Source of the DNA: Methanococcoides orientis
GTDB taxonomy: Archaea; Halobacteriota; Methanosarcinia; Methanosarcinales; Methanosarcinaceae
Length of the DNA: 64,000 bases
Direction of reading: 5' to 3'
Assembly (NCBI RefSeq): GCF_021184045.1
Contig: NZ_CP073710.1
Span: 744,001 to 808,000 of the forward strand
Shown: one piece after another, positions 1 through 64,000 of the stretch
Layout: each line of letters opens with the position of its first letter
Numbering within the stretch: position 1 is the first letter of the stretch
Position numbers and translations under genes: made by a program
Notes under the pieces: model-generated
Database searches by the model: none
The model's input: the letters and a program-made list of their open reading frames with translations, nothing else
What the model was told of the DNA's origin: nothing

Positions 1-1
1 A

Positions 2-190
2 AACCGTTTATCTATCGCCCTTCAAAATTTAGGAGTTTCTAGACATACTGCAAATTATATTCTACAAAAACATAAAAATGTGCTCATAATTGAGGATAAT
101 AAATTGAAGGGGATCAATAAAAATAAACTATTTGCAGATATGAAGAAGACAAATATTGAATATGAGGAGATTAAATCAATTTTTGGTTAA
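2..190 (+). CDS. 3' end of an unidentified gene
   Basis: The frame is open from the window edge and stops at TAA, giving the last 62 residues of a protein whose start lies outside. The fragment begins with a helical stretch (RLSIALQNLGVSRHTANYIL) that resembles a helix-turn-helix or winged-helix recognition segment, followed by charged, Lys/Asn-rich sequence with no recognisable motif. Codon use is more AT-rich (AAA, AAT, ATT) than that of the next genes. I do not recognise the family; a DNA-binding C-terminus is only a guess. Confidence 0.55.
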   Translation, partial: NRLSIALQNLGVSRHTANYILQKHKNVLIIEDNKLKGINKNKLFADMKKTNIEYEEIKSIFG

Positions 191-299
191 ATCATAACTT
201 TGGCTTTTTGAGCTGGTTCACCAAAATTCTTAATCTCCCTCCTCCTAACCTCCCAACCTCTCACAAATCATTTAATACTAATAGTACAAATACCCCAAC

Positions 300-920
300 A
301 TGTCTTACAGCTCCCACGCTGAAGAGGACGACGATGTTGAGATCGAGGAAGAATACCTGGGAGATTATGCCAGTATTCGGTCTATTGTGAAAGAGGCATT
401 GCCGTTCCAGATCCTTGCGACGTTAGGAGGAGCTGTGGCTGGTCTTATTCTTGTGGGGATGACTGATGAGCTTGAGCTGATTCCGGGTTTGATCGTCATT
501 TATCCGGCAGTTCTTGGTATGCGTGGGAACATTTCATGCACCCTTGGGTCTCGTCTTGGCAGTGCTATACACATGGGTCTTATTACTAAGATCGAGAACA
601 ATCCGGAGCTTACTAATAATATTTTAGGGTCGCTTACGCTTGGTTTTATTCTTTCTGTGGTTCTCGGGATATTAGGGCATGGTATGACAGCCCTGCTGGG
701 GCTTGAAAGTGCGGGAGTTGTATCCCTTACGCTGATCGCTGTGCTTGCAGGGGTGTCCTCAGGGCTCATTCTTGCGGTTATTGCTGTGCTCCTTGCAATA
801 GGCATGTTCAGGTTCGGTTTTGATCCTGACAACGTTGTGACGCCTGCAATTGCGACCATTGGGGACATCGTATCCATGTTCATGCTGTTAATGGCTGCAA
901 AGGTGGTGCTGATGTTATGA
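300..920 (+). CDS. MgtE/SLC41-type integral membrane transporter subunit, first half
   Basis: 206 aa. A short acidic N-terminus (EEDDDVEIEEEY) precedes about five hydrophobic segments with the MgtE membrane-domain look: small-residue-rich helices, PAVLGMRGNISCTLGSRLGSA near residue 65, and FGFDPDNVVTPAIATIGD near the end, matching the conserved D-P-D/N-x-x-x-P-x-x-T-x-x-G-D signature of MgtE and SLC41 carriers. It lacks the cytoplasmic N and CBS domains of bacterial MgtE. It probably moves Mg2+ or another divalent cation together with the next gene, which it overlaps by 4 nt (ATGA). No ribosome binding site is visible before the ATG, so the mRNA may be leaderless. The substrate is inferred. 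Confidence 0.85.
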   Translation: MSYSSHAEEDDDVEIEEEYLGDYASIRSIVKEALPFQILATLGGAVAGLILVGMTDELELIPGLIVIYPAVLGMRGNISCTLGSRLGSAIHMGLITKIENNPELTNNILGSLTLGFILSVVLGILGHGMTALLGLESAGVVSLTLIAVLAGVSSGLILAVIAVLLAIGMFRFGFDPDNVVTPAIATIGDIVSMFMLLMAAKVVLML

Positions 921-1477
921 CCTACTATACCATCGAGAGCATTGTCCGCAGGGGATTGCCTATCCTTTTGCTCACATCACTGCTCGGGCTTACTGCAGGT
1001 CAGCTGATGAACTCCCAGATCGAGAATCTGGTAGCCATACCCACCATACTGTTGCTGATACCCGCGCTGATCAAGATCGGCGGCGATACCGGAAGTATGC
1101 TGGGTGCAAGGCTGGCTTCGGCGTTCCATATGGGTATCGGTACCACGCACATCCAGAAGAACCCGGTCGTTAAGAACAGCGTCATTGCAGCATTTATCGT
1201 CGGGATGTCAGCTTCGGTGTTCCTGAGCGTTATTGCCTGGATGATATGCTGTCTTGGAGAAAATACCTTCAGTTTCTTCACAATATTTACCATATGCATC
1301 ATTTCCAGCATTTTTGAACTGGTCGCTGTGTTCTCAGCTACCATCGCAATAGCATTCGCATCACACAGATTCGGTATCGATCCCGATGATACTGTAATTC
1401 CTATCATCGCAACACTGGGAGATATCGTTGGCATCATTGCTATTTTCACAACGTTACATCTGATGCAGATAATCTAA
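917..1477 (+). CDS. MgtE/SLC41-type integral membrane transporter subunit, second half
   Basis: 186 aa, overlapping the upstream gene by 4 nt, so the two are translationally coupled. It repeats the same architecture: PALIKIGGDTGSMLGARLAS near residue 50 and FGIDPDDTVIPIIATLGDIV near residue 150, the conserved MgtE/SLC41 membrane motif, in about five membrane segments. The two half-size proteins look like a duplicated membrane domain that would form a heterodimer equal to a eukaryotic-style two-domain SLC41 carrier. The PhoU/RCK_C gene downstream is probably its regulatory partner. Family assignment is firm, the transported ion is not. Confidence 0.85.
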   Translation: MTYYTIESIVRRGLPILLLTSLLGLTAGQLMNSQIENLVAIPTILLLIPALIKIGGDTGSMLGARLASAFHMGIGTTHIQKNPVVKNSVIAAFIVGMSASVFLSVIAWMICCLGENTFSFFTIFTICIISSIFELVAVFSATIAIAFASHRFGIDPDDTVIPIIATLGDIVGIIAIFTTLHLMQII

Positions 1478-1496
1478 AAATGATCATGAAAAACGA

Positions 1497-1507
1497 TTAT
1501 ATATAAA
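1497..1507 (+). promoter_or_regulatory. TATA box of the PhoU/RCK_C gene
   Basis: TTATATATAAA lies about 40 nt upstream of the ATG at 1546, immediately after the stop of the second transporter gene. It is a strong archaeal TATA box, so the regulator can be transcribed on its own as well as by read-through. Confidence 0.5.
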
Positions 1508-1545
1508 TAATTAAAAAATCATACCTAATAACTGGTATCAATAAT

Positions 1546-2751
1546 ATGAGTCACAAAGAAATCAAGTATATTCCGAGGAATCTAAAAGACCTTCTTATTG
1601 AGATGAAGGATACTTCGGAACTGATGGTAGATCTTGCTTATTCTGCAATGGTATATGATGACGAGGATATTTCTGAAGAAGTACTTCATCTTGAAGAACG
1701 GATGGACACTCTTCATTACCATATGAAAATGGCCGCAATGTTAAGCACACGCCGTATCGATGAAGCAGAAGATATGGTAGGTGTTCTTCAGGTGGCAGCA
1801 TCCGCCGAGACCATTGCCAACGCAGCCGGTGATATCGCAAAGATCGTAGAGATGGATCTCGGTATCCCTCTTGAGCTTAAACTTGGTCTCAGGGAAGCCG
1901 AAGAGACAATTGTAAAGGCGACTGTCAATGAGAATTCCGATATGTGTGGACGTACCCTTGAAGACCTTGAACTTGAGGTCGAGACTGGTATGTGGGTAAT
2001 CGCCATTCGAAGGAGCAATGACTGGATCTATGATCCGCATCACGACACCCGTGTCCGTCCAAACGATGTGATCTTCGCAAGAGGTCATGACGAAGGTGTG
2101 CCTCTGCTTGTTGAACTTGCAACCATGAAAAATTACATACCACGCAAGTTCGAACATGTGAGCGTTTTAAAGGATCTCGAAAAAGCAGTGGACCTTATAG
2201 TTGATATGAAGAACACCGCAGAACTGTCCGTAGGACTTGCATATTCAGCCCTGCTCTTTGATAACACCGACATCGCTGAAGAAGTAAAGGCCCTTGAGTC
2301 CGAGATGGATAAGAAGAAATCCGATCTTCAGCACTGGGTACTTGAGACCGCTAAACATGTTCCTGATGTGAATCACCTTCGTGGTCTGCTTCACCTTGCT
2401 AATGCATCCGAGTTCATCTCCGATGCTGCATACGGAATTGCAGACATTGTCCTTCGTGATATCGACCTTCACCCCATCATCACTATAGCAGTGCGTGAAT
2501 CCGATGAGGTCATGATAAAGATGCAGGTTGACGGCTGTTCTCCGATAATAGGCAAAAGCCTCAGGGAGCTGAAGCTTGAGACCGAGACCGGTATTCATAT
2601 AATGGCCATCAAGCGCCATGAACGCTGGGTCTACAGTCCTGTACCGCGAACAATGGTCAAGGAAGGGGATATTCTTATAGGACGTGGTTCACAGACAAGC
2701 GAGGAAGCATTACTCGAGATGTGTGCCTGTCCGGTAAGAGAGGATGACTGA
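1546..2751 (+). CDS. PhoU-like and RCK_C (TrkA-C) double-repeat regulator
   Basis: 401 aa, soluble. It is an internal duplication: PhoU-like helical bundle (about residues 12-95, DLLIEMKDTSELMVDLAYSA), RCK_C/TrkA-C ligand domain (about 110-195, EETIVKATVNE...GMWVIAIRR), then PhoU-like again (215-300, DLIVDMKNTAELSVGLAYSA) and RCK_C again (315-395, GIHIMAIKRHERWVYSP). The two halves align almost end to end. RCK_C domains sense nucleotides or ions for transporters, and PhoU-like modules dock on membrane partners, so this is probably the cytosolic gate or regulator of the split MgtE pair just upstream. That partnership is inferred from context. Confidence 0.85.
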   Translation: MSHKEIKYIPRNLKDLLIEMKDTSELMVDLAYSAMVYDDEDISEEVLHLEERMDTLHYHMKMAAMLSTRRIDEAEDMVGVLQVAASAETIANAAGDIAKIVEMDLGIPLELKLGLREAEETIVKATVNENSDMCGRTLEDLELEVETGMWVIAIRRSNDWIYDPHHDTRVRPNDVIFARGHDEGVPLLVELATMKNYIPRKFEHVSVLKDLEKAVDLIVDMKNTAELSVGLAYSALLFDNTDIAEEVKALESEMDKKKSDLQHWVLETAKHVPDVNHLRGLLHLANASEFISDAAYGIADIVLRDIDLHPIITIAVRESDEVMIKMQVDGCSPIIGKSLRELKLETETGIHIMAIKRHERWVYSPVPRTMVKEGDILIGRGSQTSEEALLEMCACPVREDD

Positions 2752-2785
2752 TTTTAGCTCTGTAGAATCCTCAACTAAACTAAAT

Positions 2786-2817
2786 ACATAACCTTGACAT
2801 ATCTGGCAAGGTTGTGT
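2786..2817 (+). terminator. Stem-loop terminator after the PhoU/RCK_C gene
   Basis: An 11-bp stem (ACATAACCTTG with CAAGGTTGTGT, one G-T pair) and a 10-nt loop lie 34 nt after the stop codon, followed by a T-rich stretch. It closes the transporter operon. Confidence 0.6.
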
Positions 2818-3033
2818 ATCAATATTTAATTTCACTTTTTTTCTTAATTTCCGTACTTCCTTGCACAAAGATTCTCCCTATGGTTTCTTTTCAGAATTGC
2901 AATAACAATGTTATGTACATTTTATGTAAGGTTGCAATTATAGTAAGGAAATTTTGCAAACATCAGTCAAAAAATTTATAAAACATGGGCGATTTTATTA
3001 TAATGTATGGGTTCAGCAAAGTCAAGCAGAAAC

Positions 3034-3191
3034 AGCTAAACCCCACAACAAAAAGGTAAGATAATATTTGTCTTAATTTAGTCTAAAACTTTTGTGATTA
3101 TACTTCTTCTGTATATGAAGTGAAGTGAGAATATAAAAAAAAGGATGGATTTCTACAGAGTCTGAGTTTTAGTAGTGGGGGTTTTTGCTAA
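3034..3191 (+). promoter_or_regulatory. Candidate structured 5' leader of the gene at 3192
   Basis: The gap 2752-3191 holds the terminator above, a TATA-like TTTATAAA near 2974 and this segment. AGCTAAACCCCAC at 3034-3046 can pair with GTGGGGGTTT..GCT at 3175-3189, directly before the ATG at 3192. Inside it CTAAAAC near 3082 pairs with GTTTTAG near 3166, and two small hairpins lie between. Nested pairing that buries the start region suggests a regulatory leader. I recognise no known riboswitch class. A ten-codon frame (MGSAKSSRNS) at about 3006-3038 could be a leader peptide. Confidence 0.35.
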
Positions 3192-3695
3192 ATGGATAAA
3201 GCAGTTGTATATGGTCTACTTATACTTTTATTAGGAATTGCGATCGGATATAGCATCAATGACATGGCAACTGTCGAAGAGGTCCCTGAAGGTATACAAA
3301 TACCGGTAATGTCAGTCGGCTTGGGATCCATTGATGGGAACAATACTGACAGTCATAGACTTAGTTTCAATGCCTTTTTGTATAATTCCGGGGATGAAGA
3401 TGTATACGTAAATTCGGTAGAACCAATTTTCGGTGAGAACATCTCAAAAATGGTAGTGACCGAAAACAATACTATAGTTGTGGACAGAACTATAAACGGA
3501 AAATCTTCGGTAGAGATTAGTGGTCAGGTGGAATTGAATACCCCCGGTTTTTCAAAAGAAGAGACTATTGATGCAACTGAAATAAGCACCATAGGAGCTA
3601 TCATAGGATACAATATAACATCAACAGAGACCATTTATTGGGCCCGTGAGCAGAAATTAAAAAGAACGTGGAAAACACATGCATTATCGGTCTGA
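3192..3695 (+). CDS. Membrane-anchored extracellular protein, unknown function
   Basis: 167 aa. One N-terminal hydrophobic segment (YGLLILLLGIAIGYSI, residues 8-23) works as a signal anchor; the rest is hydrophilic, rich in Asn/Ser/Thr and predicted beta, with several N-x-S/T sites (NNTD, NNTI, NITS), as expected for a surface-exposed archaeal protein. The middle part has the flavour of an immunoglobulin-like fold (NSGDEDVYVNSVEP). The C-terminal KLKRTWKTHALSV is basic. No family is recognised. It stands alone, behind a structured leader and in front of the lipid head-group cluster. Confidence 0.7.
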   Translation: MDKAVVYGLLILLLGIAIGYSINDMATVEEVPEGIQIPVMSVGLGSIDGNNTDSHRLSFNAFLYNSGDEDVYVNSVEPIFGENISKMVVTENNTIVVDRTINGKSSVEISGQVELNTPGFSKEETIDATEISTIGAIIGYNITSTETIYWAREQKLKRTWKTHALSV

Positions 3696-3850
3696 TGACC
3701 ATTGCAGATCTTTCTTCCTCTTTTTTGCAAGATCAGTTCAGCAAGTTGAAATGACTTAATGATTTCAGCATCTCCATCTTTAAATTAATTTAGTAGCTGA
3801 GGCAGAATTGACCGATATTACTACCATCCTCCTTAAGTACTAACAACTCC

Positions 3851-3859
3851 TTTATATAT
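3851..3859 (+). promoter_or_regulatory. TATA box of the head-group cluster
   Basis: TTTATATAT lies 28-36 nt before the ATG at 3887, so transcription should begin almost at the start codon. There is no ribosome binding site, which fits a leaderless mRNA. Confidence 0.55.
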
Positions 3860-3886
3860 GATGGAAAAAACACAATCGGATATACA

Positions 3887-4636
3887 ATGAACCCAGACCA
3901 CAGTAATCGTGGTAATGGAGCCATAACTACAGCATTATTATTGGCAGCCGGAAAGGGCAGCCGTCTTTATCCTCTGACACGCGACACACCGAAATGCCTC
4001 ACAATGGTTCATGAGGCGTCTATTCTTGAACGACTTGTCATTAATTTGAAAAAGCAAGGCTTCAAACGTCTTGTTGTAGTCACAGGATACCAGGAAAAAT
4101 GTATTCGTGATTTTTTAGAAACGCGGGCTTGTGGAATGGAGATCGACTTTATTATAAGCCCCCTTTACGCGACCACCAATAACATATATTCACTCTGGAT
4201 GGCACGCAATATCATCAATGAGCCGTTTTTGCTTGTTGAAAGTGATCTTGTTTTTGATGGGTCTCTTCTGGATGAAATGTGCTCTCCTGACAGAATTGCC
4301 GTAGCACGCATGCAACCGTGGATGAATGGTTCCACTGTCACAGTCAATCGATCCCAAAATGTTAAGAAATTCCAAAATGGTATTGCTGGGACTTTTGATG
4401 AGGCCAGATACAAGACTGTTAATATCTACAGTTTTTCACTATCTTCATGGCAGCGTATTACAGAAAGACTTGACCAGTACATTTCAGCCGGCAAAGTAAA
4501 TGACTATTATGAAACCGTATTTGCTGAAATGGTAGCTGATGGCAGTCTCGACCTTAAAACAGTCTCTTTTGACAGCAAGCGATGGTATGAGATCGATACA
4601 GTTGCAGACCTGGCAAAGGCTGAGACTCTATTTTAG
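3887..4636 (+). CDS. Sugar-phosphate/choline-phosphate-type nucleotidyltransferase
   Basis: 249 aa. The N-terminal Rossmann-like NTP_transferase fold shows the signature LLLAAGKGSRLYPLT...PKCL (residues 17-38), then GFKRLVVVTGY and LVESDLVF with the metal-binding Asp. It ends WYEIDTVADLAKAETLF, the usual C-terminus of LicC-type (CTP:phosphocholine/phosphoethanolamine) cytidylyltransferases. With a PLP enzyme and a CDP-alcohol phosphotransferase downstream, it most likely makes a CDP-activated amino-alcohol head group. It is the only intact gene here that ends in TAG, and its frame continues for 82 codons after that TAG (see 4637-4885). Nucleotide specificity is inferred from context. Confidence 0.85.
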   Translation: MNPDHSNRGNGAITTALLLAAGKGSRLYPLTRDTPKCLTMVHEASILERLVINLKKQGFKRLVVVTGYQEKCIRDFLETRACGMEIDFIISPLYATTNNIYSLWMARNIINEPFLLVESDLVFDGSLLDEMCSPDRIAVARMQPWMNGSTVTVNRSQNVKKFQNGIAGTFDEARYKTVNIYSFSLSSWQRITERLDQYISAGKVNDYYETVFAEMVADGSLDLKTVSFDSKRWYEIDTVADLAKAETLF

Positions 4637-4885
4637 GCGGATAAATACGAAACAATAATTCCTTACGACACAAATCCACATACTTCTGGAAGACCAAGGC
4701 CGTTTTTCCAGCAATCAAAATGTGGGGTGAAGGTGAGGATTCCTCGTTCACTTTCAGGTTTAAAACCATTGCCTAAGCCCAGCTCTTTCAACCTGAAACC
4801 ACTTATTGAGGCTAACAAATTAAAAAATAAAGTATCACATCAAAAAAGTTCTATGGAGGGGATGCATGATGCAACAAAATTATGA
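4637..4885 (+). other. Open frame continuing past the TAG of the nucleotidyltransferase
   Basis: After the TAG at 4634-4636 the same frame runs 82 sense codons to TGA at 4883-4885, overlapping the start of the PLP gene by 20 nt. The encoded stretch is basic and Pro/Lys/Ser-rich (for example RPRPFFQQSKCGVKVRIPR) without a recognised domain. The DNA also holds an inverted repeat (TTTCAGGTT near 4752 with AACCTGAAA near 4790). It may be a pyrrolysine read-through extension or chance. The core protein looks complete without it. Confidence 0.3.
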
Positions 4886-5984
4886 GACTCAATCTGAAAA
4901 ATATGAATTTATTTCCGGACAGCATGGTGGTTACTATCGCCATGACTTTATTGATCATGCTTATCTTTATAATCTGTATTTCCCGCCAGAAGAAGTTTTT
5001 ACAAGTTTTAAAGATAAAATTCACGACCTTGTCCTTAACTACCCGATTGCACAGGATGCTCTTGACGATCTCATAGGTGATCTGATCGATCAGCCTGCTG
5101 AAAGGATCGTTGTAGGAAACGGTGCTGCCGAACTTATCAAGATCATATCCGGCCATATATCCAGCAAGTTGATCGTTCCAGTACCATCTTTTAATGAATA
5201 TGTGAATGCAGCATCAGTAGGCAAAGTAGTTGAATTTCCTCTTGAATTTCCATCTTTTCAATTGGATGTAGACAAGTTTGCTGATGAAGCGATCAAGGTT
5301 AAAGCAGATGTTGCTGTCGTGGTAACACCTAATAACCCAACATCGATCCTGGTTCCAAAGTCTGATCTAATATCTCTTGCACAAAAACTTGCAGACCATG
5401 ACTGTATGCTGATCATCGATGAATCATTCATAGATTTTGCACATGATCAGGATAAGGCAACTCTGGAACATGAACTCGAACGTTATCCGAACATAGCCAT
5501 CATTAAAAGCATGAGCAAAGCCTATGGTATCTGTGGTATCAGGATTGGTTATCTGCTAACTGCAAATTTAGCATTTGCTGAATCTGTAAGAAAAGGTGTA
5601 CATATATGGAACATTAACGGATTTGCCGAAGAGTTTCTGCGAATATTGCCTGATTACAGACAGGATTTTGTCGAAAGCTGTAAACAGGTACGGATCGACA
5701 GGTATAATCTGTACAAAAGCCTGTGTGCTATCCCGGGAATGACTGTTTATAAACCCGATGCGAACTTTATTTTCTGCCGCCTCCCTGATCATGCACAAAG
5801 TGGTCCTGAAGTCACACGGAAGTTGTTCATTGAGCATAATATGTACATAAAACACTGTAAGGACAAGACCCTACCTGATTCTGACCGTTATGTTCGTATC
5901 GCCAGCCGTACTGAAGCAGAAAATTGCAAATTAGTTGAAGCATTAGTAGATGTTATTGACTCCAACAAAGTGGAAGTATTCTGA
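4866..5984 (+). CDS. Fold-type I PLP enzyme (HisC/CobD-like), possible amino-acid-phosphate decarboxylase or aminotransferase
   Basis: 372 aa. Class I/II aminotransferase fold: VVGNGAAELIKII (residues 80-92), VVVTPNNPTS (about 155), LIIDESFIDF (about 183) and the Schiff-base lysine in SMSKAYG (Lys218), followed by GIRIGY. HisC-like PLP enzymes linked to LicC-type cytidylyltransferases include the phosphonate transaminases and the more recently described L-serine-phosphate decarboxylases that make ethanolamine phosphate, the latter similar to CobD. With a CDP-alcohol phosphotransferase next door, generation of an aminoalcohol phosphate is the best fit. A strong GGAGGGG site precedes the ATG. 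Exact reaction unknown. Confidence 0.85.
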   Translation: MMQQNYETQSEKYEFISGQHGGYYRHDFIDHAYLYNLYFPPEEVFTSFKDKIHDLVLNYPIAQDALDDLIGDLIDQPAERIVVGNGAAELIKIISGHISSKLIVPVPSFNEYVNAASVGKVVEFPLEFPSFQLDVDKFADEAIKVKADVAVVVTPNNPTSILVPKSDLISLAQKLADHDCMLIIDESFIDFAHDQDKATLEHELERYPNIAIIKSMSKAYGICGIRIGYLLTANLAFAESVRKGVHIWNINGFAEEFLRILPDYRQDFVESCKQVRIDRYNLYKSLCAIPGMTVYKPDANFIFCRLPDHAQSGPEVTRKLFIEHNMYIKHCKDKTLPDSDRYVRIASRTEAENCKLVEALVDVIDSNKVEVF

Positions 5985-6634
5985 TGAACGATTCTGATCA
6001 TCAGCAATCGCATCAGACAGGAATGCTTGCTTTCGCCCGGGACCTTCCAAACATCTGTTCTCTTGCAGGATTGTTATGTGCGGTCCTTAGCATATACTAT
6101 GCCATATTAGGCAATTTACCTATCGCGATAATTGGAATGATCTGGGCTGTTGTTTTTGACTGGGGTGATGGTCTCATTGCTCGCAGGATGAAGGGACGAA
6201 CTGATGAATATCGAGCTTTCGGGGGACAGCTTGACTCATTGATAGATATTGTAAGTTTTGGAATTTGCCCCGCTGTATTTCTCTTGAGCTATGGGGATTT
6301 CAGTCCATGGTTCTTGCCTGGAGCATTCGTGATCGTCGCTGTCAGTGCAATACGGCTGAGTTACTTCAATGTTTTCGGCCTGGTCGATGATTCGACATAC
6401 ATGGGATTGGCACTTGACAACAATGTCATTATTCTTGCTTTTCTCTTCCTGTTTGACAGTTTTTTTAGCCATCCGATCTTTTCAGTCGCTATATATTCAT
6501 TGTTTATGTTTATGGCTGTCTTTAATTTAGCACCAATCCGAACGCCCAAGTTTTCTGGCAGGTGGTTTTCTGTTCTCCTGGTTTATGCCCTGGTGTTAAC
6601 AGTCATCTATAGCTGGATGCTGTGGAGCAAGTAA
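5984..6634 (+). CDS. CDP-alcohol phosphatidyltransferase family membrane enzyme
   Basis: 216 aa with about six membrane segments. The catalytic CDP-alcohol phosphotransferase signature D-x2-D-G-x2-A-R-x(n)-G-x3-D-x3-D is complete: D59, D62-G63, A66-R67, G80, D84 and D88 (DWGDGLIAR ... GGQLDSLID). Such enzymes transfer a phospho-head group from CDP onto a lipid alcohol, or exchange CMP of a CDP-lipid for an alcohol. Here it would join the CDP-activated product of the two upstream enzymes to archaeol or another lipid. Its start overlaps the stop of the PLP gene by one base (TGATG), so the two are coupled. Substrate is inferred. Confidence 0.88.
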   Translation: MNDSDHQQSHQTGMLAFARDLPNICSLAGLLCAVLSIYYAILGNLPIAIIGMIWAVVFDWGDGLIARRMKGRTDEYRAFGGQLDSLIDIVSFGICPAVFLLSYGDFSPWFLPGAFVIVAVSAIRLSYFNVFGLVDDSTYMGLALDNNVIILAFLFLFDSFFSHPIFSVAIYSLFMFMAVFNLAPIRTPKFSGRWFSVLLVYALVLTVIYSWMLWSK

Positions 6635-6674
6635 CAATAAAATGGGAACTATTTGTATAAAAAAGGAAGATTTA

Positions 6675-7946
6675 ATGTATGAATATCAATCACTCAGAAA
6701 ATGTATCTCAAACAATGACAATGAGCTAATAATTTACGGGGCAGATCGTTTTTCACAGTTCCCACGCCGTGATGCATCCGTTAATTCAAAATGTGACCGA
6801 GTGCTTCCGGTAGCACGTCCTGATGATGTGGTAGTTCTACGCGGAAAGCTGGACTCTGAGTATCATAAATGGCTGCGTTCTCATGGTCTGGGTTCGGATC
6901 ATATTGTAGAATATAATGCTTATTCAGGAGAAATGTCGCTCTCAGAACTTATCGTTAATGATCCTGAACCAGTTAAAAAGATCATAAGGCAGTTCGGGAA
7001 AAAACCTGTATATGTGCCATGGTTTTCAGGTCGTATGGAAACTGAAGCTGCAAAAGTTCTTGGAGCTGATCTTTTTGGAGCAACTGAAACTGCAACACTA
7101 AAGTATAATGATAAGTCAGCTTTCAAGACCGTATGTCAAGAATTAGGGATAGCTGTTGTTGAAGGTACTTCATTTGAAATGCATCCTGAAGACAATGAAA
7201 ATTGTACGGATATGGAAAACATCATTAACGAATATCTGTCAACCTGCGAAACTGTTATTATTCGCGGTACTTTGGGTGAAGCCGGCATGTCGTTATACAA
7301 AACGAAAGGCAATGGTATTTCTGAAATATATCACGAAATTGCAGTTAGCGGTGAACGATCTGTTATCATTGAACCTTTTCTGAATGTTTCTTCTTCTCCG
7401 AATGATCAGTGGGCGATCAGCAGAGATGAAAATATAAATTCACTTGGCATGCGAGATCAAATATGCGAAAGGGGGATGGTACACGTTGGCACTCTCAAAG
7501 AAGCAAATGCATCAGCAGATACTTTAAATTGCATTACAAAAACATCTGCAAAAATTGTAACTAATATGGCTGAATTCGGATATCGGGGTGTAGTCGGTAT
7601 AGATTATATTGTATCGGATGATGGTATATTTCCTGTTGAAAATAATGCTCGTTTTAACGGTTCCTCTTATGTGAGCATGATCGTAGATAACATTGAAGAA
7701 TTATTATCTCCCATTCCATTCTGGAAATTTATAAAGATCAGGACAGAAGCATGCTCATTTCTTGAGCTAACTGAACGTATTGAGCCAGTACTTTATGATG
7801 GCAAAAAATTAAATTCTGTATTTCCTTTTAGCTGCGATACATTGCCGTTATCCGGAGATTTTGCTGTTATACTCTTAGCCGGGAATATGGATGAGATCTT
7901 TAATATCGAAGAATCATTGAAAGAAATGGTGTTCAAAAGTTTTTAA
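6675..7946 (+). CDS. ATP-grasp carboxylate-amine ligase-like protein
   Basis: 423 aa from this ATG, which has an AAGGAAG site 7 nt upstream; an in-frame ATG at 6642 without such a site would add 11 residues. The C-terminal two thirds carry an ATP-grasp fold: KYNDKSAFKTVCQELGI (lid entry), VIIRGTLGEAGMSLYKT (glycine-rich loop), ERSVIIEPFL, and the metal-binding EVxxR-like motif in FPVENNARFNGSSY near residue 330. ATP-grasp ligases join a carboxylate to an amine or thiol through an acyl phosphate. Following the CDP-head-group genes it may add an amino acid or other acid to the lipid head group. The product is unknown. Confidence 0.75.
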   Translation: MYEYQSLRKCISNNDNELIIYGADRFSQFPRRDASVNSKCDRVLPVARPDDVVVLRGKLDSEYHKWLRSHGLGSDHIVEYNAYSGEMSLSELIVNDPEPVKKIIRQFGKKPVYVPWFSGRMETEAAKVLGADLFGATETATLKYNDKSAFKTVCQELGIAVVEGTSFEMHPEDNENCTDMENIINEYLSTCETVIIRGTLGEAGMSLYKTKGNGISEIYHEIAVSGERSVIIEPFLNVSSSPNDQWAISRDENINSLGMRDQICERGMVHVGTLKEANASADTLNCITKTSAKIVTNMAEFGYRGVVGIDYIVSDDGIFPVENNARFNGSSYVSMIVDNIEELLSPIPFWKFIKIRTEACSFLELTERIEPVLYDGKKLNSVFPFSCDTLPLSGDFAVILLAGNMDEIFNIEESLKEMVFKSF

Positions 7947-7999
7947 TCAATCTTATATGCCAATAAATTATTGATTAAAATCCAAAAATAAAAAAAGCA

Positions 8000-8039
8000 C
8001 AATGCAGGTCCTGAATATATCTTAAAGGACCACGCATTG
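8000..8039. terminator. Bidirectional terminator between the head-group cluster and rpiA
   Basis: CAATGCAGGTCC at 8000-8011 pairs with GGACCACGCATTG at 8027-8039 with a one-base bulge. It sits between two convergent genes, with an A-run on the left serving as the T-tail for the minus-strand transcript. Confidence 0.55.
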
Positions 8040-8057
8040 GAAATTGTAATACGACGA

Positions 8058-8753
8058 TTATTTTATGATCTCAACAGCGCCGCCTTTCCTGCCAACATAG
8101 ACCTCGTCGGTGTTCAGGAAAAGACCGTGCTCGACAACACCCACACAGGCAGACAGCCTCTGGTAAAGTTCTGCCGGGTCCTCAATGGTGCCAAATTCAA
8201 CATCCATGATGACATTTCCGTTATCGGAGATGACAGGACCGTCCTTGCGGGATGCCATTCTTATTAGAGGGACACCTTCAAGTTCGATCATCTGCTTTTT
8301 CACAAGTTCTCTTGCATATGGAAGTACTTCCACAGGCACGAAGTGGTTAAGCTTTTCACTCATCTTGGAATCATCTGCGACCACAACAAAGCGTTTTGCT
8401 GAGTAGGCTACGACCTTCTCACGAGTGTGTGCTGCACCGCCGCCCTTGATGACATTCAGGTTAGCATCGACCTGGTCTGCACCATCGATAGCAAGATCGA
8501 GCACAGGGTGCTCAGCGAGGCTTGTAAGTGGCACACCTGCTTCAATAGCAAGCATTTCGGCCTGATAGGATGTAACAACTGCAAGAACATCCAGTCCTTC
8601 CTCTCTTACACGCCTTCCAACCTCTGCAATAGCAAAAGCTGTGGTGGAACCGGTTCCAAGACCGATGACCATGCCGTCCTTTACAAGATCAGCTGCTGCA
8701 ATTCCTGCTGCCTGCTTCTCAGCACTTGATGCATTTGCATTTCTTTCTTTCAT
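8058..8753 (-). CDS. rpiA: Ribose-5-phosphate isomerase A
   Basis: 231 aa, the usual family length. It interconverts ribose 5-phosphate and ribulose 5-phosphate in the cytosol; in methanogens without an oxidative pentose pathway it supplies ribose phosphate from the ribulose-monophosphate route. Diagnostic motifs are [13 protein letters not shown] near the N-terminus, [11 protein letters not shown] around residue 87 and the catalytic [11 protein letters not shown] just after it. An AGGGGAATT site precedes the ATG. It lies 45 nt downstream of aspS on the same strand and is probably co-transcribed. Confidence 0.97.
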
Positions 8754-8798
8754 TTTAATTCCCCTTTTACCGGAAAATAAATGATGGGACTGCCACCC

Positions 8799-10130
8799 TT
8801 AAGGTGACAGTCGCTTCCTGTCCCTTGGGAACAGAACAGTATCGCGAATGTTCTCAACACCGAGCATTGTCATGACAAGACGCTCACAACCAACACCCCA
8901 TCCGGAGTGTGGTGGCATACCGTACTTGAATGCACGCAGGTAGAAGTCAAACCCATCAGGGTTAAGTCCCTGGGATTCGATCCTTTCCTTAAGCATGTCA
9001 TGCAGGTGTATACGCTGTGCACCGGAGGAAAGCTCCATTGTCCTGTGCATCATATCGAATGACTTGGATATCAATGGGTCGTTCTCGTAAGGCATAGCAT
9101 AGAATGGCTTGATCTCGGTTGGCCAGTCAGTGATGAAGTAGTGTGATTCTCCGGTTTCCTTGAACACATACTCACCAATGGTGTGCTCTGCAACTGTACC
9201 AAGATCTCCACCCCATTCGATCATTTCCTCACCCTTGGCATTGACAATGTCAATAGCCTCGCTATAAGGGATCTTCATGAATGGTGTCTTTGGAACTTCG
9301 AGCTCAATACCAAGGTTCTCAAGGGAAGCTGCTTCGTTCTCGATGACCTGCCCATAGACGTAAGCGATCATGTTCTCGAGGATCTCCATGACCTCGAAGT
9401 GGTCTACGAAACTTGCCTCGATATCGATGGATGTAGCTTCATTAAGGTGTCTGCGGGTGTCGTGCTCCTCTGCCCTGAAGATAGGTCCGATCTCGAATAC
9501 CCTGTCAAGTCCGCCGGACATAAGGATCTGCTTGAAAAGCTGTGGACTCTGGTTCAGGAATGCTTCCCTGTCAAAATATGTGATAGGGAAAAGGGATGTA
9601 CCACCCTCGGTAGCTGTTGCAACGACCTTAGGGCTTGATGTCTCAATAAAACCTTCATCGGACAGGAAATTTCTCACTGAACGAAGGACCTCATGTCTTA
9701 TCTTGAAGATAGCTGTGGTCCTTTCACGTCTCAGGTCAATGAACCTTGAATCAAGACGTGTGTCAAGTTCAGCATCTACCTTTCCAGTGGTGTCCATTGG
9801 AAGTGGTGATTCAGCTTCGTTAAGGACAACGATCTCTTCAGGGATGATCTCATAGCCGTTTGGAGCCTTGCCTTCAGGTTTTGCAGAACCGGTCACAGCC
9901 ACGATGGACTCACGTACAAGTTTTCTTGCAGCATCGAAGATCTCCTTGTCGATCTTCTTCTTGACAAGTGTTACCTGTGCCTTTCCTTCACGGTCACGGA
10001 CAACCAGGAAGCAGATTCCGCCAAGGTCTCTGACTTCATGTACCCATCCGCAGACAGTGACCTTTTCATCACCGATCTTTTCCGGATCGATCTGTGAGGT
10101 ATAATGTGTTCTTGGGTTTTCTAATGACAT
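8799..10130 (-). CDS. aspS: Aspartyl-tRNA synthetase, probably non-discriminating
   Basis: 443 aa, the compact archaeal/eukaryal class IIb form without the bacterial GAD insertion. N-terminal OB-fold ([19 protein letters not shown]), motif 2 ([20 protein letters not shown]) and motif 3 ([14 protein letters not shown]) are clear. In the anticodon-binding OB fold it has His where discriminating archaeal AspRS has Trp (GWVHEV versus GWVWEV) and a Pro in the loop GKAPNGYE; His plus Pro at these places is the published signature of enzymes that charge both tRNA-Asp and tRNA-Asn. It would then feed GatCAB for Asn-tRNA. AAGGTGA precedes the ATG. First gene of an aspS-rpiA unit. Confidence 0.96.
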
Positions 10131-10391
10131 ATATTCACCTTACAAAGTTATCAAAATGATATGTATAGCGCTTTATGACGCTTTTGATAAGCCTGTTAGT
10201 ATATAAGCTATTCTTGTACTCTAAATTGCATCCATGTAAATATAGCTAACTATTGGGAAATTAACAAAAAATAAATATAAAAAAGAGTAGTAGAGGGTAA
10301 AGTAATACAAATATTGCCACTAATAAGTGAACTCTGGCTTAAAGCTACAATTAAAAAAATGTAGCCTTTACAAAATGCATTCGGTGAAAAG

Positions 10392-11000
10392 ATGGTTCAA
10401 AATTCAACAGCTTCCGGCTCAAATATCAAATTGGATGAAACATGGAATGTCGCTGTTATTCCAAAAGAACCAACTTATTTTGACCGTTTCTTACCTTCCA
10501 CACACCAGCAGAGCACGCTTTTCGAATGTGGTATGGACATGGGGGATGAACATGCATTGCCATACCCAAAGATACATGTCCTTGCAATAAGGCAGCCATG
10601 GGCATCACTGGTAATACACGGGCTAAAAAATATAGACATACGTTCGAAGAATACCTCTATTCGGGGGACGATCGCTATCTATGCTAGCAGAGCACCTATT
10701 CGTAAGAAGGACCTGAAATGGGTGAATGAGAACTGTAATGTTCCTGCTGACCTGTTTGATGATCTGCCCACAGGAATGATAATCGGGACAGCAAACCTGG
10801 TCGAATGTATGGAATATGAATCGGATTTTCATTTCAAACTTGACCAAAGACGTCATATGAACCGGGAAGATAACTATTGTGAGAACATTAAAGGCTGGCT
10901 TTTAAGGTCTCCACGTGCAATAGAACCGGTCGATTATAAGTTCAACGGAGAGGTCGTCTGGAGTCTGGCAGATACTGAGATATTACAACAAACTGCTTAA
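10392..11000 (+). CDS. ASCH-domain protein
   Basis: 202 aa. An N-terminal extension of about 55 residues is not conserved-looking; the rest matches the ASCH fold: LAIRQPWASLVIHGLKNIDI (residues 59-78), RGTIAIYASR, then GMIIGTANLVECMEY, and a final VWSLADTEIL. ASCH proteins are small beta-barrel domains related to PUA that bind RNA or nucleic acid bases; a few cleave RNA or hydrolyse N4-acetylcytidine. GGTGA about 8 nt before the ATG supports this start. It stands alone between aspS and gyrB. Specific function unknown. Confidence 0.8.
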   Translation: MVQNSTASGSNIKLDETWNVAVIPKEPTYFDRFLPSTHQQSTLFECGMDMGDEHALPYPKIHVLAIRQPWASLVIHGLKNIDIRSKNTSIRGTIAIYASRAPIRKKDLKWVNENCNVPADLFDDLPTGMIIGTANLVECMEYESDFHFKLDQRRHMNREDNYCENIKGWLLRSPRAIEPVDYKFNGEVVWSLADTEILQQTA

Positions 11001-13222
<2,222 letters not shown>

Positions 13223-13233
13223 GGTGAGATAAG

Positions 13234-15729
13234 ATGGCAGATAATATGAACAATGAGCCTACAGACGTACAGCCAGAAGATGAAGCACCTCTGGACATCC
13301 GGCCTACCGATACAGGTGAAAGGGTCGTGCCTGTGTTGATACAGGACGAAATGAAGAACTCGTATATCGATTATGCAATGAGCGTTATTGTGGGAAGGGC
13401 ATTACCTGATGCACGTGACGGTCTCAAGCCGGTACACAGGCGTATCCTGTATTCCATGAAGGAAGCCGGGATCACATCTGATAAGGCCTACAAGAAGTCC
13501 GCCCGTGTAGTGGGAGACGTTCTTGGTAAATACCACCCCCATGGTGACACTGCAGTTTATGATTCCCTTGTGAGGATGGTACAGGAGTTCTCCCTGAGGT
13601 ATCCACTTATTGATGGTCAGGGTAACTTCGGTTCAATTGATGGTGATTCAGCAGCAGCAATGCGATACACTGAGGTCCGCATGGACCGTATCTCCAATGA
13701 GATGCTCTCAGATATCGATAAAGAGACCGTAGATTACAAGCCGAACTACGATGGTTCTCTCAAGGAGCCTTCAGTGCTTCCTGCGAAGCTTCCAAATCTT
13801 CTTATTAACGGTTCTACCGGTATTGCAGTCGGAATGGCCACTAACATGGCACCTCACAACCTTGGTGAAGTGATCGATGCCACATTAAAACTTATTGATG
13901 AGCCGGAAACTACGATCCCGGAGCTTATGGAAATAGTCAAAGGACCGGATTTCCCAACAGGCGCTACAATTCTCGGTACACAGGGTATCAGGTCTGCATA
14001 TGAGACAGGACGTGGCCCTATAAAGCTGCGTGCAGTGACCTCTATCGAGGAAATGAAACACGACAAGAACCGTATTGTCGTAACAGAGCTACCTTATCAG
14101 GTCAATAAGGCCAAACTCATCGAGAACATTGCCTCACTTGTGAGAGACAAAAGGATAGTCGGTATTTCCGATCTTCGTGATGAGTCTGACAGGGATGGTA
14201 TTCGTGTTGCTATCGAACTTACAAGGAACACCAATCCAGAAGTTATCCTGAACCAGCTTTACAAGCACACACAGATGCAGACCACTTTTGGTATCATTAA
14301 TCTTGCACTGGTGGATGGGATTCCAAGGGAACTTACTCTCAAGGAAATACTTCAGATCTACCTGGAGCACAGGATCGAAGTTATTCTCAAACGCTGCCAG
14401 TACGACCTGAGAAAAGCTGAGGAGAAGGCACACATACTTAAGGGACTGCTTATCGCACTTGACCATATTGATGAGGTCATTGCTCTTATCCGCGGTTCAA
14501 AGACCGTTGAGGAAGCCAGGGAAGGTCTGATGAACAAGTTCGGTCTGGATGAGGTCCAGGCAAAGGCTATTCTCGATATGCGCCTCCAGCGCCTGACAGG
14601 ACTGGAAAGGCAGAAGATCGAGGACGAGCATGAGGAACTCATTAAGCTCATTGGTGACCTGAAGGAGATCATCGCCAGCGATGAGAGGAAATATACGATC
14701 ATCAAGGAAGAGTTGCAGGAGATCCGTGACAAGTTCGCAGATAAACGCAGGACAATGATCACAGGTTCCCACGTTGACATCGAGGATGAGGATCTTATCC
14801 CCGAGGAAGATGTTGTTGTAACGATCACAAATAGCGGTTATATCAAGAGGATGCCAGTGGACACTTATACCCAGCAGCACAGGGGTGGTAAGGGTGTCAT
14901 GGGTATGGAGACCAAGGAAGAGGATTTCGTTGAGGACATTTTCGTGTCTTCAACTCACAATTACCTGATGTTCTTCACGAACCGTGGAAAGGTACACTGG
15001 TTAAAGGTCTACAATGTTCCGCAGGGAAGCAGACAATCCAAAGGTAAGGCGATCGTTAACCTTCTTGAACTTGCAGAGAACGAATCCGTTACTGCAATGA
15101 TACCTGTAAAGGAATTCGACGAGGACAAATACCTGTTCATGGCTACTAGGTCCGGTACTGTAAAGAAGACGCAGTTGTCTGATTTCAGCAATGTCAGAAA
15201 GGCAGGTATTATTGCTATAAACCTTGACGATGGTGATGATCTTGTCAATGTAGCACTTACCGACGGCTCAAAGGAAATAATGATGGTATCAAGGCATGGA
15301 AAGGCCATCAGGTTCTCTGAGGACGATGTACGTTCAATGGGACGAACTGCAAGAGGAGTACGCGGTATGAAGCTTGCAGGCGATGATGTTGTGGTAAGCC
15401 TTGACCTCGTTGATGCGGAAAGCAAGTTGCTGACAATAACCGAGAATGGATATGGAAAGCGTACTACCTTTGATGAATACCGTAGCATGAAACGTGGTGG
15501 ACAGGGTGTCATTACCATAGTCACAAGCCTGCGTAATGGTCCGGTCATAAATGTGAAGGCTGTGCATGATGACGATGAGGTCATGGTCACCAGCTCTGAA
15601 GGCATTATCATCAGGATACCTGTGAAAGACATACGTGCACAGGGCAGGAACACACAGGGTGTTAAAATAATGAATGTGAAACCTGGCGACAAGGTTGTGG
15701 GTGTTGCAAGAATTAAGAAAGAGGAATGA
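13234..15729 (+). CDS. gyrA: DNA gyrase subunit A
   Basis: 831 aa, preceded by GAGGTGA. The winged-helix region shows [16 protein letters not shown] and the catalytic tyrosine in [11 protein letters not shown] (about residue 149) that forms the DNA phosphotyrosyl bond. A long coiled coil follows (about 370-500). The C-terminal beta-pinwheel has the GyrA box (QHRGGKG near residue 550) and repeated blades ending in RGGQG and AQGRNTQG, so this is gyrase and not topoisomerase IV. An N-terminal acidic tail of some 30 residues is extra. It works as an A2B2 tetramer with GyrB from the same operon. Confidence 0.98.
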
Positions 15730-15794
15730 CACGAACTAAACACTTTTAAGCATTGACTATATTTAGTACAATAAATCGACAGAAGGATGATCTT

Positions 15795-16691
15795 ATGGAA
15801 CTTGAAAAATTACGACATGGTACCGAACTTATCAAGCGCGGTTTTGCAAAGATGCAGAAAGGCGGCGTTATTATGGACGTTACAACTCCTGAGGAAGCAA
15901 GGATCGCTGAAGAAGCAGGAGCTGTTGCAGTTATGGCACTTCACGCTGTACCTTCCGATATCAGGAAGGAAGGCGGCGTTGCAAGGATGGCTGACCCACA
16001 GGTAACTGCTGACATCATTGAATCCGTAACAATTCCGGTAATGGCAAAAGCAAGGATAGGACACTTTGTTGAAGCTGAGATCCTGCAGGCACTTGGCTCT
16101 GACATGATCGATGAGTCAGAAGTACTCACACCTGCTGACGAAAGCTTCCATATCGACAAGACACAGTTCACTGTTCCTTTCGTATGTGGTGCACGTAACC
16201 TCGGTGAAGCACTCAGAAGGATCAACGAAGGTGCAGCTATGATCCGTACAAAGGGCGAAGCTGGTACTGGTGACGTCAGGGAAGCAGTACGCCACATGAA
16301 GCAGATCCAGGGAGAGATCAGAACCCTCAAGGGCATGACAAAGGAAGAGCTTATTATGGCTGCAAGAGACATCGAAGCACCTATTGAGCTCGTAATGGAG
16401 ACCGCAGAGATGCAGCGTCTTCCTGTTGTGAACTTTGCAGCTGGCGGTGTCGCAACTCCTGCTGATGCAGCTCTCATGATGAGACTTGGCTCTGACGGTG
16501 TTTTCGTCGGATCAGGAATCTTCAAGGCAGAGAACCCTGCAATGATGGCAAAAGCTATCGTTGAGGCTGTCAACAACTACGACAATCCTGAAGTGCTCGC
16601 AGAGATCTCAAAAGGTATCGGTGCAGGCATGAAAGGAATCAGTGTTGATTCCATTCCGGATGAACAGGTTCTCCAGACACGCGGCTGGTAA
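15795..16691 (+). CDS. pdxS: Pyridoxal 5'-phosphate synthase, PdxS subunit
   Basis: 298 aa from ATG 15795, which has an AGGATGATC site and gives the family's usual N-terminus ([20 protein letters not shown]). Beta/alpha barrel that condenses ribose (or ribulose) 5-phosphate, glyceraldehyde 3-phosphate and ammonia into PLP. The two active-site lysines are visible in VMAKARIGH (about residue 82) and [12 protein letters not shown] (about 150). Conserved [12 protein letters not shown] and [12 protein letters not shown] are present. pdxT lies 36 nt downstream and supplies ammonia. The rpiA product in this window makes the pentose substrate. Confidence 0.98.
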
Positions 16692-16727
16692 CCTTTTTCT
16701 TTTCTTTCTTTTTTTACGGTGTTTATA

Positions 16728-17321
16728 ATGCGTATAGGTGTTATTGCTATTCAGGGCGATGTTGCCGAACATGTTGAATCTGTTGAGAGAGCACTCGCTG
16801 AGCGTGGAGAAACTGCTGAGGTAGTTACTATCAAGCACAAAGGAATAGTTCCTACATGTGATGGCCTCGTGTTCCCGGGCGGGGAAAGCACAACTCTTGG
16901 CCGCCTGATCCTCAGGGAAGGCATTGACGAGGAGATCAAGCAGGCAAAAGAGAAAGGTATCCCAATACTTGGTACCTGTGCAGGTCTGATCCTTCTTGCG
17001 AAGAGTGGAGATTCACAGGTCGAGAAGACACATCAATACCTGCTTGGACTGATGGATATAAAGGTAAACAGGAACTCTTTTGGAAGGCAGTTCCAGTCCT
17101 TCGAGGTCGACCTCGATGTTTCAGTACTGGATTCACCATACAACGCCGTTTTTATCAGGGCACCGGCGATCCTTGAAGCAGGTGAGGGTGTGAACGTCCT
17201 TGCGTCAATTGATGACAAAATCGTTGCTGCTGAACAGGACAATGTCCTTGCACTGGCATTCCACCCGGAGCTGACCGAGGATATGAGGATCCACCAGTAT
17301 TTCCTTGACAAGTTATTCTAA
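16728..17321 (+). CDS. pdxT: Pyridoxal 5'-phosphate synthase glutaminase, PdxT subunit
   Basis: 197 aa from ATG 16728 (MRIGVIAIQGDVAEHVE, the family N-terminus); the in-frame GTG at 16719 is less likely. Class I glutamine amidotransferase of the triad type: GGESTTLGRL near residue 47, nucleophile Cys in GTCAGLILL (about residue 82) and His-Glu in FHPEL near the C-terminus. It hydrolyses glutamine and channels ammonia to PdxS in a 12+12 complex. A T-run follows pdxS but the two genes are still close enough to be one unit. Confidence 0.97.
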   Translation: MRIGVIAIQGDVAEHVESVERALAERGETAEVVTIKHKGIVPTCDGLVFPGGESTTLGRLILREGIDEEIKQAKEKGIPILGTCAGLILLAKSGDSQVEKTHQYLLGLMDIKVNRNSFGRQFQSFEVDLDVSVLDSPYNAVFIRAPAILEAGEGVNVLASIDDKIVAAEQDNVLALAFHPELTEDMRIHQYFLDKLF

Positions 17322-17606
17322 TTAATACAGAAAAGTACGGAACAGCAATATTGCTATCAATAATTTGTTGTTTCCTTATTTTTATTTCATTCTTTTTTTC
17401 ATGATATACTTCAAGAGGATGATTATCATCATTCCAATGCAGATTCAGAAACTATAAATGCATCAATGCAGGTGCATTCAGAGTGGTTAAAAACGTTCCG
17501 ATAACGGCAACATGGAACAAATAAGAAATTCTTATTAAGGTATAGCGTGTTTTCTCTTTAGGTCTCATAAGAGATAATTATTATTTTATTAGAAATGGTG
17601 ATTTAG

Positions 17607-18011
17607 ATGGTCAAACTCACAGAAGATATGAAGGAAGCATTTTCAAAGGTAAGAATTTTCCCATTTGCAACAGCATCAAAGGCAGGAATGCCAAATGTCA
17701 TCCCCATTGGCATGTGCCAGTTAGTCGATGATGAAACTATCTGGGTCACGGACAACTATTTCCTGAAGACCCGGGAGAACCTGGATGAGAATCCTGTAGC
17801 ATCCATCTTTGTCTGGGGTCCTGAGGTAGGCGCCTGCTTCCAGATAAAGGGAGATGTCGAGGTCAAGACAAGCGGTGAAGACTATGACAAAGCCTATGCT
17901 GATGCAAAGGCAAAGGGCGACAAGTTCCCTGCAAAAGCTCTGATGGTCATGAAGATCACAGAGGTCTTCGAATGTATCTCCGGAGATAATGCTGGAAAGA
18001 AGTTGATCTGA
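17607..18011 (+). CDS. Pyridoxamine 5'-phosphate oxidase-like FMN-binding protein
   Basis: 134 aa. Split-barrel flavin-binding fold of the PNPOx-like family: RIFPFATASKAGMPNVIPIG, then TIWVTDNYFLKTRENLDENP and SIFVWGPEVGACFQIKGDVEV. Many short archaeal members bind FMN or F420 as dimers and reduce or simply carry flavin; their role is often unknown. Although it follows pdxST, the 285-nt gap and its own GGTGAT site suggest a separate unit, and this short form is not the PLP-forming PdxH. The gap 17322-17606 holds T-runs but no gene. Confidence 0.85.
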   Translation: MVKLTEDMKEAFSKVRIFPFATASKAGMPNVIPIGMCQLVDDETIWVTDNYFLKTRENLDENPVASIFVWGPEVGACFQIKGDVEVKTSGEDYDKAYADAKAKGDKFPAKALMVMKITEVFECISGDNAGKKLI

Positions 18012-18072
18012 TCTGATTTAATTTGATTAGGTTAATTCATTAATCGTTCATCCAATGATAAGTTGATCCTCT

Positions 18073-18432
18073 TTATTTTGGATCTGATAAGTGAACTAAA
18101 AAAGAAGAGCTAACTTTATCATTAGGATCACTTTTTTCTTTCTTCCTTTTTTCCATATTTTTATCGGACCAGTTCCACCATTTGAGCAGTTCAGGATCAT
18201 GGTTTTTGTGGGATGCATAATAGACTGCTTCCCTGATGCCGTATAATACACATCTGTCTATGTGTCTGCCTCTTAGATCAATTAATTGAAGATACATCAG
18301 TTCAGGGTCTTTGCCCTTGAGTTCGGAGATGGAATGTATCCCCAGGTCCCATAGTTGCTAAGCTGATTTCTTCCCAAACCCCGGTATTTGCATTAGTTCC
18401 TTTAAGTTTTCTTCTTTCTTTGATCCACTCAT
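18073..18432 (-). CDS. Cdd1-like helix-hairpin-helix protein with an in-frame TAG at codon 25
   Basis: The frame from ATG (18432) to TAA codes 119 positions with one interruption, TAG at 18360-18358. The sequence on both sides is one continuous Cdd1/pathogenicity-locus type HhH protein: LMQIPGFGKKSA, the TAG, then QLWDLGIHSISELKGKDPE, and the family's conserved RHIDRCVLYGIREAVYYAS and ELLKWWNWSD. The TAG falls in the second helix of the HhH, at a position usually taken by a charged or polar residue. In Methanosarcinaceae UAG can be read as pyrrolysine, so this may be a full-length protein; otherwise it is a nonsense pseudogene. The neighbour at 18504 is also damaged, which argues for decay. 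Confidence 0.7.
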
Positions 18433-18503
18433 CGTTTACTCCCTTATCGGATCTTTACTCCTCTTGTAGGATTTTCTAAAAGAAACTATAAAACCTTTAA
18501 CAT

Positions 18504-19107
18504 ATGTCTGAAATGTATAAAACTTCGTTGTGAGTGGGCAAATGCAAACGACCTTGAAATAGAGTATCATGATAGTCAGTGGGGAGTACCTGTACATGAT
18601 GATCGAATTCTGTTCGAATTCCTGATACTGGAAGGTGCACAGGCAGGTTTGAGCTGGAATACGATTTTGAAAAGGAGGGCATCATATAAAGAAGCCTTTG
18701 ATGACTTTGACTTCAATAAAATTGCAGCCTATGATGGTGCAAAGATCGAGGAACTGATGCAGAACAGTGGGATCATACGCAACAGAAGGAAGATAATGTC
18801 TTCAATAAAGAATGCCAGTTCGTTCATTGAGATAAGAGATGAATTTGGATCATTTAATAAGTACATATGGAGTTTCGTCCACTACAGGCCTATACAGAAC
18901 TCCTTCAAATCCATGAGTGAGATTCCAGCAACGACCGAATTATCTGAAAAAATAAGCAAGGATCTAAAGAAAAGAGGATTTTCTTTTGTAGGCCCTACCA
19001 TAGTTTATGCATTCATGCAGGCGGTCGGAATGGTCAATGACCATGTGATCGGATGTTTCAGGTATGAAGAATGCGGGAAAATAGCTGCTGAACAAGTGAA
19101 CAAATGA
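18504..19107 (+). pseudogene. tag: DNA-3-methyladenine glycosylase I (Tag) with a disrupted start
   Basis: The body is a clear Tag enzyme that removes 3-methyladenine from DNA: RCEWAN with the zinc Cys, YHDSQWGVPVHD with the zinc His, LEGAQAGLSWNTILKRR with the catalytic Glu, and VNDHVIGC with the last zinc His and Cys. The frame of this body has no ATG, GTG or TTG before the middle of the active site (TTG at 18649). An ATG at 18504 starts MSEMYK in another frame and meets TGA at once. Removing one A from the AAAA run at 18519-18522 restores MSEMYK-LRCEWAN. So it is a one-base frameshift, a sequencing error, or a very unusual start. Confidence 0.75.
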
Positions 19108-19237
19108 GCAATTGAGCAATTGGACGAACGAATCGAAAATAAAAAAATGTAAAAATGACTGAAACAGTCCAAAGATGCGATATGTTTATATGTGTAGAAG
19201 CGTTTTAGGAGTGCTCATAACAGCAACCAGTCGAAAT

Positions 19238-19310
19238 GTCCGAATAGTGTAGAGGCCTATCATGGAGCCCTGTCGAGGCTCCGACCCGGGTTCGAATCCC
19301 GGTTCGGGCG
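19238..19310 (+). tRNA. tRNA-Asp (anticodon GTC)
   Basis: 73 nt folding as a cloverleaf: acceptor GTCCGAA with TTCGGGC (one T-G pair), anticodon arm GAGCC-CTGTCGA-GGCTC with GTC in the loop, and T arm with TTCGAAT between CCGGG and CCCGG. The discriminator is G; CCA is not encoded. The long paired stems and TTCGAAT loop make the call secure. TATA-like GTTTATATG is about 55 nt upstream. Confidence 0.95.
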
Positions 19311-19439
19311 TATAGATTTACCAGCAGTTTATGCTGGTAAATAATTTTACTTTTTTAACATTTCTTTTATTATAAAATATAAATTCCCGATTTTATACCA
19401 AAACAAAAAATAGAGGTAGCTATTTAAATATAAAATTAA

Positions 19440-21137
19440 TTAATTGGATATGCTTTCAGGATCAATTGGCATAGTAAATCCAAATGTACTTCCTTTTCCA
19501 ACTTCACTTTCGACCAAAACCTCGCCACCATGTAGTTCTACGATCTTTTTGACTAAAGTAAGCCCTAGCCCGGTTCCATGTTGTTCTCTTGTCTCAAAAT
19601 TACTAACTTGTTTAAATGGTTGGAATAATTCTTTCATGTTTTCTTCAGATATTCCAATACCAGTATCAATAACATCAATTTGTATCATGTTGTTCATGGG
19701 ACGAGTTTTGATAGTAATCGTGCCTTTTTCTGGTGTAAACTTTAGAGCATTGCTTACAAAATTGTAGAGTATTTGTTTAAATTTCATCTTATCCGCTTTT
19801 ATTGTGACGATATCAGGGTTGACATTTGTCCGAATATCAATATTTTTACTTAATGTTAAGGGCATCAATTTAGTTCTTACATCATCAATAATATCGGGTA
19901 TAGAAACTTCTTCAATATAAAGTTCCATCTTAGAGGCTTCAATTTTAGAAAGATCAAGTTCATCGTTTATGAGAGCCAAAAGATGGGTTCCACTTTCTAA
20001 AATATTCTGAACATAACTTTCCTGTTCCTTATTGAGTGTTCCAAAACTTTGCATGCCAAGCAAATCTGCATATCCAATAATAACAGTTAGGGGTGTACGA
20101 ATTTCGTGACTCATGGTGGATATAAATTCACTTTTGGCACGGGCGGTAGCTTCAGCTTTTGCTTTCTCTACAAGTAAAAATTCATTTATTTTACGTTCGG
20201 TAATGTCTCGTGAGATGCCAAGAATGGCCTTTTTCCCCATATAATCAATAAGTCGAATATTAACCTCAACCGGAATAGTAGAACCATCCTTTCGATTATG
20301 AACTGTTTCGAAGAAGGCATGGCCATGCTGAAGCAACTGATTGATTCGAGCCTCTACCTGTGCTACATCATCAATAGAATCTATATCCTGTGGGTTCATA
20401 TGAAGAAGTTCACTTCGGGTGTATTCCAGTTGATCGCAAGCCACCTGATTTACTTCCAGGAATTGACCATTAAGGTCAGTTACATAAATTGCATCATTGG
20501 CATTTTCAAATAGAGTTCTGAATTTGTTTTCAGATCCCTTAAGTTCCTCATAAGTTATTGTCAAGTCTTCGTAGGCCTTTTGCAATTTAGCAGTGCGCTC
20601 TGTAACTATTTGTTGGAGATGGTTGCTTTGATCTTGTAATCTTTCTACAAGCTGTTCGCGTTTGGATAATTGGAGAACAACATGCAGATCTGTTTCAACT
20701 GCTTCCTTGAATTCAAATATTAATTCTGAATAAGATGTAGCCTTTGGATTGTCCTTAGTATCTAACACACAGATCGTACCAAATATTTCACCGTCGGGCC
20801 ACTCGATTGGAAAACCAAGATAATAGATCATCCCTAGTTCAATATCCGGATTGTGATTCCATTCAGTATCCTTTAAAGCGTCAGTAACCAAAAGTTGTCT
20901 GCGCTGCTTCATAACAGTTTCACAATAAAGTCCAGTATTGAGGTCTGCTCTTTCCCCTTTCTCATATGGATTATCCTCCGTTGCACTCGATAGAAATACC
21001 TCTATTTGCGGAGGATCAACTTTCATGATCAATCCTGCAGGTACACTGATGACCTTAGCCATTTGGTCTACGATTCGTTGCCACTTAACAACGATCTCAT
21101 CTGGAATTTCAGGTTTTTTAGTGTTATACTTTCTCAT
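19440..21137 (-). CDS. Soluble GAF-PAS sensor histidine kinase
   Basis: 565 aa, no membrane segment, so a cytosolic sensor. Order: GAF domain (about residues 20-165, with LGFPIEWPDGEIFGTICVLD), coiled coil (165-205), PAS (210-315, FRTLFENANDAIYVTDLNGQ and the ISRDITERK end), HisKA dimer helix with the phospho-acceptor His in FISTMSHEIRTPLTVIIGYA (about 340), and HATPase_c with N box NFVSNALKF, G1 DTGIGIS and G2 GTGLGLTLVKKIVELHGG. No response regulator is adjacent, so it is an orphan. Single-PAS soluble kinases of this type are abundant in Methanosarcinaceae. The ligand is unknown. Confidence 0.93.
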   Translation of the reverse strand: MRKYNTKKPEIPDEIVVKWQRIVDQMAKVISVPAGLIMKVDPPQIEVFLSSATEDNPYEKGERADLNTGLYCETVMKQRRQLLVTDALKDTEWNHNPDIELGMIYYLGFPIEWPDGEIFGTICVLDTKDNPKATSYSELIFEFKEAVETDLHVVLQLSKREQLVERLQDQSNHLQQIVTERTAKLQKAYEDLTITYEELKGSENKFRTLFENANDAIYVTDLNGQFLEVNQVACDQLEYTRSELLHMNPQDIDSIDDVAQVEARINQLLQHGHAFFETVHNRKDGSTIPVEVNIRLIDYMGKKAILGISRDITERKINEFLLVEKAKAEATARAKSEFISTMSHEIRTPLTVIIGYADLLGMQSFGTLNKEQESYVQNILESGTHLLALINDELDLSKIEASKMELYIEEVSIPDIIDDVRTKLMPLTLSKNIDIRTNVNPDIVTIKADKMKFKQILYNFVSNALKFTPEKGTITIKTRPMNNMIQIDVIDTGIGISEENMKELFQPFKQVSNFETREQHGTGLGLTLVKKIVELHGGEVLVESEVGKGSTFGFTMPIDPESISN

Positions 21138-21444
21138 AATTTCCCAATTTTGATTTGCAGCCGTTAATTCTCTTCATTATAAATGGTCTTGCCAAGTATC
21201 CAAATGAGATCGATACGATGCAAGGCCTTTCGTCACTACAAAGTCTCAGTCGTAGGAATTGTCATATAAGAGTATTTCCTCAAGCACTCTTTGATCTTTT
21301 AGTTTCCCCACGATATAAGATCCGCTTGTTTGAATGCAGTTTTGTAAAAAGTAAATTGTTACTTTTAAGTATATATACCTAAGCCATTGTATTTTCAAAC
21401 AGCATATATATTTCCAGTAGGAGCAATGTATATTATATTTTATT

Positions 21445-21705
21445 TTAAACTATATTGCAAAATATGTACTTTTTCACAAGATTGTCCCATGAGTTCCAGT
21501 CTTCCACTACGGTGATCTCAGATTCTCCCATAACGTTAATTTGTTCAACTTCGTATGCCGAAACCACACCTGTAACTTTGTATGTAGCAGAAGTACAGGA
21601 AACTGGTACATGGGGGACAACGTTGTAACCAGTTCGATCACGACCGTAAACACTATTAAACGTGAAATCAATTGTTGACTGGGGTAAGAGCGTGAGGACT
21701 AGTTG
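21445..21705 (-). pseudogene. 3' remnant of a gene cut by the inverted-repeat element
   Basis: An 86-codon open frame, without a usable start, ends at TAA. It reads like a beta-rich extracellular domain (YGRDRTGYNVVPHVPVS, VSAYEVEQINVMGESEITVV, ending EDWNSWDNLVKKY). Its upstream end runs straight into the 99-bp inverted repeat at 21681-21779 and no continuation is seen beyond it. Most likely the element inserted into or recombined within a now-decayed gene. I do not recognise the family. Confidence 0.45.
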
Positions 21706-21779
21706 TTAATCTAAATTAACTTTGATTTTGACAACCTGCCCCTAAAACACGGGTACCTCATAGGCAACGCTCTTACCCC
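21681..21779. repeat. 99-bp element with perfect 13-bp terminal inverted repeats
   Basis: GGGGTAAGAGCGT at 21681-21693 is inverted at 21767-21779 (ACGCTCTTACCCC). Inside are a second palindrome (GTTAAT-CTAA-ATTAAC, 21705-21720) and a GC-richer half with CCTAAAACACGGG. No transposase is nearby. It could be a miniature inverted-repeat element, a solo transposon end or a structured RNA. The rest of the 802-nt gap 21138-21939 contains the remnant above and no other gene. Confidence 0.55.
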
Positions 21780-21939
21780 TCACCTTATTACAACCCTTTT
21801 CTCTTCTAAACTCCAAGATAATTCTGAGCTACCATTTTCCCGACTTTTATTCAGTAGTTGCAACACTCCACTCACGGAAATATGGGTAAAAAATTTGAAT
21901 GAGATATTTTTTGGGAAAACTTAGAGTAAGGGCATAAGA

Positions 21940-23298
21940 TCACCTTCGATCTATTACTCTTTTGGCTCTTCCTGTTAATTTATATAATTCAAGCTCATCT
22001 GCGCCGGTTAATTTAATATTAACATCAAGATGGCCTTCATCATAAAGAGCCTTAGTACCAGTTACAGGATTAAGGAAACCTCTGAGGAAATTTTCTTCGA
22101 TAACAGACCTGTCGCATTTTTCTTTATCAATGCATTCTAGACTGACCTTTAGAATGGAAGTTCCATCCTCGTCCTCATAAAGGAAAGCTTCATACTCTCC
22201 AGTCAGGTAGTCCATGTTCTCCCTCTGAAAGACACCTCTTTCAACATCCACACGGTTGAAAGGTGAACCCGAGACCCAATTGGTTTCAGCTTCACGTTCA
22301 GGAGTTAAGATCTTCATGTGAGTTCTTCCACATGCACACTTTTCCCTTGACTTAACCACTGTTGTGTCTTCGGTGTCATAATTGATCAGTAGACTGCCAC
22401 ACTTTTCACCGGGGCTCAGCAGTGTCGTGAGTACTATCCTGCCACATTCGCCATCTTTAAGGAATTCCTTCCGGTAAGGGTCATAGATGTCAAGGTGGAC
22501 AAGGTCTTCCGGAACATGAAGTCCACTTTGTTCCGTGCATTCTCCGCACATCGTTCCTTCAGTACTTCCATACGTATTGTACACAGGACAGCCCCATAAT
22601 TCCTCCAGATAGCTCCTGCTCTCCTCAGCAAAGCTCTCTCCTCCTACGACCAGCTTTTTGATGCTAGTCTCCCCTGGATCCAATCCTTCATCTTTTAGCC
22701 TGCTTGCAAGCCTTAAAAGCTTGAATACGCTGGCTACTATCCCTGTGGGTTGATAGCTTTCAAGGACGCGTGTTGGAAAAGTACATTTTCCTTCCGGTAT
22801 CACTGCCATGCCGATATTACGTGCAGAAAGTGTCATGGTGTTGGCACCGACATTCATTCCGTAGGATGCACACATTATCGTACGATCTCCTTTTCCGAAT
22901 CCCTGGGATGTGAAACTACGGCTGTATTTCTCCGCAAAACGTAACCAGTCATCCCATGTAAGGAAGAATGCCTTAGGGGTTCCACTTGTGCCGCTGGTCT
23001 CATGGATAGTAAAAACATCATCCCAGTTGGTACTCATAAAATTAAAATCATTGGTCTTTGGAGGCTGGTTATTCCTGATCAGCTTGCCTGATACTAGCGG
23101 CATTTCCAGAAGGTCTTCATGATCCCGGATGCTTGAAGGCGAGACATCATTGCTTTCAAACCATTTTCTGTAAAAGGAAGAATGCTTTACAGCATAGTCT
23201 ATAGTGTATCTTAACTTCTCTTCTACCAGGGCATCAAGGTCGCCCCGATCCATGGTCTCGATCTCTTCATTGTAGTACTCCCCACTCAAATTGTTCAC
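21940..23298 (-). CDS. PaaK/coenzyme F390 synthetase-like adenylate-forming ligase
   Basis: 452 aa. Phenylacetate-CoA ligase family: HETSGTSGTPKAFFLTWDDW is the ATP-binding P-loop motif (about residue 115), VVGGESFAEESRSYLEE and YNTYGSTEGTMCGEC the acceptor region. In methanogens close relatives adenylate coenzyme F420 to F390, so several Methanosarcina paralogues are named F390 synthetase; others are uncharacterised. A Cys cluster (KCACGRTH) near residue 345 is typical of this methanogen group. The gene precedes nothing obviously linked; UbiB lies 48 nt upstream on the same strand. The substrate cannot be told from sequence. Confidence 0.8.
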   Translation of the reverse strand: MNNLSGEYYNEEIETMDRGDLDALVEEKLRYTIDYAVKHSSFYRKWFESNDVSPSSIRDHEDLLEMPLVSGKLIRNNQPPKTNDFNFMSTNWDDVFTIHETSGTSGTPKAFFLTWDDWLRFAEKYSRSFTSQGFGKGDRTIMCASYGMNVGANTMTLSARNIGMAVIPEGKCTFPTRVLESYQPTGIVASVFKLLRLASRLKDEGLDPGETSIKKLVVGGESFAEESRSYLEELWGCPVYNTYGSTEGTMCGECTEQSGLHVPEDLVHLDIYDPYRKEFLKDGECGRIVLTTLLSPGEKCGSLLINYDTEDTTVVKSREKCACGRTHMKILTPEREAETNWVSGSPFNRVDVERGVFQRENMDYLTGEYEAFLYEDEDGTSILKVSLECIDKEKCDRSVIEENFLRGFLNPVTGTKALYDEGHLDVNIKLTGADELELYKLTGRAKRVIDRR

Positions 23299-23346
23299 CC
23301 CTTAGTTTCAATGATCAAATATTGGTATTGTTTTGGTTGTTTGGTG

Positions 23347-24972
23347 TTACTGGTTTCTCAGGAACAACACTCCGAACATGAAGATAGCTACAACAAATCC
23401 TGCTATTCCAAGAGTTGCAAGGCTACCCTCAGATTGTGATGCCAGATAAGCCGAAGCTACAAGTATAATCGACAGGAATACATACTTTGCAAGAGCATCG
23501 ATCATTCGGTCATGCTTGATCTCACGGGTCTTTTCTTCCAGTTTCTCTATACGATATCCTCTTATCGTCTCAATAACATCATTCACACCCTGTGGCAGGT
23601 TTTTGAATATTTCCAGGTACCTGTCGCCTTCAAGCAGGAAGTATTCGCCTGCTCTGAATGGGGAATACCTTTTAGTCATGACAATGAAGATCAGTCTCTT
23701 GGCATCCTCAATGATATTGAACCTGGGATCAAGCTCCAGACAAACGCCTTCAACGATCAGAAGAGAACGTTCAAGTGTGGAGAAATCACTTGGAAGGGAT
23801 AAATTGTATTTAAGTGCAAGATTCGCATAACTGTCGTTCTGCCGTTCTCCTAAAGCAAAGTTCTGTATCGATATGAGCGTATCGAGGTCTACCTTGAACT
23901 TATGTACATTGATCTCTTCCTTATTGATGTCAGCGATCTTTAGGAAAGCATCAAAAGCAATGTCAACGTTCTTCTTGTAGATCCCATAGAAAAGGTTCAG
24001 CATGTTCCTGCGAAGTTCGGAATCAATTAGTCCAACAGCCCCGAAATCGATGAAAGCGATCCCGTCATCACGAAGGAGAATGTTTCCGGAATGAGGGTCT
24101 GCATGGTAGAAACCATGCAGATAGACCTGGTTCAGATAACTGGAACTGATGATGTGTGCATATTTTGATCTCGTTTTCTGGTCTGTTGTTTCAAGGTCCT
24201 TTACAAGGATGCCTTCCATATAGTCCATTACAAGAATGCTTTCGGTACAATACTCATCGTGTACTGCGGGTATATGGACATCATGGGATTCTGCGAATAA
24301 TTCCTCGAATCTCTTGATGTTGCGAGCCTCGTTCAAAAGGTCTACTTCTTTGTTCAGCATATCCTGGAATTCATCAAGAAAATCATCAATATCGATATTG
24401 TCTCCAAAACCACCCATTTTCTTCATAAGTGGTTTGAGGTCATTGATGATGGCAAGGTCAACATTGATCTGGTCTATAAGCCCAGGTTTTGCGATCTTGA
24501 CAGCCACCTTTTTGCCATCGATCCTTGCTTCATAGACCTGTGCTATGGATGCACTGGCAATAGGTTTTCTTTTAAAATCATCAAAATTCGAAAGGAATTC
24601 AGAAACGACTGTTGAAGCGTCTGCTTCTGCTATGGAACAACTGGCACGGAATCCCTCAAGGGACTCAGCCATCTCTTCCAGTTCAAGAGGACGGACCTTG
24701 TTCTGAAGCTGTGAAAGCTCTCTGGTATAATCCAGGGGGAGAAGATCAGGACGCTTACTCATAATCTGGCCTAGTTTGATGAACGTCACACCAAGGTCTT
24801 CAAATGCAAGCCTGAGCTTTCTTGCATTCTTTTGCATCTCAACATCAATATAACAGGTTCCCTTTTTGTTGGAAACATAGTTCTGTTGTATGTCTTTATA
24901 AAGAAGGCTGAACAGGTTGTATTTAAAAAATACCTTTGTAATGGAGATATATCGCCGTGTCTTCTTGAACAT
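23347..24972 (-). CDS. UbiB/ABC1/AarF-family atypical kinase, membrane-anchored
   Basis: 541 aa. The family's KxGQ motif (FIKLGQIMSKRPDLLP, about residue 65), nucleotide-binding Lys in VAVKIAKPG, catalytic HADPHSGNILL and metal-binding DFG in IDFGAVGL are all present. Two hydrophobic segments close the C-terminus (about 495-535), a common membrane anchor for UbiB proteins. UbiB-family proteins are ATPases that support isoprenoid-quinone and lipid homeostasis; in Methanosarcinaceae the natural partner is methanophenazine, but that is inference. It shares direction and a 48-nt gap with the ligase downstream. Confidence 0.9.
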   Translation of the reverse strand: MFKKTRRYISITKVFFKYNLFSLLYKDIQQNYVSNKKGTCYIDVEMQKNARKLRLAFEDLGVTFIKLGQIMSKRPDLLPLDYTRELSQLQNKVRPLELEEMAESLEGFRASCSIAEADASTVVSEFLSNFDDFKRKPIASASIAQVYEARIDGKKVAVKIAKPGLIDQINVDLAIINDLKPLMKKMGGFGDNIDIDDFLDEFQDMLNKEVDLLNEARNIKRFEELFAESHDVHIPAVHDEYCTESILVMDYMEGILVKDLETTDQKTRSKYAHIISSSYLNQVYLHGFYHADPHSGNILLRDDGIAFIDFGAVGLIDSELRRNMLNLFYGIYKKNVDIAFDAFLKIADINKEEINVHKFKVDLDTLISIQNFALGERQNDSYANLALKYNLSLPSDFSTLERSLLIVEGVCLELDPRFNIIEDAKRLIFIVMTKRYSPFRAGEYFLLEGDRYLEIFKNLPQGVNDVIETIRGYRIEKLEEKTREIKHDRMIDALAKYVFLSIILVASAYLASQSEGSLATLGIAGFVVAIFMFGVLFLRNQ

Positions 24973-25255
24973 TAATAGAATGTATGTTTAGTTATAGTAA
25001 ATAAATAGAGGGGGAATAAGTTCAGAGATGATGTCTTTCACACCCTGATTTTTTGCATAGTATTTTGCTATATGTGTTTGGAACTGACAACTACCTATAA
25101 AACATACGCAAAGCTTAAATACAATTGTTATTTTTAGCATGCCCCTTTTAAAAATGCCTTCTGGATTTGATTTTATGAATATAATGAGTTAACCTTAAGT
25201 AATATAACAAAGGAAGTACGCTGCATATTACCTAGATGCAATTTGGAGAGCAATC

Positions 25256-26482
25256 ATGTTTGATTCAGGAACTACGGCTTTTATGATAGTTGCGACCAGT
25301 CTTGTTATGTTAATGACACCAGGACTGGCGTTTTTTTATGGTGGACTTGCAAATAAGAAAAATATAGTTGGTATAATGATGCAAACGTTTGTATCATTAG
25401 GAATAACAAGTATCCTATGGTTATGCGTAGGCTATTCTTTGTGTTTCAGTGGTGACGGGGCTATTTTGGGAAATCTTGACAAAGCATTTTTGCAGGGAGT
25501 TGCAGCAGATTCAGTATTTTCAGGAAATGCAAAGATCCCTGAACTGGTATTCATTTCTTACCAGATGATGTTCGCGATCATAACTCCGGTACTTATCACC
25601 GGCGCATTTGTCAACCGAGTGACCTTCAAGGCATTCCTGATCTTCCTTGTCCTCTGGCAGTTCCTTGTCTACTATCCATTTGTTCACATGGTATGGGGAG
25701 GTGGCTTTTTGGCTTCCGTGGGCGTTCTTGACTTTGCAGGAGGTATACCGGTGCATGCAATAGCAGGATTCGGTGCTTTGGGTGCCGTCTTTTATGTAGG
25801 TGCAAGGAGAGAAAAAGATGAAAAACCTCATAGCATTCCCTTAATAGCCATTGGAGCAGGTATTCTCTGGTTTGGATGGTATGGATTCAATGCAGGAAGC
25901 GAGCTTAACCTTGACCAGTTTACCGCATTGGCACTGATAAATACCGACATTTCAGCTTCTTTCGCAGCAATTTCATGGCTCATGATCGAATGGGCAAGAG
26001 AAGGAAAACCAAAATTTGTAGGCTTATTGACAGGTGCTCTTGCCGGACTTGTGATAATAACACCTGCAGCAGCATATGTTTCCATGACAACAGCTGCTCT
26101 TTATGGTATTGTAGGAGGAACAGCATGTTACTTTGCCATCCAGTTCAAGAATAAGATGGAATGGGATGATGCACTGGATGTATGGGGACTCCATGGAGTA
26201 GGTGGAGTGCTGGGAATGATCATGCTGGGTATTTTTAGTTCATCAGCAGTTAATCCGGCTGCAACAGACGGCCTGTTCTTTGGAGGAGAGATCATGTTCT
26301 TCATAACAGAAGTAGGTGCAGTCGTTGGAGCATCGGTCTATGCATTCATATTCACTTACGGAATGCTGAGAATAATTGAATTTGTAACACCCGTGAAGGT
26401 TTCAGAAGAATTTGAAATTAAAGGATTGGATGAAATGATCCATGGGGAAATAGCATACGACTATGATCTGTCATTTGACTGA
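25256..26482 (+). CDS. amt: Ammonium transporter
   Basis: 408 aa with eleven membrane segments expected for Amt. Family motifs: FYGGLANKKNIVGIMMQ (about residue 27), HMVWGGGFLASVGVLDFAGG with the periplasmic gate region, the first pore His in GGIPVHAIAGFGAL (about 167) and the second in DVWGLHGVGGVLGMIMLG (about 320). The start has GGAG 8 nt upstream. Unusually no glnK follows; the next gene on this strand is far away. The cytosolic tail (EFEIKGLDEMIHGEIAYDYD) ends with the EIKGLD..xHGE-A-Y motif that binds GlnK, so a GlnK must be encoded elsewhere. Confidence 0.97.
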   Translation: MFDSGTTAFMIVATSLVMLMTPGLAFFYGGLANKKNIVGIMMQTFVSLGITSILWLCVGYSLCFSGDGAILGNLDKAFLQGVAADSVFSGNAKIPELVFISYQMMFAIITPVLITGAFVNRVTFKAFLIFLVLWQFLVYYPFVHMVWGGGFLASVGVLDFAGGIPVHAIAGFGALGAVFYVGARREKDEKPHSIPLIAIGAGILWFGWYGFNAGSELNLDQFTALALINTDISASFAAISWLMIEWAREGKPKFVGLLTGALAGLVIITPAAAYVSMTTAALYGIVGGTACYFAIQFKNKMEWDDALDVWGLHGVGGVLGMIMLGIFSSSAVNPAATDGLFFGGEIMFFITEVGAVVGASVYAFIFTYGMLRIIEFVTPVKVSEEFEIKGLDEMIHGEIAYDYDLSFD

Positions 26483-26514
26483 TCGATTTAAAAGATGAAT
26501 AAATGAGAATAATT

Positions 26515-26531
26515 CTCCTGCTTTGCAGGAG
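26515..26531 (+). terminator. Terminator of amt
   Basis: Perfect 7-bp stem CTCCTGC/GCAGGAG with a TTT loop 33 nt after the amt stop, followed by a T-run at 26540-26545. Confidence 0.7.
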
Positions 26532-26737
26532 GCTCCATTCTTTTTTATTAGAGAATAATTAGATGATCATTTGATAATTATTAGATGATTCAGGAAATTA
26601 TCAGATTATCGATCTGTCCTTTCCTTAGAATCCACATACGCTCAATCTCTTCAGGGATGGACGCTCATAAATAAAAACAGCTTTGAGGGCACTATATCAT
26701 CGAAGCCTTTAATGGCCGTAGTCCAGCGGATCTGCAT

Positions 26738-26914
26738 TCATTGGCCTTTGTCTTTAACCCGGAGGTAGATGAAAGTAACAACTCCTGCAATTGTACCGGC
26801 AGGAAGTCCTACGAAAACAGAAAAGAAGATCATTTCCTGAAGCAGAGCTGTTATAGCAACAGTTACTATAGCAAATACGGTGAAAGCTATTAAAAAATGA
26901 AGTATTCTTATCAT
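26738..26914 (-). CDS. Small two-helix membrane protein
   Basis: 58 aa, ATG to TGA. Two hydrophobic segments (LHFLIAFTVFAIVTVAITAL, then FFSVFVGLPAGTIAGVVTFI) joined by a short QEM turn, with a basic tail (YLRVKDKGQ). The regular segment lengths, the positive-inside tail and Pro-Ala-Gly in the second helix make it look like a real gene and not chance. No known family; it lies downstream of amt on the other strand and 47 nt after nothing else. Function unknown. The ribosome binding site is weak. Confidence 0.6.
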   Translation of the reverse strand: MIRILHFLIAFTVFAIVTVAITALLQEMIFFSVFVGLPAGTIAGVVTFIYLRVKDKGQ

Positions 26915-26961
26915 GGTCGCCAGATCGTTAAAATGTAAGTAGCCGGAAGTTAACCGGCAAC

Positions 26962-28389
26962 TTATTTAACGTTTTCTCTTGACCACTTTGCACCGGCTTC
27001 AAGAATATTCAGGTTCATCGGGATAAGCTTTGGTTTGCTTGCAAAAGTATCCTCGATCGCTTCCTTGAACACCTTTTCCGGAAGGCGTGTATCTCCCTGT
27101 GCCATGAGTACACCGAGCATGACGGTATTTGCAGCTTTCACTGAACCGGCATCCTTTGCTATCTGCATGGAAGGTACAGCAATTGCTCTCACTCCTTCAG
27201 GAGTATCGAAATCACCAATGGTATCATCATAGAGGATGAGACCTCCCTTCTTGACATCATTTGCAAATTTCTCAAGGGATGGTTGGTTAAGTGCTACAAG
27301 CACATCTGACTCGTAAACAACAGGTGAACCAATGGATTCTCCTGAAATAACAACTGAACAGTTGGAAGTTCCACCACGCTGTTCCGGTCCGTATGATGGA
27401 TACCAGGAAGCATAGCGCTGGTCACGACATCCTGCACGTGCAAGTGTAAGTCCCATGCTTAAGACACCCTGACCACCAAAACCGGCGATCTTAACAAGTG
27501 CCTGTCCAAACTCAGGATCAGGTACAGAATCAGGGGCTGCACTGCTCTCAAGACTGTAGAGGTCATCGATTCCCTTCTTGGAGAAATCACTATCTGAGCG
27601 CCATAGTGGTTCAGTCTCATCGAAGTTGTCCCTGAAGTTGCCGAGAGGGAATTCCTTTTCCATAAGGTCATTCACGAAATCAGTGCTCTGCTCGGAGTTC
27701 TGTCTGAGGTTGGTCGGACATGTGGAAAGCACTTCAACGAATGCGTATCCCTTCCCTTCCTTCTGAACTTCGAGTGCCTTTCTGACAGCTTTCTTTGCTT
27801 TCCTGATATGTGAGATATCAGATATTGAAACACGCTCGATAAAGACTGGGGCCTTGAGGTTGTCAAGAAGCTCGCACATGTGCATTGGGTATCCTGCAAA
27901 GCGAGGATCTCTTCCATCAGGACATGTAACGGTCTTCTCACCGATCAGTGTTGTAGGTGCCATCTGGCCACCGGTCATACCAAAGACAGTATTGTTCACG
28001 AAGAACACTGCCATCTTTTCACCACGGTTAGCTGCCTGCATGGTCTCGTTAAGACCGATGGATGCAAGGTCACCGTCACCCTGGTATGCGATCACAACAG
28101 AGTTATCCTGTGCCCTTGACATACCTGTACCTACAGCAGGTGCACGTCCGTGTGCTACCTGGAGGTTTCCGCAGTCAAAGTAGTAGTAAGCAAATACTGC
28201 ACAACCTACAGGACTGATCATTACACTTCTATCCTGGATCTCGAGCTCTTCCATAGCCTCTCCGATCAGTTTGTGTAAAATACCGTGCCCACAACCCGGA
28301 CAATAGTGTGTTGCACCTGGTGCAGCTCCACCTTTGCGTGGGAATTCCGGATAAATTCCGGATGGTCTTCCAATGATCTTTTCTGCCAT
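26962..28389 (-). CDS. 2-oxoacid:ferredoxin oxidoreductase, fused TPP (beta) and gamma subunits (VOR/KGOR type)
   Basis: 475 aa from ATG 28389, favoured because GGAGG sits 7 nt upstream; ATG 28395 is too close to that site. The first 270 residues are the thiamine-pyrophosphate subunit ([38 protein letters not shown] with the TPP/Mg motif). From about 300 the gamma domain follows ([36 protein letters not shown]). The fusion is typical of archaeal 2-ketoisovalerate-type enzymes. With the alpha subunit and ferredoxin upstream it interconverts 2-oxoacids and acyl-CoA plus CO2 using ferredoxin. The 2-oxoacid used (branched-chain or other) cannot be fixed from sequence. Confidence 0.9.
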
Positions 28390-28391
28390 GT

Positions 28392-29453
28392 TCATTCCTC
28401 CCTAGCAGCAATTTCTCTTATCTTTTCCATGACCTGGTCCATTGTGATCAGGTTTCCACCCATGCGGTTAATAAGTTCCACAGGTTTGGTACAACCGGTA
28501 GCAAGGCGTACATCATCCCTTAACTGGCCGTTGCTCATCTCTACAGAAACGAAGGTCTTATCTGCTGCATCTGCAAGTGCCTTAAGTTCGTTCTCCGGGA
28601 ATGGGAACAATGTTATCGGACGGAAAAGTCCGACATTGATTCCTTCTCTTCTTGCGATCTCTACAGCTGAACGGCAGATCCTGCTGCTGATACCATATGC
28701 TACCAGTACAATTTCTGCATCGTCCATCATATATTCCTCGTACTCGACCTCATTTTCTTTTATGGTCTCGTACTTTTCCTGAAGCTTGTAGTTAAAGTCC
28801 TCAAGCTGGTCAAAGTCCAGGAAGATAGATGATACAAGGTTCTCTCGTGTTTCCTTTGTTCCGCAAACAGCCCATGTTTCGTCAATAACAGGTTCCACAG
28901 CTTCTTCAGGGAACTGGAGAGGCTCGATCATCTGGCCAAGCACACCGTCTGCCAGTACAACAACAGGGTTGCGGTACTTTGTTGAAAGCTCGAATGCCTT
29001 TATTGTGAAATCACACATTTCCTGAACGGAGTTCGGTGCGACGACGATATTGCGGTAGTTTCCATGTCCACCACCCTTTACGACCTGTATGTAATCTCCC
29101 TGTTCAGGACCGATGTTACCAAGACCCGGACCTGCTCTCATGATGTCCACGATGACACATGGGAGTTCAGCTCCTGCAAGGTAGGATACACCTTCCTGTT
29201 TTAGACTCATACCAGGGCCGGATGAAGCGGTCATGACTCTATGGCCTGCTGATGCTGCACCATAGACCATGTTAATTGCAGCTTCTTCTGATTCTGCCTG
29301 TACGAACTTCCTTCCAAGTTTTGGGAATGTCTGGGAAGCCTCGTGCAGGATCTCACTTGCAGGTGTGATCGGATATCCGAAATAGCAGTCACAGCCTGCG
29401 TATAAAGCACCAATGACAACTGCGGAGTTGCCTTTTATTAATTGTGTAGCCAT
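28392..29453 (-). CDS. 2-oxoacid:ferredoxin oxidoreductase, alpha subunit
   Basis: 353 aa. Pyrimidine-binding and transketolase-C domains of the PFOR alpha family: [20 protein letters not shown] at the N-terminus, [19 protein letters not shown] (the Glu that activates TPP), [20 protein letters not shown], and near the end [26 protein letters not shown] site precedes the ATG. It ends overlapping the beta/gamma gene (GGAATGAACATG), so the two are coupled. Middle subunit gene of a ferredoxin-alpha-beta/gamma operon. Confidence 0.93.
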
Positions 29454-29477
29454 AAAATATCACCTCATTTTTTTGGC

Positions 29478-29720
29478 TTATTCTTCCTTGATCGGGATAT
29501 GCACAGCAATAGCCAGTGGCTCAGGACAGGTGTAGTAACAATTTCCGCATCCTATGCATCCTTCTCCCGTGTATTCAACATAATGGTAGCCGCGTTCGTT
29601 AATTTGTTCACTCATAAAGAGTACATCTTTAGGACATGCAGCTACGCATCTCTCACATCCTTTACATTCAATAATGTTCAGCTCAGGATATGGTTGCATC
29701 TTTTCCTTATTTTCAGCCAT
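29478..29720 (-). CDS. 2[4Fe-4S] ferredoxin subunit of the 2-oxoacid oxidoreductase
   Basis: 80 aa with two CxxCxxCxxxCP clusters: [17 protein letters not shown] (about residues 18-34) and [17 protein letters not shown] (about 56-72). It is the delta subunit that passes electrons from the TPP enzyme to free ferredoxin. First gene of the operon, 24 nt before the alpha subunit. The synthetase gene upstream is 143 nt away and on the same strand. Confidence 0.94.
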
Positions 29721-29863
29721 AATATCAACTCAATGAACGGATAAATATGATCTCAAATGATCGATCGTACGATCATCTTAGATCAGAGTTTTTTTCAATA
29801 TTTGCCAGTAAATACATTACAGGAAACCTTTTTGACTTCCTGACATGAAGTAATTAAGGTTTA

Positions 29864-31537
29864 TCAGTTTGTTGCCTTATCGTGATCACGTATCTCGACA
29901 CGTCTTATCTTACCACTGATGGTCTTTGGAAGCTCATCCACGAATTCCACAGCTCTTGGATACTTATAAGGCGCAGTGGCTTTCTTGACATGGTCCTGCA
30001 ACTCTTTCTTAAGCTCATCACTTGCTTCATAGCCTTTGGCAAGAACAATGGTCGCCTTGACGATCTGGCCACGAACAGGGTCCGGTACGCCGGTAATAGC
30101 ACATTCAAGTACAGAAGGATGCTCTATCAGTGCACTCTCGACCTCGAAAGGACCGATCTTGTAACCGGAGCTCTTAATGATATCATCAGATCTTCCGATG
30201 AACCAGAAATAACCATCCTCATCTTTCCATGCCATGTCACCGGTATGATAATAGCCATCATGCCAAGTGGCTTTTGTTTTCTCCTCATCTGCACGATATC
30301 CGGCAAAAAGACCTACTGGTTTGCCGCTGGAAGTATTGATAACGATCTCTCCTTCCTCACCGGAATCACAGAGCTTCCCGTCAAGGTTGAGCAACTGGAT
30401 ATCGTATTCAGGTGATGGTTTTCCCATGGATCCAGGCTTTGGTTCCATCCACGGATAGGTTGCGATTGTTACCACACTCTCGGTCTGGCCAAAACCTTCC
30501 ATGAGTTTCAGTCCTGTGAACTCAAGGAACCTTTCATACACTTCAGGATTCAATGGCTCACCGGCAACTACACAGTACTCAAGGCTGCTGAAATCATACT
30601 GTGAAAGGTCTTCTTTGATGAGGAACCTGTAGATCGTAGGCGGTGCACAGAATGTTGTCACACCATATTTGCTGGCTTTCTCAAGCATGTTCTTTGCATT
30701 GAAACGCTCATAGTCATAGACAAAGACAGCAGTGCCACAGATCCATTGGCCGTAGAGCTTACCCCATACGCATTTTGCCCAACCGGAATCTGCAACTGTA
30801 AGGTGTAACCCGTCGTCCATCACGTTCTGCCAGTACTTAGCAGTGATTATGTGGCCAAGTGGATAAGCGAAATCATGCTGGACCATTTTTGGCAGACCGG
30901 TTGTTCCGGATGAGAAATACAAAAGGGAAATATCATCGTTATTGGTTGCTTCATCGCCTTCAGGTCTGGTAAAATCCTCAGAAGCTTCTTCAAGTTCCTT
31001 TTTGAAATTGATCCATCCTTCTTTCTCAACATTAAGGACGGCTTTGTGAAGCAGGACATCCTCATACCCTTTGTGAGCTTCATCGATGTAACCCATGAGA
31101 CCTTCATCGTCTGCACTTACTACCATCTTGATCTTTGCAAGTTCAATACGATAGGTCACATCCTTGGTTGTCAGCATGTGAGTTGCAGGAAGAGTAACAG
31201 CACCGATCTTGTGCAGAGCAAGGATACAGATCCAGAACTCGTACCTACCCTTCAAGGTCAGCATTACAACATCGCCTTTCTCGATGCCATATTTTCTGAA
31301 GAGGTTTGCAGCTTTATCGCTGTAGTATTTCAGGTCCCTGAAATTATAGATAAGTTCTTCACCATCATCATCGCACCATACAAGCGCTCTTTTCTCAGGT
31401 TGTTCCTTTGCATATCTATCGACCACATCGTATGCGAAATTAAAGTTCTCGGGGATCTTTATCTTAAAGTTCTCCTTGTAGTCATCATACGATTCGAATT
31501 CTGTGCGTGAAACATATTCTTCTAAAAAAGATGACAT
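29864..31537 (-). CDS. AMP-forming acyl-CoA synthetase (medium-chain/acetyl-CoA synthetase family)
   Basis: 557 aa from ATG 31537, which has GGTG upstream; ATG 31555 would add six residues but has no site. ANL superfamily: [18 protein letters not shown] (P-loop), GFGQTESVV, the hinge [23 protein letters not shown] and the catalytic Lys in [15 protein letters not shown] at the C-terminus. It activates a fatty, branched or aromatic acid to its CoA thioester through an acyl-AMP. Next to a 2-oxoacid oxidoreductase this suits re-assimilation: acid to acyl-CoA, then reductive carboxylation to a 2-oxoacid for amino-acid synthesis. That pathway link is inference. Confidence 0.92.
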
Positions 31538-31598
31538 ATTTACACCGTTTTCCATTTCTAATAGATCAATTCTTAAATTTGGATCAAATTTATGTTTT

Positions 31599-32153
31599 TC
31601 AGACTATCATAGCCAGGAACTTTGCAGGTTTATCCCCAAGGGCTTCCATTGCATGACCATAGCTGGAATCAAAATAGATGGAATCTCCTTCCTCAAGAAC
31701 GATCTCGTTGTCATGTATCTTTACTTTTAAGGTACCTTCAAGAACAAGATCGAACTCCTGTCCAGGGTGGGAATTCATGGAATTATTAGCATCTGTTGAT
31801 CCTGCTTCAACCTCAACAAGGAAAGTCTCTGCCTTTTTGTGTATGAAATTTGGCGCAAGGTTCTGATATTTGTAAGCCTCTCTTCTTTCAACAGTTGGTC
31901 CCTTGTCCTTCCTGGTAACAGTAAAGATATGCATGCGTGGTTCTTCGCCGGTTAAAAGTAATGTCATATCAACTTTCAGGAACTGTGCGATCTCAAAAAG
32001 TATGCTGGCAGGAATATCGGCTTCACCTGTATCATACTGCTGATAGGTTTCAACAGGGATATTCAGATAATTTGCCATTTCTTCTGCACTGATTTCTGAC
32101 AGCTCGCGCAATTCATGGATACGTGACGAGATTTCCTTTATTTTTTCCTGCAT
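31599..32153 (-). CDS. XRE-type HTH regulator with C-terminal cupin domain
   Basis: 184 aa. N-terminal helix-turn-helix ([31 protein letters not shown], residues 15-50), then a cupin barrel (about 95-180) with [18 protein letters not shown] and [22 protein letters not shown]-cupin proteins bind a small ligand in the barrel. It lies directly upstream of the acyl-CoA synthetase on the same strand, so it probably controls the acyl-CoA/2-oxoacid genes in response to an acid or CoA ester. The domain call is firm and the target inferred. Confidence 0.93.
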
Positions 32154-32337
32154 GATATCAACTTTAATTGGTTAATAAGGAAGATACTTACAAAATAAAA
32201 TAGAATTTTGAAAGAAACAATATTCAAGCAACTTAACTTGATATTGCGATCCTTTTTCGTATTTTAACATACAGGAAGTTAAAAAAGGTAGTGGGTGCCA
32301 TGTTAACACATGACACAATCGGAATGTCGGGAATAAA

Positions 32338-33669
32338 TTATTCAGTCAGACCAATACCAATTGAGTATTCAAAGTTCTCTGTGTTGTGTGGCATGATCTC
32401 GAGTGTCCAATCACCGACACCACCATCGACAATATATGTCTCTGAATATCCGGTAGATCCCTGCTGGTAGACATCAGTTTGTTCCGTATCTTCAGTCATC
32501 ACAGATTCAACTTCCATGTAGCTGCTGGCAGCTTCATCCATTGCCATCAAGTAAGGACCAGGATACTGCTGTCCAAGATTGACAGACCCCCTGTAGCTTG
32601 TGCTCACAAGTACCGGCCTCACATCTCCTTTTGCGTTCTTCAATACAATATCAAAGGAAGGTGTTGTAGAAGATGTGCTGCTGCTACCATAGTTGTAGTC
32701 CGTTGAGAATACCTTGATAGTGATAGGATCATCAGTCCTTGCGCTGAAAGTTGTTGTGAATGGTTCTTCGGGCTGTTGCCAGACATCGAAGTTCATGCTT
32801 ACCTTCTGGCTCCATTCGGTGATGGTCCTGTCATCGATGTTCAGGTTGATCATTCCATTGATACTTCCTTCTGCATCAGCCGGGATCTTCACATTTACCT
32901 TCACAACAGCTTTCTCTCCTGGTTTGATAACAGAAGGTGCTGTGATGGTCACATCTTTCTCATCAAGAGAGACCTGTGAACTGTATCTGTACCATTCATC
33001 CTCGATCTCTTCAAATTCAGGGTTGATAGAAATTGCCTTGTCACCAACGTTCTTGAGCTTGATGCTATACTCATACTCAGCACCTGCTTCCACGCGGTCA
33101 CTGATGTATGAATTGAATATCTCCATATTTGGTGGCAACCATACATTTACTGAAAGTTCGAGCGCTCCGTTGTAACCAGGATACAGGGAAGCAATATCTC
33201 CCTCAAGACCGCTAAAGAAGACGTTTGCACTGTAGTGGCCAAGTTCAGCATCTTCAGGAACTGCTACCTTGATCATGAACTCCTGCTTTTCGCCAGTCTC
33301 CATTTCAGCCTTTGCAGGTGAAATAGTAACCCATTCATCATCAAGTTCATTATCGCTGTAGAACTGTGGTACAAGGTAAGGCTTAACTGTCATTGTCTCT
33401 TCACCGTGGTTGTAGAGCACAACAGTTACTTCCTCTGACTCACCGGGTTTTATTGTAAGATATGAATATCCCGGATTAACATAGAGAGGAACGACCTCTC
33501 GTGCAGCTTCAGGATATATCATATCCTGGTAATACCCATCAGCAGCGATCTTTTCAGCTATCAGTACAGGCTCTTCGGCAACCGGCTCAGAGATGGCAAC
33601 AGCAACACCTGCTGCTGTCATGCTGAGCAACAGCAGACCGAGTGTAACAAATGCGAAATATTTCTTCAT
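32338..33669 (-). CDS. Secreted NEW3/COG1470-like surface protein
   Basis: 443 aa from ATG 33669, chosen for its AGGAG site and because the signal peptide starts there (KKYFAFVTLGLLLLSMTAAG). After the signal, repeated immunoglobulin-like NEW3-type domains are seen: TIKPGESEEVTVVLYNHGEE, KQEFMIKVAVPEDAELGHYS, YSIKLKNVGDKAISINPEF and KPGEKAVVKVNVKIPADAEG. A C-terminal beta region (DWTLEIMPHNTENFEYSIG) resembles a pre-peptidase C-terminal domain. No membrane anchor follows, so it is secreted or wall-associated. The role, perhaps adhesion or envelope structure, is unknown. It stands alone. Confidence 0.8.
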   Translation of the reverse strand: MKKYFAFVTLGLLLLSMTAAGVAVAISEPVAEEPVLIAEKIAADGYYQDMIYPEAAREVVPLYVNPGYSYLTIKPGESEEVTVVLYNHGEETMTVKPYLVPQFYSDNELDDEWVTISPAKAEMETGEKQEFMIKVAVPEDAELGHYSANVFFSGLEGDIASLYPGYNGALELSVNVWLPPNMEIFNSYISDRVEAGAEYEYSIKLKNVGDKAISINPEFEEIEDEWYRYSSQVSLDEKDVTITAPSVIKPGEKAVVKVNVKIPADAEGSINGMINLNIDDRTITEWSQKVSMNFDVWQQPEEPFTTTFSARTDDPITIKVFSTDYNYGSSSTSSTTPSFDIVLKNAKGDVRPVLVSTSYRGSVNLGQQYPGPYLMAMDEAASSYMEVESVMTEDTEQTDVYQQGSTGYSETYIVDGGVGDWTLEIMPHNTENFEYSIGIGLTE

Positions 33670-33842
33670 ATTAATTTCTCCTTTATGATCGTGATTGTGA
33701 TCGTCTTTCGACATGTTACAATATGAGTTAGACTTATTAAAGAATTGTCTAAACTTCAAATTGATTCGTAGTTATCAAATTAAGAAAAAAAAGAGTAGCA
33801 TGCTTAGAACATGCCACTTACTTAATTAATTGCTGATAATCA

Positions 33843-33899
33843 GTTGATCGTTTGGTAGATCAATCAATTAACTAATGATCTATCAACCAATCGATTAAC
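33843..33899 (-). terminator. Long imperfect hairpin after copA
   Basis: GTTGATCGTTTGGTAGATCA pairs imperfectly with TGATCTATCAACCAATCGATTAAC around an AT-rich loop. It lies between the copA stop and the upstream end of the secreted-protein gene, where a copA terminator is expected. Confidence 0.45.
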
Positions 33900-33909
33900 T
33901 GATATTCCA

Positions 33910-36693
33910 TCATTTTATTCTGCTTCTTTTCATCAGCAGTGAATTCGTCACAACAGATACCGAGCTCATTGCCATGAAAGCTGCTGCCATTGCAGGAGTG
34001 ACAAGTACCTGATGAAATACCGGATAAAGGAAACCTGCAGCGATCGGGATACCAAGGCTGTTGTACCCAAAGGCCCAGAACAGGTTCTGCTTTATCTTTC
34101 TCATGGTCAGGCGGCTTAAGCGCAGGGAAGCTACTACATCAAGCAGGTCGTTCCTGATAAGGACGATCTGTGCTGACTCAATAGCCACATCTGTACCGGC
34201 TCCCATGGCGATCCCTACTTCCGCCTGGGTAAGTGCAGGTGCATCATTGATACCGTCACCGACCATTGCAACGGTCTTTCCTTCATCCTGAAGTTTCTTG
34301 ACCTCAGCGGCTTTGTCTTCGGGTAACACCTCAGAAAGAACGCGATCAATACCCGCTTTAGATGCAATAGCTGATGCGGTCCTGCTGTTATCTCCTGTGA
34401 TCATCACAACCTCAAGTCCCATTTCCTTGAGCCTGGAAACAGCTTCTATGGAATTTGCCTTGAGAGTATCTGCTACCGCGACGATACCAGTTGCATTGCC
34501 ATCAACCGAGACCAGCATAGCGGTCTTACCCTGATGTTCAAGTTCTTCAAGCTTGCCGGTAAGGGAAGATACGTCAACATTGCTGTCAGCCATGAGCTTT
34601 CGGGTACCAAGTAGTACCTTATGCTCTTTGATAACTGCTTTTACGCCATGTCCCGGGATGGAATCAAAGGATGATACATCCAGTATGGGGACGTTATTGT
34701 CCACAGCAGCGTTCACGATAGCTTCACCCAGAGGATGTTCTGATCCCTTTTCTGCAGTAGCTGCAAGGGAAAGTACATCATCTTCTGTGTGTCCGCCAAA
34801 AGCGACAATATCAGTTAGTACAGGTTTTCCTTCTGTCAGCGTACCTGTCTTGTCAAATATGATAGTATTGATCTTGCGGCTGACCTCAAGTGCTTCACCG
34901 CCCTTGATAAGTATACCATTTTCGGCTCCCTTGCCGGTACCTACCATTATGGCTACCGGAGTTGCAAGTCCCACAGCACAGGGACAGGATATAACAAGGA
35001 CCGTTATCCCGATCAGAAGAGAGAACAGGAAGGGACTTGTGATAACAGAATACTGTGCAACGTCGAACATGTTGTATCCGATAAAGAGCCAGAACAGGAA
35101 TGAAAGCAAAGCAATTATTATAACTGCGACAATGAAGCGACCGGCAACAAAGTCAGCTATTCTCTGGATCGGTGCTTTGGATGTCTGTGCATCTTCTACC
35201 AGCTTGATTATCTGTGAAAGTGCAGTATCAGCACCTACTTTGGTAGCCTCGAACCTGAAAGAACCAGTACCGTTTACAGTAGCACCGATGACCTGGTCAC
35301 CAATATTCTTCTCAACCGGAATGCTCTCACCGGTGATCATTGACTCGTCAATGGAAGATGAACCTTCAGTAACGATACCATCCACTGGTAGCTTCTCTCC
35401 CGGTCTGACAACAACAATATCCCCTGTGACCACATCTTCCACAGCTACTTCGGTCTCCTCTCCATTTCTGATAACCCTGGCTGTCCTTGCCTGTAATCCG
35501 ATGAGCTTCCTGATGGCTTCAGATGTTCTGCCTCTTGCCTTTGCTTCAATGTAACGTCCAAAGGTTATGAAGGTGATCAGCATTGCAGCTGTATCGAAGA
35601 AAGTATGTTGGTATCCTGGACCAAGATCAATGACTCCTGTCACAACACTGATCGTGTAAGCAGCACCAGTACCAGTTGCAATAAGAAGGTTCATATCAGC
35701 AGAACCGTGTAGGAGCCCTTTGTATGCACCAACAAAGTACTGTCTTCCGGGGAAAGCCATTACTATGGTAGTAAGAACAAAAAGTACACCTCTGTCAGCA
35801 AGGATAGGAGGCACAAAATAAAGATACTGTGGGAACCCGGCACTCATTCCACCAAGCATTATCGGAATTGTCAACAGGAAAGCAATAAGCAGATTGTTTC
35901 TCTGGTGAGTGATTTCAAGGTCCCTTGCAGCCTGTTCGCGATCAGCGGGTCTGCCCTCCTTCTTAATGGATGCAGTATAACCAATATTATCTATTGCTTT
36001 AAGCATCTCAGCTACAGAAACCTTTGAGGAATCATATTCAGCATGTGCACTTGACATTGGGAAATTCACACTGGCACTGCTTACACCATCAAGCTTGCGG
36101 AGAGCACGTTCGATGTTATTTGCACAGGCGGCACATGTCATTCCTCCTACATCAAAGTTGACCTCATCCTTCAGTACGCCATAGCCTGTATCTACGATCG
36201 TTTCTTCAAGTCTGTTAGTGTTTATCAGATTCGGGTCATACGTCACGGATGCTTTTTCAAGCGGAAGATTGACAGTCGCCGAAAGGACACCGGGCTGTTT
36301 CTTCAACGCATCCTCTATGCGCAATGCACAGGCTGCACACGTCATACCTGTAACTTTCAATGTGGAATCAGTGGGTACTTCAGCGGTCTCTCCTGCCTTC
36401 TCTTCTGTTGTGGTTTCAGTTGTAGCCTTAGTTGAAGTTTCAATTGAACTTTCTGCAAGTGTTTCTGCTGTATCATCTGAATCGCTGCCTTTGTCTGTCT
36501 CATAGCCGGCATCTTCGACTGCCTGCCTGATCTCATTAAGGGTCACTTTTTCAGGATCAAAACTAACAGTAGCATTGTTCTCCTCAAGGTTTACCTCTAC
36601 ATCTTCCACACCTTCAAGAGAAGATATTGCTTTTGTAACTCTGTCATGGCAATGCATACAGGTCATTCCATGGACATAGATCGTGACTTTCAT
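33910..36693 (-). CDS. copA: Copper-exporting P1B-type ATPase
   Basis: 927 aa. Three N-terminal HMA metal-binding domains with GMTCMHC (residue 9), GMTCAAC (about 115) and GMTCAAC (about 190). Between the first and second HMA is an acidic Thr/Ser/Glu linker of about 40 residues. Then eight membrane helices with the ion-binding SCPCAVG, the phosphorylated Asp in DKTGTLTEG, the HP motif in SEHPLGEA and the hinge [10 protein letters not shown]. It exports Cu+ from the cytosol using ATP. A GGTGTGAT site precedes the ATG. copZ lies 128 nt upstream on the same strand. CPC plus MxCxxC make copper (or silver) specificity near certain. Confidence 0.97.
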
Positions 36694-36821
36694 ATTATCA
36701 CACCAAAAGAATAAAAATAATTAGGTTTGTTTGTTTATCCATTTGTCTTTCAATCAACACTTTTAGTGCTGTCAGGTATCAAAAGCTAAAGTTTATAGGA
36801 TCAAGGTAATATCAAGCAAGG

Positions 36822-37025
36822 TCATGCCTTGTATCCTGCATCATTGACTGCTTTTTTAATTGTATCAAGATCTGCTGTTTTTGGATCATAGGAAACATTT
36901 GCTTCTCCTTTTTCAAGATCGACCTCAACAGAAGATACACCTTCAACTCCTGATATTGCTTTTGTAACCGCCATCTGGCAATGTCCACAGGACATACCTT
37001 CTACTTTTATAGTTGTTTCAACCAT
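36822..37025 (-). CDS. copZ: Copper chaperone (single HMA domain)
   Basis: 67 aa, the standard length of CopZ/Atx1. One ferredoxin-like HMA domain with the Cu-binding GMSCGHCQMAV near residue 10 and a KAVNDAGYKA end. It carries Cu+ to the HMA domains of CopA encoded downstream. The first HMA of that CopA (GMTCMHC) is close to it in sequence. The promoter region upstream holds paired GTTAAC boxes. Confidence 0.94.
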   Translation of the reverse strand: MVETTIKVEGMSCGHCQMAVTKAISGVEGVSSVEVDLEKGEANVSYDPKTADLDTIKKAVNDAGYKA

Positions 37026-37120
37026 TTTTTAACTCCCATAACAAAATGCGCAATTATTAGATTAATACTTTTTCCAATATTTTCATGTTGGCGCAAACTA
37101 CTTAAAGTGTCAGCCGGTTA

Positions 37121-37135
37121 GTTAACGCCGTTAAC
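37121..37135. promoter_or_regulatory. Paired GTTAAC boxes between copZ and nadA
   Basis: GTTAAC-GCC-GTTAAC lies in the 243-nt divergent region between copZ and nadA. Two copies of a self-complementary hexamer 9 bp apart look like a dimer operator. A half-site version, GTTAACGGCG, occurs near 52967. Which gene it controls is unknown. Confidence 0.35.
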
Positions 37136-37268
37136 ATACTTAAATATAACATCCATAAATGCTACCCATATTTATAAAAACGAAAAAGCACAATTTGGTA
37201 TAATTATCCTCATAACTATTCAAGAAGTTTAGTGTTCTATATAATATAAATTATGATGTGGTGAGAAT

Positions 37269-38189
37269 ATGCAGGAAATGAAAGATATAATTGACAGGAT
37301 AAATACCCTGAAAGCTGAACATAATGCGGTTATCCTCGCCCACAATTACCAGCGTCCCGAAGTACAGGACATTGCAGATTTTACAGGAGATTCACTTGGG
37401 CTTAGCCAGCAGGCCGTCGCTACCAATGCCGATGTGATCGTATTTTGTGGCGTAGACTTTATGGCTGAAAGCGCTGCAATACTCAGCCCGGAAAAGACCG
37501 TACTTCTACCTGAAAAAGATGCAGGCTGTCCGATGGCCGAGATGGTCGATGTGATCTCCCTGGACGATGTAAAGCAGGAGCACCCCGATGCAGCGGTGGT
37601 CTGTTATGTGAACTCCTCTGCCGAGATCAAGGCCCAGAGCGATATCTGCTGTACATCCGCAAATGCAATTGATGTAGTGAACTCCCTTGAAGAGGATGAG
37701 ATCATCTTTGTCCCTGACAAGAACCTCGGGACTTACGTTTCACATTTCACCGACAAGAAGATCATTACATGGGAAGGCTTCTGCCCAACCCATCACCAGA
37801 TGCGTGCAGATGATGTCATCAAGGCAAAAGAAGAGCATCCTGATGCCCTGTTCCTCGCACACCCGGAATGCAGGACAGAGGTCCTTGACCTTGCAGATGA
37901 GGTCTTAAGCACTACCGGTATACTCAACTATGCTAAAAGCTCGGATGCGAAAGAGTTCATCATTGGTACTGAGAATGGGCTGCTCCACAGGCTAAGGAAA
38001 GAGAACCCTAATAAGAAGTTCTATTACCTGTCCGAATTTACGATCTGCCCTAACATGAAGATCACTACCCTCGAATCAGTGCTTAATGCACTTGTGAACA
38101 TGGAATATGTGATCACCGTGCCTGAAGATACAAGGCTCAAAGCAAAAGAGGCACTTGACAGGATGCTTGCGGTAAAACGCACGATGTAA
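37269..38189 (+). CDS. nadA: Quinolinate synthase A
   Basis: 306 aa, the usual archaeal length. It condenses iminoaspartate with dihydroxyacetone phosphate to quinolinate for NAD synthesis and carries a [4Fe-4S] cluster. Motifs: [20 protein letters not shown] near the N-terminus, [24 protein letters not shown] with the first ligand Cys, and the C-terminal [18 protein letters not shown] with another ligand Cys; CNxxAE-like CCTSANA lies between. A GTGGTGAG site precedes the ATG. It is transcribed alone and divergently from copZ; nadB and nadC are not in the window. Confidence 0.97.
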
Positions 38190-38204
38190 TATTAATGAAA
38201 ATAT

Positions 38205-38240
38205 AGCCTGAAACTGAACAATATGTCAGTTCAGGCTTTT
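38205..38240 (+). terminator. Terminator of nadA
   Basis: AGCCTGAAACTGA and TCAGTTCAGGCT form a 12-bp stem with a one-base bulge and end directly in TTTT, 16 nt after the stop codon. A textbook stem-loop. Confidence 0.75.
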
Positions 38241-38331
38241 CATAGCTTATTTTATCTCTTTGATTTTCTGTGAACCTATTTTTTAGTTAATAGTCCACCT
38301 TTACATTAACTGAATATGTTCCAAAGACATT

Positions 38332-38796
38332 TTAGCGATTCATTCCTCCATTACTACCGGATCCGCCGCCACCTCCCATACCTCTGCCGGCTCCTCCGGA
38401 CCTACCACGTCCCCCCATTCCCCGACCGGGTGCAGCCATAGATGCATGTGCTTCTGCTGTGGGGGCAGATGTTTCCTGTAACTTACCTTCTTTGTACTGG
38501 GCGATCGCATCGGTAATTGAACCATTAGCTCCTGCCATTACCTTAATTCCAGCTGCGGAAAGGATCGGAAAGGCATTAGGACCAACTTTGCCGGTAAGGA
38601 GAACATTGATTCCTTTGTCAGAAATGATCTGGGCAGCCTGTATTCCTGCTCCGCCAGATGCAGAAGCTGCCGCGTTATCAACTGCTTTGAATTCCATTGT
38701 TTCCGGATCGACAAGAACAAAGTACGGGCATCTTCCAAAACGTGAATCCATTGCTGCATTAATATCTTTATCTGTAGCTGTTACACATATCTTCAT
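38332..38796 (-). CDS. NifX/NafY-family (dinitrogenase iron-molybdenum cofactor) protein with Gly/Arg tail
   Basis: 154 aa from ATG 38796, which has GAGGAGATAAT before it. Residues 1-105 are the compact NifB/NifX/NafY metallocluster-binding fold: MKICVTATDKDINAAMDSRFGRCPYFVLV and GAGIQAAQIISDKGINVLLTGKVG. Such stand-alone archaeal proteins bind Fe-S or metal clusters but not necessarily for nitrogen fixation. The last 35 residues are glycine- and arginine-rich (repeats of GRGMGG, RSGG), an unstructured tail that may bind nucleic acid or metal. No nif genes are near. Role unknown. Confidence 0.88.
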   Translation of the reverse strand: MKICVTATDKDINAAMDSRFGRCPYFVLVDPETMEFKAVDNAAASASGGAGIQAAQIISDKGINVLLTGKVGPNAFPILSAAGIKVMAGANGSITDAIAQYKEGKLQETSAPTAEAHASMAAPGRGMGGRGRSGGAGRGMGGGGGSGSNGGMNR

Positions 38797-38973
38797 ATTA
38801 TCTCCTCGTTTACATTTTTTCTTTATTGTATATAACACAAATGAGAGTAAATATATAAACATTGCGGGAAATGAATATATATTTACACACCTATGAGAGA
38901 TTATATTCTGTTTAATGATAAGAGGTAAATGAAATTTCATCCTCGATAAAAGTAAAAATTTAGAGGTATAAAC

Positions 38974-39675
38974 GTGGATTATGCGAAAATGAGTGAGAAG
39001 CTTATTGAGGCACTGGAACTTAATGGAAAACCAGTGGCAATATCATTGTTAAAGAGAGAAAAGGACATTCCAGAAGGTCTGGTAAAGACCGAAGTACCAA
39101 GAAGATATTGTCAGATGCTTCAGGATGCCAGGTTCGATAATAAGGTCACTTTTGCTACTATGGATGAGCATGCCTGCAAAGGTGGTGCTGCAGCCATAGG
39201 ATTGCAGGACTATCCTGACAAGATCAAAAGTGGAGAACTGTATTTTGATAAACTTGGAAAGGAAATATCCCTTAGTGTAGCCAAGCGTGTTGTAGACAAA
39301 ATGCCAAGACCTGAACCCGGATCAACCGTTGCTACCATCGTTGCTCCACTGGACAGCACACCAACAAAACCTGATATTATTATAGTGATCGGAAACACAC
39401 TTGTAGCCAGAAGGATCGCACATTCTGTTATCTACAGACGTGGTGGCCGTATGAATGCAAACTTTGCTGGTATCCAGTCCACATGTGCTGATGCTACCGG
39501 TTCACCTTACACCACAGGAGAAGTTAACATTTCCATCGGATGCGATGGTGCTGCTAAGAATGCAGGACTCAAGGACAATGAGATGGTTGTAGGTATTCCT
39601 GAAGAACAACTTGTGGACATCACTAATATTCTGGAAATGAAAGCCGTTGCATGGAATGACTGGATGAGATCATAA
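38974..39675 (+). CDS. DUF169 protein, first copy
   Basis: 233 aa from a GTG start (TAGAGGT 6 nt upstream). DUF169 (COG2043): CQMLQDARF with a conserved Cys, DEHACKGGAAAIGL with a conserved Cys-Lys-Gly-Gly, and the Gly-rich FAGIQSTCADAT near residue 165 followed by SIGCDGAAKNAGL. Four cysteines recur in both copies, so a bound metal or Fe-S cluster is plausible. The family is widespread in methanogens and unsolved. A second, diverged copy follows at 39913, with its own promoter. Possible links to reductive C1 metabolism are guesswork. Confidence 0.88.
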   Translation: MDYAKMSEKLIEALELNGKPVAISLLKREKDIPEGLVKTEVPRRYCQMLQDARFDNKVTFATMDEHACKGGAAAIGLQDYPDKIKSGELYFDKLGKEISLSVAKRVVDKMPRPEPGSTVATIVAPLDSTPTKPDIIIVIGNTLVARRIAHSVIYRRGGRMNANFAGIQSTCADATGSPYTTGEVNISIGCDGAAKNAGLKDNEMVVGIPEEQLVDITNILEMKAVAWNDWMRS

Positions 39676-39781
39676 ATTTTATCTTATCCTTTGTCTTAGT
39701 TTTTTTATGAATGTTAATAAAATGAAATTGCATGAAAAAGAGAAGTAACCCTCATTTTTCCAGAATTGTTAAATAGCAAAG

Positions 39782-39791
39782 CTTATATAAA
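39782..39791 (+). promoter_or_regulatory. TATA box of the second DUF169 gene
   Basis: CTTATATAAA, about 120 nt before the ATG at 39913, implies a leader of around 95 nt. The second DUF169 gene is thus a separate transcript. Confidence 0.5.
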
Positions 39792-39912
39792 ATCAGTTGT
39801 GTACACTTATAACACAACCGAAATAAACCGTATTAGTGACTATCAAAAGCACTGCTAACAAAGAGAAAGTTGTTATAAGCAGTCATATCGAATATAATAC
39901 AGAGTGATCAAA

Positions 39913-40596
39913 ATGGACATCAAGGAAATAAATGAATTTGGAAAGCAGTTGACCGAAAAGCTCAACCTCAAGACAAAACCTGTTGCAGTCTCACTTATTC
40001 CGGAAGGTCATGATATCCCTGAAGGTATCGAAAGAATTGATGAGACCACAAGACACTGCCAGATGGTAGACACTGTCAGGAAGACCGGTAAGCAGTTCTA
40101 TTCCCTAGCAGATGACCAGATGTGTAAGGGTGGATCTTCAGTAATGGGCTTGCAGGAAATGCCACACAAGCTGGCTATCGGTGACACCTACTATAACCTC
40201 AAGCGTTTCAGCACCATCAATGCAGCAAGACGTACAATGGAAAAGGTAACAAAGGTAGAAGCAGGAACCACAAAAGCAGTCGTATACGGACCACTTGAGA
40301 CAGCAACTTTCAATCCTGATGTTGTCGTTATCGTAACCTCACCAAAACAGGTCATGCAGCTTTCCCAGGCATTGCTCTTCAAGTTCGGTGGCAGGGTAGA
40401 AGCAAGCTTTGCAGGTATCCAGAGTGTCTGTGCAGACGGCGTTGCTCTTCCATACAAGGAAGGTAAGATCAGTGTAACAGTCGGATGCGGAGGAAGCAGG
40501 AAATTCGCAAACATCGCTGATGACGAAATGATCATAGGAATCCCTGTAGAAAGGCTCCACGACCTTGTGGAAGCTGTGAATGAGATGTTCGCCTGA
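39913..40596 (+). CDS. DUF169 protein, second copy
   Basis: 227 aa from ATG 39913 with GAGTGATC just upstream; an in-frame GTG at 39904 is less likely. It is about one-third identical to the first copy along its whole length: RHCQMVDTVRK, DDQMCKGGSSVMGLQEMP, FAGIQSVCADGVALPY, VGCGGSRKFANI. The same cysteines are kept. The duplication with separate promoters suggests two related activities under different control, for instance different ligands. Family function is unknown. Confidence 0.88.
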   Translation: MDIKEINEFGKQLTEKLNLKTKPVAVSLIPEGHDIPEGIERIDETTRHCQMVDTVRKTGKQFYSLADDQMCKGGSSVMGLQEMPHKLAIGDTYYNLKRFSTINAARRTMEKVTKVEAGTTKAVVYGPLETATFNPDVVVIVTSPKQVMQLSQALLFKFGGRVEASFAGIQSVCADGVALPYKEGKISVTVGCGGSRKFANIADDEMIIGIPVERLHDLVEAVNEMFA

Positions 40597-40722
40597 ACAT
40601 CTCTTTCTTACATCTCTTTTTCTTAAATTTAACTTCAATTTTTTTAAAAATCAATTTCTATATCACATACTCAATCTTTCATACACTTTTAATTGAATAT
40701 ATTCAACAATCGGTTCTTTCGA

Positions 40723-43554
40723 TCACAGTTCATCGCGACCGTAGAGAGCATTATCAGCTTCCCTTAACTTTTCCCTCATCTGTTTTGTTCCGGCATCATC
40801 CGGCTTTATCCTGAGGGCTTCATTGTATGCCTCAATTGCACCGGTACGGTCCCCAAGCAATCTTAAAGCTGTACCCTTGTTCTTCCAGACCATCGGGCTA
40901 GTTCCATAACCAAGATCCAGGAGCCTGTTAAAGCATTGCAATGCAAGAGTATACTTTCCCATCATTATGTATGTGACACCTTTGTTCAAAAGTGCTGAAC
41001 TATTATCCGGATCCAGTTGAAGAGCCCTGTCAAAGCAATCACATGCTTTTTTGTGGTCCTTCTCATCCCTTCCGGCAGCAATCCCCATTTTTACCCACTC
41101 GGCAGCTGATCCTGATCCCTGACGCTTAAGCTTTCTTCTTGCTCTGTTCAATGCATCAGCAGCATCGTTCTGGTCTTTCTTCTCATTCTGTCTGTTCAAA
41201 GCAGGAGATCCTGACCTCTGCTTTGAGATCTCAGACAGGTGCTTCCTCTTCGGGATGTATTCAGGTTTGCCAAGCATCTTCCTGAGGATCATTATTGCTG
41301 CATCCTTATCCAGAGGATTATTGTTATTACCACACTTCGGGGACTGTATACAGCTTGGGCATCCATCCTTGCAGGGGCAGCTCTCTATAGCTTTCAGTGT
41401 AACCTCGAGCATTTCGACGATCCTGCCATAGCCTGCTTCTGCATACCCGACACCACCGGCATGACCATCATAAACGAAGATCCCGCTCTTCTTGTTCAGG
41501 TCAGTATGTTCAGGAGTGGAAACCCCGCCCACATCGTTCCTGTCAGCAAGAAGGTGAAGCGGATACATTGCTATAATTGCATGCTCGATAGCATGGATAC
41601 CGCCATTGAAATCCCTTTCATACTTTTCCACCAGATCGGCAAGATATTCAGGAAGCTCAAGCCAGAGGGCTTCGGTCTCAAGACTAAACTTCGGCATTGT
41701 GAGGGAAAATTGTCCAAGCTCCTCATCAGTACGCTGCATGAACCTCTTGAAGCCGGTCACCTGTTGGGTGACGTCAACATCACCAAAGCCAACAGTGACA
41801 CCATCACAGGTCTGAAGAGGCTTCGTATCTATCACATCCGCTATCTGTATGTCTGAAGCTACCTGTGACCTTGTGTAATAGCCATCCTTTGCTTTCTCCA
41901 CCCGGATGATCTGTTTCTCATGGTCAAGTTCAGTAACAGAATAAGGAGTGCCTTTGTTGATGTAGACAGCACCCTTGAAAGCCTCCCTGTATGCCCTTAG
42001 CCTGCCAATATCCTTTTCCAGGGGAGCACGGCTTCCTTTCTCAAAAATGGTGTAGCCATCGCCATCAATTCCCCTGATGGACACACGCATGTGAGCCTTG
42101 CCGTCCGTACAAAGTTTTTCGCGATCGCCTTCTAGCAATCCCTCTTCTTCAAGTACTGTCATTATCTCGGCAAAATCACTGCCGAAATACTTCTCATCTT
42201 CCGGCCTTAATGCCAGTTCCCTTGCTGCACAGAGCAGATGGCCGGCTTGAATATAACGATTGGAAACATTGATCACAGCCTCTTCACATTCTTTTTTGAA
42301 AAGGTCAGTTGGATTTCTCATATAGTACTGGTCAAGAGCATTGGAATCAGCTACAAGGGCAACAACACTCTCCTGACTTCCACGTCCTGCTCGTCCGGAT
42401 TGCTGCCTAGCACTCATTATGGTCCCCGGAAAACCATCCATTATACAGGCGTCCAGACCACCTATATCGATACCAAGTTCGAGAGCCATAGTAGAGATGA
42501 CACCTGCAACATTCCCGCTTGAGAGCCCCTTCTCAATCGCTTCACGTTCATTACCGTGATAGCCACCCCTGTACGGACTGATGATTTTTTGTTCGCCTCT
42601 CTGCTCAAGTCTGTTCTTTGCTTCTACATACATCCTTTCAACTTTCTGCCTTGATCTTGCAAACACAATGGTCTGGAGGTCATTCTGCACAAAGGTTGTG
42701 AAGAGATCGACGGTCTCACCAAAACTTGCTTTCCGGAGAGTGAAATTGCTGGAGCGTGAACGAGTATAAAGAGGAGGATTCCAGAAAATGAACTTCTGCA
42801 TTCCACTGCCAGAACCATCTTTATTGACCAGTGTCACATCTTTACCTATCAAAGCAGAAGTGTGTTCTGTAGGATTTCCAATGGTAGCTGTACAGCAGAT
42901 GTACTGTGGTTTAGATCCGTAATGATCACAAACACGATTAAGCCTCCGAAGCAGATTTGCCATATTACTTCCCATGACACCGCTGTAGGAATGACTCTCA
43001 TCAAGAACGATGAACTTCAGGTTAGAAAGGAATTTCTTCCACTGGTGTTTCCATTGCAGGAAGCTCAAATGGAGCATTTCCGGATTTGTGAAAAGTATTC
43101 TGGGATTTCCGTATTTCACCGCAGATTTTTCCTCGGAGGACATGGTACCGATGAACCTGTTGATGTTCATATCAATACCCATGAGATCGCGGAAATTCTG
43201 AAATGTATCAAGCTGGTCATTGACCAGTGCGTTCAAAGGTGAAATATAAAGGGCAGTTGCATTGGAATCTTCCATCAATTTCTCAAAGATGGGAAGCATA
43301 TAGCACAGGGATTTACCACTTGCTGTACTGGTGGAAAGGGCAAGGTGCTCGCCTCTTTTTACTGTCCCGATGGCCTCTGTCTGGTGAGTGTAAAGTTTCT
43401 CAATACCCATTTCGCTGAGAGCGTACGTTATCAACGGTTTCAGTGAAACCTCGCCATATTCCGGCTCTTTTGAAGGAATGGTCTCAACATGGACCATTTG
43501 GCCTTCATACCTGCGCGAGGAACGGATAACATTGATAAGTTGAGGGACATCCAT
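40723..43554 (-). CDS. MrfA/YprA-like DEAD/DEAH-box helicase with C-terminal TPR repeats
   Basis: 943 aa. Helicase core: Q-like region, Walker A STASGKSLCYMLP (about residue 80), DESHSYSG (motif II, about 185), ATIGNPTEH (motif III) and QQSGRAGRG (motif VI, about 400). The C-terminal DUF1998-type region has the Cys cluster CPCKDGCPSCIQSPKCG (about 740), a metal site typical of MrfA, which acts in interstrand-crosslink repair in Bacillus. After a linker, about residues 830-930 are TPR repeats (DCFDRALQLDPDNSSALLNK, ALQCFNRLLDLGY, EAYNEALRIKPDDAGTK). The helicase-TPR fusion is unusual. It is probably a DNA-repair helicase, with the TPR recruiting a partner. Confidence 0.9.
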   Translation of the reverse strand: MDVPQLINVIRSSRRYEGQMVHVETIPSKEPEYGEVSLKPLITYALSEMGIEKLYTHQTEAIGTVKRGEHLALSTSTASGKSLCYMLPIFEKLMEDSNATALYISPLNALVNDQLDTFQNFRDLMGIDMNINRFIGTMSSEEKSAVKYGNPRILFTNPEMLHLSFLQWKHQWKKFLSNLKFIVLDESHSYSGVMGSNMANLLRRLNRVCDHYGSKPQYICCTATIGNPTEHTSALIGKDVTLVNKDGSGSGMQKFIFWNPPLYTRSRSSNFTLRKASFGETVDLFTTFVQNDLQTIVFARSRQKVERMYVEAKNRLEQRGEQKIISPYRGGYHGNEREAIEKGLSSGNVAGVISTMALELGIDIGGLDACIMDGFPGTIMSARQQSGRAGRGSQESVVALVADSNALDQYYMRNPTDLFKKECEEAVINVSNRYIQAGHLLCAARELALRPEDEKYFGSDFAEIMTVLEEEGLLEGDREKLCTDGKAHMRVSIRGIDGDGYTIFEKGSRAPLEKDIGRLRAYREAFKGAVYINKGTPYSVTELDHEKQIIRVEKAKDGYYTRSQVASDIQIADVIDTKPLQTCDGVTVGFGDVDVTQQVTGFKRFMQRTDEELGQFSLTMPKFSLETEALWLELPEYLADLVEKYERDFNGGIHAIEHAIIAMYPLHLLADRNDVGGVSTPEHTDLNKKSGIFVYDGHAGGVGYAEAGYGRIVEMLEVTLKAIESCPCKDGCPSCIQSPKCGNNNNPLDKDAAIMILRKMLGKPEYIPKRKHLSEISKQRSGSPALNRQNEKKDQNDAADALNRARRKLKRQGSGSAAEWVKMGIAAGRDEKDHKKACDCFDRALQLDPDNSSALLNKGVTYIMMGKYTLALQCFNRLLDLGYGTSPMVWKNKGTALRLLGDRTGAIEAYNEALRIKPDDAGTKQMREKLREADNALYGRDEL

Positions 43555-43753
43555 TGTAGTGCAACTCCGTCATCCATAACAGAATTGATGATACTTAAAA
43601 TAGTGCGAAATGTTTCCGCCCTGGAATTTATCAGTGAGTTATAATCATACTCTGGTAACTTAAACAAAATACCAGGATTGATAAACTATCGATGTTAAAT
43701 TTTCATGTAGGGGAGGCGCTATTAGATTTCAAATTATGAAACTGAACACATAA

Positions 43754-43761
43754 CTATATAA
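43754..43761 (+). promoter_or_regulatory. TATA box of the 87-aa gene
   Basis: CTATATAA lies about 90 nt before ATG 43849. It would drive the small gene and, originally, the hydrolase gene after it. Confidence 0.45.
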
Positions 43762-43848
43762 GGTAAAATGTTCCAGTTAATTATGATACATTGGGGTATT
43801 ATTGGTTGCTAAAACCAATACAATTTAAAGAGAGTGGAGGCAAAAATC

Positions 43849-44112
43849 ATGACAAAATATCTAGTGGAATCACCACACACTCCAGAAGGGTGTTTGGAAG
43901 CGTTGGATGAAATGCTCGCAATGGGAGCTGACGTATTAGAACAGTATGATTTCGGTTGCATGGTTGACGTACACACAGGCTGGGTTATTTTAGAAGCTGA
44001 AAATGAATCAGAAGCTCTAAAAATTGTTCCCGAGTCTCTGCGTAGTAAAGCACGGGCAATCGCGTTAAACAAGTTCACTCCCGAGCAGATCAAGGAGGCC
44101 CACGAGGAGTGA
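43849..44112 (+). CDS. Small DUF-type alpha/beta protein, 87 aa
   Basis: 87 aa from ATG 43849, with GGAGG 8 nt upstream; the in-frame GTG at 43834 includes that site and is unlikely. Predicted ferredoxin-like alpha-beta fold: MTKYLVESPHTPEGCLEALD, then EQYDFGCMVDVHTGWVILEA and a helical C-terminus (EQIKEAHEE). It resembles small dimeric alpha/beta-barrel proteins in pattern only. GAGGAGTGATTA at its stop is the ribosome binding site of the next gene, so the two once formed an operon. Function unknown. Confidence 0.78.
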   Translation: MTKYLVESPHTPEGCLEALDEMLAMGADVLEQYDFGCMVDVHTGWVILEAENESEALKIVPESLRSKARAIALNKFTPEQIKEAHEE

Positions 44113-44117
44113 TTAAT

Positions 44118-44755
44118 ATGGGGGTATTAATATTAGTGATGAAATAGACTTGAAGAGAACAGCTTTGATAATCGTAGATCCTCAGAACGATTTCCTGTCA
44201 GAGGAGGGAGTCGTATGAGATCTTGTTGGAGATGGAGTTAAAGAAACAAAAGTTGTAGAGCATTTAGTTGAGCTTAAGGCCATGGCAAAGGATGTTGGTA
44301 TGCCGGTCTTCTATTCTCCCCATTACTACTCAGACGAGGAGTTTGAAAGCTGGTCTCATCTCAATCCCATAGACAAGCTAATGTTCGAGCGAAAGATGTT
44401 CAGAAAAGGAGGCTGGGGTGCAGAGTTCCATCCTCAGCTACAGCCTGATGAGAATACCGTTGTCCTTTCGCCCCATAAGGCCCTGAGCAACTTCTGGACC
44501 GGGGATATAGGGATACAGCTAAGACAAAGGGATGTTCACACCATTATCCTGGCCGGAATGTCTGCAAATCTCTGTGTTGAATCCCATCTCAGGGATGCCA
44601 TCGAGAATGGGTTTGATGTTCTAGTTGTCAAGGATGCCACCACAGGCCCGGGTCCTGAGGCTACACAGGCTGCTTACACCAACTATGGCCTTATCGCCAC
44701 AGAGGTTGTGACCACAGACGATATATTAAAGCGTCTCAAAGAAGCGGCAAAGTGA
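44118..44755 (+). pseudogene. Decayed isochorismatase-fold cysteine hydrolase
   Basis: The frame from 44282 on is a cysteine hydrolase/isochorismatase: GMPVFYSPHYYSDEEF, LSPHKALSNFWTGD, and the nucleophile Cys in MSANLCVESHLRDA. Upstream, the same frame codes the catalytic-Asp motif ALIIVDPQNDFLSEEG and then TGA at 44216-44218, where Trp (TGG) is expected. The original ATG at 44118, with GAGGAGTG before it, is out of frame; removing two G from the GGGGG run (44120-44124) restores MGINISDEIDLKR. So there are two lesions. Restart at ATG 44282 would lose the catalytic Asp. Confidence 0.8.
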
Positions 44756-44974
44756 TGACAAGGCTAAGGGGGAATACATTTCTCTGTTCGAAATTAAGGA
44801 CAAAAGTATGATCCCTTCCTATTTTTTAAATTAATATTTAGATCATTCTTTTCCAGGACTTTATATTAATTAAAAAAGTTTGCAGAAGAAATTATTTCTG
44901 AAATTAAAGAAAAATTGGAAAATTTTCTGATGACCACGATCTCAAATGTGCTATAATACCCAATAGTGATTCGA

Positions 44975-46393
44975 ATGCTAAAAATATACAATACCCTGAC
45001 AAGAAAAAAAGAGATTTTCAAACCAATAAAAGATGGTGAAGTTTCAATTTACGCATGTGGTCCTACAGTCTATAGCACGCCCCATATCGGGAACTATAGA
45101 ACTTTTTTAATGACTGACAACATTGTAAGAACGCTTGAATATTTGGGCTATAAAGTAAAACTTGTAATGAACATCACAGACATAGATGACAAAACCATAA
45201 GGGACTCAAAGAAAGCAGGTATGTCACTTAAGAATTTTACAGAAAAATACACTCAGGAATTCTTCCGTGGTCTTGACATGCTAAACATAAGGTACGCGTC
45301 AGTATATCCCAAAGCCACAGAAAACGTAGATGGCATGATAGAATTAACAAAAAAATTAATTGAAAAAGGCATGGCATACGAAAAAGGTGGCTCAATATAT
45401 TTCAGGATATCATCATTCAAAGATTATGGCAAACTCTCAAAAATAGACCTGGAAAAAATAAAGATCGGCGCATCTGTAGACGTTGATGAATATGACAAAG
45501 AGAACCCGCGGGATTTTGTACTCCTAAAAGCATCAACTCCTAGAGAAATAAAAAGAGGAATATGCTATGAGAGTCCCTGGGGCAAAATAAGACCCGGCTG
45601 GCACACAGAATGCTCTGTTATGGCAATGAAAGAATTCGGACCCACACTGGACATCCACACGGGTGGAGTTGATCTTATATTCCCACATCACGAAAATGAG
45701 ATCGCTCAGTCCGAAGGCTCAACAGAAAAAACATTTGTCCGCTACTGGATACACGTCGAACACCTGATGGTGAACAGCGAAAAAATGAGCAAATCAAAAG
45801 GAAACGTCTTCACGCTTCCCGAAATTATTGAAAAATACAGTGGCGAAATTGTAAGATATATGTTCTTGTCTGTTCACTATAGAAGACAGCTGAATTATAC
45901 AGAAAATTTTGCAGAAAATGCGATAAATAACTATCAGAAACTCAAAGAGACATTCGAAAACCTTGAGTTTGCACTAAAAAGCGCAGACAAAAAAGAATAT
46001 CCATCAGACAAAGAAACACTTGAATTTCTCTCAATACTAGAAACGGAATTTAAAGAAGCATTAACAGACGACTTTAACACACCAAAAGCAATAAAAGTAT
46101 TCCGTGAGCTCTCACGTGTTGCTAATAAGTACATTGAAACTGGGAAAAATAAGTCCGTCATAGAGAAAATGCATTCTCTTTATCGACAATTTGCAGATGT
46201 TTTGGGACTCTTTTCCAAAATAAAAAAAGAAAATATCCCAGAAGAAATAATGAGATTAGTAGAAGAACGCGAAATTACACGGGAAAATAAAGACTGGCAA
46301 AAGGCAGATGAACTTAGGGATAATGTAAAAGACTTAGGTTACATCATAGAAGACTCAAAAGAAGGACCAAAAATAAAGAAAATCGGTTTGTAA
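44975..46393 (+). CDS. cysS: Cysteinyl-tRNA synthetase
   Basis: 472 aa from ATG 44975; the GTG at 44966 would add three residues. Class Ia: HIGH motif [18 protein letters not shown] with the first zinc Cys just before it (YACGPT), zinc ligands in [10 protein letters not shown] and [11 protein letters not shown], and KMSKSKGN. The C-terminal helical domain is complete. Its codon use (AAA, ATA, AGA, GAA) is far more AT-rich than neighbours such as sufB, suggesting recent transfer. Methanosarcinaceae often keep both this direct route and SepRS/SepCysS for Cys-tRNA. It stands alone without a close partner gene. Confidence 0.97.
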
Positions 46394-46574
46394 GCGAAGT
46401 TTAGGTAACCTCTTGAGTCGGCGAGCTATCATCCAAAGCTTATGAAGCAGTAGTCTTAGGTTTCAAAATATGGTTCAAGTAGGTTTTCTACAGAGCCATT
46501 AATTTGTTCTCCCTAGCTGTAAAACAGATTCAGTTTTTAATTTGTACTTATAACAATTCCAAATTTCATTTTGA

Positions 46575-47142
46575 TCATCTCCTCTTATTGAGGACAATTC
46601 CATAATGGTATGGTTTAAGGTCATATGTCATTGGGTTTTTGAATCCTGAAAATATGGCCAATTTGATGCATTGTTCCGGCTTAATTCGAATTTCGATCGG
46701 TGGCCCTCTTGGAGTTGTCGGATCGTAGTTCCAATGAATAATTACTACTTTTCCATTTGGTCTCAGAATCCTGTAAGCCTCTCTGAGTAGCTTTTCTGGT
46801 TCAGCACCATGTAAAATATGAGAGAGGAGGACATAATCTACGCTTTCGTCTTCAAGACCGGTGCCTTCTGATATAAAATCACGAAGCACTGTTTCAACAT
46901 TGTTTAAAACCCCCACTTTTGTCTTTTGCTCTGTGACTTCTATCATTTCTGGCTCTATGCCGATAGCGTAGACCCTTCCGGTTATTATTTGCAGCCGAAA
47001 TTGTAAAAGTTCCATAACCACAACCAAAATCTGCTGCATCTACAACTTTGTTATTTAAGCCTAGCTTTTTAAGGATCTGATCTGGTTCAAAAAATCCTTT
47101 CCATACATCTTCATCAGGCATTCCGCTTTCCCGAATTTTCAT
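46575..47142 (-). pseudogene. Class I SAM methyltransferase broken by one frameshift
   Basis: From ATG 47142 the protein begins MKIRESGMPDEDVWKGFFEP and reaches the SAM-binding VVDAADFGCGYGTFTISAA, then goes off frame. The other frame picks up IITGRVYAIGIEPEMIEVTE (acidic loop), DESVDYVLLSHILHGAEPEK, LREAYRILRPNGKVVIIHW and a normal end. The join lies in the A-rich sequence GCAAATAATAACC near 46988; one inserted A would repair it. The fold is Ubie/Coq5-type (Methyltransf_11/25). As sequenced, neither part can be active. The target is unknown. Confidence 0.8.
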
Positions 47143-47218
47143 TTTTGTCCGTCCTAAAAAGCAAAACATATCTAATATATATTGATGTGTTCACCGAAGT
47201 ATCCCAACATCTTGAAAC

Positions 47219-47830
47219 TCATTTCCTGTAATCCGGAACCAGCTTCTTCTCCATTGCCATAAAGATCACATCCAGTACAAGTGCTATCAGTCTCGCAGGA
47301 ATGGCACCTGCAAGTATCTTCTCATTGTTGAAGCCTACAAGCCCCTCAAAGATAAGCTCGCCAAGTCCGCCACTGCCGATGTAGGCTGTCAGGATGGCTA
47401 TACTGTTGATAAGGATGGATGCAAACTTGATGCCTGCGAAGATGGCAGGATAGGCGTTTGGAAGACGGATATAACGAAGCACCTGCCACTGGTTAAGTCC
47501 TATGCCGTCTGCGTAGTCAAGCATGGAAGGATCTACCGTTGAAAGGCCTATGTAGGTGTTCTTGATGATGGGCAGAAGTGCCCTCAGCAGGATGGCTATA
47601 AGTGCAGGATAGAATCCAATTCCTATTAGAGGGACCACGATAGCAACAACAGCGAAGCTTGGCACCGCCTGTGCAAGGTTCGCGAACTTCATGATGACAT
47701 AACCGATACGTTTGCTGTAAAGGGAAGCGAACGCAAGGGGGAGGGAGATGGCAATACTGACCAACAGTGTGGTAAGCAAAAGGACAAGGTGTTCGCCGGT
47801 GTGCCCGAGTATGGTCTCAATGGTTACCAT
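47219..47830 (-). CDS. OpuC/ProW-type betaine/choline ABC permease (second subunit)
   Basis: 203 aa with five or six membrane segments. The ABC permease EAA loop is in GLNQWQVLRYIRLPNAYPAI (about residue 115), the coupling site to the ATPase. It matches OpuBB/OpuBD-like permeases of quaternary-amine uptake. Its ATG overlaps the end of the other permease by 7 nt. It closes the four-gene order binding protein, ATPase, permease, permease. Confidence 0.9.
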   Translation of the reverse strand: MVTIETILGHTGEHLVLLLTTLLVSIAISLPLAFASLYSKRIGYVIMKFANLAQAVPSFAVVAIVVPLIGIGFYPALIAILLRALLPIIKNTYIGLSTVDPSMLDYADGIGLNQWQVLRYIRLPNAYPAIFAGIKFASILINSIAILTAYIGSGGLGELIFEGLVGFNNEKILAGAIPARLIALVLDVIFMAMEKKLVPDYRK

Positions 47831-48462
47831 GTACCGTACCTCCTCTGCAGTTTCTTCTCAATGGTCCCGGCAAAGCCGTCAAGGATGACTGCCAGAAGTC
47901 CTGTCCAGAAGCCGGCCACAAAGATGGTACCTACATCGTAGAGCTGTATGCCGGCTATAAGGGCTGCTCCAAGGCCGCCTGCAGCAATAAGTCCGCCAAG
48001 TGTCACAACTCCCATGGTAAAGACAAGAGCTATTCTTAATCCACCTGCTATCATGGGCAGGGATAGGGGAATTCTCACTTTAAGGAGGATCTCCCTCTGG
48101 GAAAGTCCCATAGCATGTGCTATATCGATATACTGCTGGTCAACCTCTTTGAGGCCTGTGTAGGTATTACGTGTGATAGGTAAAAGTGAATAAAGTATGG
48201 ATGCCACGATGGTTGGTTCCTCTCCAAGACCGAATATCGGCAGGAGAAGCACAAGTAGCGGAATATCCGGTATGGTTTCCACAACGTTCAGGAAATTGAG
48301 TACGGGGTGAGCGATCCTGGGCCTGCTGTACAGGTAGATGCCCAAGCTTACCCCGATGATAGAAGCAATGACAATAGCAATGCTAAACATCGTCAGATGC
48401 TCAATAGTACGTGTGGTAAGAGAATTAGTTTCCCAGACATCCATGAGTTCAGATAGTAACAC
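47824..48462 (-). CDS. OpuC/ProW-type betaine/choline ABC permease (first subunit)
   Basis: 212 aa, five or six membrane segments. The EAA loop reads GLSQREILLKVRIPLSLPMI near residue 120. N-terminal SELMDVWETNSLTTRTIEHL and LNFLNVVETIPDIPLLVLLL are characteristic of OpuBB-type subunits. It lies 17 nt after the ATPase gene and overlaps the next permease by 7 nt. The two permeases form the channel heterodimer. Confidence 0.9.
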   Translation of the reverse strand: MLLSELMDVWETNSLTTRTIEHLTMFSIAIVIASIIGVSLGIYLYSRPRIAHPVLNFLNVVETIPDIPLLVLLLPIFGLGEEPTIVASILYSLLPITRNTYTGLKEVDQQYIDIAHAMGLSQREILLKVRIPLSLPMIAGGLRIALVFTMGVVTLGGLIAAGGLGAALIAGIQLYDVGTIFVAGFWTGLLAVILDGFAGTIEKKLQRRYGTW

Positions 48463-48479
48463 GTTTCACACTCCGATCA

Positions 48480-49607
48480 TCAAACCAGTTGCTTGAATAC
48501 ATCATTGGGGAAAAGGAATCTGGAAACCATGCCACCATCTGTAACAAATGCAATTGAATGATCATTCTCATGGAGCACCTTTAGTGAATTCTCAAGAAAG
48601 TCCTCAATATCAAATGATGGAACCTTGACAACATGTTCACTGATGGTATCATTTGTTTCTCCAAGGCGTATCAGGTCATTAAGCCTGACCACACCCATCG
48701 GTTCATCACCATTAGATACAACGGCAAGTTCGATATCTCTCCCGATCATCGAATTTATTGTCTCACTGACAGCAAGAGATGAAGGATGAACGTATTTATT
48801 TTCAAGAGGAGACATAAGGTCCCTTATTCTCAGGGTATCGAGATGTTTGAACTTCTTTCCTGTATCAACAATACTTGCCACCATCTCGTTCACAGGATGG
48901 AAGATCAGCTCCTCTGCTGTTCCGATCTGGACAAGTTTCGCATCGTCCATAATGCCGATCCTGTCCGCCAGCCTGAAAGCTTCTTCGATATCGTGTGTCA
49001 CGAAAATAATGGTCTTACCAAGCTTTTCTCTGATAATGCAAAACTCTTCCTGAAGCTGCTTTCTCAGGATAGGGTCAAGTGCTCCAAAGGGCTCATCCAT
49101 AAGCAAAAGAGGCGGGTCCATTACCAGTGCCCTTGCAAGCCCGACCCTTTGTTGCTGACCTCCGCTTAACTGGTGAGGATACCTGTTCATGAACATCTCT
49201 GATGGAAGTGAAACAAAATCCAGAAGGTATCTTACCCTCTCATTGATCTTTTCTTTACCCCAACCTTCAAGTTTGGCAACAAGACCTATATTTTCAGCGA
49301 TTGTCATGTGAGGGAACAAGCCGATATTCTGGATAACATAACCAATGTTCCTCCTAAGGGCAACCTGCTCAATTTCCATGACGTCCTGTCCGTTTATGTG
49401 AATAGTACCGGAATCCGGCTCTATTAAACGGTTGATCGTACGTAGTGTTGTGGTCTTCCCTGATCCGCTGGGACCGATGAGAATTAGCATTTCTCCGCCT
49501 TCAATATCAAGGGTAAGGTCACTGATGGCAAACCTGCCTTCATATTTTTTGGTCACACCGCGAAGCTGGATCGAATCTATCCTGTCGAATATCCTTTTGG
49601 ATGGCAT
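48480..49607 (-). CDS. Glycine betaine/choline ABC transporter ATPase with CBS domains
   Basis: 375 aa. Walker A GPSGSGKTTTLRTINRL, signature LSGGQQQRVGLARAL, Walker B LLLMDEPFGALD and switch THDIEEA are complete. The C-terminal 110 residues are a tandem CBS pair (PSSLAVSETINSMIGRDI ... DHSIAFVTDGGMVSRFLF) that in OpuA senses ionic strength. It supplies energy to the two permeases downstream and would import compatible solutes such as glycine betaine under salt stress. A 66-nt gap separates it from the binding-protein gene. Confidence 0.95.
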   Translation of the reverse strand: MPSKRIFDRIDSIQLRGVTKKYEGRFAISDLTLDIEGGEMLILIGPSGSGKTTTLRTINRLIEPDSGTIHINGQDVMEIEQVALRRNIGYVIQNIGLFPHMTIAENIGLVAKLEGWGKEKINERVRYLLDFVSLPSEMFMNRYPHQLSGGQQQRVGLARALVMDPPLLLMDEPFGALDPILRKQLQEEFCIIREKLGKTIIFVTHDIEEAFRLADRIGIMDDAKLVQIGTAEELIFHPVNEMVASIVDTGKKFKHLDTLRIRDLMSPLENKYVHPSSLAVSETINSMIGRDIELAVVSNGDEPMGVVRLNDLIRLGETNDTISEHVVKVPSFDIEDFLENSLKVLHENDHSIAFVTDGGMVSRFLFPNDVFKQLV

Positions 49608-49673
49608 AAGCAGATCTCAGTTAAAAAAGCACTTTCTACACTATACTAAAAAAATAAGAGACTGGAAGAGGAA

Positions 49674-50543
49674 TTAGCTCTCTATCAATCCGTTTTCGAT
49701 CAAATAATCTCTTGCGATGTCCTCTGCTTCACGTTTGTCAACATCGAACTGGTAGTTCAGGCTTCTCATTGTGTCTGTGTCAATCTGTCCTTCAAGTACC
49801 TCAAGAGCAGAAACAGCATCAGGGTTTTCCTCTGCGAAATCTGCAGACATCACAACGATCGCATCGTATGGAGGTAATGCGTTCATATCATCATTCAGGA
49901 TGCGAAGATCGAATACTTCGTTCCTGGTGTCTATTGTGTATGCTGAAACGATATCAACTTCATCGTTCTTTATAGCTTCGTACATGATGTTTGCAACTGT
50001 AGGTTTGACTGACTTGAACTCAAGACCATAGAGTTCATTGATTCGAGGCAGACCGTCTTCGCGTTGTGCAAATTCAGGATCGGTTCCTATAACCAGTTCA
50101 GATGCATATTCATCAAGGTCACTGATATTGTAGATATTGTTCTCTTCAGCCCAGTCTTCCTTTACAGCAAGTGCATATGCACCCTCAAAGCCAAGATCCG
50201 CTACGATGACAACACCATCAGCATTGAGACCTTCTTCAGATACCTGATAAACGACTTCTGGATCCCACACTTCAAGTGGAGGTTTCTTGAGGATCTGGCT
50301 ATATGCAGTACCTGTATACTCCACATATACATCTACTGTGCCCTGTTTGAGACCTGCATAGTTTACGAGAGTGTCTCCAAGGCCTTCTTTTACATCTACC
50401 TCATACCCTTCTTCCTCAAGCATAATGGCAGTCATATGAGCCAGAATATAAGACTCCTGGAACAATTTAGAACCAATTACCACTTTACCCTTCTCAGCAT
50501 CTACAGGATCGTCAGACCCCGATTCTGTACATCCTTTACCCCT
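49674..50543 (-). pseudogene. Glycine betaine/choline-binding protein (OpuC type) lacking its signal peptide
   Basis: The mature protein is intact: VVIGSKLFQESYILAHMTAI, DVYVEYTGTAYSQIL, VIVADLGFEGAYALAVKEDW, as in OpuBC/OpuAC substrate-binding proteins. At its front is CTESGSDD, a typical post-lipobox sequence (Cys at 50531-50529). Only RGKG precedes that Cys before a TAG at 50546-50544; no hydrophobic signal exists. Yet a TATA-like TTATAAATA, a GAGGGG site and an ATG (in GGATG) lie just upstream, out of frame. Deletion between two GGATG copies would explain this. Translation from GTG 50483 would leave the protein in the cytosol. Confidence 0.7.
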
Positions 50544-50804
50544 CTAATAGTGGGAATTATTCAATATTTATAAGTTTGGGCAGTATGATCGTATTTTCGA
50601 ATTGCAATCCTGCATTATAAATAAAAAAAGACAATATATAAATTAATCAAAATATAAACAGATTGGATGAATTAATTGTATATTGCGCATCATACATTAA
50701 TCATATACCATTTATCGTATACTTCATGTTATATATCCTGAAAGTGGATAATTATCCGTAATAAGTGATAAACAAAAAAAGAATGAAAAAGGACCAATCT
50801 GTAA

Positions 50805-52028
50805 TCAGATCGCATCCTTTCCGATCTGTGCGATCGTTTTGTCAATGTCTTCTGCAAGCTCTTCAGGAAGGCCGGTTATGCCCACATCAAGGAAACCACG
50901 AACGATCATTCCTACAGAATCCTCTTCGGAAAGTCCACGTGCCATCAGGTATTCTACCTGTTCTTTTGCGATCCTTCCGACTGCAGCTTCGTGTGTAAGC
51001 TCCACATCATCTACATTTGCTTCAAGTATTGGAATTGCACGCTGTGTACCTTTGTTGTTAAGTACAAGTCCATGGCATTCCAGATGACCTTTTGAATGCG
51101 GTTCGTTTGCAACCATCTCTCCCCTGGCAGTGATCGTACCACCTGTAGTGATGGTCCTTGAAACAAGCTCTGCCTTTGTGTTTGGAGCATTAAAAATTAC
51201 CCTGCTTCCAAGATCAAGTTCTGAACCGGGGTGTGCAACAGCAATAGTATGGAACCTTGCAAAAGCACCCTCTCCGTTCAGGATGGCAGTTGGGTAGGAC
51301 TGAATTGACCTCACAGGCTTTAGCAGGATATAGTTGTTAACAAACGTTGCACCTTCTTCGAGATGGATAGCAGTCCTTGGGCGTACGCCTATATCTTCGG
51401 CCCAGTTGTGTATCATTGTGAAGTTAAGGACACCGCCTTTCTTGACGTATATCTCTGAAATTCCAAGGTGCATTGCCCTTTCCACGCCTTTCTTGGTAGT
51501 ACATCCTGTAATGACATCAAGCTGTGCGTCTTCCTCTACAATAAGGATGTTGTGAACGGTCTGTGTCGCGTCCTTATGACCCGTTACAAGACAGGTCTGT
51601 ACTGGCATAGAGCTTTTCTTACCTGCAGGTGCACGAATGAAATAACCATTAGCATTCTCAAGATAGCTTTTTGCAGTGTACTTATCAGCATCCACAGAAA
51701 CAAGCTTCCATGAATATTCCTCCAGCCAGTCATGCTTCTCCATTGCTTCATGCAGGGACATCAGTTCAATATCAGGATCATTGATCGAAGAATGGGATAT
51801 TGCATTGTCCAGCATCAGGAAACTGCCTGAACGCTCTTTCTCATCAGGGAGAACACCTACATTGAGAAGTGTCTGCTTAAACTCACTGTCGAGGTCCTCA
51901 AGATCTTCAGTTTGAGTTACTTCTCTTGTACCGACCTCAAATTCGTTGAGATCGAAGTCCTCTCCATACATTGCAGTCTTTGCTATGGCTTTTTCAGCCT
52001 TTTCCTTTAAAGCTGTCCCCGTTTGCAT
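50805..52028 (-). CDS. sufB: SufB/SufD-type Fe-S scaffold protein
   Basis: 407 aa. It shows the SufBD beta-helix core: ILIVEEDAQLDVITGCT, YVKKGGVLNFTMIHNWAED, HLEEGATFVNNYILLKPV, and LNNKGTQRAIPILEANVDDV followed by the conserved LTHEAAVGRIAKEQVEYLMARGLSE. It is the single SufB-like protein of archaea that lack SufD, SufS and SufE, the minimal SUF-like (SMS) system. It assembles [Fe-S] clusters with SufC. Its start overlaps the end of sufC by 22 nt. A GGGGACAGC sequence at the start serves poorly as a ribosome site, so coupling with sufC is likely. Confidence 0.93.
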   Translation of the reverse strand: MQTGTALKEKAEKAIAKTAMYGEDFDLNEFEVGTREVTQTEDLEDLDSEFKQTLLNVGVLPDEKERSGSFLMLDNAISHSSINDPDIELMSLHEAMEKHDWLEEYSWKLVSVDADKYTAKSYLENANGYFIRAPAGKKSSMPVQTCLVTGHKDATQTVHNILIVEEDAQLDVITGCTTKKGVERAMHLGISEIYVKKGGVLNFTMIHNWAEDIGVRPRTAIHLEEGATFVNNYILLKPVRSIQSYPTAILNGEGAFARFHTIAVAHPGSELDLGSRVIFNAPNTKAELVSRTITTGGTITARGEMVANEPHSKGHLECHGLVLNNKGTQRAIPILEANVDDVELTHEAAVGRIAKEQVEYLMARGLSEEDSVGMIVRGFLDVGITGLPEELAEDIDKTIAQIGKDAI

Positions 52029-52756
52029 TTAATGCACTCTCCATATCCCTGACTCTTTATTTCCTTAAGCATTTCACGTGGATGACCTTTGCACACAACA
52101 GCACCATTGCAAAGTATGTAGCCCATATCCGGCTCAACATAGTCCAATACCTGACCGGTATGCGTTATGATAAGTGCGGAATTTCCCCTTCTGTTATGGT
52201 CAACAAAACAGTTGGACTTGCTTTTCAGAAGTTCATCTATAGTCTTGCCTATTTCTTCGATGCTCACAAGGTCAACACCGGACTCCGGCTCATCGAGCAG
52301 ATACATGCATGGGTTTTGTGCTGATAATTGTAATAATTCAGACCTCTTGATCTCTCCACCAGAAAAACCAACATTGACGTCTCTTTCCATGAAACGCTCC
52401 ATATCAAGCTTCTTTGCGACCGCTTCAGTGTCGAGACTATTGTCCGTTGATATTGCACTCACGAGTGTTTCGAGCTTAACACCTGTCATGTTAGGTGGTC
52501 TCTGGGTCATGATACCCAATCCTCGTTTTGCTCTTTCATCAACTGAAAGGTTAGTTATGTCCTCACCTTTGAATATTATCTGCCCACTAACAATATTGTA
52601 ACCGCTAAATCCCATAAGCGTCATGAGAAGTGCGGATTTACCAGCTCCGTTGGGGCCGAAAAGAACAGTGGTGCTACCCTGCTCTACTTTGAGATTGACT
52701 TTGTTCAGGATAGTCCTGCCACCAATCTCAACTACCAGATCTTTTACCTCGAGCAT
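52007..52756 (-). CDS. sufC: SufC Fe-S assembly ATPase
   Basis: 249 aa. ABC ATPase of the SufC branch: Walker A GPNGAGKSALLMTLMGF, Q-loop region ITNLSVDERAKRGLGIMTQR, signature FSGGEIKRSELLQL, Walker B CMYLLDEPESGVD and H-loop ALIITHTG. SufC moves the SufB scaffold during cluster assembly. The family's usual FVDHNRRGNS stretch is short. It is the first gene of a sufCB unit; no cysteine desulfurase is near, as is normal for methanogens that use sulfide directly. Confidence 0.95.
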   Translation of the reverse strand: MLEVKDLVVEIGGRTILNKVNLKVEQGSTTVLFGPNGAGKSALLMTLMGFSGYNIVSGQIIFKGEDITNLSVDERAKRGLGIMTQRPPNMTGVKLETLVSAISTDNSLDTEAVAKKLDMERFMERDVNVGFSGGEIKRSELLQLSAQNPCMYLLDEPESGVDLVSIEEIGKTIDELLKSKSNCFVDHNRRGNSALIITHTGQVLDYVEPDMGYILCNGAVVCKGHPREMLKEIKSQGYGECIKCKRGQL

Positions 52757-53451
52757 GTTTCCTCCAATTTTTTGAAGAGATATTAATTACCTATGAATTT
52801 AACACAAAAATTACAGATCAAATCTAACCAGTTACTAATAACTGAGAATCTGTAGCATTCCATAGCATTTTTCAAATCAGAACATGAGTATCTGTTACTT
52901 AGTTCTATCGACAAAAATGTTCAGGCCGTTAGTCTAATAGACATTACTGATAAGCTTTTGTGTTTGAGTTAACGGCGTGAAATGGGGATTGATCGAATAT
53001 ATAGCTTATCTTCAGAAAATGAGAACGAATTCCGGCAAAGTAACTGCTATTTCCGAAAGATAATCTCAGCGATTTTTGGGAATATTTATATGAAACTTTA
53101 ATTTCAAGTTGAAAATGGGTAAAATTGTTTATACTATTGCCATTTCTTCAACAGACTTTATATGCATTGAGTTTGTTTAATACCATAAACAAATATGCTC
53201 ATGGTTTGTTATTAAAAAAATTAGTTCCACTTTTTTGAATGATAAATTATATTGATCATATTTGGCTAATCTTCCAACAAATAATATCAGTGAACTTTAT
53301 GGAATTATATCCCATTAAGTGTGCAGGTGATTTGTAACAATTCACATATTTCACATTATTTGTTTATAGAATAGGACAGAATGTTATACATACATTCTAA
53401 TTATCTACACACTAACAACGAGGAATTAATCTGGCGAATTATAGAAGCAAT
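52757..53451. other. 695-nt AT-rich intergenic region upstream of aIF1A
   Basis: No gene on either strand. It holds the divergent promoters of sufCB and aIF1A: TTTATAG near 53364 is the TATA candidate for aIF1A. GTTAACGGCG near 52967 repeats half of the copZ-nadA box. Otherwise nothing is recognised. The length is unusual for a region between two housekeeping genes. Confidence 0.4.
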
Positions 53452-53772
53452 ATGAGGAAAAATAAGGGTGCAAGCGGCAAAGCTTCCGATACTCCGGAAG
53501 TTACAAGAGTTCGTACCCCACGAAAGGATAAAAATGAGATCTTAGCAACTGTTGGTACATTGCTTGGTGGAAAAAGAGTCACATTACAATGCATGGATGG
53601 CGTTGTAAGAATGGGTAGGATCCCTGGTTCAAAGAAAAAAAGGATGTGGGTTCGCGAAGGCGATATTGTAATAGTTACTCCATGGTCTTTCCAGGATTCA
53701 AAAGCTGATGTGATCTGGAAGTACACAATGCCACAGGTAAACTGGCTTCAGCGCAAGGGTTACCTGAAATAA
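53452..53772 (+). CDS. eif1A: Translation initiation factor aIF1A
   Basis: 106 aa, the normal size. S1/OB fold: [56 protein letters not shown] and the closing [20 protein letters not shown]. It binds the A site of the small ribosomal subunit and helps scanning-free archaeal initiation. The N-terminal basic tail ([11 protein letters not shown]) contacts the decoding site. Transcribed alone, with a terminator at 53775. Confidence 0.97.
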
Positions 53773-53774
53773 AT

Positions 53775-53796
53775 AATGAATGTATGATCATTCATT
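53775..53796 (+). terminator. Terminator of aIF1A
   Basis: AATGAATG and CATTCATT form an 8-bp stem around a 6-nt loop, 2 nt after the stop, followed by a T-rich run. Confidence 0.65.
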
Positions 53797-54142
53797 ATTT
53801 CTTTTCATAATCTATTCCTATAATCTGTTCTCAGTATCAAATTTTATTTAATATAATTATTGATTCTCATTATTTTGTTAAATTTAGTAACCATGCCAGT
53901 AGCTATGCCCATATTTCAACTAGATTGAGAAATATGGAGGGATGAGAATAAAGGTGATTATAGATCGAAAAACGATATTATAATTTAGAAATACAATTCA
54001 AAATAAGAATCAATATGATCAAGAATCACATAAACAAGAATTAGAATAAATGAGACTAACAGAAACTAAAACTAATATCAAAAAAGTGATAATGAAAGAT
54101 CGAATAATACGATCTTCCACTATTGAGCTTATAAAGCTGTAA
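53797..54142. other. AT-rich gap between aIF1A and the TRAM gene
   Basis: No gene seen. It is rich in AATA/ATAAG words between two convergent genes, which explains its lack of promoters. Nothing else is recognised. Confidence 0.35.
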
Positions 54143-54334
54143 TTAAACGAGCTCGCCGAATGCGAACTTTCTCATGACCTTGGTAACTTTGATTGTTACT
54201 TCGTCGCCGACCTTTGCGCCTGGGACGAAAATTACGAAACCGCTTACTCTAGCGATTCCATCGCCTTCTCTTGCGATATCTTCAATTGTTACGTCGTATG
54301 TCTCGCCAGCTTCTACTGGTGCAGTGGATTCCAT
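54143..54334 (-). CDS. Single-TRAM-domain RNA-binding protein
   Basis: 63 aa from ATG 54334. The TRAM fold fills the protein: GETYDVTIEDIAREGDGIAR, FVIFVPGAKVGDEVTIKVT and the FAFGELV end. Stand-alone TRAM proteins of methanogens act as RNA chaperones, and Ctr3 of Methanococcoides burtonii is cold-responsive and binds rRNA and tRNA. An N-terminal extension into the upstream hydrophobic sequence is possible but implausible for a soluble chaperone. It lies alone. Its promoter would fall in the 383 nt up to 54718. Confidence 0.88.
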   Translation of the reverse strand: MESTAPVEAGETYDVTIEDIAREGDGIARVSGFVIFVPGAKVGDEVTIKVTKVMRKFAFGELV

Positions 54335-54717
54335 GTTATTGAACAAATATTTCACTTCCTTTAAAGTGCTTAAAAAGATAATAACCAGACTAGTAAACAT
54401 AAGGAGAAATAGCAAAACAGTTAAAGCAATACCATCCAAACCTATATATTCATCAAAGCAGCGTTAATCCTCTAAAAGCAATCTAAAGACACCTTATTTA
54501 CATATAAAGCTTTTGGATAATATTATCGACATCAACTGAAAAGAAAACAGATCGATAATTTTGGTTTTGCCTTATCTTAAGTAGTTATTTAAAAATAAAT
54601 ATAAAAAACTAGGAGATATTCGAAATTCTTTTATACAATGCTATTAATAGGTTTGAATGCTCAACATACAATATATTTAAAAAATCAAATACATAGAGTA
54701 TTGGGGGATCTATACAG

Positions 54718-54924
54718 ATGAAATCTAAATACTATTCATATAGTCTAATAATATTAGCATATGCATCACTTGGTTTACTAGCAGAAACACTCATTCATTT
54801 GGAAATGAATGCAATGAAATCCGGGGTGAGCGTATTCTTTGAAAGTAACACATATCTTATAATAGCTCCTTTAATGGTCATGATAGGATATGCTGCAGTT
54901 AAGACGCTTAAATTAGCTGAGTAA
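54718..54924 (+). CDS. Small two-helix membrane protein, unknown function
   Basis: 68 aa. Two hydrophobic segments (YSLIILAYASLGLLAETLI and YLIIAPLMVMIGYAAVKTL) with a polar linker (HLEMNAMKSGVSVFFESN) between. Basic residues at both ends suggest an in-in topology. GGGGGATC lies 8 nt before the ATG, and a terminator follows directly, so it is a real single-gene transcript. No family recognised. Confidence 0.65.
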   Translation: MKSKYYSYSLIILAYASLGLLAETLIHLEMNAMKSGVSVFFESNTYLIIAPLMVMIGYAAVKTLKLAE

Positions 54925-54926
54925 GA

Positions 54927-54945
54927 TCAAGGATTCATTCCTTGA
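54927..54945 (+). terminator. Terminator of the 68-aa gene
   Basis: TCAAGGA-TTCAT-TCCTTGA stem-loop beginning 2 nt after the stop codon. Confidence 0.6.
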
Positions 54946-55223
54946 CCATGATGTTATTATTCATTTAACCTTATATATTCCGTCATCTCTACATTATATG
55001 CAACGTAATTCTTATTCTGATAATTGATCTTTCTGACATTCACCCCTATTTTGATAATCTAAATGTCGATCATCCCATTGTAATCCTTATATATAGTTTA
55101 ATAGAAAAACTATAGAATGGTATTATTGTGTAGCAGATGCTGTATTTGCTATAAAAGGGGAAATTAACAATTAATAAAGATTCTAAAATATTTCAGGATG
55201 GGGACAGCTCGCCTCAAAAAGGC

Positions 55224-56639
55224 TTGGATCTTAATGAAATTATCACAAGAAGCTCAAAAAGTGTGTGTCCGGAATGCCTTAAAGTCATTGATTGCCAGAT
55301 GATACTGCATGAGAATAAGGTATTTTTACTTAAAAATTGTGATGAGCACGGGTCGTTCGAAACTCTTGTTTATTCGGATGCAAAAGCCTATCTTGATGCA
55401 TTAAAGAGCAATAAGCCCAGTTCAAAACCTCTGCATTACCAAAGCCCTGTTTCTAAAGGATGTCCCCTTGATTGCGGATTATGTGCAGATCATCAACAGC
55501 ACACATGCGTTGGAATCGTAGAAATAACCGACACGTGCAATCTGAATTGCCCGGTATGTTTTGCAGACTCAAGAGGAAATTTTACGCTGCCTTTTGAAAA
55601 GGTAAAGGAGATGATAGACCTTTACGTTAAGTGTGAGAAGGAACCCGAGGTGCTCCAGATAAGTGGGGGTGAACCAACATTGCATCCGGATATCTTAAGG
55701 ATCCTGGAATATATGGGCCAAAAGAATATCATATACCCGGTTCTGAACACCAACGGATTAAAACTTGCTGACATGGATTTTGCAGAAAAGATAGCATCTA
55801 CCGTACAAAATGATGGATCCGGAATTGGTAAACCAGTCATTTATTTTCAGTTCGACGGGTTAGATGATAAGACCTATACTACCCTCAGAGGAAGACCTCT
55901 GCTCGATATCAAAATGAAGGCTCTTGAAAACTGTGAAAAACTTGGTTTGACAGTTGCTCTGGTAGCCACCATTGTCAAGGGAGTAAATGATCAGGAAATT
56001 GGTCATATCATAGATCTTGCCCTCCGGAAAACAAACATCAAAATGGTCAATTTCCAGCCAGCTACAATAACCGGAAGATATGAACTGGAAAAAAAGACCG
56101 AAACGAGACTAACCATTCCTGAAATATTAGATGAGATCGAGGATCAGACAGGAGGAGTGCTAAACAAAGATAACTTCATTAGCATCCCTTGCCCCCATCC
56201 GACCTGTTCAGTTTGTGCCTATGTTTACGACCACATGGGAAAAAAGGTATCACTAACTAAGTTCCTGAATTCCAGTGCCTGTCGGGACCTTCTTGTTGAC
56301 CGCACTGTTGCAGATTTTAAAGTTGTATCCAAGATTGAAAGATCGATCAATACTCTGAATGTGCTTATGTCCAAAACTAACAAGTGTTGTGGCGATGGAA
56401 CGCAGAAATGTAATTGCACTTTGTTCCCGGGCATGGTTTCAGATGCCGGTAAAATGATAGACAACATAACTCTCATCTCAGTCCATGCGTTTATGGACGA
56501 ATATAATTTTGATCTGGAAAGATCGAAGAAATGCTGTATAACAGAGATCCTCCCTAATGGCCAGATGATACCATTCTGCGTGTACAACATACTCTACAGG
56601 GAAAAATTGACCTCCGAATTCAGGAGCATGTGTCAATAA
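55224..56639 (+). CDS. Radical SAM enzyme of the MJ0619/tetraether-synthase-like family
   Basis: 471 aa from TTG 55224. The frame is open upstream to 55155, and an ATT at 55170 with AAGGGG 9 nt before it may be the true start. N-terminal CPECLK...CDEHGSF and CPLDCGLCADHQQHTC bind extra metal clusters; the radical-SAM triad is CNLNCPVC (about residue 107), then ISGGEPTLHPD. C-terminal CPHPTCSVC, CCGDGTQKCNC add more cysteines. This pattern is that of MJ0619 homologues, which include the tetraether lipid synthase and a pterin methylase. It lies 49 nt before an arsM, so an arsenic-linked role is also possible. Confidence 0.85.
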   Translation: MDLNEIITRSSKSVCPECLKVIDCQMILHENKVFLLKNCDEHGSFETLVYSDAKAYLDALKSNKPSSKPLHYQSPVSKGCPLDCGLCADHQQHTCVGIVEITDTCNLNCPVCFADSRGNFTLPFEKVKEMIDLYVKCEKEPEVLQISGGEPTLHPDILRILEYMGQKNIIYPVLNTNGLKLADMDFAEKIASTVQNDGSGIGKPVIYFQFDGLDDKTYTTLRGRPLLDIKMKALENCEKLGLTVALVATIVKGVNDQEIGHIIDLALRKTNIKMVNFQPATITGRYELEKKTETRLTIPEILDEIEDQTGGVLNKDNFISIPCPHPTCSVCAYVYDHMGKKVSLTKFLNSSACRDLLVDRTVADFKVVSKIERSINTLNVLMSKTNKCCGDGTQKCNCTLFPGMVSDAGKMIDNITLISVHAFMDEYNFDLERSKKCCITEILPNGQMIPFCVYNILYREKLTSEFRSMCQ

Positions 56640-56688
56640 TGAAGTTATCAGGAATAATGATCATACAATATATCCAATATCGAGGGCT

Positions 56689-57543
56689 ATGATGGATCCA
56701 AAAGAAATAAAGAAAATGGTAAAGGAAGGTTACACCGAAATAGCAAGAACAGGCTTACCCTGCTGTCCAACTTCAAATTCATGTTGCGATCTTAGTGGCA
56801 TTGCGGAGGATATCAGTCGTGAAGTGGGCTATTCAGACAAAGACCTTGAGGAGAGCCCGGAAGGCGCAAACCTTGGCCTTGGTTGTGGGAACCCCACTGC
56901 ACTGGCATCTCTGAAATTGGGTGAGACTGTTCTAGACCTGGGTTCAGGTGCAGGCTTTGATTGTTTTCTTGCTGCCGCCAGGGTGGGAAAAGAGGGAAAG
57001 GTCATCGGCGTAGATATGACTCCGGATATGATCGATAAAGCCACTGAAAATGCCTCTAAAGGAGACTACACTAATGTGGAATTCAGACTGGGGGATATTG
57101 AAGACCTACCAGTTACTGATAATTCCATTGATGTTGTGATCTCTAATTGTGTGATCAACCTCTCCCCTTCCAAGGATAAAGTATTCAGAGAGATATTCAG
57201 GGTCCTGAAAGAAGGTGGGCGTTTCATTATTTCGGACATTGCCCTCTTAAGCCCCATTCCAGACAGGATCAGGGAATCCGCAGAAGCATACATCAGTTGT
57301 ATTTCAGGTGCGATCTTAAAGAAAGACTATCTGGCCATCATCAAAAGATCCGGATTTGCAGATATTGAGATAATAGAAGAAACAACCTATCCGTTTGACC
57401 TGATCGTTGCAATGATCTCCCCTGATGAAATGAGTTCTATCCTGAAGGACATGAACCTCTCTATGGAAGAAGCAGAAGAGATGACAGGTTCTGTAGTTAG
57501 CATTGAAGTCGGTGGGACAAAACCATCCTTATCTTCCATGTAA
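56689..57543 (+). CDS. arsM: Arsenite S-adenosylmethionine methyltransferase
   Basis: 284 aa. ArsM family: N-terminal thiolate cluster GLPCCPTSNSCC (about residues 23-34), LGLGCGNPTALASLKLGETV, SAM motif DLGSGAGFDCFLAA, and the two arsenic-binding cysteines in VVISNCVINLSPSK and AYISCISGAI. It methylates As(III) to mono-, di- and trimethyl forms, some of them volatile, as seen in methanogens. It directly follows the radical SAM gene. A terminator at 57556 ends the unit. No arsR or arsB is near. Confidence 0.93.
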   Translation: MMDPKEIKKMVKEGYTEIARTGLPCCPTSNSCCDLSGIAEDISREVGYSDKDLEESPEGANLGLGCGNPTALASLKLGETVLDLGSGAGFDCFLAAARVGKEGKVIGVDMTPDMIDKATENASKGDYTNVEFRLGDIEDLPVTDNSIDVVISNCVINLSPSKDKVFREIFRVLKEGGRFIISDIALLSPIPDRIRESAEAYISCISGAILKKDYLAIIKRSGFADIEIIEETTYPFDLIVAMISPDEMSSILKDMNLSMEEAEEMTGSVVSIEVGGTKPSLSSM

Positions 57544-57555
57544 ACTTCATATAGG

Positions 57556-57576
57556 GCCTTCGATCTTATTGAAGGC
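57556..57576 (+). terminator. Terminator of arsM
   Basis: GCCTTC (57556-57561) pairs with GAAGGC (57571-57576), 13 nt after the stop, followed by a T-rich run around 57588-57601. Confidence 0.65.
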
Positions 57577-57733
57577 TCAGACACAATTTATTTTTTCTTT
57601 TTGAAAACACATTAATTTATGCAGAATCTATGTTCCTGCTTTATTTTGTAGTGTTACAAATAATGCATAGATACATGCATAGGTGGATGCATAAATATGA
57701 ATCTAAATAGAAGTCTAAATTTATACAAAAAAA

Positions 57734-59077
57734 TCAATCCAGAGGCTTTATTTTCGATAATATCAGATCTGACAATTCCATTCTCTGTTTAAACTCAGTT
57801 TCAAGCATGAGATCTTTCACTAATTGTTCAGCCTCAGGATCATTGATAAGCATTAACATATCTCCGAAATATTCCGGAATATAGTATTCCGTATTTCCAG
57901 CCTCGATCGCATTCCTGTATTCATCCCTTACCTGATCATCAAAATATTCTGCTTCATGACAGAGGAGTTTGAGAATCAGTTCAACTACGCCCTGTTCCTT
58001 CTCTAGGACAGCTATGCTAACAAACGGAGGGATAAATATACTTAAAAAATAGAATGTACGATTTATTGAATTCTCAGGATCGTACCAGATATGAAGCTCA
58101 TCCAGGATTTCACAATTCTTCTGCTCCCTCAATGGGTCGGAAACAGGATGGTTCTCAAAGACAGCAAGAATGTCCTGTAACTTTTCTTTTAGTTTCTGGA
58201 ATATCATATCCCGGCCCAATAAGTTAGCTGGCTCGAGATGTTTCCACCCCGGAGCAAAATAGAATGGAACAACAAAGGCCTCCTCATCGGTGTCCGGGTA
58301 ATAAAGTGTGCCAGATTCCCCTGTAACAATATCGAAATAAGGTATCCTTAATCTAAGGCTATAACGAGCATTTTCCAGGGATGAAATGTTGATGACGACC
58401 TTATCTGCACCTTCACCTTTGGCACTGAATGTACGCTCAGGTTCATTGTTCAGCTTAAGCAATGGGTATTGCGTTTCATGTATGCTGAGCTCAGCCTCAA
58501 GCATAACAACGTTCAATGGAGCTGCCGGCAAGGAATAATCAATTGTGATTTCAGGTTCCCACTCTTCGATCTCCAAGAAGATCTCCTCCACAATAACTGA
58601 TCCGGAACCTGTATTGGCCAGTATGAACTGTAGTTCATTATCCCCCTGAGGGTAATCCAGAGCTAAAGTAGGCCTGATAATCCAGAGACATGAAGACTCC
58701 TTTTTCTCCATTAGCAATTGCCTTAGAAGAGAGATCTCATTTGCGATCTCATCCATTTGAATATTGTATGACATCAATTCGTTCTCAAATGAACTGGTCG
58801 AATCCTGAATACTGCTTAGCATTTCGATAGCATCAGAATAATCTCTGCCCATGCCCTGTTCTTCCCCGAAGGTACGCCTTATGGTAGAAGCAAGTACAGT
58901 ACCCAGAAGGGGTACAGGCATTTTACGAACTTCCTCACAAATAATGTTCAAAGCCACCTCGCCAGTTGATTCTTTCAATTTCTGTGGAAGGCTCTTAAGC
59001 ATAGAACCAATGTAATTCTGAGCCGACGAAATGATCGAGTCCTTAGAAACGTCCCCTTCTTTCAGATTACCAGACAT
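57734..59077 (-). CDS. Large protein of unknown function with coiled coil
   Basis: 447 aa from ATG 59077 (GGGG 7 nt upstream; the ATG at 59089 has no site). Residues 1-75 are amphipathic with a short hydrophobic stretch (VPLLGTVLASTIRRTFG). Residues 80-115 are a coiled coil (NELMSYNIQMDEIANEISLL). Then comes a beta-rich domain (LQFILANTGSGSVIVEEIFL, SLRLRIPYFDIVTG) and a helical C-terminus rich in Glu/Leu (AIEAGNTEYYIPEYFGDML). No catalytic motif or signal peptide. It stands alone. Toxin-like or scaffold roles are speculation; I do not recognise it. Confidence 0.65.
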   Translation of the reverse strand: MSGNLKEGDVSKDSIISSAQNYIGSMLKSLPQKLKESTGEVALNIICEEVRKMPVPLLGTVLASTIRRTFGEEQGMGRDYSDAIEMLSSIQDSTSSFENELMSYNIQMDEIANEISLLRQLLMEKKESSCLWIIRPTLALDYPQGDNELQFILANTGSGSVIVEEIFLEIEEWEPEITIDYSLPAAPLNVVMLEAELSIHETQYPLLKLNNEPERTFSAKGEGADKVVINISSLENARYSLRLRIPYFDIVTGESGTLYYPDTDEEAFVVPFYFAPGWKHLEPANLLGRDMIFQKLKEKLQDILAVFENHPVSDPLREQKNCEILDELHIWYDPENSINRTFYFLSIFIPPFVSIAVLEKEQGVVELILKLLCHEAEYFDDQVRDEYRNAIEAGNTEYYIPEYFGDMLMLINDPEAEQLVKDLMLETEFKQRMELSDLILSKIKPLD

Positions 59078-59229
59078 ATTATTCCCCATTTTTATTTTAG
59101 TGGGAAACTATATACCATTTCGTCTGGGAACGTCAAATTGAAAATGAAAATTGAGGATAAATTTAAAGTGAATTTAAGTTAAAATGAGGGGAAATTAAGA
59201 AACTGAAAGTGATAACATCAACAAAACAA

Positions 59230-59808
59230 TCAATCCCTTTTGATCCTTGCATGCCACCACACGTATTCAAATTCATCTAATAATAATTGCTCTTTCTCTT
59301 CATTAGTAGTAAAATTATTCCAATCGATATGGGTAGCCAGATCATAATTTATCTCAGTGTGGAATATCTTCATCATTGTACGACTGCCCCTTGCAGTCAG
59401 CGAGATCGAGCTGCCGGTAAATACAATATTTGTCCCATTCAACTCTTCTTGATGATCAAGAACTACAGGTATGATCTCAAAAATAGAATTGATCATTGCA
59501 TTACGCAAATGTTCGTTATCAGAATATGTCTTTTTTTCAAGGCCGATAACTACTGCATCAATGTCTTCGTAGTAACTTATTCCAACTATTCTTACCTCAG
59601 ACTCAAGTGATACTTCAGCTAATTCTGACATCAAAGTGTCTTCTATGGTTGGTATTTTATTTTGTGTAGATCCAGCTACCCCTCTTATGGATTCTGATGC
59701 ATCATCCATATCAATTAAAGTTACTGTAGTAAGCAACAGAATCACAATTGCCATACATAATATTAATTTGAAGACTGACCTCATCGATTTAGTACCCCGC
59801 ATATTCAT
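59230..59808 (-). CDS. Membrane-anchored or secreted protein, unknown function
   Basis: 192 aa. A basic N-terminus and one hydrophobic helix (FKLILCMAIVILLLTTVTLI, residues 13-32) form a signal anchor; the remaining 155 residues are outside. The exterior has alternating beta and helix (ESEVRIVGISYYEDIDAVVI, GTNIVFTGSSISLTARGSR, ending EFEYVWWHARIKRD). No Cys cluster or catalytic motif. It is 140 nt upstream of the 447-aa gene on the same strand and may be linked to it. Family not recognised. Confidence 0.65.
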   Translation of the reverse strand: MNMRGTKSMRSVFKLILCMAIVILLLTTVTLIDMDDASESIRGVAGSTQNKIPTIEDTLMSELAEVSLESEVRIVGISYYEDIDAVVIGLEKKTYSDNEHLRNAMINSIFEIIPVVLDHQEELNGTNIVFTGSSISLTARGSRTMMKIFHTEINYDLATHIDWNNFTTNEEKEQLLLDEFEYVWWHARIKRD

Positions 59809-60253
59809 CGGTAAAATTAGCTAAAACTTTTATAAGTATTTATATTTTGCTATTGAAAAACTGAATAGATGTACAATACGACACATGAAACAGAAATCAG
59901 TCCTTTTTGTCAATGATCTGAAGCAAATAGGAAAACACACATTATACACAATCCTTAAGTGATGCAACAAATAAAAAATGAACATGCTTTCAGATCATAA
60001 AATGATAAGCATCCTGCAATCACAAATGGATGAAGGACACAGATTGCAGGACTTCTGTTCTTTCAGGAATACCTGTACGATAAGTTTGACTGGGAAAACT
60101 GATCCCTAAGTTAGGAAGCCTTTTTGAAAATGAACACATCTATGATTAGAACGTTTGTGACTGGTTTTGTATAAGGGTACTAGGTTCTCCCATAAAAGAA
60201 AACGGATTGCTATGTACAAAGACAATTGCAATCGGAAGGGTTTCTGAGGACGT
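59809..60253. other. 445-nt region with no confident gene
   Basis: A 41-codon frame at 59984-60109 (MLSDHKMISILQSQMDEGHR...) and short minus-strand frames are present but lack ribosome sites and conserved features. It may hold degraded coding sequence, since CTTGTTC and AGGA words suggest former coding DNA. The promoter of the 192-aa gene should lie near 59830. Confidence 0.3.
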
Positions 60254-60553
60254 GTGCAGGCTAGAGTTTCACTGGTTTCCTTTGTTAATTTGACTAGAGA
60301 AGAAGAGTTCAGGAAAATTATACTTGATTCCTGCCAAGTTCTGATCAGGAGATATGAGCGTTTTGAGAAAACGCCTGTTGGCTGGGCTCCCCAGGAACTA
60401 TCAAAATTGGATAAGAAATTGGTAGTTAACCTCATTAAAAATAATAAGAACTATTTCTTAAAAGAGAGTCTGGAAAATGCAATAAAGTATTTCGATACTG
60501 AAGAAAAAGTAAAGTTAAAAAACTTACTTCCAGGTGAAATGGCTGATATATAA
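60254..60553 (+). CDS. Short hypothetical protein
   Basis: 99 aa from GTG 60254; a TTG at 60287 could be the start too. The C-terminal half (QELSKLDKKLVVNLIKNNKN, LENAIKYFDTEEKVKLKNLL) is helical and charged. No ribosome site is clear. It may be the surviving end of a larger gene, since an in-frame TGA lies only 9 nt before the GTG. Function unknown. Confidence 0.4.
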   Translation: MQARVSLVSFVNLTREEEFRKIILDSCQVLIRRYERFEKTPVGWAPQELSKLDKKLVVNLIKNNKNYFLKESLENAIKYFDTEEKVKLKNLLPGEMADI

Positions 60554-60622
60554 TGGTAGAACGGTCTCTAAAGGAAATATAAGATTATATTTAAATTAAT
60601 AAAAATTACCTAAAAAAGAAAT

Positions 60623-60698
60623 TGGTAGCCCGGCACGGATTCGAACCGAAGTTGCGGGATCCAGAGTCCTGCATGATTGACCACTACACTACCGGGCT
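60623..60698 (-). tRNA. tRNA-Gln (anticodon CTG) with two stem mismatches
   Basis: 76 nt with CCA encoded. Acceptor AGCCCGG/CCGGGCT is perfect, the D arm is normal (GTGTAGTGGTCAATCAT) and the loop CTCTGGA gives anticodon CTG. The anticodon stem CAGGA/TCCCG has one A-C mismatch and the T stem TTCGG/CCGTG one T-T mismatch beside a T-G pair, while the T loop TTCGAAT is kept. It may be functional or a decaying copy. Confidence 0.85.
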
Positions 60699-60766
60699 GC
60701 TTATGATTGCAGCTCCTACATAGTAATTCTAATTAATAAAGGTATCGGGTGGTGCTTAAATAAGGC

Positions 60767-61168
60767 TCACATATCATCCGGATTCTCGTCCAGAATCGCT
60801 GTCATCCACCATCTTGCCATATCCATAAGATCGTGGCTGAACTGGCCTGATAATCGATACTTATGGTTCTTGTTAGTGATCATACCAGCACCAAGCAGCT
60901 TGTTTCGCATCGCGTAGAATGAGGCACGGCCGATGTCAAGCTCTTTTATGACATCCTGCCATTCGCTGGTCTTGATAGGATTGCCCGCCTTCTGGCGCTC
61001 TTCGACCATTATCAGAAACTTCTGCCCGCGCATGGCTGTGGCATCTTCCTGGAAAAGACGGCGCATAAGGCTAAAATAAGGATCTCTGGAGCGAGTTATG
61101 CGTGCATTTGTATCGGAACGTACCATTAAGGTCGTAGAGGTTCTGGGAGCATCTTTTACAGATACCAT
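60767..61168 (-). CDS. Winged-helix DNA-binding protein
   Basis: 133 aa. The central region (about residues 63-110, KTSEWQDVIKELDIGRASFY, AMRNKLLGAGMITNKNHKYR) is a winged helix with the recognition helix at IGRASFYAMRNKL. The N-terminus (TTLMVRSDTNARITRSRDPY) is basic and the end is acidic. It follows the DUF2551 gene by 27 nt on the same strand, so they are likely co-transcribed. No close family name. A regulator role is likely. Confidence 0.75.
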   Translation of the reverse strand: MVSVKDAPRTSTTLMVRSDTNARITRSRDPYFSLMRRLFQEDATAMRGQKFLIMVEERQKAGNPIKTSEWQDVIKELDIGRASFYAMRNKLLGAGMITNKNHKYRLSGQFSHDLMDMARWWMTAILDENPDDM

Positions 61169-61195
61169 TTAAGATCAAAGCCTGCTGATAAAAGA

Positions 61196-61516
61196 TCAGC
61201 TTGCGGCAATCCCCTTAGAACTAAGCTCTGATTGTAAAAGATCAGCATATTCTTCCTTTAAAGAATAAACTGTAGGGGTCTTGTAAGATTCCTTATGGGA
61301 TCTGAGAATTCCCAGCTTTGAATGTATGTAGCCCACCATTGAAGCAACTGCACTTCTGGAAACATCATACTTTTTAGTGATGGTCTTGTGCAATTCATCT
61401 ACAGTAGACTTCTTTAAGTTTAAAAATAATGATAGGACGTAACTCCTAAGTCCATTAACATCCAGTTCAATGAATTTCTCAAGTCGGTCTTTAATTTTAG
61501 ATCGAATAGATGCCAT
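61196..61516 (-). CDS. DUF2551 protein
   Basis: 106 aa from ATG 61516. DUF2551 is a small methanogen family with winged-helix-like structure: DRLEKFIELDVNGLRSYVLS, STVDELHKTITKKYDVSRSA and VASMVGYIHSKLGILRSHKE. It probably binds DNA. It is first in a two-gene unit with the winged-helix gene, transcribed away from the zinc-ribbon gene at 61635 across a shared promoter region. Function unknown. Confidence 0.85.
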   Translation of the reverse strand: MASIRSKIKDRLEKFIELDVNGLRSYVLSLFLNLKKSTVDELHKTITKKYDVSRSAVASMVGYIHSKLGILRSHKESYKTPTVYSLKEEYADLLQSELSSKGIAAS

Positions 61517-61634
61517 GATATGTATTCTCCCTAAAGAACAGTAACACATATTATGTAGATAGCAGTATATATATCTTTGTAAAATAATAACGCAAAATTG
61601 GTATCAGAATACTTAATTCATAAGGGGAATTATA

Positions 61635-62174
61635 ATGACCACTCCGGATACTCGAAATTATAGTTACGATCTGAAAGAGAATCTACTTTACGCAGGAGGC
61701 AAACAGGTGCCTGCTTATGAGCTGGAGGAAAATGAGATTGGCACTTGTGGCAATTGTGAATCAATCATTATAAGCCTCAGTTATCATGAAACAGATGACG
61801 AATTCATTGTTGCAGGCAAATGTACGAATTGTGGAATTCTCTCCGCAAACATTTATGATCCTGACTGGAATTGGGTCTGTGAGATCGCTATTCCTCACTT
61901 TACCAGATCTGTCTCTGAAAAAAACAACGATGAACGATCTGAAACGCGACTTAATACTCAAGGTTCCAAAGATGCAGAAATACCTGAAATTGATGACCTG
62001 GAACTATTGAACAGCATCCCTATGAAACAGATCGAAGCTATTTTTTCACCCACGGAGATCACGGCACTTTTTGCGCGTGCAAAGGGTGAGAAATGTGTAA
62101 GACAATATCTTTACAATGCCAGAAAGAAGTATCAAACTTTTGAAGATGTTTTTGGAGTTAAGCTCACTATTTAA
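61635..62174 (+). CDS. Zinc-ribbon protein with C-terminal helical domain
   Basis: 179 aa. CGNCESII (about residue 37) and CTNCGILSANIYDPDW (about 60) form a zinc ribbon. Residues 95-115 are a charged linker. The C-terminal part (IEAIFSPTEITALFARAKGEKCVRQYLYN) is helical and resembles a DNA-binding or partner-binding module. AGGGGAATTATA precedes the ATG. It diverges from the DUF2551 gene and may be part of the same small regulatory locus. Specific role unknown. Confidence 0.72.
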   Translation: MTTPDTRNYSYDLKENLLYAGGKQVPAYELEENEIGTCGNCESIIISLSYHETDDEFIVAGKCTNCGILSANIYDPDWNWVCEIAIPHFTRSVSEKNNDERSETRLNTQGSKDAEIPEIDDLELLNSIPMKQIEAIFSPTEITALFARAKGEKCVRQYLYNARKKYQTFEDVFGVKLTI

Positions 62175-64000
62175 AATTTCGGCTTATAGTTGCGCTTTTT
62201 GAAAGTAAAAATACATAAATAGTCAATATGTAATAGTATAATATTACAATAATTAATTTAAAAAATATAATTTAAATTTATTATTTAATTATATACTAAA
62301 TGACAAATTAAACGTTTGACAGATGTATTTAATTATAAATGTTAAAATCTGACCAAACAAAATAAACATAATTAATTTTTTAGATGAGAAAAAATGATTA
62401 AATAATAGATTATTATAATGACTACTAAATTTAAAAATGTTGCCCAATTTTGCCCTATGTTTTTTTAGGCATTTTTAAATTGCAGAGTGTATATGTTACA
62501 AACTGAAAAATGCAAAGAACACATAGGCACATTTTTAAAAAATAATTGCGGATATTTTGTTAACTACAAGAAAAAGAGGAAGAAAAGAAGGTCTTTACTA
62601 AAATTTAACTCGAAAACATGAGTGATACTTTAGTATTAAATAATGTCTCACTTTTTACTTATGTGATTCAATAGAACAATTAAATATGGGCGAAAAATGC
62701 CTATGCTTTGTGAGCAGAATATTAGTTGCAACCTATACCAGTTGTAATCTGAAAAACTATAGAAAAGCATAGTCATTTTTTGAGTAATAATCGACTAAGC
62801 TTGAACATATAATTGAAATAATTAGGACAAATTGGATCTGCTTAATGATCATACGTGGCATAACTGAGAAGTCAAAAAGATAGAAACCTTGTATCCTAAA
62901 GTATGTATGTATGAATTGCAGTGGCATATCTATTGTGCATTTCTCGATTATTTTTTGCAGAGAATAGGGGGTCTGCAAAATCTTACCACCGTATTCATAT
63001 AGTGTTTGTAATAAACAAGTTCACACAATTGGACGTTTTAGCTCGGTCGGTCGTGCTATTCATATAATATGTATGAATGGAACTCGGGCATTATTTGAAC
63101 AGACTTTTCTGAGTCATTTGTGAACAAAACTCAGAAATTTAAAAAAATAAAATCAAAAACGTAGAATTTTTTTGAAATAATTAGATATGTATTTTAAAAA
63201 ATGTCTGAATTTCTAATTTAATTCCCAACATTGTTATATAATTGCAAAAGTAATGCTATGCGAATTGACTAATATTCGGATTCTCACATGTAGACTAAAT
63301 AGACAATAAACTATTATATAAATATAGGCATATATTTATTAAACCGTAAGTAAACATATATAATAATATAGATTATTTATTACATATAATTTATTATGAG
63401 GTATAACATGCCATTTAATGTATACTTTGTATTAAACAATTCCTTCTAATAAACAGACGTAACATTTAATATATAATAAAATATACATAATAATATAACG
63501 TTTTAAAAAAAATAACTAATTATGGTTATATTATTGATTATGTATAATCTAACATATATATTAACTAGAATTGTAAATATGTATAATATGATATATTATA
63601 AAAAAAGTATATCTTTAAATGTATAAATTGGACTGCAATAATTTATAACATAGTAAATATTATAATAATTGCGCGCTATGTGTATTTAGCATAATTAAAG
63701 TTTAATACTATGGACAATTTAGTGTAAAAACTAATAGATACACATAGCCTTATAAAATTAAAATTATAAATATAATAACTGCTTTCTCACAGGTAATTAT
63801 AAGCAAAACAGCTTGATCCCATAATTAATATGACATTTATAATTTTGTTTATATGGACATAGTTGCCAAATCGAATAATGTGTGCAATTAATATGTTTAA
63901 ATTTTATAAAAATAAATGATAATACATAGTTGCTTTAAAAGTATACTATGAAATAATTATATTTAAAAATAAACTTTATATCATAACTATTATTATATCA
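62175..64000. other. 1.8-kb very AT-rich region without genes
   Basis: The sequence is dominated by A/T, most strongly after 63140, with only short frames on both strands. It contains the inverted repeat at 62451-62531, a hairpin TTCTGAGT/ACTCAGAA near 63108-63137 and a palindrome ATTCATA/TATGAAT near 63058. No Cdc6-type origin box was recognised and no transposase is present. It could be an origin, an element boundary or decayed DNA. Confidence 0.4.
62451..62531. repeat. Imperfect inverted repeat, about 27-bp arms
   Basis: Left arm 62451-62478 contains GCCCTATGT and AGGCATTTTT; right arm 62503-62531 contains AAAAATGC and ACATAGGCAC. About four fifths of positions pair around a 24-nt loop. 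It may be a miniature mobile element or hairpin RNA. A related word, AAAATGCCTATGC, occurs near 62695. Confidence 0.4.

Follow-up and report, generated by a model that had tools for sequence, protein, structure and literature searches.

The cytidylyltransferase gene at 3887–4636 (+) of the window, i.e., the whole 64,000-nucleotide stretch of Methanococcoides orientis DNA analysed in this study, carries an in-frame TAG directly behind its catalytic domain, and it is highly probable from comparison of the genomes that this UAG is a sense codon read as pyrrolysine and that the enzyme has 332 residues. The possible pyrrolysine read-through raised in the original prediction is supported by the presence of TAG in all nine genomes of the genus that carry the gene, by the constraint on the 27 codons that follow it, and by the pyl genes of this genome; the inserted residue itself is presumably pyrrolysine.

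Architecture of the gene and its neighbourhood

The catalytic domain (3887–4633 (+), 249 residues) is that of a LicC/PntC-like CTP:phospho-alcohol cytidylyltransferase. It matches Pfam NTP_transferase (E = 7e-11) and LicC (1jyk; sequence E = 1.4e-15), which is also the top fold match, and PntC and the inositol-phosphate cytidylyltransferases are the next-closest relatives in both sequence and fold. The TAG occupies 4634–4636 (+), and the same frame then runs for 82 codons without a stop, comprising 27 codons (ADKYETIIPYDTNPHTSGRPRPFFQQS) at 4637–4717 (+) and a remaining 55 codons at 4718–4882 (+). The TGA at 4883–4885 (+), where translation of the 332-residue product presumably ends, falls 20 bases within the aminotransferase ORF starting at 4866; the originally predicted open extension to a TGA inside the next gene is thus present. 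The 47 ORFs of at least 120 amino acids in the window end in TGA (24), TAA (22), and TAG (1), the last being the nucleotidyltransferase, which had been singled out as the sole TAG-ended gene among those checked. The accompanying estimate that openness of this length would arise by chance in well under a few percent of cases is roughly right by composition (2.7% when only TAA and TGA are counted, 0.6% with all three stops), but it proves little alone: among the other 46 genes of the window, 2 have an equally long open frame after the stop, and at least 60 open codons follow the stop in 9–14% of TAA/TGA genes in 1.1 Mb of the genome. Because of those two window genes, openness by itself is weak evidence, and we rejected it as stand-alone proof of read-through.

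In the AlphaFold model, the catalytic domain is well modelled, and residues 257–332 have pLDDT values below 50. A folded tail domain was rejected on these values, although the alignment behind the model contained few sequences that cover the tail. Given this low pLDDT, our guess from the model is that the 27-residue segment may be a flexible docking or stabilising piece.

Downstream of the gene lie a CobD/HisC-like class I/II aminotransferase (4866–5984 (+); PF00155, E = 1.7e-33; TIGR01140 below the cut-off), which overlaps the tail by 20 bases, an archaetidylserine-synthase-like CDP-alcohol phosphatidyltransferase (5984–6634 (+); PF01066, E = 3.5e-12; NF038087 below the cut-off), and an ATP-grasp, amino-acid-ligase-like protein (6642–7946 (+); weak BesA/LdmS matches, PF02655 just under the cut-off) that is probably encoded in the same operon. 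From these assignments, it is plausible that the pathway would activate the head group of a polar lipid or of a surface polymer with CDP. The Methanosarcina-like genome G091 encodes a relative that is 37% identical to the nucleotidyltransferase (L044; G091:C1:1040659–1041393); the open frame around it spans 622 residues, which would fit a putative cytidylyltransferase-aminotransferase fusion like that of PntC.

Codon 250 and selection on the tail

The gene was found in 9 of 11 Methanococcoides genomes at 90–100% identity, and the region is nearly identical in M. seepicolus, M. vulcani, and metagenome-assembled genomes (MAGs) of the genus. Codon 250 is TAG in all nine; a TAA or TGA at this position, which the original prediction had named as a sign against read-through, was seen in none of them. 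Outside the genus, every homologue with a readable end encodes an amino acid there (Ser, Pro, Leu, or Ala); in the non-Methanococcoides relatives, the codon is mostly TCA or TCG (Ser), with TTG (Leu) in one and CCG (Pro) in ANME-3. Past this sense codon, Methanosarcinaceae relatives have a homologous tail of approximately 71–90 residues (SADKYETIIPY...), while bacterial homologues have Pro, Ser, or Ala at the position and mostly some 10–40 further residues of dissimilar sequence. The earlier remark that the protein ends as is usual for its family therefore holds only for the catalytic domain: all homologues outside Methanococcoides run on beyond the TAG position, most of them for approximately 10–90 residues. 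Since the sense codon and the homologous tail both occur outside the genus, the alignments indicate that the archaeal members of the family inherited the tail from their ancestor and that TAG is a derived state that replaced a sense codon; the change from TCG to TAG requires a single base.

The frame is intact throughout the tail in seven of the nine Methanococcoides genomes, and its first 27 codons are intact in all nine. In M. vulcani the frame is broken by a TAA at tail codon 28, and in one MAG by the loss of 1 nt near codon 33; both breaks sit just beyond these 27 codons. A Methanolobus homologue (L042, G067) combines a sense codon 250 with a frameshift a few codons on, so the tail is dispensable there. 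The losses in two of the nine Methanococcoides and in this Methanolobus count against the read-through.

A codon model fitted to the nine genomes on the catalytic-domain tree and its synonymous rates gave an omega of 0.18 for the catalytic domain. For tail codons 1–27, omega was 0.29 with the synonymous rate left free (likelihood ratio test statistic (LRT), 8.8) and 0.27 with the rate tied to that of the domain (LRT, 30.6), whereas codons 28–70 are neutral (omega, approximately 0.96; dS the same as in the domain). With 27 codons and 21 variable sites, the constrained region is small, and its limit was set after inspection of the data. The simulated null, however, scanned eight end points: the maximum LRT was 9.3 in the real data, a value attained in 0 of 240 neutral simulations, for which the 99th percentile was 7.5. 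The 27 codons contain no stops or gaps and share a mean identity of 91% with the window copy. In the control, i.e., the 27 post-stop codons of four comparable TAA/TGA neighbours, omega ranged from 0.77 to 2.58, and stops or gaps were present in all four. In a tree built jointly with ten relatives that have a sense codon, omega for codons 1–27 was 0.24 in Methanococcoides (LRT, 21.6 versus neutrality) against 0.63 in the relatives, and a test of equal omega in the two groups gave an LRT of 10.0; codons 28–48 were neutral in both. Selection over the whole 82-codon tail was accordingly rejected, and of the conserved frame and synonymous bias looked for across it, codons 1–27 retain both in all nine genomes, whereas codons 28–70 are neutral and the frame is lost in two. 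Since TAG is fixed in all nine genomes, the selection most simply acted with TAG present, which argues that the 27 codons are translated.

Other coding explanations of this signal were rejected. In a six-frame check, the one other frame with a similar omega was the mirror register on the other strand, and this register is interrupted by stops; a separate small gene after the TAG would have no start, as ATG, GTG, and TTG are absent from the first 27 codons. The codon usage of the tail is not gene-like (score, −3.1), which counts against the read-through, but the catalytic domain also scores low.

If the TAG were a plain terminator, a nonsense mutation would have truncated the enzyme in the ancestor of the genus, and the downstream frame would be a decaying relic. 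The completeness of the catalytic domain without the tail, the short tails of the bacterial homologues, and the neutral, twice-broken frame in codons 28–70 are in line with such a truncation. We nevertheless consider it improbable, because purifying selection on codons 1–27 continued after TAG was fixed and is stronger than in the sense-codon relatives, and because the genus hardly uses TAG as a terminator. Still less probable is that the 81 bases past the TAG are a non-coding nucleotide element, such as an RNA hairpin, a PYLIS-like signal, or an aminotransferase leader. A two-part hairpin is predicted 45–95 nt past the TAG in all nine Methanococcoides copies (window 4634–4734; L028–L035) and is missing in the sense-codon relatives, and its outer stem includes a single compensated pair. 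The folding energy of the hairpin, however, is no better than that of shuffled sequences (z = −0.3 to −0.7), and we accordingly make no claim for a PYLIS-like element. The changes in the 27 codons moreover cluster at third codon positions (2, 6, and 13 at positions 1, 2, and 3, respectively), and the synonymous rate is close to that of the gene body (scale of approximately 0.92), neither of which favours a nucleotide element. A PYLIS-type structure is not required for pyrrolysine insertion (PMC9499178).

TAG usage and the pyrrolysine machinery

In a sample of 1.10 Mb (44%) of the 2,494,162-base genome, the first stop of 832 ORFs with coding-like codon usage is TAA in 404, TGA in 416, and TAG in only 12. 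The median distance to the next TAA or TGA is 100 codons after TAG, compared with 12–13 codons after TAA or TGA, and at least 30 open codons follow all 12 TAGs versus 22–27% of the TAA/TGA stops (p = 4e-7). The extensions behind TAG also score as coding (+26.9, versus 0.6–3.1 after TAA or TGA). When TAG is read through, a Pfam match spans it in 9 of the 9 other TAG genes scanned: the biotin carboxylase C-terminal domain, fumarase/lyase, HATPase_c, CcmF_C, the FrhB C-terminus, ThiI, VWA, the HerA C-terminus, and an S-layer match below the cut-off. M. burtonii (G005, which we take to be strain DSM 6242) has TAG as the first stop in 6 of 312 genes; five of these have long extensions, and the sixth is an exception. 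The rarity of TAG as a first stop, the long coding-like extensions, and the domains that span TAG together indicate that, by these sequence criteria, TAG is a sense codon in Methanococcoides in all or nearly all cases. In G066, a Methanolobus genome whose codon 250 is a sense codon, TAG is the stop in 32 of 296 genes and the onward distances resemble those after TAA and TGA; judged by these distances, TAG is an ordinary terminator there.

The TAG genes of M. orientis include those for biotin carboxylase, fumarase, a histidine kinase, a CcmF-like protein, FrhB, ThiI, a VWA protein, and a HerA-like helicase, and in-frame TAG sites were recorded at positions 17686, 49960, 166518, 321859, 906677, 1199331, 1354245, and 1387896 of G000:C1 and at loci L171, L172, and L174 of M. 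burtonii. Annotation with translation table 11 would cut short the genes with in-frame TAG in both genomes (G000 and G005).

Of the pyl genes on which the read-through claim depended, pylS, tRNA-Pyl (anticodon CTA), and pylB are present, pylB with a match over the cut-off, and the start of pylC is seen downstream of pylB. Two mtmB copies in the genome carry the known in-frame TAG, and two more MtmB-family genes (L007 and L008) are without it. No obvious change was seen in the release factor; aRF1 of Methanococcoides keeps its NIKS motif.

That intact motif also fits an ambiguous UAG, for which release factor and tRNA-Pyl would compete, yielding a short (249-residue) and a long (332-residue) form in a ratio set by the supply of pyrrolysine. 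Release-factor competition has been proposed as a model of pyrrolysine insertion (PMC9499178), and with the catalytic domain complete before the TAG, the short form could work. We regard such dual use as a possible but clearly less likely reading, because TAG interrupts the domains of fumarase, biotin carboxylase, and ThiI, which would need efficient decoding, and because a TAA or TGA never closely follows TAG in the 12 sampled genes.

Under the preferred reading, in which UAG is a sense codon, a Ser codon (probably TCG) right after the catalytic domain would have changed to TAG in the ancestor of Methanococcoides, in a lineage in which TAG had nearly lost its role as a terminator and was decoded by tRNA-Pyl (CUA). 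PylRS would charge tRNA-Pyl, which would decode UAG 250 and place pyrrolysine at position 250, and ribosomes would proceed through the ancestral tail to the UGA at 4883–4885. The first 27 tail residues would have a selected role, possibly in docking or stabilising, and the remainder would drift. The predicted tryptic peptides are AETLFOADK, YETIIPYDTNPHTSGRPR, and PFFQQSK for this genome and AETLFOADK, YETIIPYETKPHISGR, and QFFQQSK for M. burtonii.

A further idea, which we think unlikely, is that the supply of pyrrolysine sets both the form of the enzyme and the arrival of ribosomes at the aminotransferase start and would in this way couple methylamine metabolism to a polar-lipid or cell-surface pathway; on this view, the tail would be more strongly constrained behind UAG because it gained a new function once it contained pyrrolysine.

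The pylB gene (G000:C1:2364128–2365420 (−); L106:6128–7420 (−)) seems itself to end in TAG, so TAG may still terminate somewhere in the genus. Among the relatives' copies (L218–L227 and L228–L257), the pylB stop is TAG in every Methanosarcina-like and g12 genome examined and in 11 of 11 from Methanococcoides, but it is TGA in the four Methanolobus genomes examined. The TAG end stands out in Methanococcoides, where TAG is otherwise scarce as a stop. Since the start codon of pylC is located approximately 1 base past this TAG, read-through in pylB could uncouple the translation of pylC, which would be a possible feedback on pyrrolysine synthesis.

Comparison with known systems

LicC and PntC are the closest solved relatives of the enzyme, and the pairing of a cytidylyltransferase with an aminotransferase is shared with PntC. 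Unlike in PntC, the two are encoded by separate genes here, and the aminotransferase is of the CobD/HisC-like class I/II type rather than class V.

Kivenson and co-workers (Science, 2025) reportedly described an archaeal 'Pyl code' in which all TAG codons are read as pyrrolysine. The near absence of terminal TAG in Methanococcoides and the occurrence of TAG within conserved domains resemble that code; the present case, which is read from sequence, differs in that pylB seems to be TAG-ended. An older view holds that UAG is ambiguous, with a nearby UAA or UGA as a backup (PMC9499178), and the pattern of TAG in Methanococcoides departs from it. A genus with a sense TAG beside a related genus with a stop TAG makes the loss of the stop meaning testable. 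Annotation with table 11 shortens the cytidylyltransferase and other Methanococcoides proteins, and the main text of a 2013 survey of candidate pyrrolysine genes does not include the nucleotidyltransferase.

Like MtmB, MtbB, and MttB of Methanosarcinaceae, the cytidylyltransferase has an in-frame UAG in a pyl-bearing genome, and both the frame and the amino acids are conserved beyond it; the enzyme is thus a candidate new case of a known phenomenon. The case dates the change from Ser to UAG to the root of the genus, with selection seen beyond the UAG. In contrast to these methyltransferases, the UAG lies where the catalytic domain gives way to the tail rather than at an active site, and pyrrolysine would replace the Ser, Pro, or Leu of the homologues.
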